From contig NZ_CANLSU010000005.1 of assembly GCF_947493875.1 (NCBI RefSeq), positions 124,001 to 188,000 of the forward strand: 64,000 nucleotides of DNA, given 5' to 3'. Below are positions 1-64,000 of this stretch, piece by piece. The stretch comes from an uncultured Marinococcus sp. Lineage in GTDB: Bacteria > Bacillota > Bacilli > Bacillales > Marinococcaceae. Under the pieces are notes generated by a model. That model saw nothing but the letters and a program-made list of their open reading frames with translations, made no database searches and was not told where the DNA came from. Position 1 is the first letter of the stretch. The number at the start of each line of letters is the position of its first letter. Position numbers and translations under genes: made by a program.

Positions 1-303
1 GTCGGACTTTCGAATATACTATTTGCAAGCGTCATACAAAGCGCTGTTCCTAATTATATTTTAGGCAGGACCCGTGCAGCTATTTCCAGTATAGTTACTC
101 TTTTTATGCCTGCCGGTGCTCTGGCCGGCGGTATTCTCGCCTCATGGACATCCCCATACTGGATTCTATTTTCTACCGGCTTTGGTTTTTTCATACTCGG
201 GGGTTTCTGGCTTTTTCACCCGTTTCTGTATCGTCTGCCGCCAGTTCCTGCTATAACAGCAGACACTTTTCGACTTCCGCTGGATAAAGACCAGCAGCTA
301 TAA
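1..303 (+). CDS. MFS transporter, C-terminal fragment (cut by window start)
   Basis: The reading frame is open from the first base and ends in TAA at 303, giving about 100 residues of a C terminus. Two hydrophobic segments are visible, one rich in Ala and Gly (AGALAGGILASW) and one aromatic (WILFSTGFGFFILGGFW). They are followed by a short hydrophilic tail. The pattern of a conserved Gly/Ala-rich helix and a final helix resembles the last two helices of a major facilitator superfamily permease, an inner-membrane secondary transporter. The substrate cannot be inferred. The N-terminal part lies outside the window. It converges with the aldehyde dehydrogenase gene. It could be another polytopic membrane protein. 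Confidence 0.6.
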   Translation, partial: VGLSNILFASVIQSAVPNYILGRTRAAISSIVTLFMPAGALAGGILASWTSPYWILFSTGFGFFILGGFWLFHPFLYRLPPVPAITADTFRLPLDKDQQL

Positions 304-330
304 AAAAACTGCCCTGGAGACTTCCAGGGC
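302..330 (-). terminator. Rho-independent terminator of the aldehyde dehydrogenase gene
   Basis: A perfect 8-bp stem GCCCTGGA/TCCAGGGC (311-318 with 323-330) has a GACT loop. Read on the minus strand it is followed by a run of T (complement of 302-308). It starts 17 bases past the aldehyde dehydrogenase stop codon. Confidence 0.85.
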
Positions 331-346
331 AGCTGCTTGATTTCGT

Positions 347-1825
347 TTATTCGGGAATATAAGGCAGGTCCCGCATTTTTGGTACATTGATGACGTGAGG
401 GGTGACATAGCCGAGAAGGCCTTCTTTTCCGTATTCGCGGCCGATGCCGGACTGCTTGACTCCGCCGAATGGATAGCGGACATCGAGCCCCTGCACAGCA
501 GCGGTATTGACCATCGTCGTGCCTGCTTCAATGCGGGCTGCGACTTCGATGGCGTGATTTTCTTCTCCCCATACCGAACTTGTGAGGCCGTAAATGCTGT
601 CGTTCGCCATTGCTACCGCTTCATCCACCGTGTCGTATGGAACGATCGGCACTGTTGGTCCAAACTGTTCTTCTTTCACAATGTCGTCCTGCTGGTCAGC
701 GCCGAGTACCAGGGTCGGCTGCAGGAAGTACCCCTGCTCAAACAGCTCGTTATCCACAATGTGGCCGAGCGGAATAACGTCGGCACCTTTTTCAGCCGCT
801 TTATCCACAAGGTTTTTCACAAAATCGAGCTGCTGCTTGTTGTTGAGTGGTCCGGTCGTGACCTGTTCATCGAACGGGCTGCCGATTTTGACCCATTTAT
901 TGGCCGCCTCCTGATACTTTTCCACGAACTCATTGTAGAGAGTACGCGGTACGTAGATGCGTTTGGCAATCATGCAGATCTGGCCGGCGGTCAGGAAATT
1001 GGAGATAACCATGCGGCGCATCGCGCGCTCATCATTTACGTCAAAGTCCGGAAGCACTACAGCGGCATCGTTACCGCCAAGCTCAAGCGTCATATCCTTG
1101 ATCGTATCCGCCGCCGATTTCATAATTTTCTTCGCTGTTTCCGTACCGCCGGTAAAGGCAATTTTATCCACGTGTTTATTGGAGGTAAGCTCTACGCCGA
1201 CCTCCGCTTCCCCGTGGACAAGATTCAGCACGCCGTCCGGAAATTCACCCGCCATCATTTCAACCACCAGGCTGACCGCGTGTGGAGCAAACGGGCTCGG
1301 CTTTGAAACGACGGTGTTTCCTGTCAGAATCGCCGGAGCAATTTTGATGGTGGAGAGCGCAATTGGATAGTTCCACGGGCTGATGGCGGACACCACGCCT
1401 ATCGGCTCCTGACGGACGATTGTTTTACCGCCCTCGCCTTCGTCCACCTGATCGGCAATTGTTTCTTTGACCGTCTGGCAGGCGTGTTCCATCCACATGA
1501 TTGAAACCGCCATTTCGCCCTGGGCGTCATAAATCGGCTTGCCGTGTTCCTCCGCCAGCGTTTCAGCCAGCTCCGGGGTGCGGTCCTTCAGTGTCTGAAT
1601 TGCCCGCTCCATCCGCTCGATCCGCTCTTCCACCGGTACTTCCTTCCACGCAGGAAAAGCAGCACGGGCTGCTTCAATCGCTTCAGCCGCCTGCCCGGTC
1701 GTCGTTTTCGGCACGTAGGCCACGATTTTTTGTGGGTCAGCCGGGTTTTCTCTTTCCATATATTCGTCAGCATCGACCCTTTTTCCGTTAATCCATGCAT
1801 ATAATGTTACTGATTCGTCTGCCAT
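347..1825 (-). CDS. NAD(P)-dependent aldehyde dehydrogenase family protein
   Basis: A 492-residue protein of normal length for the aldehyde dehydrogenase superfamily, which oxidises aldehydes to carboxylates in the cytoplasm. The N-terminal Rossmann cofactor domain carries SPWNYP (about 149-154). The general base Glu lies in LELGGN (E248) and the nucleophile Cys in AGQIC (C284). A C-terminal PFGGVKQSGIGREYG segment matches the family. The ATG at 1825 is preceded by AAGGGGGAG on the minus strand. The gene stands alone, with its own terminator downstream and the helicase gene upstream in the same direction. The substrate is unknown. Succinate-semialdehyde-type or betaine-aldehyde-type activity are both possible, and sequence reading alone does not decide. 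Confidence 0.9.
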   Translation of the reverse strand: MADESVTLYAWINGKRVDADEYMERENPADPQKIVAYVPKTTTGQAAEAIEAARAAFPAWKEVPVEERIERMERAIQTLKDRTPELAETLAEEHGKPIYDAQGEMAVSIMWMEHACQTVKETIADQVDEGEGGKTIVRQEPIGVVSAISPWNYPIALSTIKIAPAILTGNTVVSKPSPFAPHAVSLVVEMMAGEFPDGVLNLVHGEAEVGVELTSNKHVDKIAFTGGTETAKKIMKSAADTIKDMTLELGGNDAAVVLPDFDVNDERAMRRMVISNFLTAGQICMIAKRIYVPRTLYNEFVEKYQEAANKWVKIGSPFDEQVTTGPLNNKQQLDFVKNLVDKAAEKGADVIPLGHIVDNELFEQGYFLQPTLVLGADQQDDIVKEEQFGPTVPIVPYDTVDEAVAMANDSIYGLTSSVWGEENHAIEVAARIEAGTTMVNTAAVQGLDVRYPFGGVKQSGIGREYGKEGLLGYVTPHVINVPKMRDLPYIPE

Positions 1826-1919
1826 TGCCTAGCTCCCCCTTAGAAACATTTTTATCTATCATTCATCGTAGCCTGCACCACGTGATTATTCAACTATTTC
1901 GCTGAGGCAGCTGCAGGCG

Positions 1920-4145
1920 TTACTTTTTAATGACCTGTTTGGTGCCGGGCACCATTTTGCCTTTACACATCGGGCACTCTTTTTCAGTAACATCAGGCGC
2001 TTCAGACAGACGTATCCAGGCTGGGCACATCGCTTCTTCACAGACGAGCGCATCGATGGTTTCCGTTTCCTGCTTTTCCCCGGTATGTGTTTCCCCCGGA
2101 AAGGCTTCGAGCAGAAAGCGTGATACTTCAACCTCCTTGCCGCGGTAAAACGCCGGCGAGCTGATGCACAGCTTCTTTTTCGCCCGCGTTATCGCTACAT
2201 AGGCGAGCCGCCGTTCCTCCTCCAGTGCCTGGGTCTGCTTGTTTTCCGCTTTTTCACCGTATAAAAGGTCCTTCATCCGGTCAGCCTTTAGCGCAGAATC
2301 ATGCGGCATAATCGTTTCCGAAGCGCCGATAACATAGACGACCGGAAACTCCATGCCTTTGGCCCGGTGGATCGTCATCAGCGAAACGTGGTTCGCATCG
2401 GGATCCTTCTCGCGCTCCTTCATTTCACGGAACGTGCGGAGCATGTCGTCGACAAAGTATACAAACGATGAGACGCTCTCAAACCGTTTCGCCGAGGACT
2501 CGAGTTCATCGAGAGTTTCCTTTAGCGTTTCCTTTTTCATGCTTACCTGCTGCTCATCGGCCTCCAGATAGCCGTCGTAAAACTGGCGCCGCATCTGGCG
2601 GATCGCCGTTTCCGGACGTTTTTCCTTCAGCTTCTGAATCATGCTCTGCCGCTCCTCCACCTTTTTACGCTGAAACGGGCGGATGCCCGGCATGTCAGTT
2701 AAATGAAGCAGCGGCTCGCTGCGGGGTGAAAATATTTCCTGCTCTTTAATATGACGCATGCCGCGTTCCCGGGAAATGAATAAAGTCGGCACGACCTCGG
2801 GCATTGCCTCCACCAGCGTCGGATTCAGGCTCAGCCGCAGGTAGTCCATCATGGCTTTCACCGGCCACTGCTCGTAAAACATCTGGTTGCCGAGGGAATG
2901 GTGCACAAACGGCACATCCTGGGCTGTGAGCTGCTCAAAGATAGCGCGGCTGACACTGATCGTCCGGTGCAGCACAGCCATATCACGCCACTCGCATTCT
3001 CCCTCTGCCACAGCACGTTTCATGTCTGCGACCACCTGCTCTGCTTCCTCGTCGGTGGAGGCAGCACGGAAATAAAAGGGCGAAGAAGCTTCCGCATTCA
3101 TCACCTGAAGCGTTTTCGATTTTCGCTGCTTGTTGTGGCGCACTACTTCGTTTCCAAGACCGGCGATGGCTTTATGGGAGCGGTAGTTGACGTCGAGCAC
3201 AATCGTCTGTGCTTCCGGATATTTCTGGTCAAACTCCAGAATGAATTCATGCCGGGCTCCGTTAAACGAATAAATTGTCTGATCGTCATCGCCCACCACA
3301 AATAAATTGCGGTGCTTTTCCACGATCATCTGCACAAGTCGGTACTGAAGATAGTTGGTATCCTGGAATTCATCGACCATTACATATTCAAAACGGTCCT
3401 GAAGCTGCTGCAGAAAAGCCGGGTCCTCGTCCATCAATGCTTTGGCCTTCATTAAAATATCATCAAAATCAATATAATTGCGCTCGAGCTTCCAGTCTTC
3501 GTATGCCTGGCAGATACGTTTTAACTGCTTCTGGCTCGTTTCTTTTTCAGGAAGATCCGAGACGGCGGTGTCGTTCATTTTATGATAGGACAAAAAGGAT
3601 AAAACTGCCTCCGGCTGATAGACGTCTTCAAGGCCCATGTCCTTCATCAGAAGCTTAACGGCCAGCTGCTTTTTGCGCTCGCTTGAAACAATTTCCTGTC
3701 GGATACCGTAGCGCCGGAGCAGAAGCAGGAAAAAGGCGTGGAACGTGCGCACCTGCAGATTGCTGGCTGTTTCACCGATACCCGGCAGGTTCATCACTCT
3801 CGTTTTCATTTCCTCCGCTGCTTTTTTTGTAAATGTAATCAGCAGCACGGATTCTGCCGGCACCTGCTTGACCGCCATTAAATAGCCGGCCCGGCAGACA
3901 AGCACCGACGTTTTGCCCGAGCCGGCACCTGCAAGCGCAAGCAGCGGTCCGCTGCCAAAGCGTACGGCTTCAATCTGGGCTTCGTTCAAAAAAATACCGT
4001 CCGCTTCAAGCGAACGAAAATAAAAGGCATCGGATTCCTGATCCGATACGAGCTCCCTGCTTGTGGTAGCTTTGGCGATTGCTGCATATGGTACTTCTTC
4101 TCCGCTTACACCGAAGGGAGTCGAATAAAAAGAAAATTCCCGCAT
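1920..4145 (-). CDS. UvrD/Rep-type superfamily 1 DNA helicase (YjcD-like)
   Basis: A 741-residue ATP-dependent 3'-5' DNA helicase candidate. Motif I GAGSGKT is at 73-79, motif II DEFQD at 258-262, and motif III VGDDDQTIYSFNGA follows. Motif V reads TIHRAKGMEFPVVY and motif VI RRLAYVAITRAKKKL. The C terminus has a four-cysteine pattern (CEEAMC...CPMC), possibly zinc-binding. The frame extends upstream to 4379 but would overlap the neighbouring gene. The ATG at 4145 has GGTGAG 6 bases upstream and begins before the first conserved motif, so it is preferred. Size and the Cys-rich tail resemble B. subtilis YjcD rather than PcrA. The role is probably DNA repair or recombination intermediate processing; this is inference. 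Confidence 0.88.
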   Translation of the reverse strand: MREFSFYSTPFGVSGEEVPYAAIAKATTSRELVSDQESDAFYFRSLEADGIFLNEAQIEAVRFGSGPLLALAGAGSGKTSVLVCRAGYLMAVKQVPAESVLLITFTKKAAEEMKTRVMNLPGIGETASNLQVRTFHAFFLLLLRRYGIRQEIVSSERKKQLAVKLLMKDMGLEDVYQPEAVLSFLSYHKMNDTAVSDLPEKETSQKQLKRICQAYEDWKLERNYIDFDDILMKAKALMDEDPAFLQQLQDRFEYVMVDEFQDTNYLQYRLVQMIVEKHRNLFVVGDDDQTIYSFNGARHEFILEFDQKYPEAQTIVLDVNYRSHKAIAGLGNEVVRHNKQRKSKTLQVMNAEASSPFYFRAASTDEEAEQVVADMKRAVAEGECEWRDMAVLHRTISVSRAIFEQLTAQDVPFVHHSLGNQMFYEQWPVKAMMDYLRLSLNPTLVEAMPEVVPTLFISRERGMRHIKEQEIFSPRSEPLLHLTDMPGIRPFQRKKVEERQSMIQKLKEKRPETAIRQMRRQFYDGYLEADEQQVSMKKETLKETLDELESSAKRFESVSSFVYFVDDMLRTFREMKEREKDPDANHVSLMTIHRAKGMEFPVVYVIGASETIMPHDSALKADRMKDLLYGEKAENKQTQALEEERRLAYVAITRAKKKLCISSPAFYRGKEVEVSRFLLEAFPGETHTGEKQETETIDALVCEEAMCPAWIRLSEAPDVTEKECPMCKGKMVPGTKQVIKK

Positions 4146-4221
4146 AAGTTTCTCACCGTTTCTGTTGGATTGAATATGTTTATTATAAATCGGGACAGCC
4201 GCTCTTGTATAGAGCAGGCAG

Positions 4222-5223
4222 TCACGGTCTGCCAAGCAGTATTTTTCCGCCGCCACTGAATTTTTCGCTTTCATAGTCCCATAACGCCTGCTGGACCTGC
4301 CCGAATGGGTACGTACGGCGGACACGCGGCACCAAGAGCTCTCCGCCTTCCACCATGTGAAACAGCGTTTGAAATACATGCTGGAAGCGCGCAGCCGAAA
4401 TGGAGGCGTTCCAGTGCCTCAGATGAAACATCGCTCCCTTCACTCCCAGCGTTTCCGTAATATATGGCCAGTCGAGCGGCCGGCCGGAAAGGAGGCCGAG
4501 CGCCAGTAAAGTTTTCCCGGGTTTAACACTCCGGGCAAGGGCTGTTCCAGACACCCCTCCCACCATATCAACAGCTGCATCCGCTTTTTTTCCCTGCAAG
4601 GCGTCCTCCAGCTGGAACGCTTCTTCCCCATCTCCGGCTGCCACTATTTTTTCTGCCCCGAGCTGCATCAGCTCGCCTATTACCTCTTTTCGGCGTACAA
4701 GGCCCACTACGCGAATATTCATCCGGGAGGCCAGCTGAATCAGAAGCCTTCCCATTACAGAATTAGCCGCGTTGATGACAAGCATTCCAACGGAGGGAAT
4801 CTTCAGCTTTTCGGTTAAAAGAATGTACGCCGTCACCGGGTTAATATACATCTGGGCAGCCGTTTCATCGGAAAGGCTGTCCGGCACCGGCGCGGCTAAG
4901 GCTGCCGGCGCATGAACCAGTGACTGCCATGTGCCCTCTCCCCGCAAAGGCAGTACACGCTGTCCTATTAATGCTCCGCTTATCCCTGGTCCAATCCGTT
5001 CGATCACTCCGACGCCTTCATAGCCCGGCACGAGCGGCAGCGTCACCCGGTGAGCATAACGGCCGTAAATGGGGATAAGATCCGAGGGATTCACCGGAGA
5101 CCGCCGCATGCGTACCTCCACCTCATCCGCCCTCAATTCCTTTTTTTCTTCACGCCTGATACCTACTTGTTCAAAAGGCATCCCGAAAGATTCCACGTAC
5201 GCTTTCATGCTGATAGGAGCCAT
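4222..5223 (-). CDS. Zinc-independent medium-chain dehydrogenase/reductase (quinone oxidoreductase-like)
   Basis: A 333-residue protein of the MDR superfamily, probably an NADPH-dependent quinone or enoyl reductase in the cytoplasm. The N-terminal GroES-like part contains NPSDLIPIYG and the PLVPGYEGVGVIERIG signature. The usual structural and catalytic zinc cysteines of alcohol dehydrogenases are missing. A nucleotide-binding region (VINAANSVMGRLLIQLA) follows in the middle. The ATG at 5223 has AAGGAGGG 6 bases upstream; a second in-frame ATG lies five codons later without its own site. The end is 76 bases before the helicase start, in the same direction, so the two may be co-transcribed. No substrate can be assigned. 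Confidence 0.85.
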   Translation of the reverse strand: MAPISMKAYVESFGMPFEQVGIRREEKKELRADEVEVRMRRSPVNPSDLIPIYGRYAHRVTLPLVPGYEGVGVIERIGPGISGALIGQRVLPLRGEGTWQSLVHAPAALAAPVPDSLSDETAAQMYINPVTAYILLTEKLKIPSVGMLVINAANSVMGRLLIQLASRMNIRVVGLVRRKEVIGELMQLGAEKIVAAGDGEEAFQLEDALQGKKADAAVDMVGGVSGTALARSVKPGKTLLALGLLSGRPLDWPYITETLGVKGAMFHLRHWNASISAARFQHVFQTLFHMVEGGELLVPRVRRTYPFGQVQQALWDYESEKFSGGGKILLGRP

Positions 5224-5273
5224 TTTTTCCCTCCTTACACCTAATTGCTGTTGAAACTGCGATGTGCTACTCT

Positions 5274-5301
5274 TTGAACAACTCGTATTTCCACATATTA
5301 A
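5274..5301 (+). promoter_or_regulatory. Candidate sigma-A promoter of the first sensor kinase
   Basis: TTGAAC (5274-5279) and TATTAA (5296-5301) are separated by 16 bases, upstream of the kinase gene and just ahead of a cre-like site. Read by eye only. Confidence 0.45.
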
Positions 5302-5319
5302 AATACGGTCACTAATTTT

Positions 5320-5334
5320 TTGAAAGCGTTATCT
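5320..5334 (+). promoter_or_regulatory. cre-like site (CcpA operator)
   Basis: TTGAAAGCGTTATCT fits the relaxed cre consensus WTGNAANCGNWNNCW at every defined position. It lies downstream of the candidate promoter and directly before the ribosome binding site at 5338, a position suited to roadblock repression by CcpA. Confidence 0.6.
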
Positions 5335-5352
5335 TCGAAGGAGGGACCTTCT

Positions 5353-6945
5353 ATAAGAAAAAATGTGAAGATGCAGACTAAAATCATGATTCTCGTGGTC
5401 GGGCTGGTCGCTTTTATTACGATAAGCTCCTTCGGCGTGTTTGCTTATTTAGAATATAATGATATCGAAGAAAAGCTTGGAGATAAAGCCCTAAGTACAG
5501 CCACCTACATAGCGAGCTCTCCGGTCGTCCAGGGGGCTTATGCCTCCGAGGACCCAAGCTCGGTGCTCCAGCCATACGCCGAACGAGTCCGGGAGCAAGC
5601 CGGTGCTGAATTTGTGGTGCTTGGAGATACCGAAGGCATCCGTTATGCCCACCCCGACGAATGGAAAATCGGCGAAGCCATGGTTGGCGGTGACAACGCG
5701 CGCGCTCTTGAGCTGGGGCAGTCTTACGTATCAATCGCAACCGGCACCCGGGGCCCGTCTCTTCGCGGCAAAGCACCGGTCCGTGATGAAGACGGGGACA
5801 TTGTCGGCATCGTTTCCGTCGGCTTTCTACTGGAGGATGTGCGTGCGGCTATCTGGGAACGCTTTGGCCTCCTGTTTGTACTCTCGCTCGTCCTTCTTGC
5901 TCTGGGTGTCATCGGCAGCATGATGGTTTCAAAAAATATTAGAAATGATATGTTTGGGCTCGAGCCTCACGAAATTGGCCAGCTGTACCAGGAAAAAGAA
6001 AGCGTGCTAACGGCCATCCGGGAGGGAATTATTGCGATTGATACAGAGGGGCGGATCACCATGATGAACGAGTCGGCCCGAAACATGCTTGCCATTAACG
6101 GGATGATCGAGGGGCAGAATATCCATCACGTGCTGCCAGACTCAGAAATGCCAAAGGTACTGAAGCACGGACGTCCGGAATACGACCAGGAATTAATGCT
6201 CCGCGGTGCTCCTTACATTGTTAACCGGGAGCCAATCACTATCGACGGACAGCTCGTCGGAGTTGTTTCTTCGTTCCGGGATAAAACGGAGATGATGCAG
6301 ATGGCCAATACGCTTTCTGACATTCAGCGCTATTCGGACAGCCTGCGTTCGCAAAACCATGAATACTTGAATAAGCTGTATGCACTGTCCGGGTATCTGC
6401 ACCTCCGGAAATATGATGAGGCAGTGCAGCTTGTCGAAGAAGAAACGTCCCAGCAGCGCAAAACCCACTCCGTAGTTTTCCAGCAGATTCAGGATCCGAC
6501 CGTACAGGCGATTCTGACCGGAAAAGCAGCCCGGGCTTCCGAGAAAAAGACAGCTTTTCACATTGACAGTGAAAGCCGGCTGGGGAGTCTTCCGAACCAC
6601 ATTCAGAAGGTTCAGCTTGTTTCCATTTTAGGCAACCTTATCGATAATGCCATCGACAGCGCAGCAGGACGTCCGGCACCGGAAGTGACTTTTTTTGTCA
6701 CCGAAATGGAGGAGGAGATTATGTTTGAAGTGATCGATAATGGGCACGGGCTGCCGGAAGGTGTAAATATTACTTCCCAGGGGGCCTCTACAAAATCCGG
6801 CAACCAGCCAAGAGGATACGGACTTTCGATCGTCGAAAGAACGATTAATGAACTAGAGGGAATGCTTGAATTTGGCAACAATGAAAACCAGGGCGCCTAC
6901 TTTACGGTCTACCTGCCCAAAACGTTGCCGCAAGGGGGTAGTTGA
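5353..6945 (+). CDS. Sensor histidine kinase, CitA/DcuS type (carboxylate sensor 1)
   Basis: A membrane histidine kinase of about 530 residues. Order of parts: a first transmembrane helix (ILVVGLVAFITISSFGVFAY), an extracytoplasmic sCache domain with the RYAHP motif known from citrate and C4-dicarboxylate sensors, a second helix (FGLLFVLSLVLLALGVIGSMM), a PAS domain, and a phosphoacceptor His in NHEYLNKLYALSGYL. A HATPase follows with N box NLIDNAID and G box GHGLPEG. The start is uncertain. The frame opens at a TTG at 5320 without a ribosome binding site. A strong AAGGAGGGA (5338-5346) stands 6 bases before an ATA codon at 5353, and GTG (5365) and ATG (5371) are further than usual. The stop overlaps the response regulator start. 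It probably controls the downstream tctCBA operon. Confidence 0.9.
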   Translation: MRKNVKMQTKIMILVVGLVAFITISSFGVFAYLEYNDIEEKLGDKALSTATYIASSPVVQGAYASEDPSSVLQPYAERVREQAGAEFVVLGDTEGIRYAHPDEWKIGEAMVGGDNARALELGQSYVSIATGTRGPSLRGKAPVRDEDGDIVGIVSVGFLLEDVRAAIWERFGLLFVLSLVLLALGVIGSMMVSKNIRNDMFGLEPHEIGQLYQEKESVLTAIREGIIAIDTEGRITMMNESARNMLAINGMIEGQNIHHVLPDSEMPKVLKHGRPEYDQELMLRGAPYIVNREPITIDGQLVGVVSSFRDKTEMMQMANTLSDIQRYSDSLRSQNHEYLNKLYALSGYLHLRKYDEAVQLVEEETSQQRKTHSVVFQQIQDPTVQAILTGKAARASEKKTAFHIDSESRLGSLPNHIQKVQLVSILGNLIDNAIDSAAGRPAPEVTFFVTEMEEEIMFEVIDNGHGLPEGVNITSQGASTKSGNQPRGYGLSIVERTINELEGMLEFGNNENQGAYFTVYLPKTLPQGGS

Positions 6946-7625
6946 TGATTCACGTTGGTATTGCCGAGGATGACTTTCGCATTGCAGATATTCACCGACA
7001 GCTGATTGAACAAATTGAAGGGTTCTCCTGCAGGTTCACATCCGGCACCGCCAAGGAGCTGCTCGAGACGATGGAGCACACACCGGTTAATGTACTGCTG
7101 CTCGACATTTATCTGCCCGACCAGCTTGGCACAGACATTCTCGGGCAAATATTGGACCGCCATGATGTGTACATTATTATTATTTCAGCTTCAAATGATC
7201 TCGAACACGTGCAGAAGGCTTATCGGTCCGGTGTGATCGATTATATTATTAAACCCGCTTCGCCTAAAAGACTCGAGGAATCGCTGAAAAAATTCCAGGC
7301 TTTGCAGGCGGCCCGTCCGGAAGGGGATCTAACCCAGGAGGAAATTGATCGTTACTTCTCCTCTTCTGTTTCTTCCGTCCCAGTGGAAACCAAACCAGAA
7401 GCAGATCTGCCAAAGGGCATCGATACATTCACGCTCGATCAGGTGAAAGACCATATCCAGCAGGCAGAGCACGGAGTAACCGCCGATGAAATGGCTTTTT
7501 TTCTCGGCGCCTCCCGCACCACCGCGCACCGCTATTTTAAATATTTATTATCCACAAGCGAAATCGAAGTCCGGCCCATTTATGGAATTGTCGGCCGGCC
7601 CGAACGCAGATATTTTAAAAAATAA
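6945..7625 (+). CDS. Response regulator, CitT/DctR family, partner of carboxylate sensor 1
   Basis: A 226-residue regulator. The receiver domain has the acidic pair EDD near the N terminus, the phospho-acceptor Asp in LLLDIYLP and the conserved Lys in DYIIKPA. A linker leads to a C-terminal helix-turn-helix (ADEMAFFLGASRTTAHRYFKYL) of the type found in CitT, DctR and DcuR. The ATG at 6945 shares its A with the TGA of the kinase gene, and CAAGGGGGT inside the kinase end is the ribosome binding site. A TTG one codon upstream is less likely. An intrinsic terminator follows, so kinase and regulator form a two-gene operon. The expected target is the tctC promoter 170 bases downstream. Confidence 0.9.
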   Translation: MIHVGIAEDDFRIADIHRQLIEQIEGFSCRFTSGTAKELLETMEHTPVNVLLLDIYLPDQLGTDILGQILDRHDVYIIIISASNDLEHVQKAYRSGVIDYIIKPASPKRLEESLKKFQALQAARPEGDLTQEEIDRYFSSSVSSVPVETKPEADLPKGIDTFTLDQVKDHIQQAEHGVTADEMAFFLGASRTTAHRYFKYLLSTSEIEVRPIYGIVGRPERRYFKK

Positions 7626-7635
7626 ACCTTTCACC

Positions 7636-7669
7636 CCGGCTGCAGCCAAAACGTGCAGCCGGTTTATTT
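7636..7669 (+). terminator. Rho-independent terminator of the first two-component operon
   Basis: A 9-bp stem CCGGCTGCA/TGCAGCCGG (7636-7644 with 7654-7662) is followed by TTTATTTG. It sits 10 bases after the response regulator stop. Confidence 0.85.
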
Positions 7670-7680
7670 GTGTTCGTGAC

Positions 7681-7695
7681 ATTTATGAAATAAAT
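7681..7695. promoter_or_regulatory. AT-rich inverted repeat upstream of tctC, possible response regulator site
   Basis: ATTTAT-GAA-ATAAAT is a perfect 6-bp inverted repeat about 100 bases before the TctC start. CitT-family regulators bind AT-rich sites upstream of transporter promoters, so assignment to the adjacent regulator is inference. Confidence 0.3.
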
Positions 7696-7723
7696 ACAAT
7701 AAACGAAAGATATACATTTTAAA

Positions 7724-7766
7724 TTGTAAACGGTTACATTTAAACTTTTTTTGGTTACGCTTACAT
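7724..7766. promoter_or_regulatory. Tandem cre-like sites upstream of the first tct operon
   Basis: TTGTAAACGGTTACA (7724-7738) contains the near-perfect palindrome TGTAAACGGTTACA. A second site reads ATGTAAGCGTAACCA on the minus strand (7752-7766). Both satisfy WTGNAANCGNWNNCW. They lie 28 bases centre to centre, 27 to 69 bases before the TctC start codon. Strong CcpA repression of the transporter is expected. Confidence 0.65.
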
Positions 7767-7792
7767 CAATATAAAAAAGGGGGCTACATATT

Positions 7793-8830
7793 ATGAAGCA
7801 TTCGAAATATTGGATTGGTGCCGGAGTACTTTCGCTTAGCGTTTTAAGTGCCTGTGGAAGTGGCGGCGGGGACAGTTCATCAGGCGGCGATGGCGGCGGA
7901 GGCGAAGAAGAAAACTACGAGCCGGATTCCTCACTTGAAATTGTTGCACCCGCCGGTGCTGGCGGCGGATGGGACACCGTGGCCCGTTCCGCTGCTGAAG
8001 GCCTCGAAAAAGAAGGCATCGTTGATCAGGGTATCGGCGTCGTTAACCGGGAAGGCGGCGGCGGAGCCAACGGCTGGTCCTACATTTATAACCAGGAAGG
8101 CAACCCGGAATATTCCTTTGTAGCGTCTCCTCCCCTTCTTCTCGTGCCGCTGAACGGACAGTCGGAATACAACTATGAAGATTTCACCCCTCTGTCGAAT
8201 ATGATTGCCGACTACGGTGCGTTCGCTGTTACGGAGGATTCAGAGTGGAATGACTTAAATGACCTGTTTGAAGATATGAAGGAAAATCCGGATGACATTA
8301 CCGTTGTTGGCGAATCCTCCCCGGGCAGCATGGACCATATGCAGTTTGCCAAAATTGCAGCCGGCGCCGGCGTTGATCCTTCGACGATTAAATACGTATC
8401 TGCCCAGGACGGCAGCGCCCTGACCAACCTCTTAAACGGCCAGGCGGATGTATATTCGACCGGCATTACAGAAACTGTCGAGCAGGTCAGAGCCGGAGAT
8501 GTCAAAGTACTCGGCATTACAGCCGAAGAGCGTCTTGAAGGTGACACGGTCAGTGAATTCCCAACCGCTATGGAACAGGGCATCGAAGAAACATTCGTCA
8601 ACTGGCGCGGATTTTTGGGACCGCCAAACATGAGTGATGCCGAAATTGCTTATTACGAAGAAACGTTTAAGGAACTCAGTGAATCTGAGTACTGGCAGGA
8701 AACGCGCCAGTCCTACGCCTGGGAAGAAAACTACATGGACAGCGAAGAATTTGAAGAATTTTTAGCTGAGGAAGAAGAATCCATGCAGGACCTGCTTGAT
8801 GAAGTAGGCATCGACCGGGGCGGCGAGTAA
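7793..8830 (+). CDS. Tripartite tricarboxylate transporter substrate-binding lipoprotein, TctC family
   Basis: A 345-residue extracytoplasmic binding protein that would capture a carboxylate and deliver it to TctB/TctA. A lipoprotein signal peptide ends in LSAC with Cys21 as the anchored residue. A Gly/Ser/Glu linker follows. The mature part has the family motif APAGAGGGWDTVAR and NREGGGGANGW, and the loop ending LGITAEERLEG. The C terminus is very acidic. The ATG is preceded by AAAAAGGGGG. It is the first gene of tctC-tctB-tctA and follows a CitA/DcuS-type two-component system, so citrate, another tricarboxylate or a dicarboxylate is a likely ligand; the exact one is unknown. A hairpin after the gene may raise its expression over tctBA. 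Confidence 0.92.
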   Translation: MKHSKYWIGAGVLSLSVLSACGSGGGDSSSGGDGGGGEEENYEPDSSLEIVAPAGAGGGWDTVARSAAEGLEKEGIVDQGIGVVNREGGGGANGWSYIYNQEGNPEYSFVASPPLLLVPLNGQSEYNYEDFTPLSNMIADYGAFAVTEDSEWNDLNDLFEDMKENPDDITVVGESSPGSMDHMQFAKIAAGAGVDPSTIKYVSAQDGSALTNLLNGQADVYSTGITETVEQVRAGDVKVLGITAEERLEGDTVSEFPTAMEQGIEETFVNWRGFLGPPNMSDAEIAYYEETFKELSESEYWQETRQSYAWEENYMDSEEFEEFLAEEEESMQDLLDEVGIDRGGE

Positions 8831-8838
8831 CAGCTTAC

Positions 8839-8872
8839 GAAGGGCTCTGAACGTTCTGCGTCCAGAGCCTTC
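8839..8872 (+). terminator. Intra-operon hairpin between tctC and tctB
   Basis: GAAGGGCTCTGA and TCCAGAGCCTTC can form an imperfect 10-bp stem with a 10-base loop. The T-run behind it is poor, so it may act as a partial terminator or as an mRNA 3' stabiliser rather than a full stop. Confidence 0.5.
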
Positions 8873-8905
8873 CTACATTAAAAGCAGTCGAAAGAGGTGA
8901 CCCAT

Positions 8906-9364
8906 ATGCTTCGCTCCGCAAATAAAATTGTCAGCATAATTTTGATCGTAACTGCTGTTTTCTATTTGTACCTGGCCTTTCAGATTCCCGCTTTTGCTAC
9001 GGGGATGATTACTGCATCCACTATGCCGAAAGCAGCCGGTTTTTTATTGATTGTACTCAGCATCTTTCTGTTTTTTATTAAAGAAGGCGAAGGTGAAGAA
9101 GACCGGGAAAAACGCAAGGAAGCTGGACAGCATATTTTTTACTTAGGAGGCGTGGCAGTAATGATTCTTATATATATTACTCTGCTTGAACCTATTGGCT
9201 TCATTTTAACGTCCACCATATTTATATTTCTGTGCAGCCTGTTCATGGGCTACCGGAAGCATATCATCAATGCTGTTACATCCATTGCCTTTCCTTTAAC
9301 GCTTTATTTATTGTTTACACAGCTGTTAAATATAAGTCTGCCTCCGGGCATTCTGCCGCTGTAG
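8906..9364 (+). CDS. Tripartite tricarboxylate transporter small membrane subunit, TctB family
   Basis: A 152-residue integral membrane protein with four predicted hydrophobic segments. A short charged loop rich in Glu, Lys and Arg (GEGEEDREKRKE) separates the first two from the last two. This is the usual size and layout of TctB, the small subunit that supports the TctA channel in the cytoplasmic membrane. TctB proteins are poorly conserved, so the call leans on position between tctC and tctA. A GTG nine bases upstream is in frame. The ATG at 8906 is preferred because AAAGAGGTGA lies at proper distance in front of it. The gap to tctA is 16 bases. Confidence 0.85.
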   Translation: MLRSANKIVSIILIVTAVFYLYLAFQIPAFATGMITASTMPKAAGFLLIVLSIFLFFIKEGEGEEDREKRKEAGQHIFYLGGVAVMILIYITLLEPIGFILTSTIFIFLCSLFMGYRKHIINAVTSIAFPLTLYLLFTQLLNISLPPGILPL

Positions 9365-9380
9365 AAAGGAGGTTGACCGC

Positions 9381-10865
9381 ATGGGAACTTTTGACGGAAT
9401 TTTAAGCGGCCTCAGTGTCGCTTTCAGTGTACAGGGAATGCTGTTTGTATTGATTGGCGTTTTCGCCGGAACATTTATTGGAATGATGCCCGGGCTTGGG
9501 CCGATCAGTGCAATCGCCATCATGATTCCGCTGACATACAATATGGATCCCACCGTTGCTCTCGTTCTGATGGCCGGTGTGTATTACGGCGCTGTGTTTG
9601 GAGGCTCCACCTCCTCCATTCTCTTGAATGCCCCGGGAATCTCGGGCACCGTCGCTACCGCTTTTGACGGCTACCCGATGGCCCAGAACGGCCAAGCGGG
9701 AAAAGCGCTTGCGATTGCAGCCATTTCCTCCTTTGCCGGCGGTACAGTGAGTGTTGTTCTGCTGATGCTGTTCGCTCCGCTTCTGGCAAGCGTCGCCATT
9801 GTGTTTGGCCCGCCCGAATACTTTGCCCTGATGCTGCTCGGGTTAACCGCGATAGCGAGCTTATCCGACGGCTCGACGATTAAAGCACTTATTTCGGCAG
9901 TACTCGGGCTCATGTTTGTCACCATTGGCATGGACAGCCAGACAGGAACGACGCGGTTTACATTCAATAATCCGAATCTGCTCGAAGGCATTGATTTTCT
10001 CGTGATCGCTCTAGGCTTGTTTGCCATTGCTGAAATCTGCAATCTGATTGTCAACCGGAAAAAGACACTTAAAAACCAGGGCAATATTGGAAGCCTGAAG
10101 CTTTCCAAACAGGACTTCAAGGACATGAGCGGTCCGATGACCCGTCAGTCCTTCCTTGGATTCCTTCTCGGGGTGCTCCCCGGGGCTGGTGCTACCATTG
10201 CGTCGTTTATCGGCTATATTACGGAAAAGAAAATCGCCAAACGTCCCGAGGAATTCGGGAAAGGCGCAGTGAAGGGTATCGCTGCTCCGGAAACCGCCAA
10301 TAACGCCGCTACAAGTGGTGCGTTTGTACCTCTGCTCAGCCTCGGTATTCCCGGTTCCGGAACGACAGCCGTCCTGCTCGGCGCTCTGCTTGTACTGAAT
10401 GTGCCGCCGGGGCCGCTGTTAATCGAAGAGCAGCCTGACCTGTTCTGGGGCGTTATCATCAGTATGTATATCGGCAACGTATTTCTGCTGATCCTGAACC
10501 TGCCGCTTATTCCATACATTGCTAAAGTGCTGTTGATTCCGCGCCCGATGCTGATTTCGCTCGTGATTATGTTCAGCATGATCGGGGTGTACTCCATCAG
10601 CTTCAGCACGTTTGACCTTTATTTACTGCTTGCGTTTGGTGTGCTCGGCTATTTGATGAAGCTGTACAATTTCCCGGCAGCCCCGCTGATTTTGGCATTT
10701 ATCCTCGGCGGGATGATGGAGGAATCCTTCCGGCAGGCCATGACTATCGCCAATGACGATTTAACGGTCTTTTTCACCCGGCCGATCGCCCTCAGCATGA
10801 TGATTGTCGCTCTTCTTTCCTTCCTCGTCCCAATCATTCGCCAGAAAAAGACAACCTCTGCATAA
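9381..10865 (+). CDS. Tripartite tricarboxylate transporter large permease, TctA family
   Basis: A 494-residue polytopic membrane protein with about eleven hydrophobic segments, the transport subunit of a TctCBA system driven by an ion gradient. The family motif GMMPGLGPISAIAI lies near residues 33-46. The second, internally repeated signature is GVLPGAGATIASFIGY. The segment APETANNAATSGAFVPLLSLGIPGSGTTA is spread over the middle third and is typical of TctA. AGGAGG precedes the ATG. The operon ends here with a strong terminator. Its paralogue at 44384-45877 shows the same motifs. Confidence 0.95.
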   Translation: MGTFDGILSGLSVAFSVQGMLFVLIGVFAGTFIGMMPGLGPISAIAIMIPLTYNMDPTVALVLMAGVYYGAVFGGSTSSILLNAPGISGTVATAFDGYPMAQNGQAGKALAIAAISSFAGGTVSVVLLMLFAPLLASVAIVFGPPEYFALMLLGLTAIASLSDGSTIKALISAVLGLMFVTIGMDSQTGTTRFTFNNPNLLEGIDFLVIALGLFAIAEICNLIVNRKKTLKNQGNIGSLKLSKQDFKDMSGPMTRQSFLGFLLGVLPGAGATIASFIGYITEKKIAKRPEEFGKGAVKGIAAPETANNAATSGAFVPLLSLGIPGSGTTAVLLGALLVLNVPPGPLLIEEQPDLFWGVIISMYIGNVFLLILNLPLIPYIAKVLLIPRPMLISLVIMFSMIGVYSISFSTFDLYLLLAFGVLGYLMKLYNFPAAPLILAFILGGMMEESFRQAMTIANDDLTVFFTRPIALSMMIVALLSFLVPIIRQKKTTSA

Positions 10866-10891
10866 AAAAACCCGGGCTTTCCGGGTTTTTT
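10865..10891. terminator. Bidirectional terminator between tctA and the amidohydrolase gene
   Basis: AAAAAACCCGG and CCGGGTTTTTT form an 11-bp stem around GCTTT. Runs of A and T on both sides allow it to serve the two convergent genes. Confidence 0.85.
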
Positions 10892-10894
10892 GCG

Positions 10895-12175
10895 TCAGCT
10901 GTTGATTTTATCCGCTGCATGCTTCAGTTGATACTCCTTCATGTTTCCAGCAATCTGCTTCACTGTTTCATAGTAAAGCTTCGTACCTTCGATAATATCT
11001 TCATCTGTGCTGTACTCAAGCGGATTGTGGCTGATGCCGTCTTTGCAGCGCACAAAAATCATGCCGTAGTCGCACACCTTCGATATTGGCATCGCGTCAT
11101 GAAACGGGCCGCTCATCAGCTTCGGCGCTTCCATCTTCAAGCGTCCGGCCTGCTCTGCCATGATACTCTGGATCCACTCTGCGCAGTATCTCGGATCGCT
11201 GTTTGTATCCTCCTGAATATCAAGCTCCAGGCCGTGCCTTGCGGCAATAGCTTCAAGCTCCACACGCAATTCGCTCTCGCACTCATTTCGCCGCTCAAGG
11301 TCAATATCGCGAAGATCGACCGTAAACTTTACTTCTTCGGGAATGATATTTCGGGAGTTCGGAAACACTTTTATGTTCCCAACCGTGCCGATCGTTGGGG
11401 CCGGCTGCCGTTTTCCGACAATGGTATTAAGCGCCGTTGTCGCCTCACTGGCACCCAGGAGGGCGTCCCGTCGGAGATGCATCGGCACAGATCCCGCGTG
11501 CCCCGCGAATCCTTTATAGGTGACCGTGAGCCAGAGCGGACCCGAGATCCCGGTTACAATACCCGCCGCTGCTCCTTTATCTTCAAGCACCGGGCCCTGT
11601 TCAATATGCATCTCCAGAAACGCGAAAAGCTGCTCAGGATCATAGGCAGCGAGATGAACCCGCTCCGGATCAAGCCCCATTTCTTCCAGCGCCTGCCGCC
11701 TTGTGATTCCGTCTTCATCTTCCCGTTCGAGCTCGCCTTCTTCAAGTTCGCCGATCAATCCGCGGGAGCCGAAAATCCCTTTATTAAACCGGGAGCCTTC
11801 TTCATCGCTGAAGGCGATCACCTCAATGGGCCCTTCAAATGTATAGCCTTCTTCCACCAGGGTCTGGACCGACTCCAGGGCACCAAGCACCCCTATGGCT
11901 CCGTCAAAGCGGCCGCCATAGGGCTGGCTGTCAATATGCGAGCCGAGCATAAAGATCGGGAGGGAAGAATCCCGGCCCTCCAGCCGGCCCATCAGGTTTC
12001 CCACTTCATCGATCCTCGTCGCAAGTCCGGCCTCTTTCATCCAGGACTCCACGAGAGCCATCCCCTCCTGGTCCTTCTTCGAATGGGCAAGCCTCCGCAC
12101 GCCCGTTTCCCCAATCCGTCCAATCTCTGCAAGCTCATGCACGCGTGTCGTGAGACGTGCTGTATTAACTCCCAT
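10895..12175 (-). CDS. M20-family N-carbamoyl amino acid / beta-ureidopropionase type amidohydrolase
   Basis: A 426-residue cytoplasmic metallo-amidohydrolase of the hydantoinase/carbamoylase branch of peptidase family M20. Metal-binding motifs visible are GSHIDSQPYGGRFDGAIGV (His and bridging Asp), SDEEGSRF (Glu pair) and EMHIEQGP. The dimerisation region has GFAGHAGSVPM. SHNPLEYS near the C terminus supplies the last His. Enzymes of this branch split N-carbamoyl-beta-alanine, N-carbamoyl-L-amino acids or allantoate. Its place beside dihydropyrimidine dehydrogenase and dihydropyrimidinase genes makes N-carbamoyl-beta-alanine or its 3-methyl form the likely substrate. It is transcribed divergently from the aminotransferase. 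A second, unrelated hydrolase for the same step lies at 13930. Confidence 0.88.
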   Translation of the reverse strand: MGVNTARLTTRVHELAEIGRIGETGVRRLAHSKKDQEGMALVESWMKEAGLATRIDEVGNLMGRLEGRDSSLPIFMLGSHIDSQPYGGRFDGAIGVLGALESVQTLVEEGYTFEGPIEVIAFSDEEGSRFNKGIFGSRGLIGELEEGELEREDEDGITRRQALEEMGLDPERVHLAAYDPEQLFAFLEMHIEQGPVLEDKGAAAGIVTGISGPLWLTVTYKGFAGHAGSVPMHLRRDALLGASEATTALNTIVGKRQPAPTIGTVGNIKVFPNSRNIIPEEVKFTVDLRDIDLERRNECESELRVELEAIAARHGLELDIQEDTNSDPRYCAEWIQSIMAEQAGRLKMEAPKLMSGPFHDAMPISKVCDYGMIFVRCKDGISHNPLEYSTDEDIIEGTKLYYETVKQIAGNMKEYQLKHAADKINS

Positions 12176-12233
12176 TGGTTCATCCCCTTCCAGACTTCAT
12201 GCTTTTATTTTATCGGTTTTCTTTTCCCAGGGC

Positions 12234-12252
12234 GTACAACAAAATGTTAAAT
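12234..12252. promoter_or_regulatory. Candidate operator between divergent amidohydrolase and aminotransferase genes
   Basis: The sequence contains ACAAAATGT (12239-12247), the reverse complement of an ACATTTTGT core also seen before the nitrilase-type hydrolase gene and before pucR. The shared core inside one pathway cluster suggests a common regulator, perhaps the PucR-type protein. Confidence 0.35.
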
Positions 12253-12348
12253 TATTCTGACTTCTTTTACACAATCTGTATCATGCTTTTTTCCGCCTTT
12301 CGAGCTACCATATTATTATGCAGGCATATGAAAGGAGCGTTTCACGAC

Positions 12349-13725
12349 ATGAATCATACCGATAAACAGACCGTTTCCGCAGAAAAAGAAATGCTTCTCG
12401 ATCAGGATCGTGCCTTTTTATGGCACCATATGGCTCCTCACAATGATCACCCGGCTATTTTCACCGAAAGCGACAATGTGTATCTTACAGATATCGACGG
12501 CAACTCCTACATTGATGGGATGGCCGGACTCTGGTGTGTAAATGTTGGCCACGGAAGAACTTCCATCGCGGAAGCGGCGGCAAAGCAGCTCAGTACGATG
12601 CCCTTTACGCCCATGACCAACAGCCACAAGCCGGCCATTCAGCTGGCGGCAAAATTAAACGACTGGCTTGACGGCCACTACCGCATCTTTTTTTCCAATT
12701 CCGGCTCCGATGCCAACGAAGTCGCCTTTAAAATTGCCAGGCAGTATTTCACCCAGACCGGCAAGCCGAAAAAATATAAATTCATTTCCCGCTACCGGGC
12801 CTATCACGGAAATTCGATGGGTGCTCTGGGCGCAACCGGCCAGGCTGACCGGAAAGCAAGCTACGAGCCGGTCGCCGAAGGCTTCCGCCACGCAGCCCCG
12901 CCTTACTGCTACCGGTGTCCGTTTGGCAAAGAGCCGGACAGCTGCTCGCTCGAATGCGCTTCTTCCATTGAACAGACCATCATCTGGGAAGGCGCTGATA
13001 CAGTCGCCGGAGTCATTGTGGAGCCGGTAATTACCGGTGGCGGCGTCATCACGCCGCCTGAGTCTTACCTGCAGAAGGTACAGGAAATCTGTCAAAAGCA
13101 TGATGTTCTCTTAATAGTTGATGAAGTTATCTGCGGGTTTGGGCGGTCGGGAGAAGCCTTCGGCCATAAAAATTTCGGCGTGCAGCCTGACATCGTTACC
13201 ATGGCGAAGGGGATAACGAGCGCCTACGCCCCTTTATCTGCTACAGCTGTTTCCAATGATTTATATGAATCGTTCAAATCCGGTGCTCCCCAAAGTCATT
13301 TCCGGCATGTGAATACCTTTGGAGGCAACCCGATGTCTTGTGCCGTCGCGCTCGAAAACATCGATATTCTCGAACGCGAAGACCTTGTCGCAAAAGCCAA
13401 AAGCACCGGCAGCTACCTACGGGAGCAGCTCGAATCCTTTCACCATTTCCCTGCCGTTGGAGACATCCGCACGTTCGGCCTGATGGCAGGCATCGAGCTT
13501 GTGAGCGATAAAATAACGAAGGAGCCGGCACCTCCGGAATTCATGCAGCAGGTGCTCGGCTACTGTAAACAGCACGGGGTCATGATCGGCAAAAACAGCG
13601 ATACCGTTCCTGAGCATAACAACGTGTTAACCATCTCTCCCCCGTTTATTATTTCCCATGAACAGATTGATACAATCGTGGCGACGCTGCGTGAAGCAAT
13701 TATCCACGCCTCACCGTCCGCCTGA
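12349..13725 (+). CDS. Class III aminotransferase, likely beta-alanine (omega-amino acid):pyruvate transaminase
   Basis: A 458-residue pyridoxal phosphate enzyme of the omega-aminotransferase group. Visible family features are GLWCVNVGHGR near the N terminus, NSGSDANEVAFKIAR, and the cofactor-contacting Asp in VDEVICGFGRSG. The Schiff-base Lys lies in VTMAKGITSAY. HVNTFGGNPMSCAVALEN follows. The frame is open from 12175, but AAAGGAG at 12331-12337 fits the ATG at 12349 and the upstream part has no homology features. In context it would convert beta-alanine or 3-aminoisobutyrate from pyrimidine breakdown to the semialdehyde with pyruvate as acceptor. The semialdehyde dehydrogenase for the next step is not in the cluster; the aldehyde dehydrogenase at 347-1825 is a distant possibility. 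Confidence 0.9.
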   Translation: MNHTDKQTVSAEKEMLLDQDRAFLWHHMAPHNDHPAIFTESDNVYLTDIDGNSYIDGMAGLWCVNVGHGRTSIAEAAAKQLSTMPFTPMTNSHKPAIQLAAKLNDWLDGHYRIFFSNSGSDANEVAFKIARQYFTQTGKPKKYKFISRYRAYHGNSMGALGATGQADRKASYEPVAEGFRHAAPPYCYRCPFGKEPDSCSLECASSIEQTIIWEGADTVAGVIVEPVITGGGVITPPESYLQKVQEICQKHDVLLIVDEVICGFGRSGEAFGHKNFGVQPDIVTMAKGITSAYAPLSATAVSNDLYESFKSGAPQSHFRHVNTFGGNPMSCAVALENIDILEREDLVAKAKSTGSYLREQLESFHHFPAVGDIRTFGLMAGIELVSDKITKEPAPPEFMQQVLGYCKQHGVMIGKNSDTVPEHNNVLTISPPFIISHEQIDTIVATLREAIIHASPSA

Positions 13726-13748
13726 CCGCCTCCGGGTGGTCTTTTTAT
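13724..13748 (+). terminator. Terminator after the aminotransferase gene
   Basis: GACCGCC and GGTGGTC pair with one G-T wobble around a short loop. CTTTTTATTTT follows. The hairpin overlaps the stop codon. Confidence 0.7.
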
Positions 13749-13823
13749 TTTCCGCTTAAAGTCGGTTTACTAATTTGTATGTAAGATTTTGTGACCGTCC
13801 CATCCCCTGCCGTACAAAGCTTA

Positions 13824-13840
13824 TTTACATTTTGTCCAAC
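13824..13840. promoter_or_regulatory. Candidate operator upstream of the pyrimidine catabolic operon
   Basis: TTTACATTTTGTCCAAC contains the ACATTTTGT core at 13827-13835, about 100 bases before the first gene of the hydrolase-preT-preA-dihydropyrimidinase operon. A -10-like TATACT lies further down near 13891. Confidence 0.35.
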
Positions 13841-13929
13841 AAGGTCCTCCATTATCCGACGGAATGTCACATGTTTTTTTCAGAAAATTCTATACTATTG
13901 AAAAAACAAACCGAAAGGGGATTGATTGC

Positions 13930-14817
13930 ATGACAGATCAGGTCCGTATAGGAATCATCCAGGCTTCCAACGATGTCGAGGGCAGTGCTTCAGTTCAAGA
14001 GCATAAAGACAAAGCGATTGAAAAACATGTACGCATGGTTCGTGAGGCCGCCGCCAAAGGAGCACAGATTATCGGGCTTCAGGAAATATTCTACGGGCCT
14101 TATTTCTGCTCCGAACAGTCGATGAAGTGGTACGAAGCAGCCGAACAGGTTCCTGAAGGGCCAACTACAAGAATATTTCAGGATCTCGCTAAAGAGCTTG
14201 GCACCGTGATTGTGCTTCCTGTCTATGAACGCGAAGGCATCGCTGCTTATTATAATACCGCCGCCGTCATCGATGCAGACGGCTCGTACTTAGGAAAATA
14301 CCGGAAAAATCATATCCCTCATGTTGCTGTCGGCAACGAAGGCTACGGTTTCTGGGAAAAATTCTATTTTAAACCGGGCAATCTCGGATATCCAGTATTT
14401 GACACGGCTTATGCGAAGGTCGGCGTCTACATCTGCTACGACCGGCACTTCCCGGAGGGCGCCCGGCTGTTGGGGCTGAACGGCGCCGAAGTGGTTTTCA
14501 ATCCATCGGCTACAGTCGCCGGCACCTCCGAATACCTCTGGAAGCTCGAACAGCCGGCCCACGCCGTGGCGAACGGTTATTACCTGGCTGCGATCAACAG
14601 GGTCGGCTACGAAGCCCCGTGGAACATGGGTGAATTTTACGGCCAGTCCTACGTAGTGGACCCCCGTGGTGACTTTGTCAGCATCGCAAGCCGTGATCAG
14701 GATGAAGTTCTTGTCGCAGATATGGATAAAGAAATGATCCGGGAGGTGCGCAACGCCTGGCAGTTCTACCGCGACCGCCGGCCCGAAACATACGGATCCA
14801 TGAGCGCCCTACTTTAA
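13930..14817 (+). CDS. Nitrilase-superfamily beta-ureidopropionase (N-carbamoyl-beta-alanine amidohydrolase)
   Basis: A 295-residue carbon-nitrogen hydrolase. The catalytic triad can be read: Glu52 in LQEIFYGPYFC, Lys126 in KYRKNHIPH and Cys169 in YICYDRHFPEG. The LQEIFYGPYFC and HIPH segments are typical of the beta-ureidopropionase branch. The product hydrolyses N-carbamoyl-beta-alanine to beta-alanine, carbon dioxide and ammonia in the cytoplasm, the third step of reductive pyrimidine degradation. The frame extends upstream to 13864, but GAAAGGGG before the ATG at 13930 fixes the start. preT follows after 20 bases and this gene opens the operon. The M20-type enzyme at 10895 could do the same reaction. 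Confidence 0.9.
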   Translation: MTDQVRIGIIQASNDVEGSASVQEHKDKAIEKHVRMVREAAAKGAQIIGLQEIFYGPYFCSEQSMKWYEAAEQVPEGPTTRIFQDLAKELGTVIVLPVYEREGIAAYYNTAAVIDADGSYLGKYRKNHIPHVAVGNEGYGFWEKFYFKPGNLGYPVFDTAYAKVGVYICYDRHFPEGARLLGLNGAEVVFNPSATVAGTSEYLWKLEQPAHAVANGYYLAAINRVGYEAPWNMGEFYGQSYVVDPRGDFVSIASRDQDEVLVADMDKEMIREVRNAWQFYRDRRPETYGSMSALL

Positions 14818-14837
14818 AACCCGAAAGGAGTTTTACC

Positions 14838-16211
14838 ATGTCCAATCACCGCTCGGATGCATGGATTTCCACCGAACAGCTGCAGGAGAATTTCGCTGAA
14901 GTGAACAGCCCTCTTTCAACGACCCATGCGGTCAAGGAATCGAACCGCTGCCTGTTTTGCTACGACGCGCCCTGTATCCAGGCCTGTCCGACAGGCATAG
15001 ACATTCCTTCTTTTATTAAAAAAATAGCCTCCGGCAATTTAAAAGGCTCCGCAGTCACTATTATGGATGCAAATCCCGTCGGAGCGAGCTGTGCACGTGT
15101 CTGCCCGACCGAGGAATTATGCGAGGGAGCCTGTGTATTAAACGGCGAATCAGAGCCGATCATGATTGGCGATCTGCAGCGCTACGCCACGGATTGGGCT
15201 ATCCGCAATGAGCAGGTGCTGTTTGAAGCAGGCCCTTCGACGTCCAAACATGTCGCAATCGTCGGCAGCGGCCCCGCCGGTCTGGCAGCGGCCCGGGAGC
15301 TCGCCCGGTTTGGCCATCAGGTGACCATTTTTGAAGCCGACGACGAACCCGGGGGATTGAACCGTTACGGTATTGTTTCCTTCCGCCTCCCGGTTGATAT
15401 CGTGCAATGGGAAATCAACCAGATTGTGAATATGGGCGTAACCATCCGCACGAACACCGCAGTCGGAAAAGACATTTCCCCGGAAGAGCTCCGGGAGCAG
15501 TTTGATTCCATCATTATCGCTGTCGGTATGGGAAGCGTTCCGGAGCTTCATATGGAAGGAGAGGACGCTTTCGGCGTATATGACGCTGTTGATTTTGTGC
15601 GTTCCACCAAAGACGGCACGTTTTCCAATAATCTTGCCGGCAAGCGGGTGGCCGTTATCGGCGCCGGCAACACGGCCGTTGACGCAGCCACCTGCTCGAC
15701 CCGCCTCGGTGCTGAACACGTCAGTATCGTTTACAGACGGACGAAAAATGAAATGACCGCCTACCCGTTCGAATTTGAATTTGCCAAGCAGGACGGCATC
15801 GTCTTTCAATGGCTTACTTCCCCGGTGAAAATCGAAAAAAATGACCAGGGGCAAGTCAACGGTCTCGAATGCGTCCAGATGGAGCTTGGCGAAGCAGACC
15901 AGGACGGAAGGCAGCGACCAGTACCCATCCAGAATTCCAATTTTATGATGGATGTGGATGTCGTTATACGGGCCATCGGCCAGGAGCGGCTGCAGGATAC
16001 AATTGCCATGTTCGGCCTTGATCACACGGACGGCGTTGTGACTGTCGACGCCTCCTACGCCGCTTCTGAACCAAACCATTTTGCCGTCGGGGACGTCGTA
16101 TTTGGCAGCGGCCAGGGAGAAGCGATGGTTGTCAGTGCAGCGGAGCAGGGAAAGCAGGCAGCCTATACCATTCACCAGCAGCTTTCGGCAGATACTCAGG
16201 CAGCAGGCTGA
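14838..16211 (+). CDS. preT: Dihydropyrimidine dehydrogenase, NAD(P)-binding flavoprotein subunit PreT
   Basis: A 457-residue subunit that takes electrons from NAD(P)H and passes them through FAD and iron-sulfur centres to PreA. The N-terminal third has the cysteine clusters CLFCYDAPCIQACP and CARVCPTEELCEGAC that bind two 4Fe-4S centres in this family. The FAD Rossmann motif is VGSGPAGLAAARELARFG and the second nucleotide motif is VIGAGNTAVDAATCSTRLG. VGDVVFGSGQGEAMV near the end matches the glutamate synthase beta-subunit-like fold. AAAGGAG precedes the ATG. It is adjacent to preA with a 25-base gap, as in the two-subunit bacterial enzyme. Confidence 0.93.
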   Translation: MSNHRSDAWISTEQLQENFAEVNSPLSTTHAVKESNRCLFCYDAPCIQACPTGIDIPSFIKKIASGNLKGSAVTIMDANPVGASCARVCPTEELCEGACVLNGESEPIMIGDLQRYATDWAIRNEQVLFEAGPSTSKHVAIVGSGPAGLAAARELARFGHQVTIFEADDEPGGLNRYGIVSFRLPVDIVQWEINQIVNMGVTIRTNTAVGKDISPEELREQFDSIIIAVGMGSVPELHMEGEDAFGVYDAVDFVRSTKDGTFSNNLAGKRVAVIGAGNTAVDAATCSTRLGAEHVSIVYRRTKNEMTAYPFEFEFAKQDGIVFQWLTSPVKIEKNDQGQVNGLECVQMELGEADQDGRQRPVPIQNSNFMMDVDVVIRAIGQERLQDTIAMFGLDHTDGVVTVDASYAASEPNHFAVGDVVFGSGQGEAMVVSAAEQGKQAAYTIHQQLSADTQAAG

Positions 16212-16236
16212 ATCATAATCTGAAAGGAGTGTTTTC

Positions 16237-17514
16237 ATGGCAGATTTAACGACCAATGTCGCCGGCATCCGTTCCCCGAACCCCTTCTGGCTCGCATCCG
16301 CACCTCCAACCAACAGTGGGTACCAGGTACAGCGCGCTTTCGAAGCAGGCTGGGGCGGTGCTGTGTGGAAAACGATGGGTGACCCTATCCTGAACGTTTC
16401 CTCCCGTTTTTCCGCCGTGTCGTTCGGTGGAAACCAGGTAGCCGGATTCAATAATATTGAGCTGATTTCCGACCGGCCGCTTGAAGTGAACCTGCGGGAA
16501 ATTGAAGAAACGAAACGTCTTTACCCGGAGCATGCAATTATCGGCTCATTAATGGTCGAACCGGACCGGGACAAGTGGCATGAAATCGTTAAAAGAGTCG
16601 AAGCAGCAGGGGTCGACGGCCTCGAACTCAACTTTGGCTGTCCTCACGGCATGGCCGAACGGGGAATGGGCTCAGCGTCCGGCCAGGTGCCGGAGCTCGT
16701 CCGCCAGCAGACGGCCTGGGTGAAAGAAGTAGCCCAGACGCCGGTGATCGTCAAACTAACACCGAACATTACAGACATTACGTTCACGGCTAAAGCCGCC
16801 GTCGAGGGCGGAGCCGACGCCGTCAGCATGATCAATACGATTAACAGCCTTTCCGGCGTCGACCTTGATTCCTGGAATACTATTCCGAACGTGGACGGCA
16901 AGGGTGCTCACGGCGGCTACTGCGGTCCCGCCGTTAAACCGATCGCTTTGAATATGGTCGGGGAATGCGCCAGAACGCCGGGCATCGACGTGCCTATTTC
17001 AGGCATGGGCGGCGTGTCCAGCTGGCAGGAAGCCGCGGAATTTATGCTGATGGGCGCTTCTAACGTCCAGGTGTGTACGGCGGCGATGCATCATGGCTTC
17101 CGTATTGTTGAAGATATGATCGACGGCCTCAGCAACTACATGGACGAAAAGGGTCTTGTCTTTCTCGACCAGCTGATCGGGCAGACCGTGCCGAAGTATT
17201 CCGACTGGGGCGACCTCGATCTTACCTACCGTGTTGCCGCTAAAATCAATAACGATGTCTGTATTAACTGCAACAAGTGCTACATTGCCTGTGAAGATAC
17301 GTCCCATCAGTGCATCGATATGCTAAAGGATGAGGACGGCAACGATATACTGCGGGTGCGCGAGGATGACTGCGTCGGCTGTAATCTGTGCTCTATCGTC
17401 TGTCCGGTGGATGGCGCCATCGACATGGTCGAAGTCGCAAGAAAGGTCGGCGACGAACCGATGACATGGAACGAACGCCAGCAGCTGATGGCAGGTGCCG
17501 GATCTAATCAATAA
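16237..17514 (+). CDS. preA: Dihydropyrimidine dehydrogenase catalytic subunit PreA
   Basis: A 425-residue subunit that reduces uracil or thymine to the 5,6-dihydro form. The FMN-binding dihydroorotate dehydrogenase-like barrel carries NFGCPHGMAERGMG (about 132-145), VIVKLTPNITDI and ISGMGGVSSWQEAAEFMLMGA. The C terminus has two ferredoxin-like clusters, CINCNKCYIAC and CVGCNLCSIVCPVDG. Where mammalian DPD has its active-site Cys in GMGLACGQ, this protein has Ser148 (GMGSASGQ); bacterial forms recalled from memory also lack that Cys. AAAGGAG precedes the ATG. The dihydropyrimidinase gene follows after 15 bases. Confidence 0.93.
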   Translation: MADLTTNVAGIRSPNPFWLASAPPTNSGYQVQRAFEAGWGGAVWKTMGDPILNVSSRFSAVSFGGNQVAGFNNIELISDRPLEVNLREIEETKRLYPEHAIIGSLMVEPDRDKWHEIVKRVEAAGVDGLELNFGCPHGMAERGMGSASGQVPELVRQQTAWVKEVAQTPVIVKLTPNITDITFTAKAAVEGGADAVSMINTINSLSGVDLDSWNTIPNVDGKGAHGGYCGPAVKPIALNMVGECARTPGIDVPISGMGGVSSWQEAAEFMLMGASNVQVCTAAMHHGFRIVEDMIDGLSNYMDEKGLVFLDQLIGQTVPKYSDWGDLDLTYRVAAKINNDVCINCNKCYIACEDTSHQCIDMLKDEDGNDILRVREDDCVGCNLCSIVCPVDGAIDMVEVARKVGDEPMTWNERQQLMAGAGSNQ

Positions 17515-17529
17515 CAGGAGGAGATTATT

Positions 17530-18951
17530 TTGGCAAAAACGATTATCAAAAACGGAACCGTTGTAACAGCGAGCGATGAATACAAGGCAGATATTCTGAT
17601 CGAAGATGAAAAAATCACAACTATCGGCAAGGATCTTCAGGAAGACGGGGCAGAAATTGTCGACGCCTCCGGCCAGTACATTTTCCCGGGAGGAGTGGAT
17701 CCGCACACCCACCTCGAAATGCCGTTTGGAGGAACCGTCTCCAAGGATGACTTCGAAAGCGGCTCCATCGCTGCCGCTTTTGGCGGCACGACGAGCGTGA
17801 TCGACTTCTGCCTGACAAGCAAGGACAGGCCGCTCAGCTCCTCCATTCAGGAATGGCACGATAAATCCCAGGGACGTTCCGTGATTGATTACGGCTTTCA
17901 TTTGATGATTACTCAAATGAATGACGACGTGCTTGATCAGCTTCCTTCAATCATTCAAAACGACGGAATTACTTCCTTCAAGGTATTTATGGCCTACAAA
18001 AATGTGTTCCAGGCCGATGACGAAACGCTTTACCGCACGCTGCTTGCTGCCAAAGAGCTAGGAGCGCTCGTCATGGTCCATGCCGAAAACGGCGACGTGA
18101 TTCAGCACTTAACAGAAGAAGCACTTGCTGCCGGAAACACCGAGCCTATTTACCATGCCCGCACCCGACCGTCCGAAATCGAAGGGGAAGCGACCGGCCG
18201 CGCGGCCCGCTTTACCGGGCTTGCCGACTCTCAGCTGTATGTTGTGCATGTTTCCTGCGCCGATGCCGCGGAAGAAATCCGCAAAGCACGACGTAAAGGT
18301 GCCAACGTCTGGGGTGAAACGTGCCCGCAGTACCTCGTGCTTGATGAAAGCTACATGGACCAGCCTGGATTTGAAGGCGCCAAGTATGTATGGAGCCCGC
18401 CGCTTCGTGAAAAATGGAATCAGGAGGAGCTATGGACGGCAATTAAAAATGGAGATCTGTCGACCATCGGATCCGATCAGTGCTCGTTTGACTTTAACGG
18501 CCAGAAGGACCTCGGTAAAGATGACTTTACAAAAATTCCAAACGGCGGCCCGATGATTGAAGACCGGATGAGTATTCTCTACTCGGAAGGAGTGGCCAAA
18601 GGAAGAATTTCGCGCCAGCAGTTTGTTGATATTACCTCGACGAAAAGCGCCAAGCTGTTCGGTCTCTATCCGGATAAAGGAACAATCGCCGTTGGCGCAG
18701 ACGCTGACCTTGTGCTTTTCAATCCGGATGAAAGCCGGACTATTTCAGTCAAAACGCAGCACATGGCGGTTGATTATAACGCCTTTGAAGGCATGGAGGT
18801 GCAGGGCGTGATTGAGTCTACCATGGTACGCGGCCAGTTTGTTGTCCGCGACCGGAAGCTGGAGGCTGAACCTGGCTACGGGAAATACATGAAACGCAAG
18901 CCCTTCGCTTTAGGAAGCAGCCCTAAAACTGCTGCCTCCACGTCCGTTTAA
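17530..18951 (+). CDS. Dihydropyrimidinase (D-hydantoinase family)
   Basis: A 473-residue cyclic amidohydrolase opening dihydrouracil or dihydrothymine to the N-carbamoyl amino acid. All binuclear metal ligands are visible: His59 and His61 in GGVDPHTHLEMPF, the carbamylated Lys151 in SFKVFMAYKN, His184 in MVHAENGD, His240 in YVVHVS and Asp316 in GSDQCSF. The length is normal for the family. The start is TTG at 17530, supported by ACAGGAGGAGA at proper distance. Its position directly after preA and beside two carbamoyl hydrolases argues for a true dihydropyrimidinase in pyrimidine degradation rather than a stand-alone hydantoinase. Confidence 0.94.
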   Translation: MAKTIIKNGTVVTASDEYKADILIEDEKITTIGKDLQEDGAEIVDASGQYIFPGGVDPHTHLEMPFGGTVSKDDFESGSIAAAFGGTTSVIDFCLTSKDRPLSSSIQEWHDKSQGRSVIDYGFHLMITQMNDDVLDQLPSIIQNDGITSFKVFMAYKNVFQADDETLYRTLLAAKELGALVMVHAENGDVIQHLTEEALAAGNTEPIYHARTRPSEIEGEATGRAARFTGLADSQLYVVHVSCADAAEEIRKARRKGANVWGETCPQYLVLDESYMDQPGFEGAKYVWSPPLREKWNQEELWTAIKNGDLSTIGSDQCSFDFNGQKDLGKDDFTKIPNGGPMIEDRMSILYSEGVAKGRISRQQFVDITSTKSAKLFGLYPDKGTIAVGADADLVLFNPDESRTISVKTQHMAVDYNAFEGMEVQGVIESTMVRGQFVVRDRKLEAEPGYGKYMKRKPFALGSSPKTAASTSV

Positions 18952-19077
18952 TGTAATCGGGGAACTCTTTTTCCCTCTCGTCCTCTGTTTCTTTAGGACT
19001 GGTGATCGTCCATGACGCTGGTGTGTTGTTTACCCGCAGGTAAAAATTTTAAGAAGCAGAAAGGATGACAATGACTC

Positions 19078-20547
19078 ATGAAAGATAACAGCTACTTAAA
19101 ATCTCCGGACCTGATGCCGGTGGGTCATGATAAACGAAAAATCAGCACCTTCGGCTTTGCCGTTATGTGGGTCGGGATGGCGGTCGTCCTGGCTGCCTTC
19201 GCCATTGGCGGAGAAGGCGTTTCCTCCCTTCCACTCGGCTGGGTCATCTTCGCTTCCCTGATCGGGTGTGTGGCTATCGGATTGTTTATTACAATCGTCG
19301 GGGATATTGGCATTGAACACGGGCTGTCCTTTCCTGTCTATATGAGGGCCCCCTTCGGTACGATCGGTACCCATCTGCCTTCTGTGACCAGGGGGATTGC
19401 CGCCTCCTTCTGGTTTGGGATCAACACATACTTCGGCTCTACCGCGATGAACGGCATTTTAAATATATTGACCGGCTTTGATAACTGGGCCGTCTGTTAT
19501 GCTCTGTTTGCCGGCGCCCAGCTGGTCAATACGGCTATCGGCATCAAGGCCGTGGAACGATTTGCTGACTTTGCCGCTCCCGCGATCATCCTGATTTCGA
19601 TATGGATGTACATTGTGCTTACCGGAGAGGCCTCCGCCCAGGGAACGAACGTATGGAACTGGGACGGCATCGAGGCCGGAGCCGGCTCTGCCGTAACTGC
19701 TTTTGTTATTGTTATTTTTGCCAACATGGGATTTTGGAGTACGCTCGCGACAGACATCCCTTCGCTGAGCCGTTTTATTAAAGCCCCGAAATATGAACGT
19801 AACTGGTTTAAAAGAAACCGCGGCACGATGGTTGGAAGCATGATCGCTCTTCCACTCGTGCAGACCTTCATGGTAGTCATCGGCGCCATCTGCTTTATTG
19901 CTCTCGGCAATTTTGATCCGGTCGTCGCTCTTCAGCAGACAGCCGGCGGACTCGTGCTCGCGGTGCTTCTGCTTATGATCGTGCTCGCCCAGTGGTCCAC
20001 CAACACCAGTGCAAACGTTATTCCCGCAGCGACGATTTTTTCCAACGTCGGCGGGCCGAAAATCCCCTTCTTTGTTGGTGTGTTTATGGCAGGCATTATC
20101 GGGACTGCCGCCCAGCCGTGGCTGATTTTCAGTGTGCTTGATACCGTCCTTCTTGTAGTAGGCGGCGTCCTCTCCGCCGTCGTCGGTATTTTAGTATCAG
20201 ACTACTATGTTCTGCGAAAACGCCGGGTGAACGTGCCGGACCTTTACAAGCATACCGGCCAGTATCGTTACTTTAAAGGAATCAACGCAGCCGGCCTGAT
20301 TTCCTGGGCCGTCGGAGGTGCTGTCGCTATCTTCTTCATCAACTTTTCCTTTATTGCCGGGTTTGTTGCCGGCGGTGTCTGCTATTACTTCCTCGCCAAA
20401 TACTGGTGGTTCAAAAAGTATAAGCAGGTGGAAATTGAAGATCCAAGCGACGATAAATACCTCGGCATCACCGTTGGAAGAGACTGGGAGGTCCCCGCAG
20501 ACGAAGCAGAAGAAGAAGCCAAACCAGAAGTTGCCAGCATGAAATAG
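19078..20547 (+). CDS. NCS1-family permease for pyrimidines or related compounds
   Basis: A 489-residue polytopic membrane protein with about twelve hydrophobic segments. Features of the nucleobase:cation symporter-1 family are GIEHGLSFPVYMRAPFG near residue 80, FWFGINTYFGS, and the conserved ATDIPSLSRFIK and NTSANVIPAA segments. The charged C terminus is rich in Glu. Such proteins import uracil, cytosine, allantoin or hydantoins with a cation. Its position behind the dihydropyrimidinase gene points to uracil, thymine or dihydropyrimidines. AGAAAGGATG precedes the ATG. The 126-base gap upstream holds no clear promoter or terminator, so it may be read through from preTA. Confidence 0.9.
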   Translation: MKDNSYLKSPDLMPVGHDKRKISTFGFAVMWVGMAVVLAAFAIGGEGVSSLPLGWVIFASLIGCVAIGLFITIVGDIGIEHGLSFPVYMRAPFGTIGTHLPSVTRGIAASFWFGINTYFGSTAMNGILNILTGFDNWAVCYALFAGAQLVNTAIGIKAVERFADFAAPAIILISIWMYIVLTGEASAQGTNVWNWDGIEAGAGSAVTAFVIVIFANMGFWSTLATDIPSLSRFIKAPKYERNWFKRNRGTMVGSMIALPLVQTFMVVIGAICFIALGNFDPVVALQQTAGGLVLAVLLLMIVLAQWSTNTSANVIPAATIFSNVGGPKIPFFVGVFMAGIIGTAAQPWLIFSVLDTVLLVVGGVLSAVVGILVSDYYVLRKRRVNVPDLYKHTGQYRYFKGINAAGLISWAVGGAVAIFFINFSFIAGFVAGGVCYYFLAKYWWFKKYKQVEIEDPSDDKYLGITVGRDWEVPADEAEEEAKPEVASMK

Positions 20548-20561
20548 GAGGGGAGCTGCTC

Positions 20562-20789
20562 ATGAAAGAACACGATCACTTTTTAATTGAAAAAGATCAG
20601 ATTGACGGACTGCTGGACGACGGTTTTTCCATTGGAGGTGTAACGGAAAACCTTGAAGGCACGTTCGTCCGCTTTACAAAGGAAGCGGAAACCTTTACTC
20701 TTCATCTCGAAAGTCCGGATGCCCGCAAGTACTTTGCCTTTTTGTTAAAGCAGCGGGCCGCCAGTGCTTCATCGGAAAGTTTATCGTAG
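20562..20789 (+). CDS. Small uncharacterised protein of the pyrimidine operon
   Basis: A 75-residue acidic soluble protein that I do not recognise. It has a strong ribosome binding site (AGGAGGGG), lies 14 bases after the permease stop and ends just before the operon terminator, so it is a real, co-transcribed gene. The N-terminal half is Asp/Glu-rich (KDQIDGLLDDGFSIGGVTENLEG) and the middle looks like a beta strand pair (TFVRFTKEAETFTLHLES). No signal peptide, membrane helix or metal motif is visible. A role as a permease-associated or regulatory factor is possible but unsupported. Confidence 0.75.
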   Translation: MKEHDHFLIEKDQIDGLLDDGFSIGGVTENLEGTFVRFTKEAETFTLHLESPDARKYFAFLLKQRAASASSESLS

Positions 20790-20798
20790 CAGGATCAA

Positions 20799-20826
20799 AA
20801 AGAAGGAAGCCGCGGCTTCCTTCTTT
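20799..20826. terminator. Bidirectional terminator between the pyrimidine operon and pucR
   Basis: A perfect 12-bp stem AAAGAAGGAAGC/GCTTCCTTCTTT has a CGCG loop. It serves both the permease operon on plus and the regulator gene on minus. Confidence 0.88.
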
Positions 20827-20829
20827 ACG

Positions 20830-22452
20830 TTATTCAACACTTCCGTATTTGTATTCATACGCATGGATGGCCAGTTCAATCGACAGCCGCTTCGGCGCTT
20901 CCAGAATGTCCTCCCCGAGCAGCTCCTGAATTTTATCCAGCCGATGATACAGCGTCTGGCGGACGACGAACAGCCGCTTCGCTGTCGCCTGCTTTGATCC
21001 GAAGCACTCCAGATATACTTTTAATGTCTGCAGCAGCCGAACATTTTTTTGAGCATCGTATGAGATCACCTCACCAAGATAATCCTGAATATAATCCTCA
21101 AGATCTCCCTGCTCCTCCATGTAATGTACTGTCCGGAGAAGATGAAGGTTTTCATAAAATGGCATCGGCAGCCGGCCGATTTTCCGCTGAATCGCCATCG
21201 TTTCCTTCGCCGTCTCAAAGCTCCGCCATATTTGAGATGTTTGTTTTAAACACTTCCCGAACGCTGCAAAATCATACAGCTGTTTTTCTTCCTGTGCCTC
21301 TGTTTTCCGCAGCTGCTCAAACGCTTTATACATCCGTTTGGAAAATGATTCCCGTTTTGATTTGGCGGTATCAAGCAGCACGTACACCGGCCCCTGCGGC
21401 AGAACGGTGGACAAAAACAATATCTGTTTTTCCTCAAAGGCCGCTCTTGCCACCATCGCTTTTTGGACGTACCAGGCTTCAAGTGCTGACGAAGAGAGTG
21501 ATAGATGCGACGTTTCCATCACACATACACAGGCCTCGGAGAACTCTTCGCGGCCGTAATGGCTGATCAGATGACGGCGCAGCTTTTCCTCATGGTGATC
21601 GCCGCTCAGCCATTCGTGGATCCACATCTCATCGCGGTACCGCTTGCGCTCCTCCATATAAGCTGTGCGCATTACCTCCTGGGCCACTGCTGTCGCACAC
21701 CGGTCCACGGCCAGTTCTTCAAACGACGTAAGCTCCCGGCCGTTTCCGTACACAACAATATCAGCAAAATACTGATCGAGTACCATGATCGGCTTGTGTA
21801 AAACAAATTCCCTGTCCTCTGTTTTGCTCTCAAGCCACCGGCGGACGAACTGCTGCTCGCGTGCCGCTGTTACTTCCGGAACGAATTCACTTTCCCCCTG
21901 CACCGGAAGATAAAATAAATCCAGTCCGGTCTGGGCGCGAAGCTCCTGCAGAAGGGCCCTCACCCCGCGGCCATGCAAAAGCATCTGGTTAAATGTCTGG
22001 GACAATATTTCCAAGTCCCGCATCAGCGTATACTGCCTATGAATAAAAAATGCATGCAGTTCCTGCGTAATGTCTACATAACGCACCTGCTCATGAAATA
22101 AAATCAGGGGGAAATCCCAGGCCTTTGCTGTTTGGACCATCGCTTCCGGCAGCCGGTTCGTATATGTACCCAGCTCGATACAAAGTCCTGCAGCACCGCT
22201 TTCAATCAGCTGATTTAAAAAAGACAGGGAGAGCCCCTCATCGTTATGCCAGCCCACCCCAGTCGTTAAAATCAATTCCCTTCCGTTCAGCAGCTGCTCT
22301 ACCTCAGCTACTTCAATGACATGTACCCAGTCAACTGTGCGTTTTAAAGCCTCTTCGCTTCCAATAAACGTAATATTCTGAAATATTGGCCGCTGCAATA
22401 TTTCTTTTAACGTAATCTGTTTGGCGGCAGTCGCTTCATATACTTGCTGCAC
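20830..22452 (-). CDS. PucR-family transcriptional regulator
   Basis: A 540-residue regulator. The N-terminal ligand-sensing PucR domain (about 1-130) begins with TLKEILQRPIFQNITFIGS and holds VDWVHVIEVAEVEQLLNGRELILTT in sections. A middle region of the GGDEF-like type follows. The C-terminal helix-turn-helix (LLQTLKVYLECFGSKQATAKRL, then RQTLYHRLDKIQELLGED) is typical of the family. In B. subtilis PucR activates purine degradation genes. Here the neighbourhood indicates control of pyrimidine degradation. The GTG start at 22452 has GCAGGAGGAA in front. The gene converges on the permease operon it probably regulates. Confidence 0.9.
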   Translation of the reverse strand: MQQVYEATAAKQITLKEILQRPIFQNITFIGSEEALKRTVDWVHVIEVAEVEQLLNGRELILTTGVGWHNDEGLSLSFLNQLIESGAAGLCIELGTYTNRLPEAMVQTAKAWDFPLILFHEQVRYVDITQELHAFFIHRQYTLMRDLEILSQTFNQMLLHGRGVRALLQELRAQTGLDLFYLPVQGESEFVPEVTAAREQQFVRRWLESKTEDREFVLHKPIMVLDQYFADIVVYGNGRELTSFEELAVDRCATAVAQEVMRTAYMEERKRYRDEMWIHEWLSGDHHEEKLRRHLISHYGREEFSEACVCVMETSHLSLSSSALEAWYVQKAMVARAAFEEKQILFLSTVLPQGPVYVLLDTAKSKRESFSKRMYKAFEQLRKTEAQEEKQLYDFAAFGKCLKQTSQIWRSFETAKETMAIQRKIGRLPMPFYENLHLLRTVHYMEEQGDLEDYIQDYLGEVISYDAQKNVRLLQTLKVYLECFGSKQATAKRLFVVRQTLYHRLDKIQELLGEDILEAPKRLSIELAIHAYEYKYGSVE

Positions 22453-22521
22453 AGCGATTCCTCCTGCTAAAAGTGTATTTTTTCTTTATTATAATTGTTT
22501 TGCTGACACTACAACGGCTTA

Positions 22522-22540
22522 GTGTGACATTTTGTTACAC
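22522..22540. promoter_or_regulatory. Dyad operator candidate upstream of pucR
   Basis: GTGTGACA-TTT-TGTTACAC forms an imperfect dyad (7 of 8 paired) about 75 bases upstream of the regulator start. Its centre is the ACATTTTGT core found before two other units of the cluster, which suggests autoregulation. Confidence 0.45.
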
Positions 22541-22596
22541 TGTTTCTTCTTTCCTTCATCGCCTGCCAGTACCGATTTAACAAATTGACCATACTT

Positions 22597-22648
22597 CGTA
22601 AACCTTTTTTAAAATAAAGTTGACAAATAACTGATTTCTTTTTATTCT
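22597..22648 (+). promoter_or_regulatory. BirA-like operator and sigma-A promoter of bioY
   Basis: Half sites TCGTAAACC (22596-22604) and AGTTGACAA (22618-22626) are 13 bases apart. Each matches 7 of 9 positions of the B. subtilis bioW operator halves TTGTTAACC and GGTTAACAA, recalled with the same spacing. The right half overlaps the -35 TTGACA (22620-22625). The -10 TATTCT lies at 22643-22648 with a 17-base spacer. Biotin-BirA binding would block the promoter. Confidence 0.6.
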
Positions 22649-22672
22649 TAGAAGTCAGTGAGGTGAACATTG

Positions 22673-23209
22673 ATGCGTATACAAAAAATTATTTATACGG
22701 CTTTATTTGCAGCAATCATGGCAGCTTTAGGCATTGTTCCGCCCATCCCGCTTCCATTCAGTCCGGTCCCAATCACCCTGCAGACCCTGGGTGTTATGCT
22801 GGCGGGCTCTCTGCTCGGCGCGAGATACGGCGGTCTCAGCATACTCTTGTTTGTAGTGCTCGTAATGATAGGCCTTCCCCTGCTCGCCGGCGGACGCGGC
22901 GGAGCCGGTGTATTATTCGGCGCAGGCGGCGGCTACATTCTGAGCTGGCCGGTCGGGGCATTTATTATTGGCTGGATCGCCCATTCTTTTAAAAAACCAT
23001 CGGTTCCAAAGTATCTGTTTGCTAATATTATCGGCGGAATTCTCGTCATTTATGCCGGCGGTGTTACTTATTTATCGTTTTTAATAAACATACCGTGGAC
23101 AACTGCCGCTATTCAGGCACTCGCTTTTCTGCCGGGAGATATTTTTAAAGCGGTCGTTGCCGGCTTTGTAGCAGTCCGGCTGAACAAGCAGCACAAAATC
23201 AGGCTGTAG
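22673..23209 (+). CDS. bioY: Biotin transporter BioY (S component of an ECF transporter)
   Basis: A 178-residue membrane protein with about six hydrophobic segments. The PIPLPFSPVPITLQTLGVMLAG segment, read in parts, is the BioY signature (P-x-P-F-S-P-V-P-I-T-x-Q). It is followed by LLGARYGGLS and the glycine-rich GRGGAGVLFGAGGGY. BioY captures biotin and works alone or with a shared EcfAA'T energising module, which is not in the window. GTGAGGTGAAC precedes the ATG at 22673; an in-frame TTG one codon earlier is less likely. It heads an operon with an acyl-CoA ligase and a thiolase, the order of B. subtilis yhfU-yhfT-yhfS. Confidence 0.93.
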   Translation: MRIQKIIYTALFAAIMAALGIVPPIPLPFSPVPITLQTLGVMLAGSLLGARYGGLSILLFVVLVMIGLPLLAGGRGGAGVLFGAGGGYILSWPVGAFIIGWIAHSFKKPSVPKYLFANIIGGILVIYAGGVTYLSFLINIPWTTAAIQALAFLPGDIFKAVVAGFVAVRLNKQHKIRL

Positions 23210-23228
23210 CACCGAAAGGGGGATTTCC

Positions 23229-24647
23229 ATGATCGGCCAGTCTATCGCCCGGTACGCTGCTTCCCGTCCAGCGCAGACGGCGGTCGAATACTCGGATCGT
23301 TCGATCAGCTGGCAGGAGCTGCATGAATCCATTAACCTCCGGCGGAAACAGCTGCATGCAGCTGCCGGTCCGTTTTTTCAAAAGCAGATTGCTTTTGCGC
23401 TTCAGGATCCCCTCGAGCAGCTGTATATGTTCTTTGCGGTCGTGTCTGGAGGCGGCATTGCTGTTCCGGTGGATGAAACGCTGGACAATGATTCGATAGC
23501 TTCTTTTCTTTTCTCTTCCAGGCCCGCGCTTTTTATCGCAGACACTGACGCAGCCGGACTAGCGGTGCCTTCATTGACGCTTGCAGATATTACCGGAGCT
23601 GGGGCGCAGCCGTCTGTGCCTGCGGCATTCTGCGAGGAAACCGAGTTGTTTTACGGGGCCTGCACGTCAGGCTCCTCCGGAACACCAAAGGCATGTCTGC
23701 GAAGCCACCGTTCCTGGCTGAAAAGCTTTGAGGCGGACGAGCAGCTTTTTCCATTTCAGGAGGAGGAACGCGTCCTGATCACCGGAAGGCTGTCCCACTC
23801 CCTCTTTTTATACGGGGCCGTCCGCATGCTCGAATACGGCCACACCGTTATTCTGCCCGTAAGGCACTCACCACGGGTGTTTGCCCGGATGGTGGTTAAA
23901 CAGCAGGTCACCGTATTGTACGCTGTGCCTACAACGCTCCGCTGGCTTCTCCGCCACTCTTCTTCCCCCTCTCCCTCGGTCAGACTAATCATTACGGGAG
24001 GAGAAAAATGGTTCCCTGCTGATAATCAAAATATATTCGCCCGCTTTCCCACGGCTGCGCTGTATGAATTCTACGGCAGCGCAGAAACCAGCTTCATAAG
24101 CGCCCTGAACCACCGCGCAGAACAGGTCAGCCCATCCTGCACCGGCCGCCTGTTTCCCATGGTAGAAGCCGAGAGCTCACCAGATACCGGGGAATTAGTC
24201 GTAACAAGTCCATTTTTATTCAGTGGCTATGCTGAAGACGAGTCCTTATCCTACCCGCGGTCGGTTGCCACCGGAGATATTGGCTTTGTCGATGAGGAAG
24301 GCTTCCTTTATATTACCGGCCGCCGGAGCGGAAAAATTGTCAGCCGCGGTCGAAATATTTATTCCGAAGAAATTGAACAGGTGCTCATGAGCCATCCCAA
24401 TGTTGAACAGGCAGTTGTATTTGGCGTGCCTGATGCTTTCGAGGGGGAAAAGATTGCTGCGCTTTATACTGGAAACGTTATTGCACACGACTTGCATGTA
24501 CATTGCCGCCAATGGCTGCCCGCTTATAAACTACCTGTATGCCTGCAGATAGACCTTCTGCCGGTTCTTGGCAACGGAAAAATCGACCGGCTGCGCGCAC
24601 AGAAGTATTACGAAGCCTTATCAAAGGAGAACGGTAATGATGACTGA
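23229..24647 (+). CDS. Acyl-CoA synthetase / AMP-forming ligase (YhfT-like)
   Basis: A 472-residue adenylate-forming enzyme expected to activate a carboxylic acid with ATP and CoA in the cytoplasm. The P-loop motif reads TSGSSGTPKA. FYGSAETS is the A5-type motif, TGDIGFVDEEGFLYITGR is the adenylate-binding A7-A8 region, and GNGKIDR at the end contains the catalytic Lys. The hinge RSGKIVSRG is normal. It is shorter than typical 520-550-residue ligases because the N-terminal part is compact. A 19-base gap follows bioY and its end overlaps the thiolase start by 11 bases. The acyl substrate is unknown; pimelate or a fatty acid feeding biotin or lipid metabolism is speculation. Confidence 0.88.
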   Translation: MIGQSIARYAASRPAQTAVEYSDRSISWQELHESINLRRKQLHAAAGPFFQKQIAFALQDPLEQLYMFFAVVSGGGIAVPVDETLDNDSIASFLFSSRPALFIADTDAAGLAVPSLTLADITGAGAQPSVPAAFCEETELFYGACTSGSSGTPKACLRSHRSWLKSFEADEQLFPFQEEERVLITGRLSHSLFLYGAVRMLEYGHTVILPVRHSPRVFARMVVKQQVTVLYAVPTTLRWLLRHSSSPSPSVRLIITGGEKWFPADNQNIFARFPTAALYEFYGSAETSFISALNHRAEQVSPSCTGRLFPMVEAESSPDTGELVVTSPFLFSGYAEDESLSYPRSVATGDIGFVDEEGFLYITGRRSGKIVSRGRNIYSEEIEQVLMSHPNVEQAVVFGVPDAFEGEKIAALYTGNVIAHDLHVHCRQWLPAYKLPVCLQIDLLPVLGNGKIDRLRAQKYYEALSKENGNDD

Positions 24648-25785
24648 GCCTGTCTATATCATTGATGCCAAAAGAAGCCCTGTCCATCATGTGAACGGGA
24701 CGTTTTCAAAGCTGGAGCCGGAACAGCTGACGGCGCCGCTGTACAAGCACTTTCAGTGCCATCACGGAATAAACGACCGTGTACCGACTGACGAAGTATT
24801 TATGGGAAATGCAGTTGGCCCAGGCGGTAACCTCGCCCGCCTCAGCCTGCTTGAAGCTGGATATGACACGTCTGTGCCCGGTGTAACGGTGGACCGCCAG
24901 TGCGGCTCCGGCCTTGAATCTGTGCATCAGGGGTTCCGGCACCTGCAGGCCGGCGCGTCGGAGACCGTTCTTGCCGGTGGGGTTGAAAGCATAAGTCGGG
25001 CCCCGCAACGCTCCTTTTTCGCCTCGGAAGCCTATCCAGTTTCCTCCACCCAGGAAAGAGCCCGCTTTTCTCCAAGGTTTATCGGAGATCCTGATATGGG
25101 AGAAGCTGCGGAAACGGTGGCGAAAGCCTACAGCATATCCCGCGCAGATCAGGACGCCTTTGCCGAACGCAGCTACAGGCTTTCGTGGGAGGAAGCAGCA
25201 AAACCGGATATTTCCCGGGAAATTGTTCCGGTGAGCACCATCCAGGCAGACGCTGAGCTTCGTTCTCCAGATAAAATGAACAAAATCATCCGCAGGGCAC
25301 CCTCTGTTTTCCAAGAGCATGGGACGGTCACCGCCGCCAACTCCTCCCGGATCAGCGATGGAGCGGCACTCACACTGATGGCCAGTCAATCCTCCTGCCG
25401 GCAGCACGGGTTCGTGCCTGTTCTTGAAATCGTCGATGCCGTATCCGTTGGCGTTGATCCGACGATGCCAGGGGTTGGCCCGGTGCCTGCTGTACGCCGG
25501 CTGCTTGCACGGAACCGCTTGTCTGTACAGGACATTTCCTTGTGGGAATGCAATGAAGCATTCGCCTCTCAGGTGCTTGCCTCGGCCTATCAGCTCGGCA
25601 TTCCGCCGGAGCGGCTGAATACAGCCGGCGGCGCCATCGCCCAGGGGCATCCGTACGGTGCTTCGGGAGCAATTCTTGTAGCAAGGCTCATGCGGCTGAT
25701 GCAAAACGGCGACCTCCCACTCGGGGTAGCCACGATCGGAATCGGGGGCGGGCTCGGGCTCGCCAGCCTGTACCGGCTCCTGTAA
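24637..25785 (+). CDS. Thiolase family protein lacking the second catalytic cysteine (YhfS-like)
   Basis: A 382-residue member of the thiolase superfamily. The acylated Cys89 is present in VDRQCGSGLES, NEAFA is intact, and His338 lies in GAIAQGHPYGASGA. The C-terminal motif that normally reads C-x-G-G-G has Gly368 in place of the Cys (ATIGIGGGLG). The gene may therefore lack normal acetyl-CoA acetyltransferase activity or use another base. The start at 24637 has AAGGAGAACGG in front; a second ATG follows immediately. It is translationally linked to the ligase gene and ends the bioY operon at a strong terminator. Confidence 0.88.
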   Translation: MMTEPVYIIDAKRSPVHHVNGTFSKLEPEQLTAPLYKHFQCHHGINDRVPTDEVFMGNAVGPGGNLARLSLLEAGYDTSVPGVTVDRQCGSGLESVHQGFRHLQAGASETVLAGGVESISRAPQRSFFASEAYPVSSTQERARFSPRFIGDPDMGEAAETVAKAYSISRADQDAFAERSYRLSWEEAAKPDISREIVPVSTIQADAELRSPDKMNKIIRRAPSVFQEHGTVTAANSSRISDGAALTLMASQSSCRQHGFVPVLEIVDAVSVGVDPTMPGVGPVPAVRRLLARNRLSVQDISLWECNEAFASQVLASAYQLGIPPERLNTAGGAIAQGHPYGASGAILVARLMRLMQNGDLPLGVATIGIGGGLGLASLYRLL

Positions 25786-25788
25786 TAG

Positions 25789-25828
25789 AAATAGCCTGCA
25801 CTCATCAAAGGATGAATGCAGGCTATTC
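25789..25828. terminator. Bidirectional terminator between the thiolase and tartrate dehydratase genes
   Basis: ATAGCCTGCA and TGCAGGCTAT form a 10-bp stem. An inner CATC/GATG stem continues it with one bulge, and T-rich ends follow on both strands. It separates two convergent operons. Confidence 0.8.
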
Positions 25829-25829
25829 T

Positions 25830-26999
25830 TTACTGCAGCACGGATCGCAGCAGCGTATAAAGATTATTTTTCGCTTCAAAGCCGATGCCGGGAACCTCCG
25901 GCAGCTGCACATAGCCGTTTTCCACCGGATAGTCATCGGCAAATCCGCCGAATGGCTCAAAGACACCCGGATAGGATTCATTGCCGCCAAGACCGAGTCC
26001 GGCTGCAATATTTAGTGACATCTGATGACCGCCGTGCGGAATGCACCTTCTTGACGACCATCCGTTTGCATCCAGCATATCAAGCGTACGCATATATTCC
26101 ACCAGACCGTAGCTGAGGGCACAGTCAAACTGCAGGTAATCCCGGTCCGACCGCATACCGCCATAGCTGATTAAATTCCGTGCATCCTGCATGGAAAACA
26201 GGTTTTCGCCAGTGGCCATCGGATGGGAATAGTAGCGGCTCAATGTATTTTGCAGAGCGTAATCAAGCGGGTCGCCCGCTTCCTCGTACCAAAACAGCCC
26301 GTATGGTTCGAGCGCTTTCGCATAGGCAATCGCTTCATCCAGATCAAAGCGCCCGTTTGCATCCACTGCAAGCTTTCCCGGATCGCCGGTCACCTCAATG
26401 ACTGCTTCAATGCGCTGAATGTCCTCCTCAATCGATGATCCTCCTATTTTCATCTTCACCACCGAATAGCCGGAGTCCAAATACGTGCGCATCTCCTGCT
26501 GAAGGGCATCGAGTCCTTTTCCGGGCTGGTAATAGCCCCCGGCAGCATATACAAATACACTGCTGTCTGCTTCCCCGCTTCCATACCTTTCGGCAAGCAG
26601 CTGATACAGCGGCTTTTCCTCAATTTTTGCCACCGCATCCCATATCGCCATATCAATGACCCCGACAGCCACAGAGCGTTCGCCGTGACCACCGGGCTTT
26701 TCGCCGGTCATCAATATGCTCCAAATTTTAAAGGGATCCAGGTTGGTCCCATCATCACTTGTAATCTCCTGTTCAGATGCTTCAAGCAGACGCGGGATAA
26801 ACCGCTCGCGCAAAAGTCCGCTCGGTGCATACCTGCCGTTGGAGTTAAACCCATAGCCTACAACCGGTTTGCCGTTTTTTATGACATCGGTTTTGACCGC
26901 GACGACAGAAACATTCATTTTACTAAAATCAATAAACGCGTTACGGATGTCCGATTTGATCGGCACCGCCTGCTCTTCCACCTGTACAATTTTCACCAC
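25830..26999 (-). CDS. tarD: D-tartrate dehydratase (enolase superfamily)
   Basis: A 389-residue enzyme that removes water from D-tartrate to give oxaloacetate. The active site agrees in residue and numbering with Bradyrhizobium TarD as I recall it: Lys182 and Lys184 in VKMKIGG, Asp213 and Asn215 in VDANGRFD, Glu239/240 in WYEEAGDP, Glu265 in ATGENLFS, and His322 in IPHGGHQMSLN. Overall similarity appears high along the length, including GYGFNSNGRY and GGHGERSVAVG. Related acid-sugar dehydratases are the alternative, but these segments are specific. It lies 9 bases after a DASS transporter gene in the same operon, next to a two-component system that may sense the substrate. Confidence 0.9.
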   Translation of the reverse strand: MVKIVQVEEQAVPIKSDIRNAFIDFSKMNVSVVAVKTDVIKNGKPVVGYGFNSNGRYAPSGLLRERFIPRLLEASEQEITSDDGTNLDPFKIWSILMTGEKPGGHGERSVAVGVIDMAIWDAVAKIEEKPLYQLLAERYGSGEADSSVFVYAAGGYYQPGKGLDALQQEMRTYLDSGYSVVKMKIGGSSIEEDIQRIEAVIEVTGDPGKLAVDANGRFDLDEAIAYAKALEPYGLFWYEEAGDPLDYALQNTLSRYYSHPMATGENLFSMQDARNLISYGGMRSDRDYLQFDCALSYGLVEYMRTLDMLDANGWSSRRCIPHGGHQMSLNIAAGLGLGGNESYPGVFEPFGGFADDYPVENGYVQLPEVPGIGFEAKNNLYTLLRSVLQ

Positions 27000-27008
27000 G
27001 GATCCTCC

Positions 27009-28715
27009 TTAGTTGTTACGGAACGAGTCGGGTACGGTAGTCAAATCGATGCCCCAAAGCGTCGGCAGAACCAGGTAGACTAATGCCGTAATTAGTATTA
27101 TCGCAAATATATTCAGGAAGAAACCGTTTTTCACCATGTCGATGATCCGTATTTTCCCACTCCCGAAAATAATGGCGTTTGGCGGTGTACCAACCGGCAG
27201 CATAAACGCACAGTTTGCAGCCATGGCACACGGCACCATCAGTGCGAACGGGTGCACCTGAATCGCGAGTGCCAAAGAGGCCACCAGCGGAATAATCATG
27301 GTGCCTGTCGCTGTGTTGGACGTAATTTCCGTTAAGAACAATACAAGCGCAGCAGACACAAGAATCACAAGAATGATATTCACGCCTTCAAGAACAGTTA
27401 AGCTGTTACCAATCCATTCGGCAAGGTCTGTGTTACTAAAGCCGGCCGCAATCGCGAGACCGCCCCCGAACAACAGCAGAATGCCCCACGGAATTTCCCG
27501 GGAATCTTTCCAGACGAGTACCCGCGGGTCCTCCTGTTCTTTTGTGGCAGGCACCAAAAACAACAGCACGGTGGCGATCATGGCAATTCCTCCGTCACTG
27601 AGACCAGTAATCCCAACCACATTTTCCCAGAAGAAGGAACGTGTAATCCACATCACAGCGGCAAATACGAATACGGCCATTACAATTTTTTCTTCGTATT
27701 TCATCGCGCCGAGCTTTGTTCTCTCGGACTGAATCATGTCACGGCCGCCCGGTATAGTGGAAAAGCCGACATTATATACAAAACGGGTCAGATAGAACCA
27801 TACAATCAGTAAGAAGACAGCTACAATCGGCGCACCGAACATAATCCACTGGGCGAAGGAAATCTGCTGTCCGAACAGCTCCTCCGACTGCGCGGCCAGA
27901 ATACTGAGTGGCGGCGTTCCGATCAGTGTACCGAGCCCGCCGACCGTTCCGGCGTAACCAACACCGAAAATAAGCGCCTTTTCAAATTTTTTCACTTCTT
28001 TTTCGGAATCCTTTTCTTCCTTGAGGGCTTCCGATACCTGATACGTAATCGCAAGCGCAATTGGTAGCATCATCATGGTTGACGCTGTATTGGAGACCCA
28101 CATGGATAAAAAGCCTGTGGCAACCATAAAGCCGAGAATAATCCGGTTGGTGCTTGTCCCGATAACCGCGATAATAAACAGCGCGATCCTCTTATGTAGG
28201 TTCCATTTTTCCATCGCATAGGCAATAAAGAAACCACCTAAGAACAAGAAGATAATATCGTTACCGTAGGAAGAAACGACCGTGTCGCCGTCCAGTGCCC
28301 CGGTAATAGGCAGAAGGACAATCGGCAAAAGCGAGGTCGCCGGAATTGGGATCGCTTCTGTAATCCACCAGGTGGCGATCCAAAGCGTGGTGGCAAGGAC
28401 TGCTTTTCCTTCATAGCTGAGCCCCGAAGGATCCAAAAATAACATGGTAATGAGAAATAATAATGGCCCTAAAATAAGTCCTACGAGCTGGGGACGTTTG
28501 TAGGCTGGGTCCTGCCCGCCACTGTCTCCTCCATTGTTTCCTCCTCCGTCGTCTCCGCCACGATTGGTCTTGCGTCCTGCAGTAGAAGGATCCTGGATCT
28601 CTTCTTCCTTATGACGCGTTGGTGACCGGTCCGTCTGGAACACATTCAGCAGTTTTTTGGTCTGCCTGTGGGAATTCCACAATGATTTCCAGCCGGAAGC
28701 AACCGTATTCTTCAT
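27009..28715 (-). CDS. DASS (SLC13) family sodium:dicarboxylate symporter, probable tartrate importer
   Basis: A 568-residue membrane protein with a hydrophilic N-terminal extension of about 80 residues, rich in Gly, Asp and Asn. At least ten hydrophobic segments follow. The two substrate- and sodium-binding repeats carry the SNT motif: SNTASTMMMLPIALA in the first half and TSNTATGTMIIPLVAS in the second, with LPVGTPPNAIIFGSG after it. These are hallmarks of the divalent anion:sodium symporter family, which moves succinate, malate, citrate or tartrate. A GTG three codons upstream is in frame; the ATG at 28715 fits AGAGGTGAG better. Linkage to tarD suggests D-tartrate as substrate. Confidence 0.9.
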   Translation of the reverse strand: MKNTVASGWKSLWNSHRQTKKLLNVFQTDRSPTRHKEEEIQDPSTAGRKTNRGGDDGGGNNGGDSGGQDPAYKRPQLVGLILGPLLFLITMLFLDPSGLSYEGKAVLATTLWIATWWITEAIPIPATSLLPIVLLPITGALDGDTVVSSYGNDIIFLFLGGFFIAYAMEKWNLHKRIALFIIAVIGTSTNRIILGFMVATGFLSMWVSNTASTMMMLPIALAITYQVSEALKEEKDSEKEVKKFEKALIFGVGYAGTVGGLGTLIGTPPLSILAAQSEELFGQQISFAQWIMFGAPIVAVFLLIVWFYLTRFVYNVGFSTIPGGRDMIQSERTKLGAMKYEEKIVMAVFVFAAVMWITRSFFWENVVGITGLSDGGIAMIATVLLFLVPATKEQEDPRVLVWKDSREIPWGILLLFGGGLAIAAGFSNTDLAEWIGNSLTVLEGVNIILVILVSAALVLFLTEITSNTATGTMIIPLVASLALAIQVHPFALMVPCAMAANCAFMLPVGTPPNAIIFGSGKIRIIDMVKNGFFLNIFAIILITALVYLVLPTLWGIDLTTVPDSFRNN

Positions 28716-28740
28716 CCTTCTCACCTCTTTTTTCAGATTA

Positions 28741-28755
28741 TTGAAAGCGCTTGCT
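28741..28755. promoter_or_regulatory. cre-like site before the tartrate transporter
   Basis: TTGAAAGCGCTTGCT fits WTGNAANCGNWNNCW fully. It lies in the untranslated leader, 26 to 40 bases before the transporter start, consistent with CcpA roadblock. Confidence 0.55.
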
Positions 28756-28766
28756 GATTAATATAA

Positions 28767-28820
28767 TAGAGTTTTGATTCCTTGTATACATTTTGTAAGT
28801 AAGCACATACTTTTGTAAAC
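28767..28820 (-). promoter_or_regulatory. Activator-type promoter region of the tartrate operon with direct repeats
   Basis: On the minus strand a good -10 (TATTAT) has no matching -35. Two direct repeats, ATACATTTTGTAA (28786-28798) and ATACTTTTGTAA (28807-28818), lie about two helical turns apart at and upstream of the missing -35. This is the usual layout for a response-regulator-activated promoter. Confidence 0.45.
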
Positions 28821-28849
28821 AAAATAACCAAAACCTTCAGCCTTTTTCC

Positions 28850-29560
28850 TTACTTTTCCATCCAGTCTTTAAGTATTTCCACCTGCTCCGGAGGCATCGT
28901 GTACTGCTGCAGCGGCCTGCCGCTTCCCGCATAGTTCATCGTTATTTTAAGCACCCCTTCTCCCTCCAGAAAAGCGAGATACTTCCGTACGGACACTCTC
29001 GATATGCCCGTGCTTTCTGCGAGCCCCTGCGTCGTAAAGGTACTGCCCGCATGCTGCAGAATTTCTTCGCCGACAATCCGGAAGGTTTCTGTCGTAAGCC
29101 CCTTGGGCAGCTCGTGCTCCTCCTGTGTTCCCTTGTTGGCTAAAAACAGCTGATCCACATCCTCCTGCCCCCACTCCTTTTTCGTCCCGGACGCCTTCTG
29201 CCATTCCTTGACATTGATTAACGCTTCCCGGAAACGCTCAAAATGAAACGGTTTAATCAGGTAATCTGTACAGCCAAGCCGTTTGGCCCGCTGCAGGGAC
29301 GAGGTGTCGTTCGCCGACGTAATCGCAATCACGTCCACCGGGATCTGTTCTCTTCGCAGCTCCTCTAGAAGATCAAGGCCGTTTTCTTTATTTAAATACA
29401 CGTCCAAAAGCACAATATCGACCGCTTCTGCATGAAGCATTTCTTTTGCCTTCGTCAGGTTTTCCGCATGCCCCGCTACGTCAAACCCGGGAACACGTTC
29501 GACATACATGCGGTTAAATTTAGCTACCATTGGGTCATCTTCGACCATTAATACTCTCAT
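28850..29560 (-). CDS. Response regulator, CitT/DcuR family, partner of carboxylate sensor 2
   Basis: A 236-residue regulator. The receiver domain has EDDPMVAKFN at the start, phospho-acceptor Asp in IVLLDVYLN and Lys in DYLIKPFHF. The C-terminal winged helix-turn-helix is visible as TTQGLAESTGISRVSVRKYLAFLE. AAGGAGAAC, located in the end of the kinase gene, is its ribosome binding site. Kinase stop and regulator start are one base apart. The transporter-tarD operon lies directly downstream in the same direction but has its own promoter region, so it is the likely target. Confidence 0.9.
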   Translation of the reverse strand: MRVLMVEDDPMVAKFNRMYVERVPGFDVAGHAENLTKAKEMLHAEAVDIVLLDVYLNKENGLDLLEELRREQIPVDVIAITSANDTSSLQRAKRLGCTDYLIKPFHFERFREALINVKEWQKASGTKKEWGQEDVDQLFLANKGTQEEHELPKGLTTETFRIVGEEILQHAGSTFTTQGLAESTGISRVSVRKYLAFLEGEGVLKITMNYAGSGRPLQQYTMPPEQVEILKDWMEK

Positions 29561-29561
29561 T

Positions 29562-31172
29562 TCAGTTCTCCTTCTTTATTGGTATCTGCACGTCAAAGGC
29601 CGTTCCTTCCCCTGGCTGGGAATCGATGAACACGTCCGCCTGCAGCGTCTCAAGCGAACGCTTCGTATTGTACATGCCAAAGCCCCGGCCCTCGCCCTTC
29701 GTCGAGTACCCCCGTTCAAACAGTTCTGCCTGGGTCTTCTCATCCATCCCCCGCCCGTTATCTTCGATTTGAAAGCCGAGATAGCTGTTTTCTACGTAAA
29801 TATGCATAAACAAATGAGGGGACGGCGTTTGCTTCATCGCGTCACGGGCATTGTCGATCAGATTGCCGATAATTGTGATCATATGGTCGGTCCATTCAGG
29901 ATCAGCCATCGCCGGCCACATCCCGCTTCCCGAGAGCTCCACTTCGATACCGTTTTCCTGCAGGTTGGATATTTTATTCATTAAATAGCCGGCAAGCACC
30001 GGATCCTTCACATAAGCGGTCACCCATCCGACCTCCTGGCGGTAGTTGCTTGAAATGCTCATCACATAGTCATCGAGCTCTTCATATGATTCTGTCTGAA
30101 TCATGGCCGAAATGACGTGAAGCTTGTTCATAAACTCGTGGGACTGGGCCCTGAGCGTCTCCGCATAGGTTCTGGCGCCGGACAGCTGCTCGACGAGCCG
30201 CGTTAGCTCATCTTTGTTGCGAAAGGTTGCCACAGCACCAAGCAGGGTTGTGTTTGAAACGACCGGCATGCAGCTCACGATAATTTCTACGTCGTTCAGC
30301 TGCTGGATCTGGTCGAGCTCCTGCTCTTTTGTCTGCAGCACTCTTTTCAGAAGGGAATCAGCAAAGAAATGGGATATATCCTTTCCCATCGGATCTTCTT
30401 CGGCGCCGGCTTCCGCGAACAGTTCCCTGGCCGCATCGTTGGCCAGAATTACTGTGCCGTTGCTGTTGACGGCAAGTACGCCTTCCCGTACAGAGGACAT
30501 AATTGCCTCCCGCTGTTCAAGCACCTGCGATATTTCAAGCGGCTCGAGGCCGTGCATCGTTTTTTTGATCCGGCGGGCCAGCCAGAAGGCGCCAAGTACG
30601 CCGGCGGCCAGACCGATACCACTGCCGAGCACCAGAGTTTTCTGGTCTGCCCAGATATCCTCCTGAATGCTGTCGGTCAGAATGCCCACGGAGGTGACGC
30701 CGATCTGCTCCCCTCCGGCCATCACCGGTACAAACGCCCGCATGGACACACCGAGCGTTCCTTCAGCCGTGGATACATACGTACGGCCGTTCAAGGCCTC
30801 TGTCTCGTCTCCCCCGGCGAATCTCTTTCCGATCCGGTCCTCGCGCGGATGCGTATACCTCACGCTGTTCATATCCATAACGACAATGTATTCCATATTC
30901 GTTGCTTCCTGTACTTCTTTTGTATATTCCTGCAGGCTGCCTCCCTGGCCGCCGGCCTGCAGCGCTTGTGCTGCTTCCGGTGAACGGCTGACAGCCTGGG
31001 CAATATTCAGTGCTTTTTCTGCCTGCTGATCCCGGACATCGTCAGCTGTATCCACGGCAACGATAATGCCGGTAATGCAAAGCGCAATCAGCATCACTGC
31101 AGAAATTAACAAGGTAATCCATGTTACGAGCTTTAACGGTTTAGTTCGCTTTTTCCCCACCATATCCCCCAT
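29562..31172 (-). CDS. Sensor histidine kinase, CitA/DcuS type (carboxylate sensor 2)
   Basis: A kinase of about 536 residues. A first transmembrane helix (WITLLISAVMLIALCITGIIVA, read in part) precedes an extracytoplasmic sCache domain with RYTHP, the motif linked to carboxylate binding. The second helix is followed by a PAS domain, the phospho-acceptor His in SHEFMNKLHVISAMIQ, and HATPase boxes NLIDNARDAM and DNGRGMDEK. Several start codons (GTG 31175, ATG 31172, ATG 31163) are possible and none has an ideal ribosome binding site. Neighbouring genes suggest D-tartrate or another dicarboxylate as the signal. Confidence 0.9.
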   Translation of the reverse strand: MGDMVGKKRTKPLKLVTWITLLISAVMLIALCITGIIVAVDTADDVRDQQAEKALNIAQAVSRSPEAAQALQAGGQGGSLQEYTKEVQEATNMEYIVVMDMNSVRYTHPREDRIGKRFAGGDETEALNGRTYVSTAEGTLGVSMRAFVPVMAGGEQIGVTSVGILTDSIQEDIWADQKTLVLGSGIGLAAGVLGAFWLARRIKKTMHGLEPLEISQVLEQREAIMSSVREGVLAVNSNGTVILANDAARELFAEAGAEEDPMGKDISHFFADSLLKRVLQTKEQELDQIQQLNDVEIIVSCMPVVSNTTLLGAVATFRNKDELTRLVEQLSGARTYAETLRAQSHEFMNKLHVISAMIQTESYEELDDYVMSISSNYRQEVGWVTAYVKDPVLAGYLMNKISNLQENGIEVELSGSGMWPAMADPEWTDHMITIIGNLIDNARDAMKQTPSPHLFMHIYVENSYLGFQIEDNGRGMDEKTQAELFERGYSTKGEGRGFGMYNTKRSLETLQADVFIDSQPGEGTAFDVQIPIKKEN

Positions 31173-31207
31173 CACTGCTGCAAATACTTATGTTTAGTAA
31201 CATGTTT

Positions 31208-31236
31208 ATTATGCAGGGAGCTGTCCGTTTTTTCAA
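31208..31236 (-). promoter_or_regulatory. Sigma-A promoter of the second two-component operon
   Basis: On the minus strand TTGAAA (31231-31236) and CATAAT (31208-31213) are 17 bases apart, about 36 bases before the kinase start. Confidence 0.6.
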
Positions 31237-31261
31237 ACGAAGGTGACAGGGGCTCTGGCGT

Positions 31262-32083
31262 TTATTTTGGCTGGCAGGTCGGGCAGTAGTAGCAGCGTCT
31301 TGAACCGGCAGTGAAGCGGATAATTTCCGTCCCGTCCACCCGGCAGGGCTCGCCGCCGCGGTTAAACACCCAGTGCCGGTACTCGCTGTAAGCTTTCCCC
31401 TCTGCCCTTGCACGCTCGACGACTGACTCATCCGTTGTTATTCCTTTTTGTTTATAGGAGCGCTCCATCAATACAAGCAGTACTTCAGCCACCTGCCGGA
31501 CCTGTCCGTTATCCAGATCAGCGGGCCGTTGATCCGGATAAACACCGGCAGCAAACAGTATTTCGCTGCGAAGGTAATTACCGATGCCCCCAATAAAATG
31601 CTGATCAAGCAAAAGTGATGTCAGGCGCCGGTTCCGGAACTTTTTATCCAGGGCGCGCTCCACAATCATATCCACTGTTACTTTCTCGCTGAGCGGATCC
31701 GGTCCAACCTTGGAGACAAATGGGTGGTCCCAGATTTCTTCAGTCGGCATAATCTCCACATCCGAGGCGCTGTACAGCAGGGCGGATTTCTTTTCATTAT
31801 GCAGGGCCAGACGGAGCTTGCGGTTTGTCTTCGGGTACGTGTAGCTGTTTTTAACATACCATCTTCCGTAAAGCTGATTATGGGAGTAGATGGTATAGCC
31901 GCTATTCAAATGAATGAGCATCGCCTTGCCTTTTGTAGCCACCTCATTGACCTCTGAGCCCGAAAGCAGATTTTCGTAAGCCTTTAATCGCTCAAATGCC
32001 GTGTATATCTCGCTGATCGGCCCTTTTTGCAGGGCTTTTTCCACTTTATCGGCTTCCCGCCGTATTTCTGGTCCTTCAGGCAT
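31262..32083 (-). CDS. nei: Endonuclease VIII (Fpg/Nei DNA glycosylase family)
   Basis: A 273-residue bifunctional glycosylase/AP lyase for oxidised pyrimidines. The catalytic N terminus MPEGPEIRREADKVE provides Pro2 and Glu3. The central YSHNQLYGRWYV, LLYSASDIE-like (LLYSASDVE) and HPFVSKVGPDPL segments resemble E. coli Nei closely. The helix-two-turn-helix region is LLLDQHFIGGIGNYLRSEILF. The C-terminal zinc finger is altered: the first pair reads CRVD instead of C-x2-C, while the second pair (CPTC) is intact and an extra Cys precedes it. AGGAGCG stands before the ATG, 15 bases after the PrsW-type gene. Confidence 0.92.
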   Translation of the reverse strand: MPEGPEIRREADKVEKALQKGPISEIYTAFERLKAYENLLSGSEVNEVATKGKAMLIHLNSGYTIYSHNQLYGRWYVKNSYTYPKTNRKLRLALHNEKKSALLYSASDVEIMPTEEIWDHPFVSKVGPDPLSEKVTVDMIVERALDKKFRNRRLTSLLLDQHFIGGIGNYLRSEILFAAGVYPDQRPADLDNGQVRQVAEVLLVLMERSYKQKGITTDESVVERARAEGKAYSEYRHWVFNRGGEPCRVDGTEIIRFTAGSRRCYYCPTCQPK

Positions 32084-32098
32084 GTCGCTGTTCGCTCC

Positions 32099-33373
32099 TT
32101 ATTCCTTGTTATCTTTCCGACCCATGCGTGACATCGTCTGTCCCCGCGAGACCGTTTGAACCTCCAGTTCGTCTTCACCGACCTGCTCCGGCTTCTTTCC
32201 ATTTGTATGCAAAGCTGCAATCTGACGCAGACTAGCCTGGATCATCGTCAAAATCAAATACCAGGCCACAGCGATCAAAATCAGCTGCACGAAACGGCTG
32301 TCAGGAAACAATGCAATCGGCATATCCCATACTGCATGAAGCAGCACTGGAATAATAAAGATTTTCAAAAACTGCCGGTCCGTCAAATGCTTTTTCCGCA
32401 GCGGCCCGCCGCGCTTTACGAGCAGTAAAGCAGCACCTATGATGGCGCCCCATACAACGTGCCCGCCAATCGACAGCCAGCCGCGTTCGAAAATAACGTC
32501 GATCATTACGCCGGTTCCATACTGCAGGCCGAAATTAAGCGCATAGCCGGCGGACTCAAAGGCAGCGAAGCCTGCGCCGACAGCAGCACCGATCAAGAGC
32601 CCGTTCAGAATATACTTCACCTGCGTTTTCTTTATTAAGTACGCAATAATAATCAGCTTTCCCACTTCTTCGACAACACCAATAACGATAGCGCTGAAGA
32701 ACCCGATTTCACCGATGGGGATAAAGGAATACAAAATCAGCGTGACAAAAATTGACGCCACCCCTCCGACGAAAAACATCTGCAGCACGCGAAGCATACT
32801 GATGTTTCTCGGAGCGTTCAGTTCATAAAAAAATACAACGAGCGCAAAAGGGGCAGCAAATGAACCGATGGCGATCATGCCCGGGATAGTCAGCACATTG
32901 CCGAAAAACAGCGTACATCCATACAAAATCAAATATGTTACCGCAAGCACCAGAAGCACTCGTGAAAACAGCCACGGCTTAGGCCAAGAAAGCGGAATCT
33001 CCTGCTCGTTCGGCGTCGTCAGGGAGGTGCCGGAAATAAACACCAGCTCTGCTTCCTCCCTCGTGTGCCGCTTGAATACGTCCGAAAACAAATTTTTCAA
33101 ATGGAAATCGGCCGACCCTTCTTCCCCGACATATTGATTAATCCGGGTGGAAGCACGGATAAAGGCACTTCTCGCCTGGTCGCCAGGATGCTCTTCTTCT
33201 GTAAGCGCTTCGGCGAGAATCGTGCGGCTGAGCGAAAGCCAGCGCCCCCCGGTGGCTTCCGACCATACCAGCGTTTTAGCACCAATTTGCTTTTCATCGA
33301 TTAACGCCCGCATCTGCGCACTCGACAGCGGCCCGTGCTCTTTTTCGTTCTGCCTGTAGTACCAGTAATCCAT
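32099..33373 (-). CDS. PrsW-type intramembrane metalloprotease with N-terminal GYF-like domain
   Basis: A 424-residue membrane protein. The first 55 residues (WYYRQNEKEHGPLSSAQMRALI and later WLSLS) look like a GYF_2 domain. A hydrophilic linker and about eight hydrophobic segments follow. The protease signature can be read inside the membrane part: VVEEVGKL (EE pair), AFESAGYALNFG, GGHVVWGAIIGAA and LLHAVWDMP. PrsW proteins cut membrane-bound anti-sigma factors such as RsiW. The GYF-like domain may recruit a partner. AGGAGGGGG precedes the ATG. nei follows after 15 bases and may be co-transcribed. No anti-sigma factor gene lies nearby. Confidence 0.87.
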   Translation of the reverse strand: MDYWYYRQNEKEHGPLSSAQMRALIDEKQIGAKTLVWSEATGGRWLSLSRTILAEALTEEEHPGDQARSAFIRASTRINQYVGEEGSADFHLKNLFSDVFKRHTREEAELVFISGTSLTTPNEQEIPLSWPKPWLFSRVLLVLAVTYLILYGCTLFFGNVLTIPGMIAIGSFAAPFALVVFFYELNAPRNISMLRVLQMFFVGGVASIFVTLILYSFIPIGEIGFFSAIVIGVVEEVGKLIIIAYLIKKTQVKYILNGLLIGAAVGAGFAAFESAGYALNFGLQYGTGVMIDVIFERGWLSIGGHVVWGAIIGAALLLVKRGGPLRKKHLTDRQFLKIFIIPVLLHAVWDMPIALFPDSRFVQLILIAVAWYLILTMIQASLRQIAALHTNGKKPEQVGEDELEVQTVSRGQTMSRMGRKDNKE

Positions 33374-33470
33374 AGATTCCCCCTCCTGCTTCTGCTTCTT
33401 TGACTACTTTTATTTTACCCGAATGCCACAAATCATAAGCCCTATACATTCCGGATGGAACCCCAGGCAC

Positions 33471-33501
33471 AAAAAACCAGCCTGTTTTTCTACAGGACTG
33501 G
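33471..33501 (-). terminator. Terminator of the cyd operon
   Basis: On the minus strand CCAGTCCTGT pairs with ACAGGCTGG (one bulge) around a short A-rich loop and is followed by TTTTTT. It lies 11 bases after the last cyd gene. Confidence 0.8.
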
Positions 33502-33511
33502 CTCTTTTTGG

Positions 33512-35260
33512 CTATTTTGTTGTTGTTTGTTTTTCCCGGTGAACTGCTCCCGGCTGGTCCAGCCCGTAAAGCCTCTGATACCGGGGGCTTGTACGCATTA
33601 GCTCTTCGTGAGTGCCACGCATTGTAATACGGCCCTGATCCAGAAAGCAGATTTCATCCATCTGCTCGAGGCCGCTTAAATGATGAGTAATCCAAATTAC
33701 CGTTTTACCCTTTAACGCCTCCAGCACGTCTTCCATTAATGCTTGTTCTGTTCGGGGATCGAGCCCCACCGCAGGCTCGTCCAAAATGACGATTGGTGTA
33801 TCCTGCAGAAGCACCCGCGCCAGTGCTATACGCTGGCGCTGGCCGCCGGAAAAACGAGCACCCGCCTCCTGCATATTCGTATGGAATCCTTCCGGCAGCG
33901 CATTTACAGCATCATAAATTTGCGCCTGTCTCGCCGCCTGTTTTACTTCTTCCATTGAGGCGTCCGGGCGGCCAAGCCTTATGTTATTTTCTACCGTAGT
34001 CGAAAATAAATACGGAGATTGGTTCAATACGGCAATCTTTTCCGTAATTCTCTCGCCCCAGGCAGAAGCCGGCCGCCCTTCCACAACCACTTCTCCGTGA
34101 AAAGGAAAGCACACGCCCCGCAGCAGGTTTAGCATTGTTGATTTCCCGGCTCCGCTTGGCCCTAAAAGAGCTACACGGCAGCCAGGTCTCCATTCTGCCT
34201 GCAAATGCTTCAACACGGGCTGTGAAGCTTCATAATGAAAAGAAACATCACCAAAGAAAATATGCTTTCCCTCGTGTTCCGGCTTCCACGACTGCGAATC
34301 CTGCAGATCCTCTTCCGCTTCGAGCCTGTTTAGGCGCTCTGTCGAATGCGTGTACCTCGGCAGCTCGCCCACCGCATCAGAAATTGGGATTAGCGTTTCT
34401 GTGAGTGGAAATATAAACAAGACAAACGCCGCCACGAGCGTTGGGGCAAGCGATCCCGATTCCGCCCCGGATCCGGCCCACGCCAAAACAATGAGCACAA
34501 GCCCGGCTGTCACTGTCTGTAAAAATATCCCGCGGGCGCGAATAAACCGGCTGTATTTCCACTCCACTGAACGCATAGCCTCGTCCGCCTGGCGAAAACG
34601 TCCGGCAAGCTCCATGAAACGACCGCTCAACAGCCATTCCCCAATCCCGAATACCGCCTCTGATGTTTCTTTATACAGCCCCGCCCGTTTTGGCTTCCAT
34701 TCCTGCACAAATGAGACGGCGCGTCTGTAGGACCAATACGGAACCAAAGTCATATAGATGAGCGTATACAAAGCTGCCAAAGCGCCCATTTCCCAGGAAA
34801 AAAATCCAAACCAAAGTGCTGACAGCAGATACAGAGCGAGCGCGCTTACTGCTGGCATGACGGTTTTAATGTAAATATCCTGCAGGCGCTCGATGTCTTC
34901 AGCCAGAAGCCCGAGCGTGTCTCCAGCATGAAGCAGATGGGACCCTTTTTCCACCACAGGAAGCAGCCCTCTGTATAAACGAACTCTCATATCAGATAAA
35001 ATCTTTAGTACTGCCTGATGTGCTGTCAGCCGTTCTGAGTAACGAAAGACGGCCCGGCTGACCCCAAAAGCCCGGACAGCAACAATCGGAATGTATACCA
35101 TTAGAATATTTTCAGGCTGTGTGGCCGACTTGGTTAACAAAAAGCCTGAAACAAACAGCAGAGCCACAGCTGATACGGAGGCAAGAAGCCCAAAGAAGGC
35201 CGTCCATGCGATACCCCGCTTATATTTTTTTACGTAAGGCAGTATCCATTGCCCCTTCAT
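33512..35260 (-). CDS. cydC: ABC exporter subunit CydC type (B. subtilis cydD position)
   Basis: A 582-residue fused ABC half-transporter with six transmembrane helices in the first 300 residues. Its ATPase has Walker A GPSGAGKST, signature FSGGQRQRIALARVLL and Walker B PIVILDEPAVGLD. With its partner it exports thiols (glutathione or cysteine in E. coli) needed for cytochrome bd assembly. The frame starts upstream at 35290, but the ATG at 35260 overlaps the stop of the preceding subunit in an ATGA, which indicates translational coupling. Naming differs between species: the second ABC gene is cydD in B. subtilis nomenclature and CydC in the E. coli-based family. Confidence 0.9.
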   Translation of the reverse strand: MKGQWILPYVKKYKRGIAWTAFFGLLASVSAVALLFVSGFLLTKSATQPENILMVYIPIVAVRAFGVSRAVFRYSERLTAHQAVLKILSDMRVRLYRGLLPVVEKGSHLLHAGDTLGLLAEDIERLQDIYIKTVMPAVSALALYLLSALWFGFFSWEMGALAALYTLIYMTLVPYWSYRRAVSFVQEWKPKRAGLYKETSEAVFGIGEWLLSGRFMELAGRFRQADEAMRSVEWKYSRFIRARGIFLQTVTAGLVLIVLAWAGSGAESGSLAPTLVAAFVLFIFPLTETLIPISDAVGELPRYTHSTERLNRLEAEEDLQDSQSWKPEHEGKHIFFGDVSFHYEASQPVLKHLQAEWRPGCRVALLGPSGAGKSTMLNLLRGVCFPFHGEVVVEGRPASAWGERITEKIAVLNQSPYLFSTTVENNIRLGRPDASMEEVKQAARQAQIYDAVNALPEGFHTNMQEAGARFSGGQRQRIALARVLLQDTPIVILDEPAVGLDPRTEQALMEDVLEALKGKTVIWITHHLSGLEQMDEICFLDQGRITMRGTHEELMRTSPRYQRLYGLDQPGAVHREKQTTTK

Positions 35261-36972
35261 TCTGCTTCTCTCCTCTGCATCCGAATCCATTCCTGAAAAG
35301 CCGCGCTGTTTCTAATCAGACTCTCCGGGCGCCCGTCTTCAGCTAATCGGGTCTCTTTCAGAAAAATCACCCGATCGACATCATTTAACCAGTGCATCCG
35401 GTGTGTCGCCATAATGACTAGCTTTCCTTCAAACAGCTGTTTTAACCGCTGTTTAATATCATATTCCGTTTCTATATCCAAATGCTCGGTGGGTTCATCC
35501 ATCAGCAGAATCGGCCGGCCGCTTAAAAACGCGCGTGCGATTGCTATACGCTGCGCCTGCCCGCCGCTGATACCGCGGCCTCCTCCACCTACGACCGTCA
35601 TTTCTTTCTTTGGAAGACTTTTTATCCATTCTTCAAGGCCTGCCTGTCTGACTGCATCGTCAACTTCTTTTTCTGATGCTCCCGGCTTATTCATGCGGAT
35701 ATTTTCTTCAATAGTGCCTGCAAAAATATGGGGGTGCTGAGGAATGTAAGCAATCTGCTGCCGCCATCCCTCCTGCTGTAAATGGGTGCGCCACTCTCCG
35801 TCTATAATCACCGCTCCTTTTGAAGCCGGAAGAAACCCGGCCAGAAGATGAATGAGCGTAGATTTACCTGAGCCGCTGTCTCCGGCAATCATGATTTTTT
35901 CAAATCCGCCTAAAACTGCGGAAGCCTCATTGAGTGCATTCGCTTCGCTTCCGGCATGAGTCACGGAAATATTTTTGAGTATTAACCGGCTCTCTTCTGT
36001 CCAACTGTGCAGAAGCGAAGGCTCCTGGTTGTTCTCCTTCTCCGCCAGCCACTGTTCGGCAGCAGCTCCAGCTTCCTTACCGTCGAGCGTTGCATGAAAA
36101 TCACTTCCAAGTTCACGTACTGGCATAAAAAATTCCGGAGCCATGATAAGAACAAATAGCGCTGGAAGCAGCTCCCCCTGGCCTTCAATCAGGCTCAAAC
36201 CAAGAAAAACAGCTACTACTGCTACGGAAAGCATGGCAAAAAAATCGAGGGCAAACGAGCTTAAAAAAGCCACCTTCAGTGTGCTCATTGTCGCTTTCCG
36301 GTACTGGTTGCTCACCTTACGGATGTTTTGGTCATGGCCCCGCGCCTTCCCTAAATATACCAGCGTTTTCAGTCCCCGCACGGAGTCAATGAAATGATTG
36401 GATAACAGCTGGTAGGAATGCCACTGCTTGTGCGCCTTTGCTTTCGCAGCCACTCCGAGAAGAATCATAAATACAATCAGGATGGGAAAAGCGGTGAATA
36501 AAACTATCCCGGAACGTACGTCCTGGCTTAATACTACCGTTCCGGTAACAACTGGAATAATGAGCACACCGGGAATTTTCACAAGCGACAGCTCAACATA
36601 GCGCTGAAACTGACTCATCCCTTCCACAAAAGTTGTTACTGCGCCTCCCGTGCCCCGGACAGTACTGCCCGGGCCGAGCCGGCCGATTTTTTGAAAGAGT
36701 GCATCACGCTTTTCCCCCGTCAGCTTACTGGCAAAGGAAGCAGCCACAGCCTCTTTCCAGGACTGCAGAAGATAGCGTAAAATCAGCGCAGCTGTAAACC
36801 ACGCAGCAGGCATTAACGCAGCCGACAAGCCTTGTTGTTCAAATAATGGCACAATAGCCCGGGCAAGCCAGTAAGCCTGCATCACAATTGCTGCTGCCTG
36901 AAAAATCGTCAGCACAATCATCCAGCTGAAACAGGCTTTTACCCCCCGGTACCTCAGCAGGTCTTTTCCCAT
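35257..36972 (-). CDS. cydD: ABC exporter subunit CydD type (B. subtilis cydC position)
   Basis: A 571-residue ABC half-transporter. The membrane domain begins FSWMIVLTIFQAAAIVMQAY and includes LGPGSTVRGTGGAVTTFVEG, typical of the CydD family. The ATPase shows Walker A GDSGSGKST, signature ISGGQAQRIAIARAFL and Walker B ILLMDEPTEHLD. The start at 36972 shares bases with the cydB stop (TGATG). It forms a heterodimer with the next gene product in the cytoplasmic membrane. In the B. subtilis operon the gene in this place is called cydC. Confidence 0.9.
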   Translation of the reverse strand: MGKDLLRYRGVKACFSWMIVLTIFQAAAIVMQAYWLARAIVPLFEQQGLSAALMPAAWFTAALILRYLLQSWKEAVAASFASKLTGEKRDALFQKIGRLGPGSTVRGTGGAVTTFVEGMSQFQRYVELSLVKIPGVLIIPVVTGTVVLSQDVRSGIVLFTAFPILIVFMILLGVAAKAKAHKQWHSYQLLSNHFIDSVRGLKTLVYLGKARGHDQNIRKVSNQYRKATMSTLKVAFLSSFALDFFAMLSVAVVAVFLGLSLIEGQGELLPALFVLIMAPEFFMPVRELGSDFHATLDGKEAGAAAEQWLAEKENNQEPSLLHSWTEESRLILKNISVTHAGSEANALNEASAVLGGFEKIMIAGDSGSGKSTLIHLLAGFLPASKGAVIIDGEWRTHLQQEGWRQQIAYIPQHPHIFAGTIEENIRMNKPGASEKEVDDAVRQAGLEEWIKSLPKKEMTVVGGGGRGISGGQAQRIAIARAFLSGRPILLMDEPTEHLDIETEYDIKQRLKQLFEGKLVIMATHRMHWLNDVDRVIFLKETRLAEDGRPESLIRNSAAFQEWIRMQRREAE

Positions 36973-37982
36973 CAGTAGGTCAGATCCTTTCCGGTGACCC
37001 GTTTGCGGAACACATAATAACTCCATATTTGGTAGCCAAGTACAAATGGTAGAAGTGTAATAGCTACGATTGACATAACCCGAAGAGAGTAATCCCCCGA
37101 GGAAGCACTGTATACCGTTAAGTCATTTAATGATGAAAGAGAGCTCACCATGACTCTTGGAAACAGAGCCACAAAAACTGAAGCGACGACAGAGGCTATC
37201 CCAATACCGGAAAAGACAAATGCCCACCCGTCTCTGCCCCGCATGGAGAAAAGAAATGCAGCAGCATAGCTCGTTACAGTAGCAACGGTAATGCCTGCTA
37301 CCCAGCCGCCTTTAACCACGTACATATCAGTATTGAAAACAGAGAGCACCACAAAAGCAATCAGCGCAGCGAAAACCGCCGTTGCAGAACGGCCTGCATG
37401 CTTACGCGCCCGTCCCTGCACTTCTCCAACTGTTTTCAGCGTCAAAAACATCATGCCATGCAAGTAGCATAAAATAACGAGAGTGAGGCCGCCGGCCACC
37501 GAATATATATTGACAAAATCGGTAAACCCCGCCCGCATTGTCATCGTTTCATCAATTGGCATGCCCTTTAGCATACTCGTAAACAACACCCCAAACAAAA
37601 ACGGCGGCATAAGGCTTCCAAGAAAAATGCTCCAGTCCCATGTTTTTTTCCAGTACATATGACGGCCTTTTCCCCGGAACTCAAATGCCACGCCCCGGAT
37701 AATAAGAGCGAGCAGGACAAATACAAATGGGATGTAGTAGCCGCTGAACATAGTAGCATACCAGTGTGGAAACGCAGCGAACACTGCTCCTCCGGCTGTA
37801 ATCAGCCAAACCTCGTTTGCATCCCAGAATGGGCCGATCGTATTGATAAGCACCCGGCGCTCCTGATCGCTTTTGGCCAGTACTCTTGTGCCCATGCCGA
37901 CCCCGAAATCAAATCCCTCCAGGAAGAAAAATCCAACAAACAAAACAGCCACCAGCAAAAACCAAAATTCACTGAGCTCCAT
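36972..37982 (-). CDS. cydB: Cytochrome bd ubiquinol/menaquinol oxidase subunit II
   Basis: A 336-residue membrane protein with about eight to nine helices. Characteristic segments are GFFFLEGFDFGVGM, GPFWDANEVWLITAGGAVFAAFP (in parts) and YIPFVFVLLALIIRGVAFEFRGK. CydB supports the haem-bearing subunit I in reduction of oxygen. The start is a choice of three: the ATG at 37982 has AGGAGG 9 bases upstream, the ATG at 37988 is too close and the TTG at 38003 precedes the site. The start overlaps the cydA end by 14 bases, so translation is probably coupled. Confidence 0.94.
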   Translation of the reverse strand: MELSEFWFLLVAVLFVGFFFLEGFDFGVGMGTRVLAKSDQERRVLINTIGPFWDANEVWLITAGGAVFAAFPHWYATMFSGYYIPFVFVLLALIIRGVAFEFRGKGRHMYWKKTWDWSIFLGSLMPPFLFGVLFTSMLKGMPIDETMTMRAGFTDFVNIYSVAGGLTLVILCYLHGMMFLTLKTVGEVQGRARKHAGRSATAVFAALIAFVVLSVFNTDMYVVKGGWVAGITVATVTSYAAAFLFSMRGRDGWAFVFSGIGIASVVASVFVALFPRVMVSSLSSLNDLTVYSASSGDYSLRVMSIVAITLLPFVLGYQIWSYYVFRKRVTGKDLTY

Positions 37983-39378
37983 GTTCATATGCCTCCTTGT
38001 CAAAGGGATCTATTGCCGGATCCTGATCTTCATCCTCCGGGTCGTGCTCCGTGCCCCTTTTAATTTCTTTAATGTATAAATAAACCATCACAACGCCAAG
38101 CAGCAGGTAAATTGTAGTGAATGTAATGATAGAGAATAAGAGCGATCCCACTGAAACATTTGGCGAGACCGAAGCCGCAGTCGTCATTAAACCAAAAACG
38201 GTCCACGGCTGCCGGCCGATTTCCGTCATAATCCATCCGGCGGTGTTTGCTATAAACGGGAAGGCAATAAGTGCCATCATCAGCTTTAAATACCAGCGGC
38301 GTTCAAGGAGCGTTTTCCGGAATAAAAACCAGAGACCAAGCGCCGAAGCTGCAATCATAGTCATTCCGGCACCCACCATAATCCGGAAGCTCCAGAAGGT
38401 GGCGTTCACCGGCGGAATGTAGTTCCCAGGTCCATACTCTTCCTCGTACTCTGCCTGAAGTGTCTTCATTCCCGGCACGGAGCCCTCAAATTCTTCATAG
38501 GCAAGATAACTGAGCAGATACGGAAGCTCCAGCTGAGCTTTGTTTTCCTGCGCTTCAACATCCATCCAGGCAAATAGGTTCCACCCCGCCGGGTCTTCAC
38601 TATCCTCCCATAGAGCTTCACTGGCTGCCATTTTCATCGGCTGTGACTCCATCAAATGCTGCGCCTGCACGTGGCCGCTGAATGCTGTTCCCATACCGCC
38701 GACCAGACCGAGCGCCATCGCGAGGGCGAACGATTTCCTGAACAGGGGAACCTCTTCTCCCTTCAGCATTTTATAAGCACTCGCGCCGCCTATAACAAAG
38801 GCCCCCGTGGCAAAAGCACCGAATATAACGTGCGGAAATTCCACTAAAAACTGAGGATTGGAAAGAAGAGCAAAGAAATCATTCATTTCCGCCCGTCCAT
38901 TCTGCAGAATATAACCGACCGGCTCCTGCATAAAAGCGTTGGCTGCGAGAATCCACATGGCCGAAAGAATCGTGCCAAGCGCCACAAGCCAAATACACAT
39001 CAGGTGAATGCCTTTGGGCAGACGGTTCCATCCAAAAATCCACAGGCCGATAAAGGTCGATTCCATAAAGAAGGCAAGCAGGGCCTCCACCGCCAACGGC
39101 GCCCCAAACACATCGCCTACAAAACGGGAATATTCCGACCAGTTCATGCCAAACTGAAATTCCTGAATGATACCTGTGACCACCCCGATCGCAAAATTAA
39201 TCAAAAACAGATGGCCCCAGAACTTTGTCATTTTCAAATACACTTCTTGACCGCGAAAATAATATAATGTCTGCATGATTGCTACCATAAAAACTAACCC
39301 AATCGATAAAGGCACAAAGAAAAAATGAAAAATCGTCGTCGACCCAAACTGCATTCTGGCTAAAATCAGCTCATCCAC
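37969..39378 (-). CDS. cydA: Cytochrome bd oxidase subunit I
   Basis: A 469-residue membrane protein that carries haems b558, b595 and d and oxidises quinol. Visible features: the N-terminal FGSTTIFHFFFVPLSIGL with the axial His, QEFQFGMNWSEYSRFVGDVFG, the quinol-binding region, and MTEIGRQPWTVFGLM near residues 395-409. The quinol (Q) loop is of the short, Gram-positive length. The frame extends to a TTG at 39402, but GAGGAGGGAG sits before the GTG at 39378, just ahead of DELILARMQFG. The operon cydABDC follows. The upstream region holds Rex-like sites, so the oxidase is probably induced when NADH is high and oxygen low. Confidence 0.95.
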   Translation of the reverse strand: MDELILARMQFGSTTIFHFFFVPLSIGLVFMVAIMQTLYYFRGQEVYLKMTKFWGHLFLINFAIGVVTGIIQEFQFGMNWSEYSRFVGDVFGAPLAVEALLAFFMESTFIGLWIFGWNRLPKGIHLMCIWLVALGTILSAMWILAANAFMQEPVGYILQNGRAEMNDFFALLSNPQFLVEFPHVIFGAFATGAFVIGGASAYKMLKGEEVPLFRKSFALAMALGLVGGMGTAFSGHVQAQHLMESQPMKMAASEALWEDSEDPAGWNLFAWMDVEAQENKAQLELPYLLSYLAYEEFEGSVPGMKTLQAEYEEEYGPGNYIPPVNATFWSFRIMVGAGMTMIAASALGLWFLFRKTLLERRWYLKLMMALIAFPFIANTAGWIMTEIGRQPWTVFGLMTTAASVSPNVSVGSLLFSIITFTTIYLLLGVVMVYLYIKEIKRGTEHDPEDEDQDPAIDPFDKEAYEHGAQ

Positions 39379-39395
39379 TATGAAGCTCCCTCCTC

Positions 39396-39434
39396 TGTTC
39401 AATATTTCACAAATTTAAGTGAAATCATTCACAT
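39396..39434. promoter_or_regulatory. Two Rex-like operators in the cydA leader
   Basis: TGTTCAATATTTCACAA (39396-39412) has one perfect half TTTCACAA. AAGTGAAATCATTCACAT (39417-39434) contains the dyad GTGAA-ATCA-TTCAC. Both resemble the Rex consensus TTGTGAAxxxxTTCACAA. They lie between promoter and start, as in B. subtilis cydABCD. Confidence 0.6.
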
Positions 39435-39459
39435 GACTTGGTATTATTATGCTCCTGAA

Positions 39460-39475
39460 CGTGATAAAAATCACA
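39460..39475. promoter_or_regulatory. FNR/Crp-type box upstream of cydA
   Basis: CGTGATAAAAATCACA reads TGTGA-TTTTTA-TCACG on the minus strand, 9 of 10 matches to TGTGA-N6-TCACA. It lies upstream of an ATAATA -10-like element at about 39442-39450. Confidence 0.5.
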
Positions 39476-39595
39476 TACTATTTATGACAAAGCTATTAAC
39501 ATATTGTGGCAAAAATATGGCAATTATCAAAATCGTTCCGGAACGGTGAGACACGGAGCGATTTTCGAATTGATTCTGCAGGAGGTCCAAAATGC

Positions 39596-40189
39596 TTAAA
39601 AACCTTTACAAAGCGATTCCGGAAGCGCGTACCGGTACATATACACCGGATCCCGTTGACGGTCCAGGACATCCAGAAGCTCTTCCGGGGTGTTCGCATA
39701 TACCTCCGGGTAGTCCCGCTCGTCCTTTGCCGTCTCCACGCTAAAGGCCAGCTGCTCTTTATCGGTAAAAAATTGAGCATCAATGCCTGGTTTATTGCCT
39801 CTTGCGTCCAGCCGCACCCATCTGTCTTCCTCGTTAAGATAGACGGCATTTAACGCATGGATACAGTAGCCGTCTGCCGGTTCCTCGAAGAGTGTTAACC
39901 GCTGGTAGCAGAAGCCGCAGGCAATCCCTTCCAAACGGAGAAGCGCCGCCAGAAGATGCGACTTGGACCAGCAGATCCCCTCCCGGTATTTCAGCACCTC
40001 AGAGGCTCTCCGGGTGACCGTCTTTCCCTGAATGTCCCACGAATGGCTGACTTCATCACGTACAAATAGGTAGGCAGCTTCTATCTTTTCTTTCTCGTTC
40101 ATTTCTGGACAAAACAATTCTGCCGCTTTCTGCTGAATGCTCTCCGCCCCATAATTAACATCATAGGTTGCCTGTAAATATACTTTCAT
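39596..40189 (-). CDS. Transglutaminase-like cysteine protease-fold protein
   Basis: A 197-residue protein with a transglutaminase-like core. The Cys is in YREGICWSKSHLLAALLRLEG, the His in GYCIHALNAVY and the Asp in WVRLDARGN, giving the catalytic triad in the correct order. No signal peptide or membrane helix is present, so it is cytoplasmic. Such proteins act as peptidases or amide hydrolases and are often of unknown function in bacilli. The frame begins at 40207; the ATG at 40189 is better placed after GGTGAG. It lies alone between the cyd operon and a permease gene, with which it shares direction. A terminator separates it from the permease gene. Confidence 0.82.
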   Translation of the reverse strand: MKVYLQATYDVNYGAESIQQKAAELFCPEMNEKEKIEAAYLFVRDEVSHSWDIQGKTVTRRASEVLKYREGICWSKSHLLAALLRLEGIACGFCYQRLTLFEEPADGYCIHALNAVYLNEEDRWVRLDARGNKPGIDAQFFTDKEQLAFSVETAKDERDYPEVYANTPEELLDVLDRQRDPVYMYRYALPESLCKGF

Positions 40190-40240
40190 ATGCTCACCAT
40201 CTCTCATTGTATAATTATACTTATATAAGCATTTAAATAC

Positions 40241-40270
40241 AAAAAGAACAGGCCGCCGCCTGTTCTTTTT
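40241..40270 (-). terminator. Terminator of the second NCS1 permease gene
   Basis: AAAAAGAACAGGC and GCCTGTTCTTTTT form a perfect 13-bp stem with a CGCC loop, directly after the permease stop codon on the minus strand. Confidence 0.9.
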
Positions 40271-40276
40271 CTCGTA

Positions 40277-41671
40277 TTACGAATCCTTTATCCACTGTGG
40301 AACTGGTTTTTCGTCGCCGATCTCTTCGTCGCTAAAGCTTTGATTCATTCCTTCCTGAACGTACGGTTCGTGCCCAGCGATCCAGTATTTCATTAATACA
40401 GTATAAAGTAAAAGCGCCGGCACTCCTCCGATAAACCAGGAGCCATCGATATTAATAAAGGAGATGCCAGTACCAACAGCGATGGAAATAATTGCGGCCG
40501 GATTCCATCCTTTAAAAGCCTGGAACAGCTTGTTTTTTTCGTACAGCGCTGCCACGTTGTAGTTGCGTTTATGCACGAAAAAGAAGTCTGCAATCATCAC
40601 GCCGAACACCGGTCCTAAAAAGGCGGAGACAATCGCAATGAATGTTGTAAAATATGCAGCATTCATCAGCCACCACGGGCATGTGAACGTGGCAAGTATG
40701 CCGATGATAATGCATGACTTCGCCCACGAAATTTTGAACAGATCCATCGCCACGAGCGCCGGCGGCATAATATTAGCCATTAAGTTCGTGGTCACCTGGG
40801 CAATCGCGATAAAAATCAATACAATAATGCTTGCGACAGTGGAAGGAATATATTCGGAAATAACATCAATCGGGTTCCAAATTCCTACCGCAGCCGCTCC
40901 GAGCATTCCGATAAAGGGAAGCAGAATGCTGGGCGGCACCATGCCCACGAGATGAGCGTTAATATAGGTGGACGTCTTTGTCTTTTTCGGCAGGTATCTT
41001 GTGTAGTCCGAGACGTTGATCAAAAGAGCTGCAAACTGTCCCACCAGAACGGTCATTGCAAGCCAGAGCGGAATGCCCCAGGAGCCGTCCACGTTTGCCG
41101 CTGCCTGCACTTCAAACCCAAACGTTGTTAAGAACAGGAAAATTAAGTAGATGATACCGCCCATTATAATTACAGAGCCGACAATTTCGACCCATTTGAT
41201 AGATTCAATGCCTTTAGCCGAAAGAAAAATCTGCAGGGCCTGAAAGCCGAAAAACCATACCCATACGTTTTCAAAGCCTATAAAGCCCGAGGCAATCTGA
41301 TTCAACGCCTGCGCCCCGAGCCACGTCTGGATCCCGAACCAGAACAAAGCCGGAATGCTGCGTAAAAGGGCAGGAATTCTTGACCCGATCGGGCCGAAGG
41401 ACGAACGAAGCTGAACCACCATCGGAATTCCGTGCTTCCATCCTACATATCCATTTAATGAAAACAACAGAGCAGCCATAATATTTGCGAGAAGCAGGGC
41501 CGCGCCCGCCTGGTAAAGATTCAGATCGCCAAACGGCGGAATCAGACTTGAACCAAGCATAAAGGTACCGATCATGATCGTATCGCCCCACCACATCGCT
41601 ACGTAAGCTTTCGGGCCGAGGATTCTTTCTTTTTCATTAGTGATTGGTCTTAGATCCTGCCGTGCCTGCAC
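40277..41671 (-). CDS. NCS1-family permease (uracil/allantoin/hydantoin type)
   Basis: A 464-residue membrane protein with about twelve hydrophobic segments and the family features GWKHGIPMVVQLRSSFGPIGSRIP, FWFGIQTWLGAQALNQI (in parts), NVSDYTRYLPK and TTNLMANIMPPALV. It belongs to the same family as the permease at 19078 but is clearly a different branch; here the motif DYTRYL is closer to the uracil/allantoin permeases. The GTG start has TAGGAGGG at 7 bases. It is monocistronic between two terminators. Substrate unknown; a nucleobase or hydantoin is likely. Confidence 0.9.
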   Translation of the reverse strand: MQARQDLRPITNEKERILGPKAYVAMWWGDTIMIGTFMLGSSLIPPFGDLNLYQAGAALLLANIMAALLFSLNGYVGWKHGIPMVVQLRSSFGPIGSRIPALLRSIPALFWFGIQTWLGAQALNQIASGFIGFENVWVWFFGFQALQIFLSAKGIESIKWVEIVGSVIIMGGIIYLIFLFLTTFGFEVQAAANVDGSWGIPLWLAMTVLVGQFAALLINVSDYTRYLPKKTKTSTYINAHLVGMVPPSILLPFIGMLGAAAVGIWNPIDVISEYIPSTVASIIVLIFIAIAQVTTNLMANIMPPALVAMDLFKISWAKSCIIIGILATFTCPWWLMNAAYFTTFIAIVSAFLGPVFGVMIADFFFVHKRNYNVAALYEKNKLFQAFKGWNPAAIISIAVGTGISFINIDGSWFIGGVPALLLYTVLMKYWIAGHEPYVQEGMNQSFSDEEIGDEKPVPQWIKDS

Positions 41672-41976
41672 TATATTTCCCTCCTAAATAAAAAACGAAC
41701 AATTCTTGACTTCTTTATTTATTCATTCGTTTAATGATTAATTTTATTTTATCGGAGAAGCACGCACCGGATCATTGTTTAACATCACACAAATTCAGTA
41801 TCCTCTCTGTGCATTATTGCTAAAAATGGATGGTTTATACCATCTGCAATGTATATTTTCTGACATTGGAAGAATTTAGTCATTTGGTTTGATTTTTGGA
41901 AGCGCTATCATTATACTGTAGGTATATCTTCTTACTTCACTACCGAACGTATTTTAATACTATTAGGAGGGTTTCG
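41672..41976. other. Intergenic region between the permease and SDR genes
   Basis: About 305 bases with no coding potential. The right half holds the SDR promoter and cre-like site. The left half is AT-rich and presumably holds the divergent permease promoter; a clear -35/-10 pair for it could not be picked out. Confidence 0.5.
41889..41917 (+). promoter_or_regulatory. Sigma-A promoter with internal cre-like site, SDR gene
   Basis: TTGATT (41889-41894) and TATACT (41912-41917) are 17 bases apart. Between them TTGGAAGCGCTATCA (41896-41910) fits WTGNAANCGNWNNCW fully and would place CcpA over the promoter. Confidence 0.65.
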
Positions 41977-42744
41977 ATGCTGGAGGGTAAAACAGCTTTA
42001 ATCACAGGTGGCGCCGGCGGGATTGGCAAAGAAACAGCTGAGCTGTTTCTCGATAACGGAGCGGACGTTGTTCTTGTGGATGTGAATGAAGAAGCTTTAA
42101 CGAACGCTAAAAATGATTTAACGAGCGGGGAACAGACAGTCACTGTTATCCAGGCAGACGTAACAAAGGAAGAGGACGTCGAAAATTATGTTAAACAAGC
42201 AGCAGAGAGCTTCGGGAAAATAGACATTTTCTTTAATAATGCAGGCATTAACGGCCCCGTCACTCCTATCAGGGATCTGGATAAGGAACAATTTGACTTA
42301 ATCATGAATATAAATACGACTGGCATTTTCCTTGGGCTGAAGCATATGATCCCGCAAATGGAAAAGCAGCAATACGGGGTAATCATTAATACCGCTTCCA
42401 ACGCTGCCTATATCGGGTCAGCGGGAATGGCTGGATATATTGCTTCGAAGCATGCTGTGGCCGGCCTGACGAAAACGGCCGCTTTGGAAGCCGCTTCAGC
42501 CAATATCCGGGTGAACGCTGTAGCACCGGCTGCCATTGACACACAAATGCTTACCAGTATTCAGCGCAACCTTTCGCCGGACGATCCGGAACAGGCGGCA
42601 GCGGCAATTCGTCAAGGCATACCCGCCGAACGCTTTGGCACTCCAAAGGAAGTCGCGGAAGTCGTACTTTTTCTCGCTTCCGACCGGGCCTCCTTCGTTA
42701 CCGGTTCCTTGTATAACGTTGACGGAGGCATGCAGGCCGATTAA
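41977..42744 (+). CDS. Short-chain dehydrogenase/reductase
   Basis: A 255-residue classical SDR. The cofactor motif is TGGAGGIGKETAE near residue 8-20, the structural motif NNAG lies near 88, and the catalytic Ser-Tyr-Lys set is seen in INTASNAAYIGSAGMAGYIASKHAV. An Asp (VLVDVNEEAL) at the end of beta strand 2 suggests NAD rather than NADP as cofactor. The frame opens upstream at 41896; TAGGAGGG before the ATG at 41977 fixes the start. Its promoter carries a cre-like site, so it probably oxidises or reduces a carbon substrate under catabolite control. The substrate is unknown. Confidence 0.9.
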   Translation: MLEGKTALITGGAGGIGKETAELFLDNGADVVLVDVNEEALTNAKNDLTSGEQTVTVIQADVTKEEDVENYVKQAAESFGKIDIFFNNAGINGPVTPIRDLDKEQFDLIMNINTTGIFLGLKHMIPQMEKQQYGVIINTASNAAYIGSAGMAGYIASKHAVAGLTKTAALEAASANIRVNAVAPAAIDTQMLTSIQRNLSPDDPEQAAAAIRQGIPAERFGTPKEVAEVVLFLASDRASFVTGSLYNVDGGMQAD

Positions 42745-42854
42745 TTTGCCCTCTCTGTATAACCTCCTCCTTCATGCGCGTTCGCTCTCACTCGTGATAC
42801 AATCAAACGAGCGAACAGGGTCTTCCGACGGCCTGCATGAAGGAGGTTCTTTTT
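42729..42854 (+). promoter_or_regulatory. Structured leader of ubiX with mutually exclusive helices, one hiding the ribosome binding site
   Basis: Helix B pairs AACCTCCTCCTTCATGC (42761-42777, 3-base bulge) with GCATGAAGGAGGTT (42835-42848). The latter contains the ubiX ribosome binding site AAGGAGGT and is followed by CTTTTTTTG. An inner 8-bp stem GTTCGCTC/GAGCGAAC (42780-42787 with 42809-42816) extends it. Helix A pairs CATGCAGGCCG (42729-42739, in the end of the SDR gene) with CGGCCTGCATG (42829-42839) and competes for the same bases. The layout may be a terminator of the SDR gene, a translation switch, or both. Confidence 0.5.
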
Positions 42855-43430
42855 TTGAAATTAATTATTGGTATAACCGGCGCAACGGGCGCCATTTTTG
42901 GCATCCGCCTGCTCGAAATATTAAAATCCACCGACATCGAAACCCATCTGATTTTATCCTCCTGGGCAAAGGCTACGATTCCGCTTGAAACAGCGTACAC
43001 CGTGGCCCAGGTGGAGGCGCTGGCCGACGTTTCGTATTCCTCGAAGGATCAGGCCGCCCGCATATCCAGTGGCTCCTTTCGTACCGAGGGCATGATTATC
43101 GCTCCGTGCAGCATGAAAACGACCGCCTCTATCCGTCACGGCTTTGCGGACAATCTTATTGCCCGCGCTGCGGATGTAGTTTTAAAAGAGCGCAAGCACC
43201 TGCTGCTGATGACACGGGAAACGCCTCTTAACACCATTCACCTGGAAAACATGCTCGCCCTTTCCAGACTCGGTGTAACTATTGCTCCGCCGATGCCTGC
43301 CTTTTACAATCAGCCGGCAGATATCAATGAACTGGTCGACCATATTGCCTACCGCACGCTCGACCAGTTCGGCATTCATATGGAGGAAGCTGATCGATGG
43401 GAAGGCATGCCATCTTCGAAACCCAAATAA
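42855..43430 (+). CDS. ubiX: UbiX/Pad1-type flavin prenyltransferase
   Basis: A 191-residue flavoprotein that attaches a dimethylallyl group to FMN, making the prenylated cofactor for UbiD-type decarboxylases. The N terminus IIGITGATGAIFGIRLLEIL is the family FMN-binding signature. SGSFRTEGMIIAPCSMKT and HGFADNLIARAADVVLKERK follow, and the C-terminal ETPLNTIHLENML and APPMPAFYN segments are intact. No ubiD gene lies in the window. The start is TTG at 42855 with AAGGAGGT 7 bases upstream; an ATG at 42837 precedes that site and is rejected. The ribosome binding site lies in a hairpin. Confidence 0.93.
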   Translation: MKLIIGITGATGAIFGIRLLEILKSTDIETHLILSSWAKATIPLETAYTVAQVEALADVSYSSKDQAARISSGSFRTEGMIIAPCSMKTTASIRHGFADNLIARAADVVLKERKHLLLMTRETPLNTIHLENMLALSRLGVTIAPPMPAFYNQPADINELVDHIAYRTLDQFGIHMEEADRWEGMPSSKPK

Positions 43431-43466
43431 AAGCGGACGCCTTTTGACCGGGCGTCCGCTTTTATT
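43429..43466. terminator. Bidirectional terminator between ubiX and the PhzF-family gene
   Basis: AAAAGCGGACGCC pairs perfectly with GGCGTCCGCTTTT (13 bp). A T-rich end follows on plus and an A-run on the other side. Confidence 0.88.
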
Positions 43467-43493
43467 TCTGGATTCGGTTCTCTTTAGACAGTA

Positions 43494-44288
43494 TCAGGCC
43501 AGCCACTCGCCCTTCATAACAGTCACTGCCCGGCCACCGATATGACAGCGGCTGCGGTGCATTTCCACCTCCACAATCCCTTCCCGTTTACTCGCCTGTT
43601 TGGCCGTGAAGCTCTGCTTTGCCATCCGTTTTGCCCAATACGGGCCGAGCGCACAGTGCGCCGAGCCCGTCACCGGATCCTCCTCCACACCAATGGCTGG
43701 AAAGAAGCAGCGTGACACAAAGTCGATTCCTTCCTCTTCCGATAAAGATGTAACTATGCACCCGCGTGTTGTATGCTCCGCTAATGCTTCCATATCCGGT
43801 ACGATATTTCGAAGCGCCGCCTCGGAGTCGACCTCTACAACAACATCCATCCGGTTCTGCTCCACGGCAGGCGCCTCCACTCCAAGAGCCTGCAGGAGTT
43901 CTCCATTTAAAGGCGCAGGCTCGGGCGGCTCTGACGGAAAATCAAGCCAGATGGATCCTTCTTTTAGAAAGGCAGCCAAAGGCCCGCTCGCGCTTTGAAA
44001 CGTAATCGTCTGCGTTTCTGATACTTCCTTTTCTTCCCACAGCACGTGCGCGGAGGCAAGTGTCGCATGACCGCATAAATCCACTTCAGCGGACGGGGTG
44101 AACCAGCGTATGCCGTATTCGCCTTCTTCCTTTTTGAACAAAAAAGCCGTTTCGGAAAGATTCATTTCTGCAGCTGTCTGCTGCATCCACGCCTCGGACT
44201 TCTGATCCATTCCCTCCATCAGGCACACGCCTGCCGGATTACCATAGAAAGCCTCATTCGTAAAAGCATCGACCGTATATATCTTCAT
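43494..44288 (-). CDS. PhzF-family isomerase/epimerase-like protein
   Basis: A 264-residue protein with the diaminopimelate epimerase-like fold of the PhzF family. Typical segments are KIYTVDAFTNEAFYGNPAGVC at the start, MNLSETAFLF with the catalytic Glu, RWFTPSAEVDLCGHATLASAHVL, and EDPVTGSAHCALGPYWA near the end. The function of most family members in bacilli is unknown; isomerisation of a small acid is expected. The frame begins at a GTG (44306), but AAGGAG lies just before the ATG at 44288. It is monocistronic, bounded by terminators on both sides. Confidence 0.9.
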   Translation of the reverse strand: MKIYTVDAFTNEAFYGNPAGVCLMEGMDQKSEAWMQQTAAEMNLSETAFLFKKEEGEYGIRWFTPSAEVDLCGHATLASAHVLWEEKEVSETQTITFQSASGPLAAFLKEGSIWLDFPSEPPEPAPLNGELLQALGVEAPAVEQNRMDVVVEVDSEAALRNIVPDMEALAEHTTRGCIVTSLSEEEGIDFVSRCFFPAIGVEEDPVTGSAHCALGPYWAKRMAKQSFTAKQASKREGIVEVEMHRSRCHIGGRAVTVMKGEWLA

Positions 44289-44340
44289 GTTTTTTCTCCT
44301 TATCACTATTATTCTGCCTGCATTGTAGCACAGGTTGAAA

Positions 44341-44377
44341 AAAAGGGCACCGAACTCCTCTGAGTCCGTGCCCTTTA
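44341..44377 (-). terminator. Terminator of the second tct operon
   Basis: AAAGGGCACCGAACTC and GAGTCCGTGCCCTTT pair with one bulge around CTCT. On the minus strand a T-run of seven follows. It lies 7 bases after the tctA stop. Confidence 0.85.
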
Positions 44378-44383
44378 CGTGAA

Positions 44384-45877
44384 TTATGCCTGCTTTGCTT
44401 TATTATTTTTTACTGCGGTCAGAATGAACGGAACACTGATCGATAAAATAATCATAATAATCAGCACGATACTGATCGGCGAAGAAAAGAACACCGAAGG
44501 ACTGCCATCGGACACAATTAAACTTTTACGGAAATTCTGCTCCATGTCGTGTCCGACAATCAACGCCAGAATTAAAGGAGCGATCGGGAAGCGCAGCAGT
44601 TTAAAGGCCAGTCCGAGCACGCCAAATGCCAGTAGGATGTAAAAATCGATCGTGCTGTAGCTGAGTGTATAGGCCCCGACAAAGCCAAGCATCAGTATCA
44701 GTGGATACAGAATATGGGACGGCGTATCAAGCACTTTAATTAATAGGCCGACTAAAAGGATGTTAATCACTACCAGAAACAGATTCCCGATAAACATACT
44801 GTTGATCAGTGTCCAAATAGTTGTTGGTTCACTTTCAAACAACAGCGGGCCGGGCTGGATGCCAAGCATAACCAACGCCCCTAATAATACAGCTGTCGTT
44901 CCGGATCCGGGTATGCCCATGCTTAACAGCGGGATCAACGCCCCTACAGAAGCGCTGTTGTTTGCTGATTCAGGAGCAGCTACTCCTTCAGCCGTTCCCT
45001 GGCCGAATCTTTCCGGAGTCTTAGATAACTGCCGCTCCGTAGTATAGCCAAGCATCGAAGCGATTGATCCGCCAGCGCCAGGCAGTACTCCAATTAAAAA
45101 ACCGAGCGGAGCACTTCGAATGATTGGCATTCTGGAGGCCTTCCACTGTTCTTTGGTAAACCACAGGCTTTCCACCTTGTTTTTCTTTTCCGGCGGCCGA
45201 TTAATAGCAATAAAATTATACAATACTTCCCCGACAGCATAGATGCCGATGATAACGATAAGAAAATCAATGCCCTCAGTCAGCTGCGGCAGCCCCATTG
45301 TAAAACGGTACACACTGCTTTGTGCGTCCACCCCGATCGTACTCAGCACTAAGCCGAACAGCATAGAAATAAACCCCTTCAGCATATCGCCCCGGGAGAG
45401 GGACACAATCGCTGAAAGCGTAAAAAGCATCAGCAGAAAGTATTCGGCCGGGCCAAAGCGTATGGCGAAATCAGCCAACGGCCCGGCAAGGAAAGTAAAT
45501 CCTACGACCGCTACTGTTCCTCCAGCCAGGGAAGCTATTGTGGCTATCGCTAAGGCCTGGCCAGCCTGGCCGTTTTTGGCCATCGGATATCCGTCAAACG
45601 AGGCAGCAATAGCTGATGCATCCCCAGGTGTATTTAAAAGAATAGAGCTTCTCGAGCCCCCATACATAGCTCCGTAATAAATGGCAATTAATAAAATCAT
45701 CGCACTGATCGGTTCCATGCCGAAAGTAACCGGGATCAATACCGCTACGCCTGTAGCCGGCCCCAGCCCAGGAAGCATCCCCACAATCGTACCCAGCAGT
45801 CCTCCTAAAAAGACAAAAAGTAAATTAAGGGGGGTTATTGCATTCATTAAACCGTCTATAAAATATCCGTAATCCAT
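44384..45877 (-). CDS. Tripartite tricarboxylate transporter large permease, TctA family (second copy)
   Basis: A 497-residue polytopic membrane protein paralogous to the permease at 9381. Both signature loops are intact: GMLPGLGPATGVAVLIPVTFG near residues 33-53 (read in part) and GVLPGAGGSIASMLGYTTER. Further family segments are NTPGDASAIAASFDGYPMAKNGQAG and ESANNSASVGALIPLLSMGIPGSG, each broken by short variable stretches. A CAGGGGGAAG site precedes the ATG. The gene closes the operon tctC-tctB-tctA on the minus strand; the tctB stop is 18 bases upstream. Confidence 0.95.
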   Translation of the reverse strand: MDYGYFIDGLMNAITPLNLLFVFLGGLLGTIVGMLPGLGPATGVAVLIPVTFGMEPISAMILLIAIYYGAMYGGSRSSILLNTPGDASAIAASFDGYPMAKNGQAGQALAIATIASLAGGTVAVVGFTFLAGPLADFAIRFGPAEYFLLMLFTLSAIVSLSRGDMLKGFISMLFGLVLSTIGVDAQSSVYRFTMGLPQLTEGIDFLIVIIGIYAVGEVLYNFIAINRPPEKKNKVESLWFTKEQWKASRMPIIRSAPLGFLIGVLPGAGGSIASMLGYTTERQLSKTPERFGQGTAEGVAAPESANNSASVGALIPLLSMGIPGSGTTAVLLGALVMLGIQPGPLLFESEPTTIWTLINSMFIGNLFLVVINILLVGLLIKVLDTPSHILYPLILMLGFVGAYTLSYSTIDFYILLAFGVLGLAFKLLRFPIAPLILALIVGHDMEQNFRKSLIVSDGSPSVFFSSPISIVLIIMIILSISVPFILTAVKNNKAKQA

Positions 45878-45895
45878 TTTTCTTCCCCCTGTTCG

Positions 45896-46354
45896 TTATG
45901 GCAGACTGATATTCAGCATTTCCGCAAAAATGTACCAGGACATAAAAGTGAAAATAAGTGTTGTAAGTATATTGATGAGCCATCTGGATTTACCGTTAAT
46001 AATGAACATAAGTACTCCCAAATACAGCAGAGTGGCAATAATGTAGCCGGCAAAGTCAAATATAAGCGCATAAACCACTCCGAAAACAAGCGTTCCCACG
46101 ATAATATAAGGAGTACGGCCCTGAGCAATTGCCTGTATATCTTCGTCTTCCTTGTGCTCCTGGTGACGCTCCTTGTAGGAGCGAATGAAATAAAAGACGC
46201 TCAAAACGAGAAGCAGCACGGAGGCTCCCATTGGAAAATAATGCGGCCCGAAAGCATTTCCAAGCTGGGCCTGAGCCAGATTTAATGTCGCAATGATAAA
46301 AACTACTGCCGTTAGTATAAACACCGCCGGCAGCGATAATTTAACCACTGTCAT
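45896..46354 (-). CDS. Tripartite tricarboxylate transporter small membrane subunit, TctB family (second copy)
   Basis: A 152-residue membrane protein with four hydrophobic segments and a charged loop (YKERHQEHKEDEDIQ) between the second and third. Size and order match TctB. The C terminus ending in EMLNISLP is shared with the first TctB (LLNISLPPG), which supports paralogy. A GTG at 46363 is in frame, but AAAGAGGTG fits the ATG at 46354. It lies 15 bases downstream of tctC. Confidence 0.87.
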   Translation of the reverse strand: MTVVKLSLPAVFILTAVVFIIATLNLAQAQLGNAFGPHYFPMGASVLLLVLSVFYFIRSYKERHQEHKEDEDIQAIAQGRTPYIIVGTLVFGVVYALIFDFAGYIIATLLYLGVLMFIINGKSRWLINILTTLIFTFMSWYIFAEMLNISLP

Positions 46355-46369
46355 GCAAAGCACCTCTTT

Positions 46370-47347
46370 CTATTCAGTCAAACCAGCGTTCGTCAGAAGC
46401 TCTTCATACGTTTGCTCCTGTTCGTCCATGAATTGTTCTGTCTCTTCTGCGTCCATGTAATAATCATCCCACTGATTGTTTTCAAGAATCGTCTGCCATT
46501 CCTCCGTTTCAACCATCTGTTGCAGGCGTTCGTCCCAATAAGCAATCTCTTCCTCAGTCATATCAGGAGGACCCATAACCCCGCGCCAATGGGGGAAGAC
46601 CAGATCTACACCCTGCTCCTTGAATGTCGGCACCTCCGGCAGTTCATCCAGGCGTTCCTCCGAAGAGACTCCCACAATATCCAGCCGGTCGGCTTTATAC
46701 TGTTCACTTGCTTCCGAGACTGACATCGTCGCAACATCAATGTGACCACCCAGCAGGGCGGTAACTACTTCGCCACCGCTTTCATAAACTAAAAAGTCCA
46801 GCTTTGACGGGTCTATACCATATTCCTGGGCAGCCTGTATAAATGAAAGATGGTCATCGTTGCCAAGCCCCGGCGCCACTCCTATTTTTAATGATTCCGG
46901 ATCCTTTTTCAGCTGCTCCATCACGGACTCTAAATCTTGATAGTCCGAGTCTGGTCCAACCGCGATGGACTGCCATTCTGTAGCTAAAATCGCCAGTGGC
47001 GTGAAATCTTCATGGGATAATTCACTTAGCCCTAACGCATTATTGGTGAATAAAAGGCTCGAGTTTACAGCCAGCGTGTTGCTGTCTCTGTTTTTTAAAT
47101 ACTGAAAACCCACTTCGCCTCCGCCTCCGGGTTTATTCACTACATTAATGTCCGATTCCACCAGATCATTATTATTCAGGGCTCTCTGCATTGACCGGGC
47201 AGTCAGATCCCAGCCCCCTCCAGGCGTAGCCGGAGCCACAAATTCAATTAAGTCCGGCGGATAATCACTTTCTTCACCCTGGGACTGCTCTGCGGAACAG
47301 CCGCTGATAAAAGCAATGGATAATAACAACAGCACTAATTTTTTCAA
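46370..47347 (-). CDS. Tripartite tricarboxylate transporter substrate-binding lipoprotein, TctC family (second copy)
   Basis: A 325-residue binding protein with a lipoprotein signal peptide ending ISGC (Cys17). The mature part has the family motifs VAPATPGGGWDLTARSMQ, NKPGGGGEVGFQYL and the late segment IVGVSSEERLDELPEVPTF. A strongly acidic tail (DAEETEQFMDEQEQTYEE) is like the first TctC. The start is TTG at 47347, supported by GAGGAGGGGAATCA. It opens the operon, and a cre-like site lies 62 to 76 bases upstream. The adjacent third two-component system probably controls it. The ligand is unknown and probably differs from that of the first copy. Confidence 0.92.
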   Translation of the reverse strand: MKKLVLLLLSIAFISGCSAEQSQGEESDYPPDLIEFVAPATPGGGWDLTARSMQRALNNNDLVESDINVVNKPGGGGEVGFQYLKNRDSNTLAVNSSLLFTNNALGLSELSHEDFTPLAILATEWQSIAVGPDSDYQDLESVMEQLKKDPESLKIGVAPGLGNDDHLSFIQAAQEYGIDPSKLDFLVYESGGEVVTALLGGHIDVATMSVSEASEQYKADRLDIVGVSSEERLDELPEVPTFKEQGVDLVFPHWRGVMGPPDMTEEEIAYWDERLQQMVETEEWQTILENNQWDDYYMDAEETEQFMDEQEQTYEELLTNAGLTE

Positions 47348-47408
47348 TGATTCCCCTCCTCACGCTTTTCGTTATAGTATCAACAATCTTATAGATTTTT
47401 CTGTAAAT

Positions 47409-47423
47409 TGTAATCGTTTTCAA
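47409..47423. promoter_or_regulatory. cre-like site upstream of the second tct operon
   Basis: On the minus strand TTGAAAACGATTACA fits WTGNAANCGNWNNCW fully, 62 to 76 bases before the tctC start. Confidence 0.6.
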
Positions 47424-47472
47424 AATTACTCATTTTTAATTCTTTTGGTGCTTTTTGTTCATTTTGTGCACA

Positions 47473-47500
47473 AAAAAAGAGCTCGGAAAGGAACTCTTTT
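47473..47500 (-). terminator. Terminator of the third two-component operon
   Basis: AAAAGAG and CTCTTTT pair, with inner pairs TTC/GAG-type interrupted by one mismatch, and a T-run of seven follows on the minus strand. The left arm overlaps the regulator stop codon. Confidence 0.65.
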
Positions 47501-48179
47501 AAATTTCATAATAGTGTCGCTCCGGCCGGCCTACAATGCCGTACTCCAGCCGGGCTTCTGCTTCTCCTTCGGAGATCATAAATTCTAAATATCTTCTCGC
47601 CGTGGTTCTGGAAGCGCCTATTTTATTCGCCGCCTGCTCTGCAGTAAGTCCTCCGTGAGCCTCGCGTAAAACCTTTTCTACACTTTCAAGGGTCAAGTAA
47701 TCAATACCGGTCGGAAGCTTTCGTTTATCTGCAGCAGGCTTCGATTCAACCGGCTGGGACAGATAATCATCAATGAATTGCTGGTTCACATTTTGCACAG
47801 CATCCATGGAGTCTCTTTTCGATAAATAATCCTTTATTGTCTGTTCAAATTTTTCAATGGTCACCGGCTTAATCAGATAGTTAACAATACCGCCGCGCAG
47901 CGACTTCTCCAGGTATTCCCGGTCCGTGGCTGCCGTAATAATAATAATGTCTGTGCCAGGATAAAAGTGACGAAGGTCCTCAAGTAAATGTATTCCCATA
48001 CTGTCCGGAAGATATATATCAAGCAGCAGCACGTCAGCTTGTCTTTCCTTGAGCAGCTCCCACATTTCCTTCGCGTTCAGAGCGTGACCCGCGGATTCTA
48101 TACCATTAATATTTTCCAGGTACTTCTCGTGCAGCATGCCTATCCGGTAATCATCCTCCACGATTAATGCCTTACGCAT
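47499..48179 (-). CDS. Response regulator, CitT/DctR family, partner of sensor 3
   Basis: A 226-residue regulator paralogous to the one at 6945. The receiver domain shows EDDYRIGMLH, phospho-acceptor Asp in VLLLDIYLPDSMG and Lys in NYLIKPVTI. The C-terminal helix-turn-helix reads TAEQAANKIGASRTTARRYLEFM, and the last residues YGIVGRPERHYYE are almost the same as in the first regulator (YGIVGRPERRYFK). The frame opens at 48221; AAGGAGGGGG fits the ATG at 48179. It overlaps the kinase end by 8 bases. The tctCBA operon downstream is its probable target. Confidence 0.92.
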   Translation of the reverse strand: MRKALIVEDDYRIGMLHEKYLENINGIESAGHALNAKEMWELLKERQADVLLLDIYLPDSMGIHLLEDLRHFYPGTDIIIITAATDREYLEKSLRGGIVNYLIKPVTIEKFEQTIKDYLSKRDSMDAVQNVNQQFIDDYLSQPVESKPAADKRKLPTGIDYLTLESVEKVLREAHGGLTAEQAANKIGASRTTARRYLEFMISEGEAEARLEYGIVGRPERHYYEI

Positions 48180-49773
48180 CACGTACCCCCTCCTTATTTC
48201 TTTCTTTGGGAATAAACACACTTACAACAGTGCCCTCCTCCGGGTTTGAATATACTTCAATCATTCCGCCCAGCTCGTCGACTTCATTTTTAACGTTTGC
48301 CATGCCATAGCCACGGCCCTCTCCCTTCGAAGAAGCACCCTGCTGGAAAAGGTCTGTTTGAAGATCCTCCGGCATCCCAGGCCCATTATCTCTTATCTCC
48401 ATGACAATGTCATTGCCAATATCCGTTACAAAAAAGCTTACTTCCCGTTTCTTTTGGCCATTCACTGCTTCAATTGCATTATCGATTAAATTCCCGGCAA
48501 TAATAATTAATGATGTTAAAGTCACATGCTTTGGCATACTGGATAGAAAAGATTCTGAATCAATAACAAAATTGGTTTTTTTCTCTGAAGCGGCGGCTGC
48601 TTTTCCGAGGAGCACAGCCTGAAGCTTTTCATCACGGATTTGGTCTACCACCATCTTCGTATGCTTTTGCTGAGCGTTGGATTCATCCATCAGCATCTGT
48701 TCTGCCTCTGTATAATAACCGAGCTGCAAAAGACCCATTAACGCGTAAAGCTTATTCGTGAACTCATGGGACTGGGCCCGCAGATCATCAGAATATTTTT
48801 TCACATCAGAGAATGCTTCTATCATCTGCTTCATCTCCGTTTTGTCCCGGAACGTGAACACCCTTCCCACCCTCTGTCCATATTGGGCTATTGGACTTTC
48901 ATTTACAATTAAGGTTTTTGAAGCCGTTATTATTTCTTCGTTTCGAATCACTGAGCTGTCATTTAGCATCTTCCTTTCCCGGGAAGAGGGCAATACTTCT
49001 TCAATCAGCAGCCCCTCACGATTTCGGGGAAGCTGCAGAAGCTCCTCCGCAGCTTTATTAACCATCGTCACCCGATCATTATTATCCACCGCAATAATCC
49101 CTTCATGCACAGAGCCAATAATAGCCGCCCGGTCCCGGTACAGATCAGCAATCTGATAAGGCTCCAGTCCCAGCGTATCCGAGCGGATACTTCTGGATAG
49201 CCATACGGTACAAACAGCTCCGATCAGCAGAACAATCAGTGAAATGGCAGCTGTCCGGCCCGTCTGTTTCCAAACATCTCCCCTGATGGCAGCTTTGGAA
49301 TATTCAACAACAGCCGCTCCTTCCACAGAGGTATAATCGCCGTAGTCTATTGAAACAGGCGCATGACTCCGGATGACTTCTTCATTATCTGTGCTCCCCT
49401 CTCTCACGTAGCTTCCGCCGAATACTAAAGCTGTATACGCATCCCCCGAATCAGGATCAGGTTCTTTGCCATCCCCTGCAATTACCTCGCTGTTTCGATC
49501 AATTATGTATACCTGGTCTGCGTTCACCTGCATGCGTATCTGTTCACTAATCACATCTGCTTCCTGCTTTTCCCCATTCTCAAAAGCATCTTCCACTGCC
49601 GGGAACCCTGCCACGGATCGACTGGTCTGCAGGGCAAGCTGCCTGGCATCGTTGGTTTCCTGACGGAATTCATTCCAGGCATAAACACTGTTTGCAAGAA
49701 CAATTACCAGCAGCAAAAGCAGAAATACCAGGAATCCAATTTTTGTCTGCAATTTGTATTTTTTGCGGTTCAA
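48172..49773 (-). CDS. Sensor histidine kinase, CitA/DcuS-like (sensor 3)
   Basis: A 533-residue kinase. A first helix (IGFLVFLLLLLVIVLANSVYAW, read in part) precedes an sCache-like extracytoplasmic domain. The second helix, a PAS domain (REGLLIEEVLP region), the phospho-acceptor His in SHEFTNKLYALMGLL, and HATPase boxes NLIDNAIEAV and DNGPGMPED follow. The extracytoplasmic domain lacks the RYxHP motif of sensors 1 and 2, with VYIIDRNSEVIAGDGKEPD at that place, so the ligand may differ. The frame begins at TTG 49797, but AAGGAGG stands inside it and the TTG at 49773 follows at the right distance. Confidence 0.9.
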   Translation of the reverse strand: MNRKKYKLQTKIGFLVFLLLLLVIVLANSVYAWNEFRQETNDARQLALQTSRSVAGFPAVEDAFENGEKQEADVISEQIRMQVNADQVYIIDRNSEVIAGDGKEPDPDSGDAYTALVFGGSYVREGSTDNEEVIRSHAPVSIDYGDYTSVEGAAVVEYSKAAIRGDVWKQTGRTAAISLIVLLIGAVCTVWLSRSIRSDTLGLEPYQIADLYRDRAAIIGSVHEGIIAVDNNDRVTMVNKAAEELLQLPRNREGLLIEEVLPSSRERKMLNDSSVIRNEEIITASKTLIVNESPIAQYGQRVGRVFTFRDKTEMKQMIEAFSDVKKYSDDLRAQSHEFTNKLYALMGLLQLGYYTEAEQMLMDESNAQQKHTKMVVDQIRDEKLQAVLLGKAAAASEKKTNFVIDSESFLSSMPKHVTLTSLIIIAGNLIDNAIEAVNGQKKREVSFFVTDIGNDIVMEIRDNGPGMPEDLQTDLFQQGASSKGEGRGYGMANVKNEVDELGGMIEVYSNPEEGTVVSVFIPKERNKEGVRDA

Positions 49774-49954
49774 CTTGGCCCTCCTTTCCGTCTTCAATTA
49801 TTTTTTCCAAATGTGAAATATCTTTTATCCTATCATAGAAAAACATGTATTCAGGAAACAAGGATTAATTATCCATTTGATAGGGAATGGGGTATGACAC
49901 ATACTTCCTGCCCCGGTAGTTGTGACTATAAGCAGAAAGGAGAGAAACTAATAG

Positions 49955-51448
49955 ATGAAATGGAACTGGAAAAAAAATACTTCTCTGCCTTTTCAGGATG
50001 TTTTCGGCCCAATTGAATCGACAATCACTCACGTCACTTATGATTCCCGGAAAATCCAGGAAAATGGCTGCTTTGTCTCGATACCGGGCAAAAATATCGA
50101 TGGGCATACGTTTATTCCGGATGCTGTCCGTAACGGAGCGTCCACCATCGTAGGAAGCGACCATGATACACTGATCCACTATGCTGCCTCATTTCCGGCC
50201 GTCACATTCGTTCTCGTGGAGGACAGCAAAACGGCGATGGCTGACTACGCAGCGCATCTGCACCATCACATTCACAAAAAAATGAACCTCTTCGGCGTAA
50301 CAGGTACCAACGGAAAAACTACCGTTACGGCTTATATACGGTCAATGCTGAACAATTTAGGAGAGCCTGCGGGCATTATAGGAACAGCTGGAGTATGGTC
50401 TAAAAACAACAAGCACCCGTTTAAGCCCACCACCCCTACTACGCCGGAAGCGGCAGACCTGCATGATATTTTCGCCTCCTTTTATGAAGAAGGTACACGT
50501 ACAGTAGCGATGGAAGCAACTTCTATTGCCATCGATTTAAAACGGCTGCACGGCCTCGAATTCGAGGTGGGCGTGCACACCAATCTCGTGTCCGAGCATA
50601 TGGAGTTTCACGGCACGATGGAGAACTATAAACGGGCAAAATTAAAATTATTTGAGCAATCGCGCCAGGCCGTGGTGAACCTTGATGATGACGGCATGGC
50701 CCAGGACATTTTAAACATGTTCGAAGGCCCGGTCTGGACATACGGTATCCGGCGTCCTGCAGACATTATGGCGAGCAACATCCGCACGGATGCAGGCGGC
50801 TCAAGCTTTCTGCTCACTGTGCAGGGACGCTCCTACTTAGCCAGAGCTCCGGTATTTGGTGAATATAATATCTCCAACACACTGGCAGCGGTGGGATCGT
50901 GTCTTGCTGTTGGCTACACGGTATCCGAAATTTTGTCCTCTCTTCCAGGTATTCAGGGCGCGGAAGGACGTTTTCAGATTGTCTCCGATTACCCGGGTAA
51001 GCAGATTATCCTTGATTACGCCCATACGCCTGACGCGCTGGAGCTGGTCGTGGAGACGGTCAAAAGCCTGCCCCATAATAGGCTTATCCTCATGATCACC
51101 GGGATCGGTCTCCGGGACCCGGCCAAACGTCCGAAAATGGCAGCAGCGGTGGACGGAAAAGCAGATCATATCATTGTTTCGGTCGACCACCCCGGCCCGT
51201 ATAACCGGCAGCGGATCGTCGATGACGTTGCCTCGGGCTTCCAGGATCCCGAAGCGGAAAATGTATACAAAAGAAAGCACCGCGAGGACGGCATTCATAC
51301 GGCGCTCTCGCTGGCTGAAACTGGTGACCTGGTCGTGATTACCGGCCTTGGGTTCGGCGGCTATCAGGTGATCAACGATCAGCATGTGCCCTACGATGAA
51401 CTTAAAGTGATTGATGCTTATTTTCAGGAAGACCGGCAATTATCATAA
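49955..51448 (+). CDS. Divergent MurE-like Mur ligase
   Basis: A 497-residue ATP-dependent amide ligase of the Mur family, closest in layout to UDP-N-acetylmuramoyl-dipeptide ligases. The N-terminal domain has THVTYDSRKIQENGCFVSIPG (in parts). The P-loop is VTGTNGKTTVTAYI, the central region has TTPTTPEAADLH and the carbamylated-Lys region FHGTMENYKRAKLKLF. The C-terminal domain starts LDYAHTPDALELV. The segment that in meso-diaminopimelate-adding MurE reads DNPR is DHPGPYN here, so the amino acid added is probably different. It is monocistronic with AAAGGAGAG before the ATG. It is likely a second copy beside a housekeeping murE elsewhere; this is inference. Confidence 0.85.
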   Translation: MKWNWKKNTSLPFQDVFGPIESTITHVTYDSRKIQENGCFVSIPGKNIDGHTFIPDAVRNGASTIVGSDHDTLIHYAASFPAVTFVLVEDSKTAMADYAAHLHHHIHKKMNLFGVTGTNGKTTVTAYIRSMLNNLGEPAGIIGTAGVWSKNNKHPFKPTTPTTPEAADLHDIFASFYEEGTRTVAMEATSIAIDLKRLHGLEFEVGVHTNLVSEHMEFHGTMENYKRAKLKLFEQSRQAVVNLDDDGMAQDILNMFEGPVWTYGIRRPADIMASNIRTDAGGSSFLLTVQGRSYLARAPVFGEYNISNTLAAVGSCLAVGYTVSEILSSLPGIQGAEGRFQIVSDYPGKQIILDYAHTPDALELVVETVKSLPHNRLILMITGIGLRDPAKRPKMAAAVDGKADHIIVSVDHPGPYNRQRIVDDVASGFQDPEAENVYKRKHREDGIHTALSLAETGDLVVITGLGFGGYQVINDQHVPYDELKVIDAYFQEDRQLS

Positions 51449-51458
51449 ATATTTTTAA

Positions 51459-51497
51459 AAGGACCAGGAGAGTTTGTAGCTCTCCTGGTCCTTCTTT
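51459..51497 (+). terminator. Terminator of the MurE-like gene
   Basis: AAGGACCAGGAGAG and CTCTCCTGGTCCTT form a perfect 14-bp stem around TTTGTAG. CTTTC follows. Confidence 0.88.
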
Positions 51498-51534
51498 CAT
51501 TAGTAAATAAAATTCTGAGGCAGAAACCCCCCCG

Positions 51535-51559
51535 GATTAAAAATTTATATTTCGGGAAA
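51535..51559 (+). promoter_or_regulatory. Possible sigma-B-type promoter of the DUF3892 gene
   Basis: GATTAA (51535-51540) and GGGAAA (51554-51559) are 13 bases apart, close to the general-stress consensus GTTTAA-N12-15-GGGTAT. They lie 37 bases before the start codon. Confidence 0.35.
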
Positions 51560-51595
51560 CACGCATAATATACGAATAATATAAGGAGGCTTTTC

Positions 51596-51886
51596 ATGGA
51601 TTATCAAATTACTGCCATTCATATAGGCGGCAGCCGGGAAAAGGAAGAGCACATTACGCATATACAGCTGGTGGACGGTACCGAGGAAACAATTGAAAAA
51701 GCGATCGCAAGCATTGATGAAGGCAAGGATTACTATTACCGCGTAGACGGCGGGGACAAGGTCCGCGTGGACACCGTCCATCCGGAAGACCCAAACACGC
51801 CGGCCTATCTCCGGACCCATCCGGATCAATCAACGACAGACAATTTGTTGAAGCTGCCGACATTTGACCCGACGTACACCCCGTAA
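51596..51886 (+). CDS. DUF3892 family small protein
   Basis: A 96-residue soluble protein. The pattern ITAIHIGGSREKEEHITHIQL, then a Lys/Ala-rich helix and YYYRVDGGDKVRVDTVHPED, fits the DUF3892 family of unknown function, which is common in bacilli. The C-terminal tail LRTHPDQSTTDNLLKLPTF is also typical. TAAGGAGGC precedes the ATG. It stands alone between two terminators with a possible sigma-B-type promoter, so a role in stress is a weak guess. Confidence 0.85.
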   Translation: MDYQITAIHIGGSREKEEHITHIQLVDGTEETIEKAIASIDEGKDYYYRVDGGDKVRVDTVHPEDPNTPAYLRTHPDQSTTDNLLKLPTFDPTYTP

Positions 51887-51893
51887 CCGCATT

Positions 51894-51929
51894 AAAGCAG
51901 CGTCCTCCTTCGGGAGAACGCTGCTTTTT
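51894..51929. terminator. Bidirectional terminator between the DUF3892 gene and the secreted-protein gene
   Basis: AAAGCAGCGTCCTCC and GGAGAACGCTGCTTT form a 15-bp stem with one mismatch and a stable TTCG tetraloop. A T-run follows on plus. Confidence 0.88.
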
Positions 51930-51933
51930 ACAT

Positions 51934-52362
51934 CTATAGCTCCTGTTCAAACGGATACAGTCCCTCTGCTTCAGCTTCATCGGCATAGTTGTTTAAAATT
52001 TCTTCAAGTATATCCTCTGCATCTTTTCCTTCTGCCTCAATACCGAGCGCCTGAGCGGCCTGGGTAATTTCTACTTCCCTTACGTCCGCCATCATCTGCG
52101 ACACATCTTCAGTAACATCCACGCCGTAAACGGCTGCTTTTTCCTTCCATTCCGACAGAAGCACTTCATCAATTACGGTCTGTTCATCCTTATCCTTAAT
52201 AGCTATGCCGTAACGCTCTGCTTTTTCCATTAAATCATTCTCCCGGATATCTGTGCCCATCCGTTCTATTTCGGCTTCACTTTTTTGCGCCGATACATTG
52301 GCCGGCAGGGCCACACTCGACAGTATACAGGCGGTAATGATGGCATACATCCATTTTTTCAT
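51934..52362 (-). CDS. Small secreted protein next to an OmpR-type two-component system
   Basis: A 142-residue protein with a clear signal peptide (MKKWMYAIITACILSSVALP, cleavage likely after NVSA). The mature part is highly acidic and helical, with two similar segments, MEKAERYGIAIKDKDEQTVIDE (read in part) and ITQAAQALGIEAEGKDAEDILEE, suggesting an internal duplication. I do not recognise a family. The frame begins at 52401; AAAGAGGTTGAAC fits the ATG at 52362. It follows the histidine kinase gene by 86 bases in the same direction and may be an accessory or target of that system. Confidence 0.75.
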   Translation of the reverse strand: MKKWMYAIITACILSSVALPANVSAQKSEAEIERMGTDIRENDLMEKAERYGIAIKDKDEQTVIDEVLLSEWKEKAAVYGVDVTEDVSQMMADVREVEITQAAQALGIEAEGKDAEDILEEILNNYADEAEAEGLYPFEQEL

Positions 52363-52448
52363 CAGTTCAACCTCTTTTTTATCCATAGAGTGAATTCTCA
52401 CTTCATCTTATAAGTGAAACATGTCAGGAAGAAGTCAGGCAGAGGGTT

Positions 52449-53924
52449 TTACATTACATCTGTTTGTTTTTCATGATTCGTTTCCTCGTCCGGGAAGTCC
52501 TGCGGCAGTTCAAATACAAACACTGTTTTTTCCGGCCGGCTCGACTGCAGATACAGATCACCGCCAAGCCCCTGGGCGATGAGTTTACTGAACGGCAGGC
52601 CGAGACCGAGGCCGTGCACGCTGTACTTTTTATTTTCTCCCCGGTAGAAGCGCTCAAACACCAGCAGCTGTTCCTCCTCGTCAATTCCCATACCGCTGTC
52701 TATTACTTCAATTGCCACCGTTTGATCGTCTTTTTCTCTACACTGAATAGTTAAAGTTCCTTCTTTATTCATTGCCTGGTTTGCGTTATTTAAAAGATTG
52801 ACCATAATCTGCTGAAAGCGCATGGGATCAGTATAAACCGCATGTGTCTGTTCGCCGTACAGCTTTTGGATATCCAGCCGGTCCGTGTCATTTGAAATCG
52901 ACCACTGGTGAATAACTTCGTTCAACAGCGACTCCAGCGTCAACGGCTGCATGTCTGTGGGCACACCCTGAGAGGAAAAGGTATTAAATTCCAGCAGGTC
53001 AGCGATCATGTTGCGCATTCTCCCCGTTTCAGCCAGCGTCACGCTCAGGAATTCCTTTGCCTCATCTCCCGTCACTACATCGTCTTTGACTGCCTGGACC
53101 ATCCCGCTGATGGAAGTAACCGGCGTTTTTAATTCATGCGTAACACCGGCAAGCAGCTCCGTCCGCATGCTCTCGAGCTGGCCCAGCCTCGTAGTCATAT
53201 CATTAAAGCCGGTAACCAGTTCATCAACCTCCCGTTCCTTCGCTTCAGTATCGATGCGTATCGCGTACTTTTCCTCTTTCACACGCTGAAAGGCTTCAGC
53301 AATCTGCTTGATCGGGCGCAGCATCCGCTTGGAAAGGATGTAAATTGTAAGCCATCCCAATATGGCCAGGCTCACCAGCAGAATGCCGACCAATTGGTAC
53401 TGGCCGCCAACTTTAATTAATGAATCAGCCGGCTGGACAATGACCACCCATCCTTCAAAGGAACCGTTGTCGTTCTGGATACGTGATTTTACCAGGTACT
53501 GCTCCAGACTCCCCTGCTGCACCTTCACCGTCTGCGGGCCGGACTCGAGAAATGAATCCGGAAATACAACGGGATCCTGATAGAGGGAATTTCCGAACAA
53601 CGAGTTGGACACGATGTTTCCGTTATTATCCACGACATAAACAAGCGGCTCTGTTTCAATATCGAATGCCTGCTGGCGCTCGCGCACGTAGGCGGCAAGA
53701 TCGGCATTTAAGCCAATCGAATTATCTTCTGCACCTGCTAAATCCTCTGAAATTTCATCCGCCAGAAACGAGGTAACATTCAGTCCCCGTTCAAGATTGT
53801 AGGAGCGGAGCCAGAAAAATGAAATCAGGCCAACGATAATTAAACCGATGCACAGCGTAATAAAATAGCGTGTCGTCCAGTAGCGGAGCAGCGAAACTTT
53901 TTTATCTTTATTCCTCTTTAACAC
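52449..53924 (-). CDS. Sensor histidine kinase with HAMP domain, EnvZ/PhoR-like class
   Basis: A 491-residue membrane kinase. Two transmembrane helices (YFITLCIGLIIVGLISFFWL and VGILLVSLAILGWLTIYIL) flank an extracytoplasmic domain of about 130 residues. A HAMP domain (RMLRPIKQIAEAFQRV) and the HisKA motif THELKTPVTSISGMVQ follow. The HATPase boxes are NLLNNANQAM, DSGMGIDEEE and GLGLGLPFSK. The GTG start overlaps the end of the response regulator gene by 17 bases; the ribosome binding site is weak (GGGG, 10 bases). The signal is unknown. The co-directional small secreted protein gene suggests envelope sensing. Confidence 0.9.
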   Translation of the reverse strand: MLKRNKDKKVSLLRYWTTRYFITLCIGLIIVGLISFFWLRSYNLERGLNVTSFLADEISEDLAGAEDNSIGLNADLAAYVRERQQAFDIETEPLVYVVDNNGNIVSNSLFGNSLYQDPVVFPDSFLESGPQTVKVQQGSLEQYLVKSRIQNDNGSFEGWVVIVQPADSLIKVGGQYQLVGILLVSLAILGWLTIYILSKRMLRPIKQIAEAFQRVKEEKYAIRIDTEAKEREVDELVTGFNDMTTRLGQLESMRTELLAGVTHELKTPVTSISGMVQAVKDDVVTGDEAKEFLSVTLAETGRMRNMIADLLEFNTFSSQGVPTDMQPLTLESLLNEVIHQWSISNDTDRLDIQKLYGEQTHAVYTDPMRFQQIMVNLLNNANQAMNKEGTLTIQCREKDDQTVAIEVIDSGMGIDEEEQLLVFERFYRGENKKYSVHGLGLGLPFSKLIAQGLGGDLYLQSSRPEKTVFVFELPQDFPDEETNHEKQTDVM

Positions 53925-54606
53925 TGAGCTGATACCCCACTCCCCGGAGCGTTCTGATTTCTCCTTCTTCCACCGGCCAGTTTTTCAGCGACCGGCGGAT
54001 CCGCTTGATGGCCAGGTCCACTGCGCGGTCGCTCCCTTCGTAATCGATGCCCCATACATGGGAAATCAGCTGCTCCCGGTCAAAGAACTGATTTGGATGA
54101 TTGCCCAGAAAAATAAGCAATGAGAGGTCCCGCGGTGTCAGGTCCAGCTGCAGGCCGTTCAGTGTCACGGCGTACGCCTTTTCATCAATGACCAGGCTGC
54201 CGAATCGTTTAAGGTACTGCTCCTCTTCCGCTGAAGAAGCTGTTTTACCGCTGCGCCGAAGTACAGCCTGGACGCGGGCCACCACTTCATCTCCTTCAAA
54301 CGGCTTCGGAATGTAGTCGTCCGCCCCGCCGTCGAATCCTTTTAAACGATAGTCCACATCTCCGAGAGCAGTCAGCATTATACACGGGCAGTCGCTCGTG
54401 TTCCGGATATGTTCAAGCACCGCCCAGCCGTCCCGGCCCGGAAGCATGACATCAATTAAGGCCAAATCAAATGCTCCGCGGTCGAACGTCTCCACGGCTT
54501 CGTTTCCTTCATATATTTGAGTCACTTCAAAGCCCGCCTTCTGAAGATAGGCCCGAAGCACCTGACTGATTGATGTTTCGTCTTCAATTACAAGAATCGA
54601 GCTCAT
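53908..54606 (-). CDS. OmpR/PhoB-family response regulator
   Basis: A 232-residue regulator. The receiver has EDETSISQVLRAYLQ, the phospho-acceptor Asp in LALIDVMLPGRDG, the conserved Thr/Ser in CIMLTALG and Lys in DDYIPKPF. The C-terminal winged helix shows LTPRDLSLLIFLGNHPNQFF, REQLISHVWGIDYEGSDRAVD (in parts) and RTLRGVGYQL. AGAAAGGAGAGAG precedes the ATG. It is the first gene of a regulator-kinase-(secreted protein) unit. Confidence 0.93.
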   Translation of the reverse strand: MSSILVIEDETSISQVLRAYLQKAGFEVTQIYEGNEAVETFDRGAFDLALIDVMLPGRDGWAVLEHIRNTSDCPCIMLTALGDVDYRLKGFDGGADDYIPKPFEGDEVVARVQAVLRRSGKTASSAEEEQYLKRFGSLVIDEKAYAVTLNGLQLDLTPRDLSLLIFLGNHPNQFFDREQLISHVWGIDYEGSDRAVDLAIKRIRRSLKNWPVEEGEIRTLRGVGYQLSVKEE

Positions 54607-54689
54607 AGATGCTCTCTCCTTTCTCTATGTACTTTCATTATAAATCAACGAAGCGCAGGAACAAACGGGTTTTCCCTGCGGTCCGGTAC

Positions 54690-54955
54690 AAAAAAAAGAC
54701 CCTCGCGGGGGAACGAGGGCGTACAGCTATATGAATCTAGGGGGTAATTCCATGAAGAGTGCACTACCCGAGTGAGTGCAGCTCTTAAGCCGAGCAATAA
54801 TACCCAGCTAAAACACAATTGGATTGTTTGCATAGGGCCATCGTATCCACATGGCTTTTCGGCTTCTTCTGCAGTTACAGGACGATCAATCGTTGTTCTA
54901 GGGGGGTCAACATATTTAAGGTCCTGGTAACCAGTAAGCTGCATATCCTCACCTT
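54690..54955 (-). ncRNA. Candidate structured RNA with C-rich hairpin loops and a strong terminator
   Basis: On the minus strand a stem CCCTCG/CGAGGG with loop TTCCCCCG is followed by eight T (54690-54720). Upstream are GAAT/ATTC with loop TACCCCCTAG (54733-54750), an 11-bp two-part stem AAGAG-TGCACT (54755-54786), a long-range pair AAGCCGA/TCGGCTT (54787-54793 with 54859-54865), and GTTG/CAAC with loop ACCCCCCTAGAA near 54890-54910. An outer stem (CTGCAG.TTAC.AGGAC near 54870-54884 with its partner near 54921-54943) closes the 5' block. A 99-codon frame (ATG at 54944, AAGGTGAGG in front, hydrophobic segment LCFSWVLLLGLRAAL) runs through the locus but past the terminator. It may be chance or a small membrane protein. 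No firm promoter was found. Confidence 0.4.
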
Positions 54956-55209
54956 TTCTTCAAGTGTGCCAGCCATTTGTTGCACTTTCCCTTTCGACAA
55001 TGCAGCAAATATAGGGCGGAAGAAAATGATGATTCGATGCCGTTTACGTGGCAACTGTATCAGAAGCCGGCTTTCACTCCGCTTTCTAAGAAGTTAATCA
55101 TGGTGCGGCGCGGAAGTGTTATAAGCCGTGGCGGCCTCTACATTTATTACTATAAGTGGTTTGTGTGTCAGCAAAATGTCAAAAGAAAATTTTTTATAAA
55201 AAAAGTGGA

Positions 55210-55311
55210 GACATGCTGCCCAGACGCTTCAACCGGCTGGCGTAAGCCTGAGAGGAATCGTCGCAGACGATGACCTCAGGATGAAGCCAACGGCTTGAAC
55301 GGCTGCATGTC
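55210..55311. repeat. 102-base imperfect hairpin (structured RNA or palindromic element)
   Basis: GACATGCTGCC and GGCTGCATGTC close the structure with one mismatch. Inside, CTTCAACCGGCTGGC pairs imperfectly with GCCAACGGCTTGAAC, then CCTGAG with CTCAGG, and ATCGTC with GACGAT around GCA. On the minus strand seven T follow four bases after the outer stem and its TCCA. Function unknown. Confidence 0.5.
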
Positions 55312-55572
55312 GAAACTGGATTCGAAAAACGCCCATCTATTTACAGGAGTCTCTAATCACAACGCGGAACGGACCGCAGCCGGTAACATTTGGAGCTGGA
55401 CAATTAAAAAAAGTGTAGGCATGCTTTATAGAAGTTCGATAGGCAGCAATGCCTCCCTTTTCCCGTTTTCTATACCTTTACTATATCCTATAATAGGGTG
55501 GTCCGCCGGTCGTATTTCCGCTGAAGCCGGAAAAAATTTACGTACGGATTTTCATAAACATTCACACAGGAA

Positions 55573-55601
55573 TTGCAAAGCATTCTGCTCTTTGTCATAT
55601 T
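55573..55601 (+). promoter_or_regulatory. Candidate sigma-A promoter of manA
   Basis: TTGCAA (55573-55578) and CATATT (55596-55601) are 17 bases apart, 36 bases before the manA start. Confidence 0.5.
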
Positions 55602-55637
55602 AAATAAGAGAGACACAACTATAAACGGAGGCTGAAC

Positions 55638-56606
55638 ATGGATCAATTTATCTTTTTTCAACCAATCTTTCAGGAACGCATCTGGGGAGGCGATAAACTA
55701 CATACTCATTTTCATTACGATATCCCGTCGGCCTCGACTGGGGAGGCCTGGGTCTTTGCCGCCCACCAGAACGGTTCAAGCGTCGTAGCAAATGGCTCTT
55801 ATGCGGGCAAAACGCTCATGGACCTCTGGCAGGATAAACGGGAGTGGTTCGGTTCGTTAAAAGGCGACCGTTTCCCACTGCTGACCAAAATTCTTGATGC
55901 GGCCAGGGATCTTTCCGTACAGGTACATCCAGACAACCAGTACGCCGCTGCTAACGAAAACGGCGAATACGGCAAGACCGAATGCTGGTACGTGATTGAC
56001 TGCGATGAAGACGCGGAGCTAGTAATCGGGCACAACGCCGACAGCCGATCGGAGGCTACAGAGCTTATTGCTGCCGGCGAATGGGACGCCTTTTTACGGA
56101 AAGTACCGGTAAAACCCGGTGATTTTGTTTACGTACCGAGCGGCACGATGCACGCCATTGGCGAGAGCGTGCTCATTCTGGAAACCCAGCAGAACTCGGA
56201 CGTCACCTACCGCGTCTATGACTACGACCGGACCGATAATGAAGGGAACAAGCGGGAGCTTCATCTGCAGCAGGCCCTCGACGTGACTCATTTCCCTCAT
56301 GAAGATGCGAAAGTGGAACCCTCCGTCGAATCCGACGGCGAGGCAGAAGTCACCACCTTTGTGGAGGAAGACTACTTTTCCGTCTACAAATGGGAGGTGC
56401 ACGGCACAGCTTCGTTTACGTGCGAAGCACCGTTTCTGCTCTGCAGCGTTATTGAAGGCAGCGGAACGGTCGATAATCTGACCGACAGCGCCCCAATTCA
56501 AAAAGGGGACCATTTCCTCGTCCCGAATCACGTAACCGATTTTACGATCGATGGCCATGTGACCTGCATTGTGTCCCATCCGAATGCTTCCCTTCACTCC
56601 TCCTAA
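55638..56606 (+). CDS. manA: Mannose-6-phosphate isomerase, class I
   Basis: A 322-residue zinc enzyme interconverting mannose 6-phosphate and fructose 6-phosphate. Metal ligands can be read in LSVQVHPDNQYA (Gln and His), KTECWYVIDC (Glu) and VPSGTMHAIGE (His). The short length is that of the Bacillus-type enzymes (about 315 residues) rather than the 390-residue enterobacterial form. The C-terminal cupin part (GSGTVDNL, KGDHFLVPNHV) is present. AAACGGAGGC precedes the ATG. It is monocistronic. Without a phosphotransferase gene nearby, the role may be provision of mannose for glycans as much as mannose use. Confidence 0.93.
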   Translation: MDQFIFFQPIFQERIWGGDKLHTHFHYDIPSASTGEAWVFAAHQNGSSVVANGSYAGKTLMDLWQDKREWFGSLKGDRFPLLTKILDAARDLSVQVHPDNQYAAANENGEYGKTECWYVIDCDEDAELVIGHNADSRSEATELIAAGEWDAFLRKVPVKPGDFVYVPSGTMHAIGESVLILETQQNSDVTYRVYDYDRTDNEGNKRELHLQQALDVTHFPHEDAKVEPSVESDGEAEVTTFVEEDYFSVYKWEVHGTASFTCEAPFLLCSVIEGSGTVDNLTDSAPIQKGDHFLVPNHVTDFTIDGHVTCIVSHPNASLHSS

Positions 56607-56612
56607 ATACAG

Positions 56613-56646
56613 AAAACCACCTTCTGCACGGCAGAGGGTGGTTTTG
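56613..56646 (+). terminator. Terminator of manA
   Basis: AAAACCACC pairs with GGTGGTTTT and an inner TTCTGC/GCAGA continues the stem around ACG. TGTTAT follows. Confidence 0.8.
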
Positions 56647-56682
56647 TTATACTATAAAAAAACAAAGATTGGCGGCGGTACG

Positions 56683-57285
56683 ATGAACATCTTTCCTCTA
56701 TTGTATACTCCGATCATGCAGCCGGTGGAAAATCAGTTTCTTTATGCCCTCCGGCAGAAGCATATTCCCTCTCTCTCCGGCCATGTTCTCGAGATCGGCT
56801 CCGGCCCCGGCGCAAATTTTCCTTACTACAGGGCAGCCACCAAAGTAACTGCCATCGAGCCAAATGACCGAATGCGCCTGCTGTCTCTGCCGGCGCAGCT
56901 GCACGCACAGGTTCCTATCCGTACGCTCGGCTCTTCGGCTGAACGGCTGCCCTTCGAGGACAACACCTTTGACAGTCTTGCCTGTACACTCGTGCTCTGT
57001 TCTGTAGGCGATCCTCTCCGGGTGCTGCAGGAGTTAAAACGAGTATGTAAACCAGGCGCCGAAGCCTACTTTCTCGAGCACGTCCAGATGCCACAACCCG
57101 CCGCAGCCAAGCTGCAGCACAATATAACGCCGGTATGGAAGCATTTTTGCGACGGCTGCCACCTCGACCGGCCCACCCGTTCATACATTGAACAGGCCGG
57201 ATGGAGCATCACTGGAACCGACAGTTATTTTCAGGGATTTTTACTATCCATGCAGGCGGTTCTTCCTTCAGAACCGTCATCCTAA
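56683..57285 (+). CDS. Class I SAM-dependent methyltransferase
   Basis: A 200-residue protein with the SAM-binding motif I VLEIGSGPGANFPYY (about 34-48). An acidic residue in AIEPNDRM follows motif I, a post-motif region PFEDNTFDSLACTLVLCSV follows, and KRVCKPGAEAYFLEHV corresponds to motif III. It belongs to the UbiE/methyltransferase type 11 group; the acceptor is unknown. The frame is open from 56569, but the terminator of manA and a GGCGG site place the start at the ATG at 56683. Its stop codon overlaps the convergent chrA-type gene by 9 bases. Confidence 0.85.
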   Translation: MNIFPLLYTPIMQPVENQFLYALRQKHIPSLSGHVLEIGSGPGANFPYYRAATKVTAIEPNDRMRLLSLPAQLHAQVPIRTLGSSAERLPFEDNTFDSLACTLVLCSVGDPLRVLQELKRVCKPGAEAYFLEHVQMPQPAAAKLQHNITPVWKHFCDGCHLDRPTRSYIEQAGWSITGTDSYFQGFLLSMQAVLPSEPSS

Positions 57286-57807
57286 AAACAAAATGCCGTA
57301 GATGATCGCAAGCACAATGACCAGCGCGGGATGCAGCTTCGTCTTTTCAAGCAGCAGGTAGCTTGCCACCAGCATGCCGGCTGTCTGCCAGCCGCCCGCA
57401 CCCTCCCAGGCACTGGTGAAAAACTGCAGCGTTAATATGCCGAGCAGGACCCCGATGACCGGACGCACGTAGGCAGTCAGCCGTTTTACCTTCGGGGAAT
57501 TCCGGTATTTGTATAAAAAGCCCATAAGGACAATCATTAAAATTAATGACGGGGCAACGGTCGCAAACAGACCGGCAGCAAGCCCCGGCCAGCCGGCAAC
57601 TTCATACCCGATGTAGCCGGCCATTTTTGTGGCAATCGGCCCCGGCAGGGCGTTGCTGATGGCCAGCACTTCACTGAATTCACTCACGCTCATCCATTCG
57701 TACCGGTTCACAACTTCGTGCTGAATAAGCGGAATAGACGCCGGCCCGCCTCCATAACCGAGAATCCCCGGGATAAAAAACGCCATAAAAACCTCTAAGT
57801 AAATCAC
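57277..57807 (-). CDS. ChrA family half-size transporter (C-terminal-half equivalent)
   Basis: A 176-residue membrane protein with about five to six hydrophobic segments and the family motif ILGYGGGPASIPLIQHEVV followed by SNALPGPIATKMAGYIGY. It corresponds to one half of the 400-residue chromate ion transporter ChrA. Pairs of such half-size proteins (YwrA and YwrB in B. subtilis) act together. The GTG start overlaps the previous gene by 4 bases (GTGA). Chromate efflux is the family function; the operon context with an amidase and a gamma-glutamyltransferase hints at another anion. It is the last gene of the operon. Confidence 0.9.
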   Translation of the reverse strand: MIYLEVFMAFFIPGILGYGGGPASIPLIQHEVVNRYEWMSVSEFSEVLAISNALPGPIATKMAGYIGYEVAGWPGLAAGLFATVAPSLILMIVLMGFLYKYRNSPKVKRLTAYVRPVIGVLLGILTLQFFTSAWEGAGGWQTAGMLVASYLLLEKTKLHPALVIVLAIIYGILFLG

Positions 57808-58361
57808 GTGGAGGTGTCCTCCTCTCGTTTAGCCGGATCCTTCTGCACCAGTGCTGCAATCAGAAGCACGGCAATGACGATTGCGGGATGCACTCCGAGC
57901 ACACCAAGCACCACAGCGGCCCCAATGATAAATGCAATCGTCTTTACCCATCCCAGGTCGCCGCCGGATTTTTTAATAAATCCCCAGGTCAGCACCCCCA
58001 TCAGCACCGTCACTACAGGCAGCACTCCGTTTGCCAGGCCGCTCACCCATGAAGCGTCCCGGTACTGGGACAGGATGCTGAAAAACAAAATCATTAACAA
58101 CGCCGTCGGGGCGACGATCGCCGTCACTCCGTTCAGTGCCCCAAGAATGCCGCCGCGGCTGTAGCCGATATAACCGGCAAGCTTGGTGACGATCGGTCCC
58201 GGCAGCGTATTGGCAATCGCGAGTGTATCGCCGAACTCCTCGTCGGTCATCCAGTTATAGTGCTCCACCACTTCTTTTTGCACAAGTGGAATCGACGCCG
58301 GGCCTCCCCCATAGCCAAAAATGCCAACCCGGAAGAAGGCCAGAAAAATTTTCCACTGCAT
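57804..58361 (-). CDS. ChrA family half-size transporter (N-terminal-half equivalent)
   Basis: A 185-residue membrane protein similar to its downstream neighbour. IFGYGGGPASIPLVQKEVV and ANTLPGPIVTKLAGYIGYSRGG are the family motifs. A charged C-terminal tail (KDPAKREEDTST) is cytoplasmic. The pair lies antiparallel in the membrane according to what is known of short-chain ChrA proteins. GAGGTGGAAG fits the ATG at 58361; a GTG three codons upstream is in frame. The preceding gamma-glutamyltransferase gene ends 23 bases upstream. Confidence 0.9.
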   Translation of the reverse strand: MQWKIFLAFFRVGIFGYGGGPASIPLVQKEVVEHYNWMTDEEFGDTLAIANTLPGPIVTKLAGYIGYSRGGILGALNGVTAIVAPTALLMILFFSILSQYRDASWVSGLANGVLPVVTVLMGVLTWGFIKKSGGDLGWVKTIAFIIGAAVVLGVLGVHPAIVIAVLLIAALVQKDPAKREEDTST

Positions 58362-58384
58362 CACTTCCACCTCTTCTTTTTTTA

Positions 58385-59998
58385 TTACCAGGCAGCTACA
58401 TTGCCGTCTGTGCGGGATTCACTGCCCCCGCAGAGCACTCCTGTGTCCGGATCTCTCCATATAATCTGTCCGCGGCCAAAGCTCGAGGACTCTGTTTCTA
58501 TTTTTACCGTGTGGCCCTTACGGATCAGCGCCTGAGCGGCTGCCCTGGAGAAGTCGGGCTCCACCGTAATCAGGGTATCCCGCTTCCACTGCCACCGCGG
58601 TGCATCCAGGGCGGCCTGCGGATGAAGGTCGAAATCAATCGTATTCATGATCATCTGCATGTGGCCCTGGGGCTGCATGAACTCCCCCATCACCCCGAAC
58701 GGGCCGACGGGTTCGTCTCCCTTTGTCAAAAAGCCGGGAATGATCGTATGGTACGGACGCTTGCCGGGCATCAGGCCATTGGCGTGCTTTTCATCCATGG
58801 AAAAGTTGTGCGCCCGGTTATGCAGGGCAATTCCGGTCTCCGGAACGACCATTCCTGAGCCGAATCCCATGTAATTGCTCTGGATAAACGACACCATATT
58901 GCCTTCCCCGTCCGCAGTCGCAAGATATACCGTGCCGCCGCCGTATGGGTCCCCTGCTTCGGGGACCTTCGCTTCGTTTCCAATTTCACCGCGCCGGGCC
59001 TCTCCGTAAGCATCAGAGAGCAGTTCTTCTGTGCTCCGGGTCATGGCATCCGACTGGGCCACATATTTCTCTCCGTCCACAAACGCAAGCTTCATCGCCT
59101 CCATTTGATGATGAAGGGTGTTAACGCTGTCGCGCTCCTGAAAATCATGCCCTTTTAATATGTTCAGTGCCATTAACGCCACAATCCCCTGACCGTTCGG
59201 CGGAATCTCCCATACGTCATAGCCTTTGTAATGCACCGAAATCGGATTCACCCACTCCGGCTTATACAGCGCCAGATCCTTGGAACGAAGATAGCCCCCC
59301 TGCTCTCTCATGTAGGTATCTATTTTTTTTGCCAGATCTCCGCGGTAAAACGATTCTGCCTTTGTGTCAGCGATTTCCTTTAACGTTTCCGCATGCCCTT
59401 TGGATCTCCACAGCTCCCCCGCTGCCGGTGTGCGGCCGTCCGGGGCGAACACCCGGCTCCAGTCGGCAAACACTGTTGGATCAAGCTCCTTTTCCAGCGT
59501 CTCAAAGGCAGAATCCCACAGCGTTGCGAGCGTCGAAGCTACCGGATAGCCTTCCTCAGCGTAAGCCACAGCCGGGGCGATCAATTCGGAAAATGGAAGC
59601 TTCCCGAAAGCACGTGAGAGCTCTGCCCATGCGGCCGGAGTCCCGGGCACGGTGATCGGTACCGGTCCCCGCTTTGGCATTTCATCGTAGCCGTCTTTAT
59701 ACAGCCCGTTGATGGAAAGCGCCTCCGGCGCATAGCCGCTGGCATTCAGGCCGTGAAGCTCACCATCCATCCAGACGAGTGCAAAGGCGTCCCCGCCAAT
59801 GCCGTTGGAGGTCGGTTCGAGCACAGTCAGGCTTGCTGCCACAGCGACGGCTGCATCCACAGCGTTGCCTCCTTTTTTTAAAATGTCGAGACCTATCTGG
59901 GAAGCAAGCGGCTGCGATGTGGCGACCATGCCTTTTTTACCGTACGTTGGCGTGCGGTAGGAGGCGTAGGGATGATGGTGCGGATCAAATGAAATCAT
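58385..59998 (-). CDS. Gamma-glutamyltransferase family protein (YwrD-like)
   Basis: A 537-residue N-terminal-nucleophile hydrolase precursor. The N terminus MVATSQPLASQIGLDILKKGGNAVDAAVAV (in parts) and EPTSNGIGGDAFALVW are family signatures. The nucleophile Thr is in GGGTVYLATADGEGNMVSFI, where autocatalytic cleavage would give two subunits. No signal peptide is seen, so it is cytoplasmic, unlike the secreted Ggt. Substrates may be glutathione or other gamma-glutamyl compounds, or a cyclic imide. AAAGGAGCG precedes the ATG. It lies between an amidase and chrA-type genes; B. subtilis ywrD likewise lies near ywrA and ywrB. Confidence 0.9.
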   Translation of the reverse strand: MISFDPHHHPYASYRTPTYGKKGMVATSQPLASQIGLDILKKGGNAVDAAVAVAASLTVLEPTSNGIGGDAFALVWMDGELHGLNASGYAPEALSINGLYKDGYDEMPKRGPVPITVPGTPAAWAELSRAFGKLPFSELIAPAVAYAEEGYPVASTLATLWDSAFETLEKELDPTVFADWSRVFAPDGRTPAAGELWRSKGHAETLKEIADTKAESFYRGDLAKKIDTYMREQGGYLRSKDLALYKPEWVNPISVHYKGYDVWEIPPNGQGIVALMALNILKGHDFQERDSVNTLHHQMEAMKLAFVDGEKYVAQSDAMTRSTEELLSDAYGEARRGEIGNEAKVPEAGDPYGGGTVYLATADGEGNMVSFIQSNYMGFGSGMVVPETGIALHNRAHNFSMDEKHANGLMPGKRPYHTIIPGFLTKGDEPVGPFGVMGEFMQPQGHMQMIMNTIDFDLHPQAALDAPRWQWKRDTLITVEPDFSRAAAQALIRKGHTVKIETESSSFGRGQIIWRDPDTGVLCGGSESRTDGNVAAW

Positions 59999-60012
59999 AA
60001 CAATCGCTCCTT

Positions 60013-61197
60013 TTATAATTCAGAATGTTGAAGATGCCGGACGACATGCTGGACAAAGGACAGCAGCCGGCGGTCATCGTGCCGGCCTGCAATAATCGAA
60101 ATCGAGATCGGGGCTCCACCCGGTCCTTCCACCGGAATGGTCACCTGCGGCAGCCCGCCGATACCTGCAATACAGGTCAGCTGCATCGTACGCTTCCGCA
60201 CCGCCTGGATCTCACTCTCTCCGGTCTGAATTTTCGGCGCCGGCCCGGGGACAGTCGGGATCACCATCACCGTGTCATTCCCAAGTCGTTGCTGCACCTC
60301 GTGCTGCAGCTGCTTTCGTTTTTCAAATATATGGGGATAATCCTCCCGCCGGGTGTCGGTGGCAAATGCAAAACGGTCCCGGACGCCGGGTCCGAATGCT
60401 GGTTTGTGCTCCCCGATCCATTCCCGGTGCACCTCTCCAATTTCCACGGCCTGCTGCAGCCGGAAGACTTCGGCCCATTCGGCGAGCGAATCCTCAGCCA
60501 GCCTGTTTTCATTTAGTGTTTCTGCCTGCGCCTGCACTGCAGAAAATACTTTTCCAAGCGCCTGCTTATGTTCATCGGCATAATCAGCCCAAGCCTCTTC
60601 CTCCCACCAGATCGTCCGGTACGGTGTTTCTGCTTCCCCTGATGGAAGCAGTGCCTCCCCGACCTGCTGTAAAACCTTGGGGTCCCTGCTCATCCACCCG
60701 ACGGTATCAAAGCTTGGAGCTAGTGTAACGACACCCTCAAGGGAGACGGCTCCGTGTGTCGGACGTATGCCGTACAGGCCGCAATAGGACGATGGCACGC
60801 GCACCGAGCCGCCTGTATCGGTGCCAAGGGCAAAATCGACGCTGCCGGAAGCCGCCGCTGACGCCGACCCGCTCGAGGAACCGCCTGGTATTGCTTCCGG
60901 GTCGGCCGGATTGACCGGCATGCCGTAATGGACGTTGTCACCGTGCAGGCTGTACATTAATTCGTCGCTGATGGTCGTTCCAGTCAGTGCCGCTCCGCTC
61001 CGGAGCAGGCGTTCAATCGACGGCGCAGTAGCTGTGTTTTCCGGATGGGTTCGAAGCCATTTTGGATGGCCCGCAGACGTTTTTTCGCCGTGAATCGCGA
61101 ACACGTCTTTCACGGCAAACGTATAGCCGGAAAGGTTTCCGCTCCTCGTAGGTTCGAGCCGCAGCTTTTTATTCATAAACGCTTCCTGTTTATTCAT
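60013..61197 (-). CDS. Amidase signature family protein
   Basis: A 394-residue amidase. The catalytic set is visible: Lys30 in FAVKDVF, the cis-Ser in PGGSSSGSASAAA (about 107-109) and nucleophile Ser131 in GTDTGGSVRVPSSYCGLYG. It is shorter than the usual 450-500 residues, as in the AtzF/indoleacetamide-like short forms. The ATG at 61197 lies inside the end of the regulator gene and uses GAGGAGG; a second ATG seven codons later (AGGAAG) is possible. It hydrolyses a small amide; the partner genes do not reveal which. It belongs to the five-gene operon. Confidence 0.9.
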   Translation of the reverse strand: MNKQEAFMNKKLRLEPTRSGNLSGYTFAVKDVFAIHGEKTSAGHPKWLRTHPENTATAPSIERLLRSGAALTGTTISDELMYSLHGDNVHYGMPVNPADPEAIPGGSSSGSASAAASGSVDFALGTDTGGSVRVPSSYCGLYGIRPTHGAVSLEGVVTLAPSFDTVGWMSRDPKVLQQVGEALLPSGEAETPYRTIWWEEEAWADYADEHKQALGKVFSAVQAQAETLNENRLAEDSLAEWAEVFRLQQAVEIGEVHREWIGEHKPAFGPGVRDRFAFATDTRREDYPHIFEKRKQLQHEVQQRLGNDTVMVIPTVPGPAPKIQTGESEIQAVRKRTMQLTCIAGIGGLPQVTIPVEGPGGAPISISIIAGRHDDRRLLSFVQHVVRHLQHSEL

Positions 61198-61864
61198 TTG
61201 TTGAATCCTCCTCGGAAATGGCCTGAATAATGGCTTCCGCCGTTTTTTCCGCGTGCTCTTTGTTTAAACGGAGCAGTTCTTCGCGTTTATTCTCCTGCAG
61301 CAGAGCAAGCATCTGTTTATGTTCTTCCTGGGACATGTGGATCGAATGCACGTCTGACTCAATATTTGTATAGATGTTCATGTACGCTTCAATCCGGCTC
61401 CATACGTATTCGAGCGATTTTATCAGCGGCTCCGAGCGGGAAGCCTCATACCATATCTGATGAAACAAACGATTCTGCTTTCTCCACTCCATCGGTTCCG
61501 AAGCGTGCCGGTCCATCTCCGCGATTCGCTTCTTCAGCCTGTGCAGGTTTTCTTCATTCATCTGTTCAAAGGCCCATGCCACCGCCAGTTCTTCGAGCTT
61601 ATTACGAATGGCAAACAGCTCACGGACTTCGCTGGCAGACAGTCGGCTTACATAAACGCTTCGTTTTTCTTCAAACAGAAACCCTTCAGTTTTCAGCGTC
61701 GTGATCGCTTCCCGGACCGGCATCGTGCTCACCCCGAAATCCTCAGCAATCTTCCGGATGGTTACCTTCTCTCCCGGACGCCGCTCTCCCTGAATAATTT
61801 GCTGCTTCAGCAGCTTGTATACTTCTGTACGTAACGTTGAGACGTGCAAAGACGGTTGATTCAC
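61190..61864 (-). CDS. GntR-family regulator, FadR subgroup
   Basis: A 224-residue regulator. The N-terminal winged helix has RTEVYKLLKQQIIQGERRPGEKV, then IRKIAEDFGVSTMPVREAITTLKTEGFL (both read in parts). The C-terminal all-helical FCD ligand domain has RLSASEVRELFAIRNKLEELAV and RLFHQIWYEASRSEPL with candidate metal-binding His. The frame opens at 61900; AAAGGAG fits the GTG at 61864. A perfect palindrome overlaps the ribosome binding site, so autorepression is likely. It is the first gene of the operon with amidase, gamma-glutamyltransferase and chrA-type genes. Confidence 0.9.
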   Translation of the reverse strand: MNQPSLHVSTLRTEVYKLLKQQIIQGERRPGEKVTIRKIAEDFGVSTMPVREAITTLKTEGFLFEEKRSVYVSRLSASEVRELFAIRNKLEELAVAWAFEQMNEENLHRLKKRIAEMDRHASEPMEWRKQNRLFHQIWYEASRSEPLIKSLEYVWSRIEAYMNIYTNIESDVHSIHMSQEEHKQMLALLQENKREELLRLNKEHAEKTAEAIIQAISEEDSTNE

Positions 61865-61876
61865 ATCACTCGCTCC

Positions 61877-61897
61877 TTTGTGATCTGTGATCACAAA
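61877..61897. promoter_or_regulatory. Palindromic operator of the GntR-type regulator
   Basis: TTTGTGATC and GATCACAAA are perfect inverted arms around TGT. The site lies 13 to 33 bases before the GTG start, touching the ribosome binding site. The TNGTNNNACNA-like centre is typical of FadR-subgroup operators. Confidence 0.6.
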
Positions 61898-62010
61898 CAT
61901 TTTTTATTATTCTAGCAGAAAAACCCTCTTCTGCAAACTAGTTTTTAGTTTACTTTATCGGCACCTTTCCTTCATATTTAATAGAAGAGAACCTCAAGGA
62001 GGACGATACA

Positions 62011-62745
62011 ATGACAACACTAGTAACCGGAGTGAGCCATGACCAGGGAATCGGTGCTGCCGTCTGCCGTCTGCTTGCCGAGCGCGGGGAAAATATTATT
62101 TTCACTACCTGGGGCTCAGACATCGACTGGGCGGCAGAATTTAAACTGCATCTCGAAAATCACGGCATCGAAATTTATTATATCGAAGCCGATTTTTCGA
62201 AGCCTGGCGCACCGGACGAGCTTATCGATCAGCTGAACGAACTGCCGCTGTTTCCAACCGCGCTCGTCAATAACGCTGCCTATTCGGCCAACGACAGCTA
62301 CGAACGCCTGAACGGGGAATCGCTTGACGAGCATTATTACGTTAATATGCGTACTCCTTTTCTGCTTAGTACGAAAATCGCCCAGCGGTGGATTGATTTT
62401 GGCATCAGCGGAAAAATTGTAAACCTGACCTCCGGGCAGGATCTCGGCCCGATGGTAAACGAAATCGCCTATGTATCGACGAAGGCAGCGGTTCGGGCAT
62501 TTACCGAATCCCTTGCCGCCGAGCTCGCCCCGTATGATATTAACGTTAACGCCGTCAATCCGGGCCCGACTAACACCGGGTGGATGGACCCTGCCATGGA
62601 AAAAGAGCTGTCGAAAAAATTCAGCAAAGGCCGGATTGGACAGCCGGAAGACGCGGCCAAAGCAATTGCCTTTCTGCTGTCGGACGAGTCAGACTGGATC
62701 GTCGGTCAGGTGATTCACTCCGAAGGCGGATTTTTGCGCAGCTAA
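62011..62745 (+). CDS. Short-chain dehydrogenase/reductase, 3-oxoacyl-ACP reductase-like
   Basis: A 244-residue SDR. The cofactor motif is the atypical TGVSHDQGIGAAVCRLL near residues 6-22. NNAAYSAND replaces the usual NNAG. The catalytic residues lie in LTSGQDLGPMVNEIAYVSTKAAVRAFTESL (Ser, Tyr, Lys; read in parts). PGPTNTGWMDP is the substrate-loop region. CAAGGAGG precedes the ATG. It is divergent from the GntR operon and stands alone. Substrate unknown; aminoglycoside- or acyl-type reductases of bacilli share this motif form. Confidence 0.88.
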   Translation: MTTLVTGVSHDQGIGAAVCRLLAERGENIIFTTWGSDIDWAAEFKLHLENHGIEIYYIEADFSKPGAPDELIDQLNELPLFPTALVNNAAYSANDSYERLNGESLDEHYYVNMRTPFLLSTKIAQRWIDFGISGKIVNLTSGQDLGPMVNEIAYVSTKAAVRAFTESLAAELAPYDINVNAVNPGPTNTGWMDPAMEKELSKKFSKGRIGQPEDAAKAIAFLLSDESDWIVGQVIHSEGGFLRS

Positions 62746-62784
62746 GGCCGGCACGATACGGATCAGTTCGATTAACATCTATTT

Positions 62785-63045
62785 TTCGCTTTTCTCTGTC
62801 CAGCTCCGGAAGCCAGCGGAGACGGGTCTCTTCAGACCTTTGGTAAAGGGAAAAAGCCCCTTTATCCAAAGCTCCTCCAGAGCCTATGCCGCTGAACGGC
62901 TTCCTACGCTTTTCTATTTGTCCAGCTTCGGGTGTTATCATCCCCGTCCGTTCGTGATTTCAGAGCGTTTGCGACTGCGTCTCAATCCGTCTGAAACCGA
63001 CGAGCCGGCAGGGATGGTGACCAAACACCCTACGCTTTTCTATTC
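62785..63045. repeat. Intergenic repeat, three copies with core CGCTTTTCT
   Basis: Copy 1 (62787-62811) reads CGCTTTTCTCTGTCCAGCTC and on. Copy 2 (62905-62931) reads TACGCTTTTCTATTTGTCCA and continues AGCTTCGG. Copy 3 (63030-63043) reads CTACGCTTTTCTAT only. Copies 1 and 2 share CGCTTTTCT-TGTCCAGCT-CGG. Similar blocks occur between genes in other bacilli as I recall. Confidence 0.55.
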
Positions 63046-63096
63046 ACGTTGCACAATGTTTCTTATGTTAACTTTGTTCAGGTTGTCTATATTAAT

Positions 63097-63111
63097 CTGA
63101 AAGCGTTTTCT
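63097..63111 (+). promoter_or_regulatory. cre-like site upstream of the MsmX-type gene
   Basis: CTGAAAGCGTTTTCT matches 14 of 15 positions of WTGNAANCGNWNNCW, 53 to 67 bases before the start codon and just behind a TATTAA -10-like element. Confidence 0.55.
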
Positions 63112-63163
63112 TTAATATAAACAACAGATAACATAAACCTTCTTCAAAAGGAGCGAACTTATT

Positions 63164-64000
63164 ATGGCTGGTATCCGTATGAATCACATTACAAAAACAT
63201 ACGATGGTGACGTTACTGCAGTAGATGACTTTAATCTTGATGTTGAGGATAAGGAATTTATCGTTTTCGTCGGTCCTTCCGGTTGCGGGAAATCGACTAC
63301 CCTCCGCATGATTGCCGGTCTCGAGGATATTACGGGCGGCGATTTATACATTGGGGATGAGCGCGTCAACGATGTTTCTCCAAAGGACCGCGATATCGCG
63401 ATGGTGTTCCAGAACTACGCCCTTTATCCGCACATGAACGTATACAATAATATGGCCTTTGGCTTGAAGCTCCGTAAGTTCAAAAAAGATGACATTGATC
63501 AGCGTGTGAAAAACGCAGCCGATATTCTCGGACTGACAGACTATCTTGACCGTAAACCAAAAGCGCTTTCCGGCGGGCAGCGTCAGCGTGTTGCTCTTGG
63601 ACGTGCCATTGTCCGTGACCCTAAAGTATTCCTTATGGACGAGCCGCTTTCCAACCTGGATGCGAAGCTCCGTGTGCAGATGCGTACAGAAATCATTAAG
63701 CTTCACCGCCGCTTAAACAGTACGACCGTTTATGTAACGCACGACCAGACAGAGGCTATGACCATGGCGACCCGTATCGTTATTATGAAGGACGGCGTCG
63801 TGCAGCAGGTTGGGTCTCCTAAGGAAGTATACGACCATCCTGCGAACGTTTTTGTAGGCGGTTTCATTGGCTCTCCGGCGATGAACTTCCTGGAAGGTCA
63901 AATCAACGGCACCATCCTTGAACTCGGAGAGCACAAGCTCGAAATTCCAGAGAGCAAAATGCAGATTCTCCGCGATCAGGGCTTTGAAAATGAAAAAGTA
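63164..64000 (+). CDS. msmX: Multiple-sugar ABC transporter ATP-binding protein, MsmX/UgpC type (cut by window end)
   Basis: The first 279 codons of an ATPase usually about 365 residues long. Walker A is GPSGCGKST (about 38-46), the Q-loop reads [21 protein letters not shown] (in parts), the signature [21 protein letters not shown] and Walker [16 protein letters not shown]. The switch His is in [16 protein letters not shown]. The C-terminal regulatory OB-fold region starts near residue 240 ([13 protein letters not shown]). Such ATPases energise several sugar importers in bacilli. AAAAGGAGCG precedes the ATG. A cre-like site lies upstream. The 3' end is outside the window. Confidence 0.93.

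Follow-up and report, generated by a model that had tools for sequence, protein, structure and literature searches.

The minus strand of the window, the 64,000-nucleotide stretch of DNA from an uncultured Marinococcus sp. that was analysed, carries a two-component system consisting of a response regulator and a sensor histidine kinase, followed by a gene for a small, apparently secreted protein. Directly in front of the response regulator gene lies a unit of ~55192-54690 on the same strand, which comprises a promoter, a predicted RNA of ~453 nt and a terminator, and which is present in all five Marinococcus genomes. The coordinates of the features are collected in Table 1. An earlier note, made from the sequence alone, had placed a candidate small RNA at 54690-54955. 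That locus proved to be real, but it covers only the 3′ ~60% of the RNA, the start of which lies ~190 nt farther upstream. The main idea of the note, that the locus specifies a structured regulatory RNA and is not a protein gene, was corroborated by a conserved promoter of its own, a terminator, a conservation exceeding that of the neighbouring coding gene and the disruption of the overlapping reading frame. We therefore regard the locus as a convincing RNA gene that is absent from Rfam and represents a known type of regulator.

Table 1. Features of the RNA locus, its two-component system (TCS) and related sites
Feature	Position	Strand	Remark
TCS box TGACATTTTGCTGACA	55166..55181	minus	direct repeat with a period of 11 bp; presumably bound by the neighbouring OmpR-family response regulator
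-10 element TATAGT	55149..55154	minus	exactly 11 nt past the box
RNA, ~453 nt	54690..55142	minus	5′ end inferred from the -10 element; 3′ end is the T-tract
C-rich hairpin loop 1, ACCCCCCUAG	54898..54907	minus	within invariant 44-nt run 54915-54872
C-rich hairpin loop 2, UACCCCCUAG	54737..54746	minus	within invariant 65-nt run 54764-54700
Intrinsic terminator	54690..54720	minus	C-rich loop 3, UUCCCCCG (54713-54706), and eight T
Conserved TATAAT	54637..54642	minus	between terminator and response regulator gene; within invariant 26-nt run 54650-54625
Response regulator gene	53908..54606	minus	OmpR/PhoB type (Response_reg, Trans_reg_C)
Sensor histidine kinase gene	52449..53924	minus	HAMP, HisKA, HATPase_c; relatives in Bacillaceae and neighbours
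Second box and -10 of the genome, TGACTTCTTCCTGACA ... TAAGAT	52405..52437	minus
142-aa apparently secreted protein	51934..52362	minus	behind the second box; LGIxxxGK-like repeats; signal peptide by eye
GGGGG in ribosome binding site region of gene starts	window 1825, 6945, 7793, 23229, 31160, 33373, 45877, 48179
Site-B C-rich stretches	L064:13229-13480, L065:12105-12360, L066:13628-13880, L067:12106-12360, L068:12099-12350, L109:13850-14125, L052:3985-4258		Alteribacillus and Salibacterium
Hydrolase-like gene with CTAGGGGG	L146 (G000:C2:162565); relatives L148, L153		in G000, G101, G001, G002

In the minimum-energy fold of 54690-55142, the three C-rich stretches singled out in the earlier note, ACCCCCCTAG, TACCCCCTAG and TTCCCCCG, indeed occupy separate hairpin loops on the minus strand, which contain ACCCCCC, ACCCCC and UUCCCCC in the RNA. 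Loop 2 is predicted to be largely paired in M. halophilus and partly paired in G101, a second genome of the same species. When the RNA was shuffled with preservation of its dinucleotides, 254 of 300 shuffles contained no hairpin loop bearing CCCC, 46 contained one and none contained two or more. Furthermore, the predicted fold was stable relative to shuffles, both for 54690-54960 (z -2.61; 4 of 200 shuffles at least as stable) and for the 451 nt of 54690-55140 (z -2.91; none of 100 shuffles as stable). The terminator stem at 54720-54699, followed by eight T, was found as described, and the terminator scan by itself performed at chance level (2 found versus 1.9 expected). Stem conservation, which the note had set as a test, does not emerge from covariation among the five Marinococcus genomes: none of the 142 pairs was altered on both sides (shuffle mean 0.6), the proportion of paired cells was 98.6% against a shuffle mean of 98.7, and no pair-count measure rose above its shuffles. 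Changes were seen in 23 of 284 paired and 24 of 170 unpaired columns, a contrast that is weak because the structure was derived from the same sequences.

Alignment with the other Marinococcus genomes revealed a sharp upstream edge of conservation at ~55192. The promoter itself was 94.8-100% identical, whereas identity over the 200 nt upstream of it was 19.9-67.8%, with 39.7% in the same-species genome G101. This variable stretch, 55195-55480, contains a large inverted repeat by eye and occurs in a single copy in the genome. The downstream edge was softer, identity over 54690-54640 being 100, 88.2, 92.2 and 78.4% in G101, M. halotolerans, M. luteus and M. halophilus, respectively, after which the response regulator gene follows. 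Over the region of the earlier note, identity to M. halotolerans, M. luteus and M. halophilus was 98.5, 97.4 and 94.1% (94.1-99.3% over four genomes), compared with 92.1, 90.9 and 86.9% for the response regulator gene, the 4-fold sites of which differ at 28, 30 and 36%. The DNA of the RNA thus evolves more slowly than the adjoining response regulator gene. Runs that are invariant in all five genomes surround loop 1 (44 nt), loops 2 and 3 (65 nt) and the promoter (56 nt), and another one lies in the 5′ domain (54 nt, 55083-55030).

The RNA is present in a single full copy in the genome, next to two other matches of ~23 and ~41 bases. A DNA search of 29 genomes of the family, with E values up to 1, returned some match in 27 of them, but full-length matches were confined to the five Marinococcus genomes; the remaining 24 had short matches or none. 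Outside Marinococcus these short matches, including one in Bacillus piscicola (G009) that appears to lie inside a gene, were taken as chance, save for those that three Alteribacillus genomes gave with the promoter stretch. A further DNA search of 101 genomes returned four Marinococcus genomes and a 25-base match in G072 (L005), which appears to lie within a coding gene. Likewise, a covariance model of the 3′ 145 nt of the RNA, run with stricter filters, matched four of 397 genomes of the order, all of them Marinococcus. By blastn, no match to the RNA locus was found in phage and plasmid collections. No Rfam family matched the whole window at the gathering threshold, and at E values up to 5 the only matches in the stretch 54600-55620 were weak ones; these, to FuFi-1 and HOXB13-AS1_2, fall outside the RNA and on the opposite (plus) strand.

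A scan for the sigma-70 consensus did not detect the promoter of the RNA. At the place of the -35 region it carries a direct repeat, TGACAT-N4-CTGACA, and we searched for this box at TCS loci of Bacillaceae and neighbours (Paenibacillus, Brevibacillus), 80 of 94 loci (1.58 Mb) having been retained when the adjacent kinase's sensor region was used for scanning. On the plus strand, TGACWTNNNNCTGACA occurred 59 times, spread over 45 of the 80 loci; the minus strand had 9 occurrences, and the reversed and complemented controls gave no match. TGACA repeats with a 6-nt gap were found 64 times on the plus strand, against 3, 1, 0 and 5 for gaps of 4, 5, 7 and 8 nt. In addition, TANNNT follows exactly 11 nt past the box in 65 of 68 sites. 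Because of these strand and gap counts relative to the controls, and because of the fixed spacing to the -10 element, the sequences identify the box as a promoter element that accompanies this two-component system; across Bacillaceae and neighbours (L062-L141), a two-component regulon can be recognised by TGACAT-N4-CTGACA-N11-TANNNT. Binding of the box by the OmpR-family regulator would be the simplest interpretation.

A search of the 29 family genomes for TGACATNTTGCTGACA with at most one mismatch gave 23 matches, distributed over 17 genomes, versus 3 for the reversed pattern; several of the 23 appear to lie within coding sequence. For 12 of these 29 genomes, chiefly those in which the TCS locus had already been seen, we combined box and -10 element and found 24 sites versus 3 for the control, and 23 of the 24 were at the TCS locus. 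The combination is thus rare in these genomes: ten have two sites, G008 has three and Bacillus piscicola has one. In the four Marinococcus genomes of this search, the two sites lead to the RNA and to the ~142-aa apparently secreted protein behind the kinase, respectively, and both boxes are also present in Marinococcus genome G101. We set aside three boxes that lack a -10 element (G000:C1:9286, G101:C1:640914 and G001:C6:78498), each of which is situated inside a coding sequence or at its end.

The genes behind the box in other genera give a hint at the signal. In Cytobacillus, the box stands before trypsin-PDZ (HtrA-like) protease genes (two tested against Pfam, the others recognised by eye), in Brevibacillus before one HlyD-like gene (Pfam-tested), and in Bacillus and Peribacillus before a small protein that we take to be Spx/ArsC-like. 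From these genes we infer that the system probably responds to cell-envelope or protein-secretion stress. Genes for small secreted repeat proteins also stand behind the box, and repeat proteins similar in look to the 142-aa LGIxxxGK-type protein precede the regulator gene in other genera. In L130, the long stretch between the box and the response regulator gene looks like a decayed gene for a secreted protein.

A second C-rich RNA candidate, here called site B, was found in Alteribacillus and Salibacterium. In all seven genomes searched from these two groups (g3 and g6), the boxes serve an operon encoding a small protein, the regulator and the kinase, and a C-rich stretch. The latter, ~250 nt long and terminator-bearing, is located downstream of the kinase gene and before other genes; it contains CCCCC and UUCCUCCUU stretches and, on its 5′ side, a hairpin AAGGATAG...CTATCC that is harder to discern in A. 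persepolensis. A site-B model of the 3′ 139 positions scored 78-141 bits in exactly those seven of the 29 genomes, and at most 33 bits in six others. The weak hits (G011, G007, G020, G010, G003 and G101) were discarded; none is preceded by a box with a -10 element, and in G011 a TGACA-N6-TGACA located 30 nt upstream lacks the -10 element and apparently lies within a gene. When the site-B covariance model R1 was run with E values up to 10, no match was obtained in the window, L062, L063 or L102. Since this model is without a match in the Marinococcus loci, the two RNAs are not detectably related in sequence, while they appear alike in promoter, locus and C-richness. An exception is Alteribacillus iranensis, whose locus L074 carries the operon box but gives no match to the site-B model. 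Moreover, a C-rich RNA is not universal among the relatives, as exemplified by the single box of Bacillus piscicola. By eye, an internal hairpin of site B is swapped between GCUGA/UCAGC and GCCGG/CCGGC; the automatic fold left this hairpin unpaired.

With moderate confidence we favour the reading that the Marinococcus RNA is a trans-acting small RNA, a main output of the adjacent two-component system, that blocks G-rich ribosome binding sites. In this mechanism, the two direct repeats of the -35 region, spaced by 11 bp, would be bound by the OmpR-family response regulator, which would recruit RNA polymerase to TATAGT. A non-coding RNA of ~453 nt would then be made, ending at the intrinsic terminator, and its three C-rich loops would seed pairing with the G-rich ribosome binding sites of mRNAs. 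Such loop-first pairing would block the translation of the target mRNAs.

The earlier note had offered a dual-function RNA or a broken small gene as alternatives on account of a 99-codon frame. This frame (54645-54944) exists and, as the note had said, passes through the terminator; its ATG is preceded by a plausible AAGGTGAGGAT. Nevertheless, it is broken by indels in three species, M. halotolerans and M. luteus being one base short early in the frame and M. halophilus another base short later, and it has a stop codon in the same-species genome G101. A codon-position bias is absent as well: the differences from the three species fall 12, 16 and 13 times on the three codon positions, compared with 21, 6 and 182 in the response regulator gene. 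Among frames of at least 10 codons, three (11, 12 and 14 codons, two of which overlap) keep a constant length in all five genomes, and a scripted check saw no ribosome binding site upstream of any of them. The alternatives of the note are therefore unsupported, and we consider it highly improbable that the locus is a protein-coding or dual-function gene, be it with the 99-codon or a smaller frame.

The best rival is a cis-acting leader, because the RNA lies directly before the regulator gene and at the place where the sister genera have their operon promoter. The 453-nt RNA would then serve the response regulator-kinase operon as its 5′ leader, and the terminator would be an attenuator with partial read-through. 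Consistent with this, the RNA and the operon share their orientation, the T-tract lies ~84 nt upstream of the response regulator gene, and the sister genera carry a box at the head of the TCS operon, where the RNA is found here. However, the predicted folds, which were made without a systematic search for alternative pairing, retain the terminator stem; the conserved TATAAT between the terminator and the response regulator gene is a possible promoter of the TCS genes' own; and the Alteribacillus and Salibacterium loci that were read have their C-rich RNA downstream of the kinase gene, before other genes. On balance, we judge a leader to be unlikely. A structured RNA that binds a protein or another RNA as a sponge, without pairing to ribosome binding sites, would fit the long and strongly folded 5′ domain with its invariant 54-nt run, which is devoid of a C-rich loop, as well as the lack of a target signal in the CTAGGGGG search described below. 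Against this stand the invariance of the three C-rich loops in the five aligned genomes and the CCCCC/CCUCC stretches that the sister RNAs, not detectably related, likewise carry. We regard this explanation as quite improbable.

Returning to the trans-acting small RNA, the note had pointed to AGGGGG-type ribosome binding sites in this DNA. They do occur: of 56 start regions in the window, chosen by a script whose selection favours strong Shine-Dalgarno sequences, 8 contain GGGGG, and among these 8 is the site at 7793, the tctC example of the note. In a ranking by pairing energy, made without a control, several of the 56 starts pair well with the loops. A search for targets with the complement of the loops, as the note had advised, stayed below its control. 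CTAGGGGG-N3..11-ATG had 15 hits in the five genomes, five of them being the antisense of the RNA itself, whereas the reversed pattern had 24. The computational evidence is unusually clear for the regulator, and there is none so far for targets. CTAGGGGG, which is complementary to loops 1 and 2, is found at the start of a hydrolase-like gene in four of the five Marinococcus genomes. This gene is a possible target, a matter on which we make no claim.

Among known systems, the best reading by analogy is that the RNA may work like the CiaR csRNAs, LhrC, RoxS and RNAIII, without detected homology to them. The closest one by architecture is CiaR with its csRNAs in Streptococcus. CiaR is of the OmpR type, and htrA belongs to its regulon. 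The CiaR csRNA promoters have a direct repeat with an 11-bp period that precedes the -10 element by a short, constant distance, and the csRNAs bear terminators, expose anti-Shine-Dalgarno sequences in unpaired regions and have low overall sequence similarity to each other (PMC3091779, PMC4438229). The 11-bp period, the set -10 distance, the terminator-bearing small RNA and the placement of anti-Shine-Dalgarno-like sequence in regions predicted to be unpaired are shared with Marinococcus, whereas the boxes differ, NTTAAG-N5-TTTAAG for CiaR versus TGACAT-N4-CTGACA here (PMC3091779, PMC4438229). With up to two mismatches, the CiaR box had 7 matches in the window versus 5.7 expected, none of them at 55181-55149. 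Several short csRNAs are described for CiaR, as opposed to the single 453-nt RNA of Marinococcus.

LhrC1-5 of Listeria are described as controlled by LisRK, with three redundant C-rich sites, one of which is in the terminator loop; these RNAs, 105-121 nt long and multicopy, repress via the ribosome binding site (PMC4132741, PMC8079631). C-rich sites in a loop and in the terminator loop are features of the Marinococcus RNA too, where the exact string UCCC occurs in the terminator loop only. The LisR-responsive element is reported upstream of -53, in contrast to the Marinococcus box, which would lie at ~-39 to -24 (PMC4132741). Unlike the multicopy and short LhrC RNAs of these accounts, Marinococcus has one copy of ~453 nt.

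RNAIII, 514 nt long, has a response regulator of another DNA-binding class and is represented by a model in the Rfam library. It resembles the Marinococcus RNA in length and in having C-rich hairpin loops next to a TCS. The Marinococcus RNA, however, has no Rfam match, no conserved peptide was found in it among frames of at least 10 codons, and it runs in the same direction as the TCS genes, whereas RNAIII is divergent. RNAIII of Staphylococcus aureus is both adjacent to and activated by its TCS, and its C-rich hairpin loops 7, 13 and 14 touch G-rich mRNA sequences (PMC2837412). RsaE/RoxS is similarly reported to be activated by a TCS (ResD/SrrA), with several C-rich regions that pair with Shine-Dalgarno sequences (PMC4409812). 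The Marinococcus RNA is much longer, and the RsaE model (Rfam RF01820) matched none of the five Marinococcus genomes, while the positive control in Bacillus subtilis was detected. The parallel with RNAIII and RsaE/RoxS that the note had drawn thus holds as an analogy in the C-rich loops, but not as kinship, given the RsaE result and the absence of an Rfam family from the window. Pairing of C-rich sequences with ribosome binding sites is reported for RNAIII, LhrC and RoxS (PMC2837412, PMC4132741, PMC4409812). Among the titles and abstract openings that searches of open-access literature listed, none described the RNA, the box, the circuit or the two-component system.

Tentatively, and as a conceivable rather than a probable generalization, we propose for this halophilic branch of the Bacillaceae a TCS regulon of about two promoters, one serving the system itself or a secreted partner and the other a single C-rich effector RNA, in which sister genera have come to use unrelated RNAs in place of this one. 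Since the regulator and the box would have been kept while the RNA was replaced, the circuit would be conserved and the RNA interchangeable. If true, Marinococcus, a non-pathogenic and salt-loving organism, would harbour a new family of long, C-rich RNA regulators whose promoter box is clearly defined, and a simple circuit would be suggested in which the chief output of a stress sensor is one RNA. The plugging of different RNAs into one circuit in neighbouring genera would also bear on the origin and replacement of small RNA genes. The box furthermore provides a direct route to the regulon of a widespread two-component system, which elsewhere precedes HtrA-like protease genes. The single box with a -10 element that the 12-genome search placed outside the TCS locus (L208, G008:C1:778475) precedes a 239-aa gene that is VTC-domain-like by eye.
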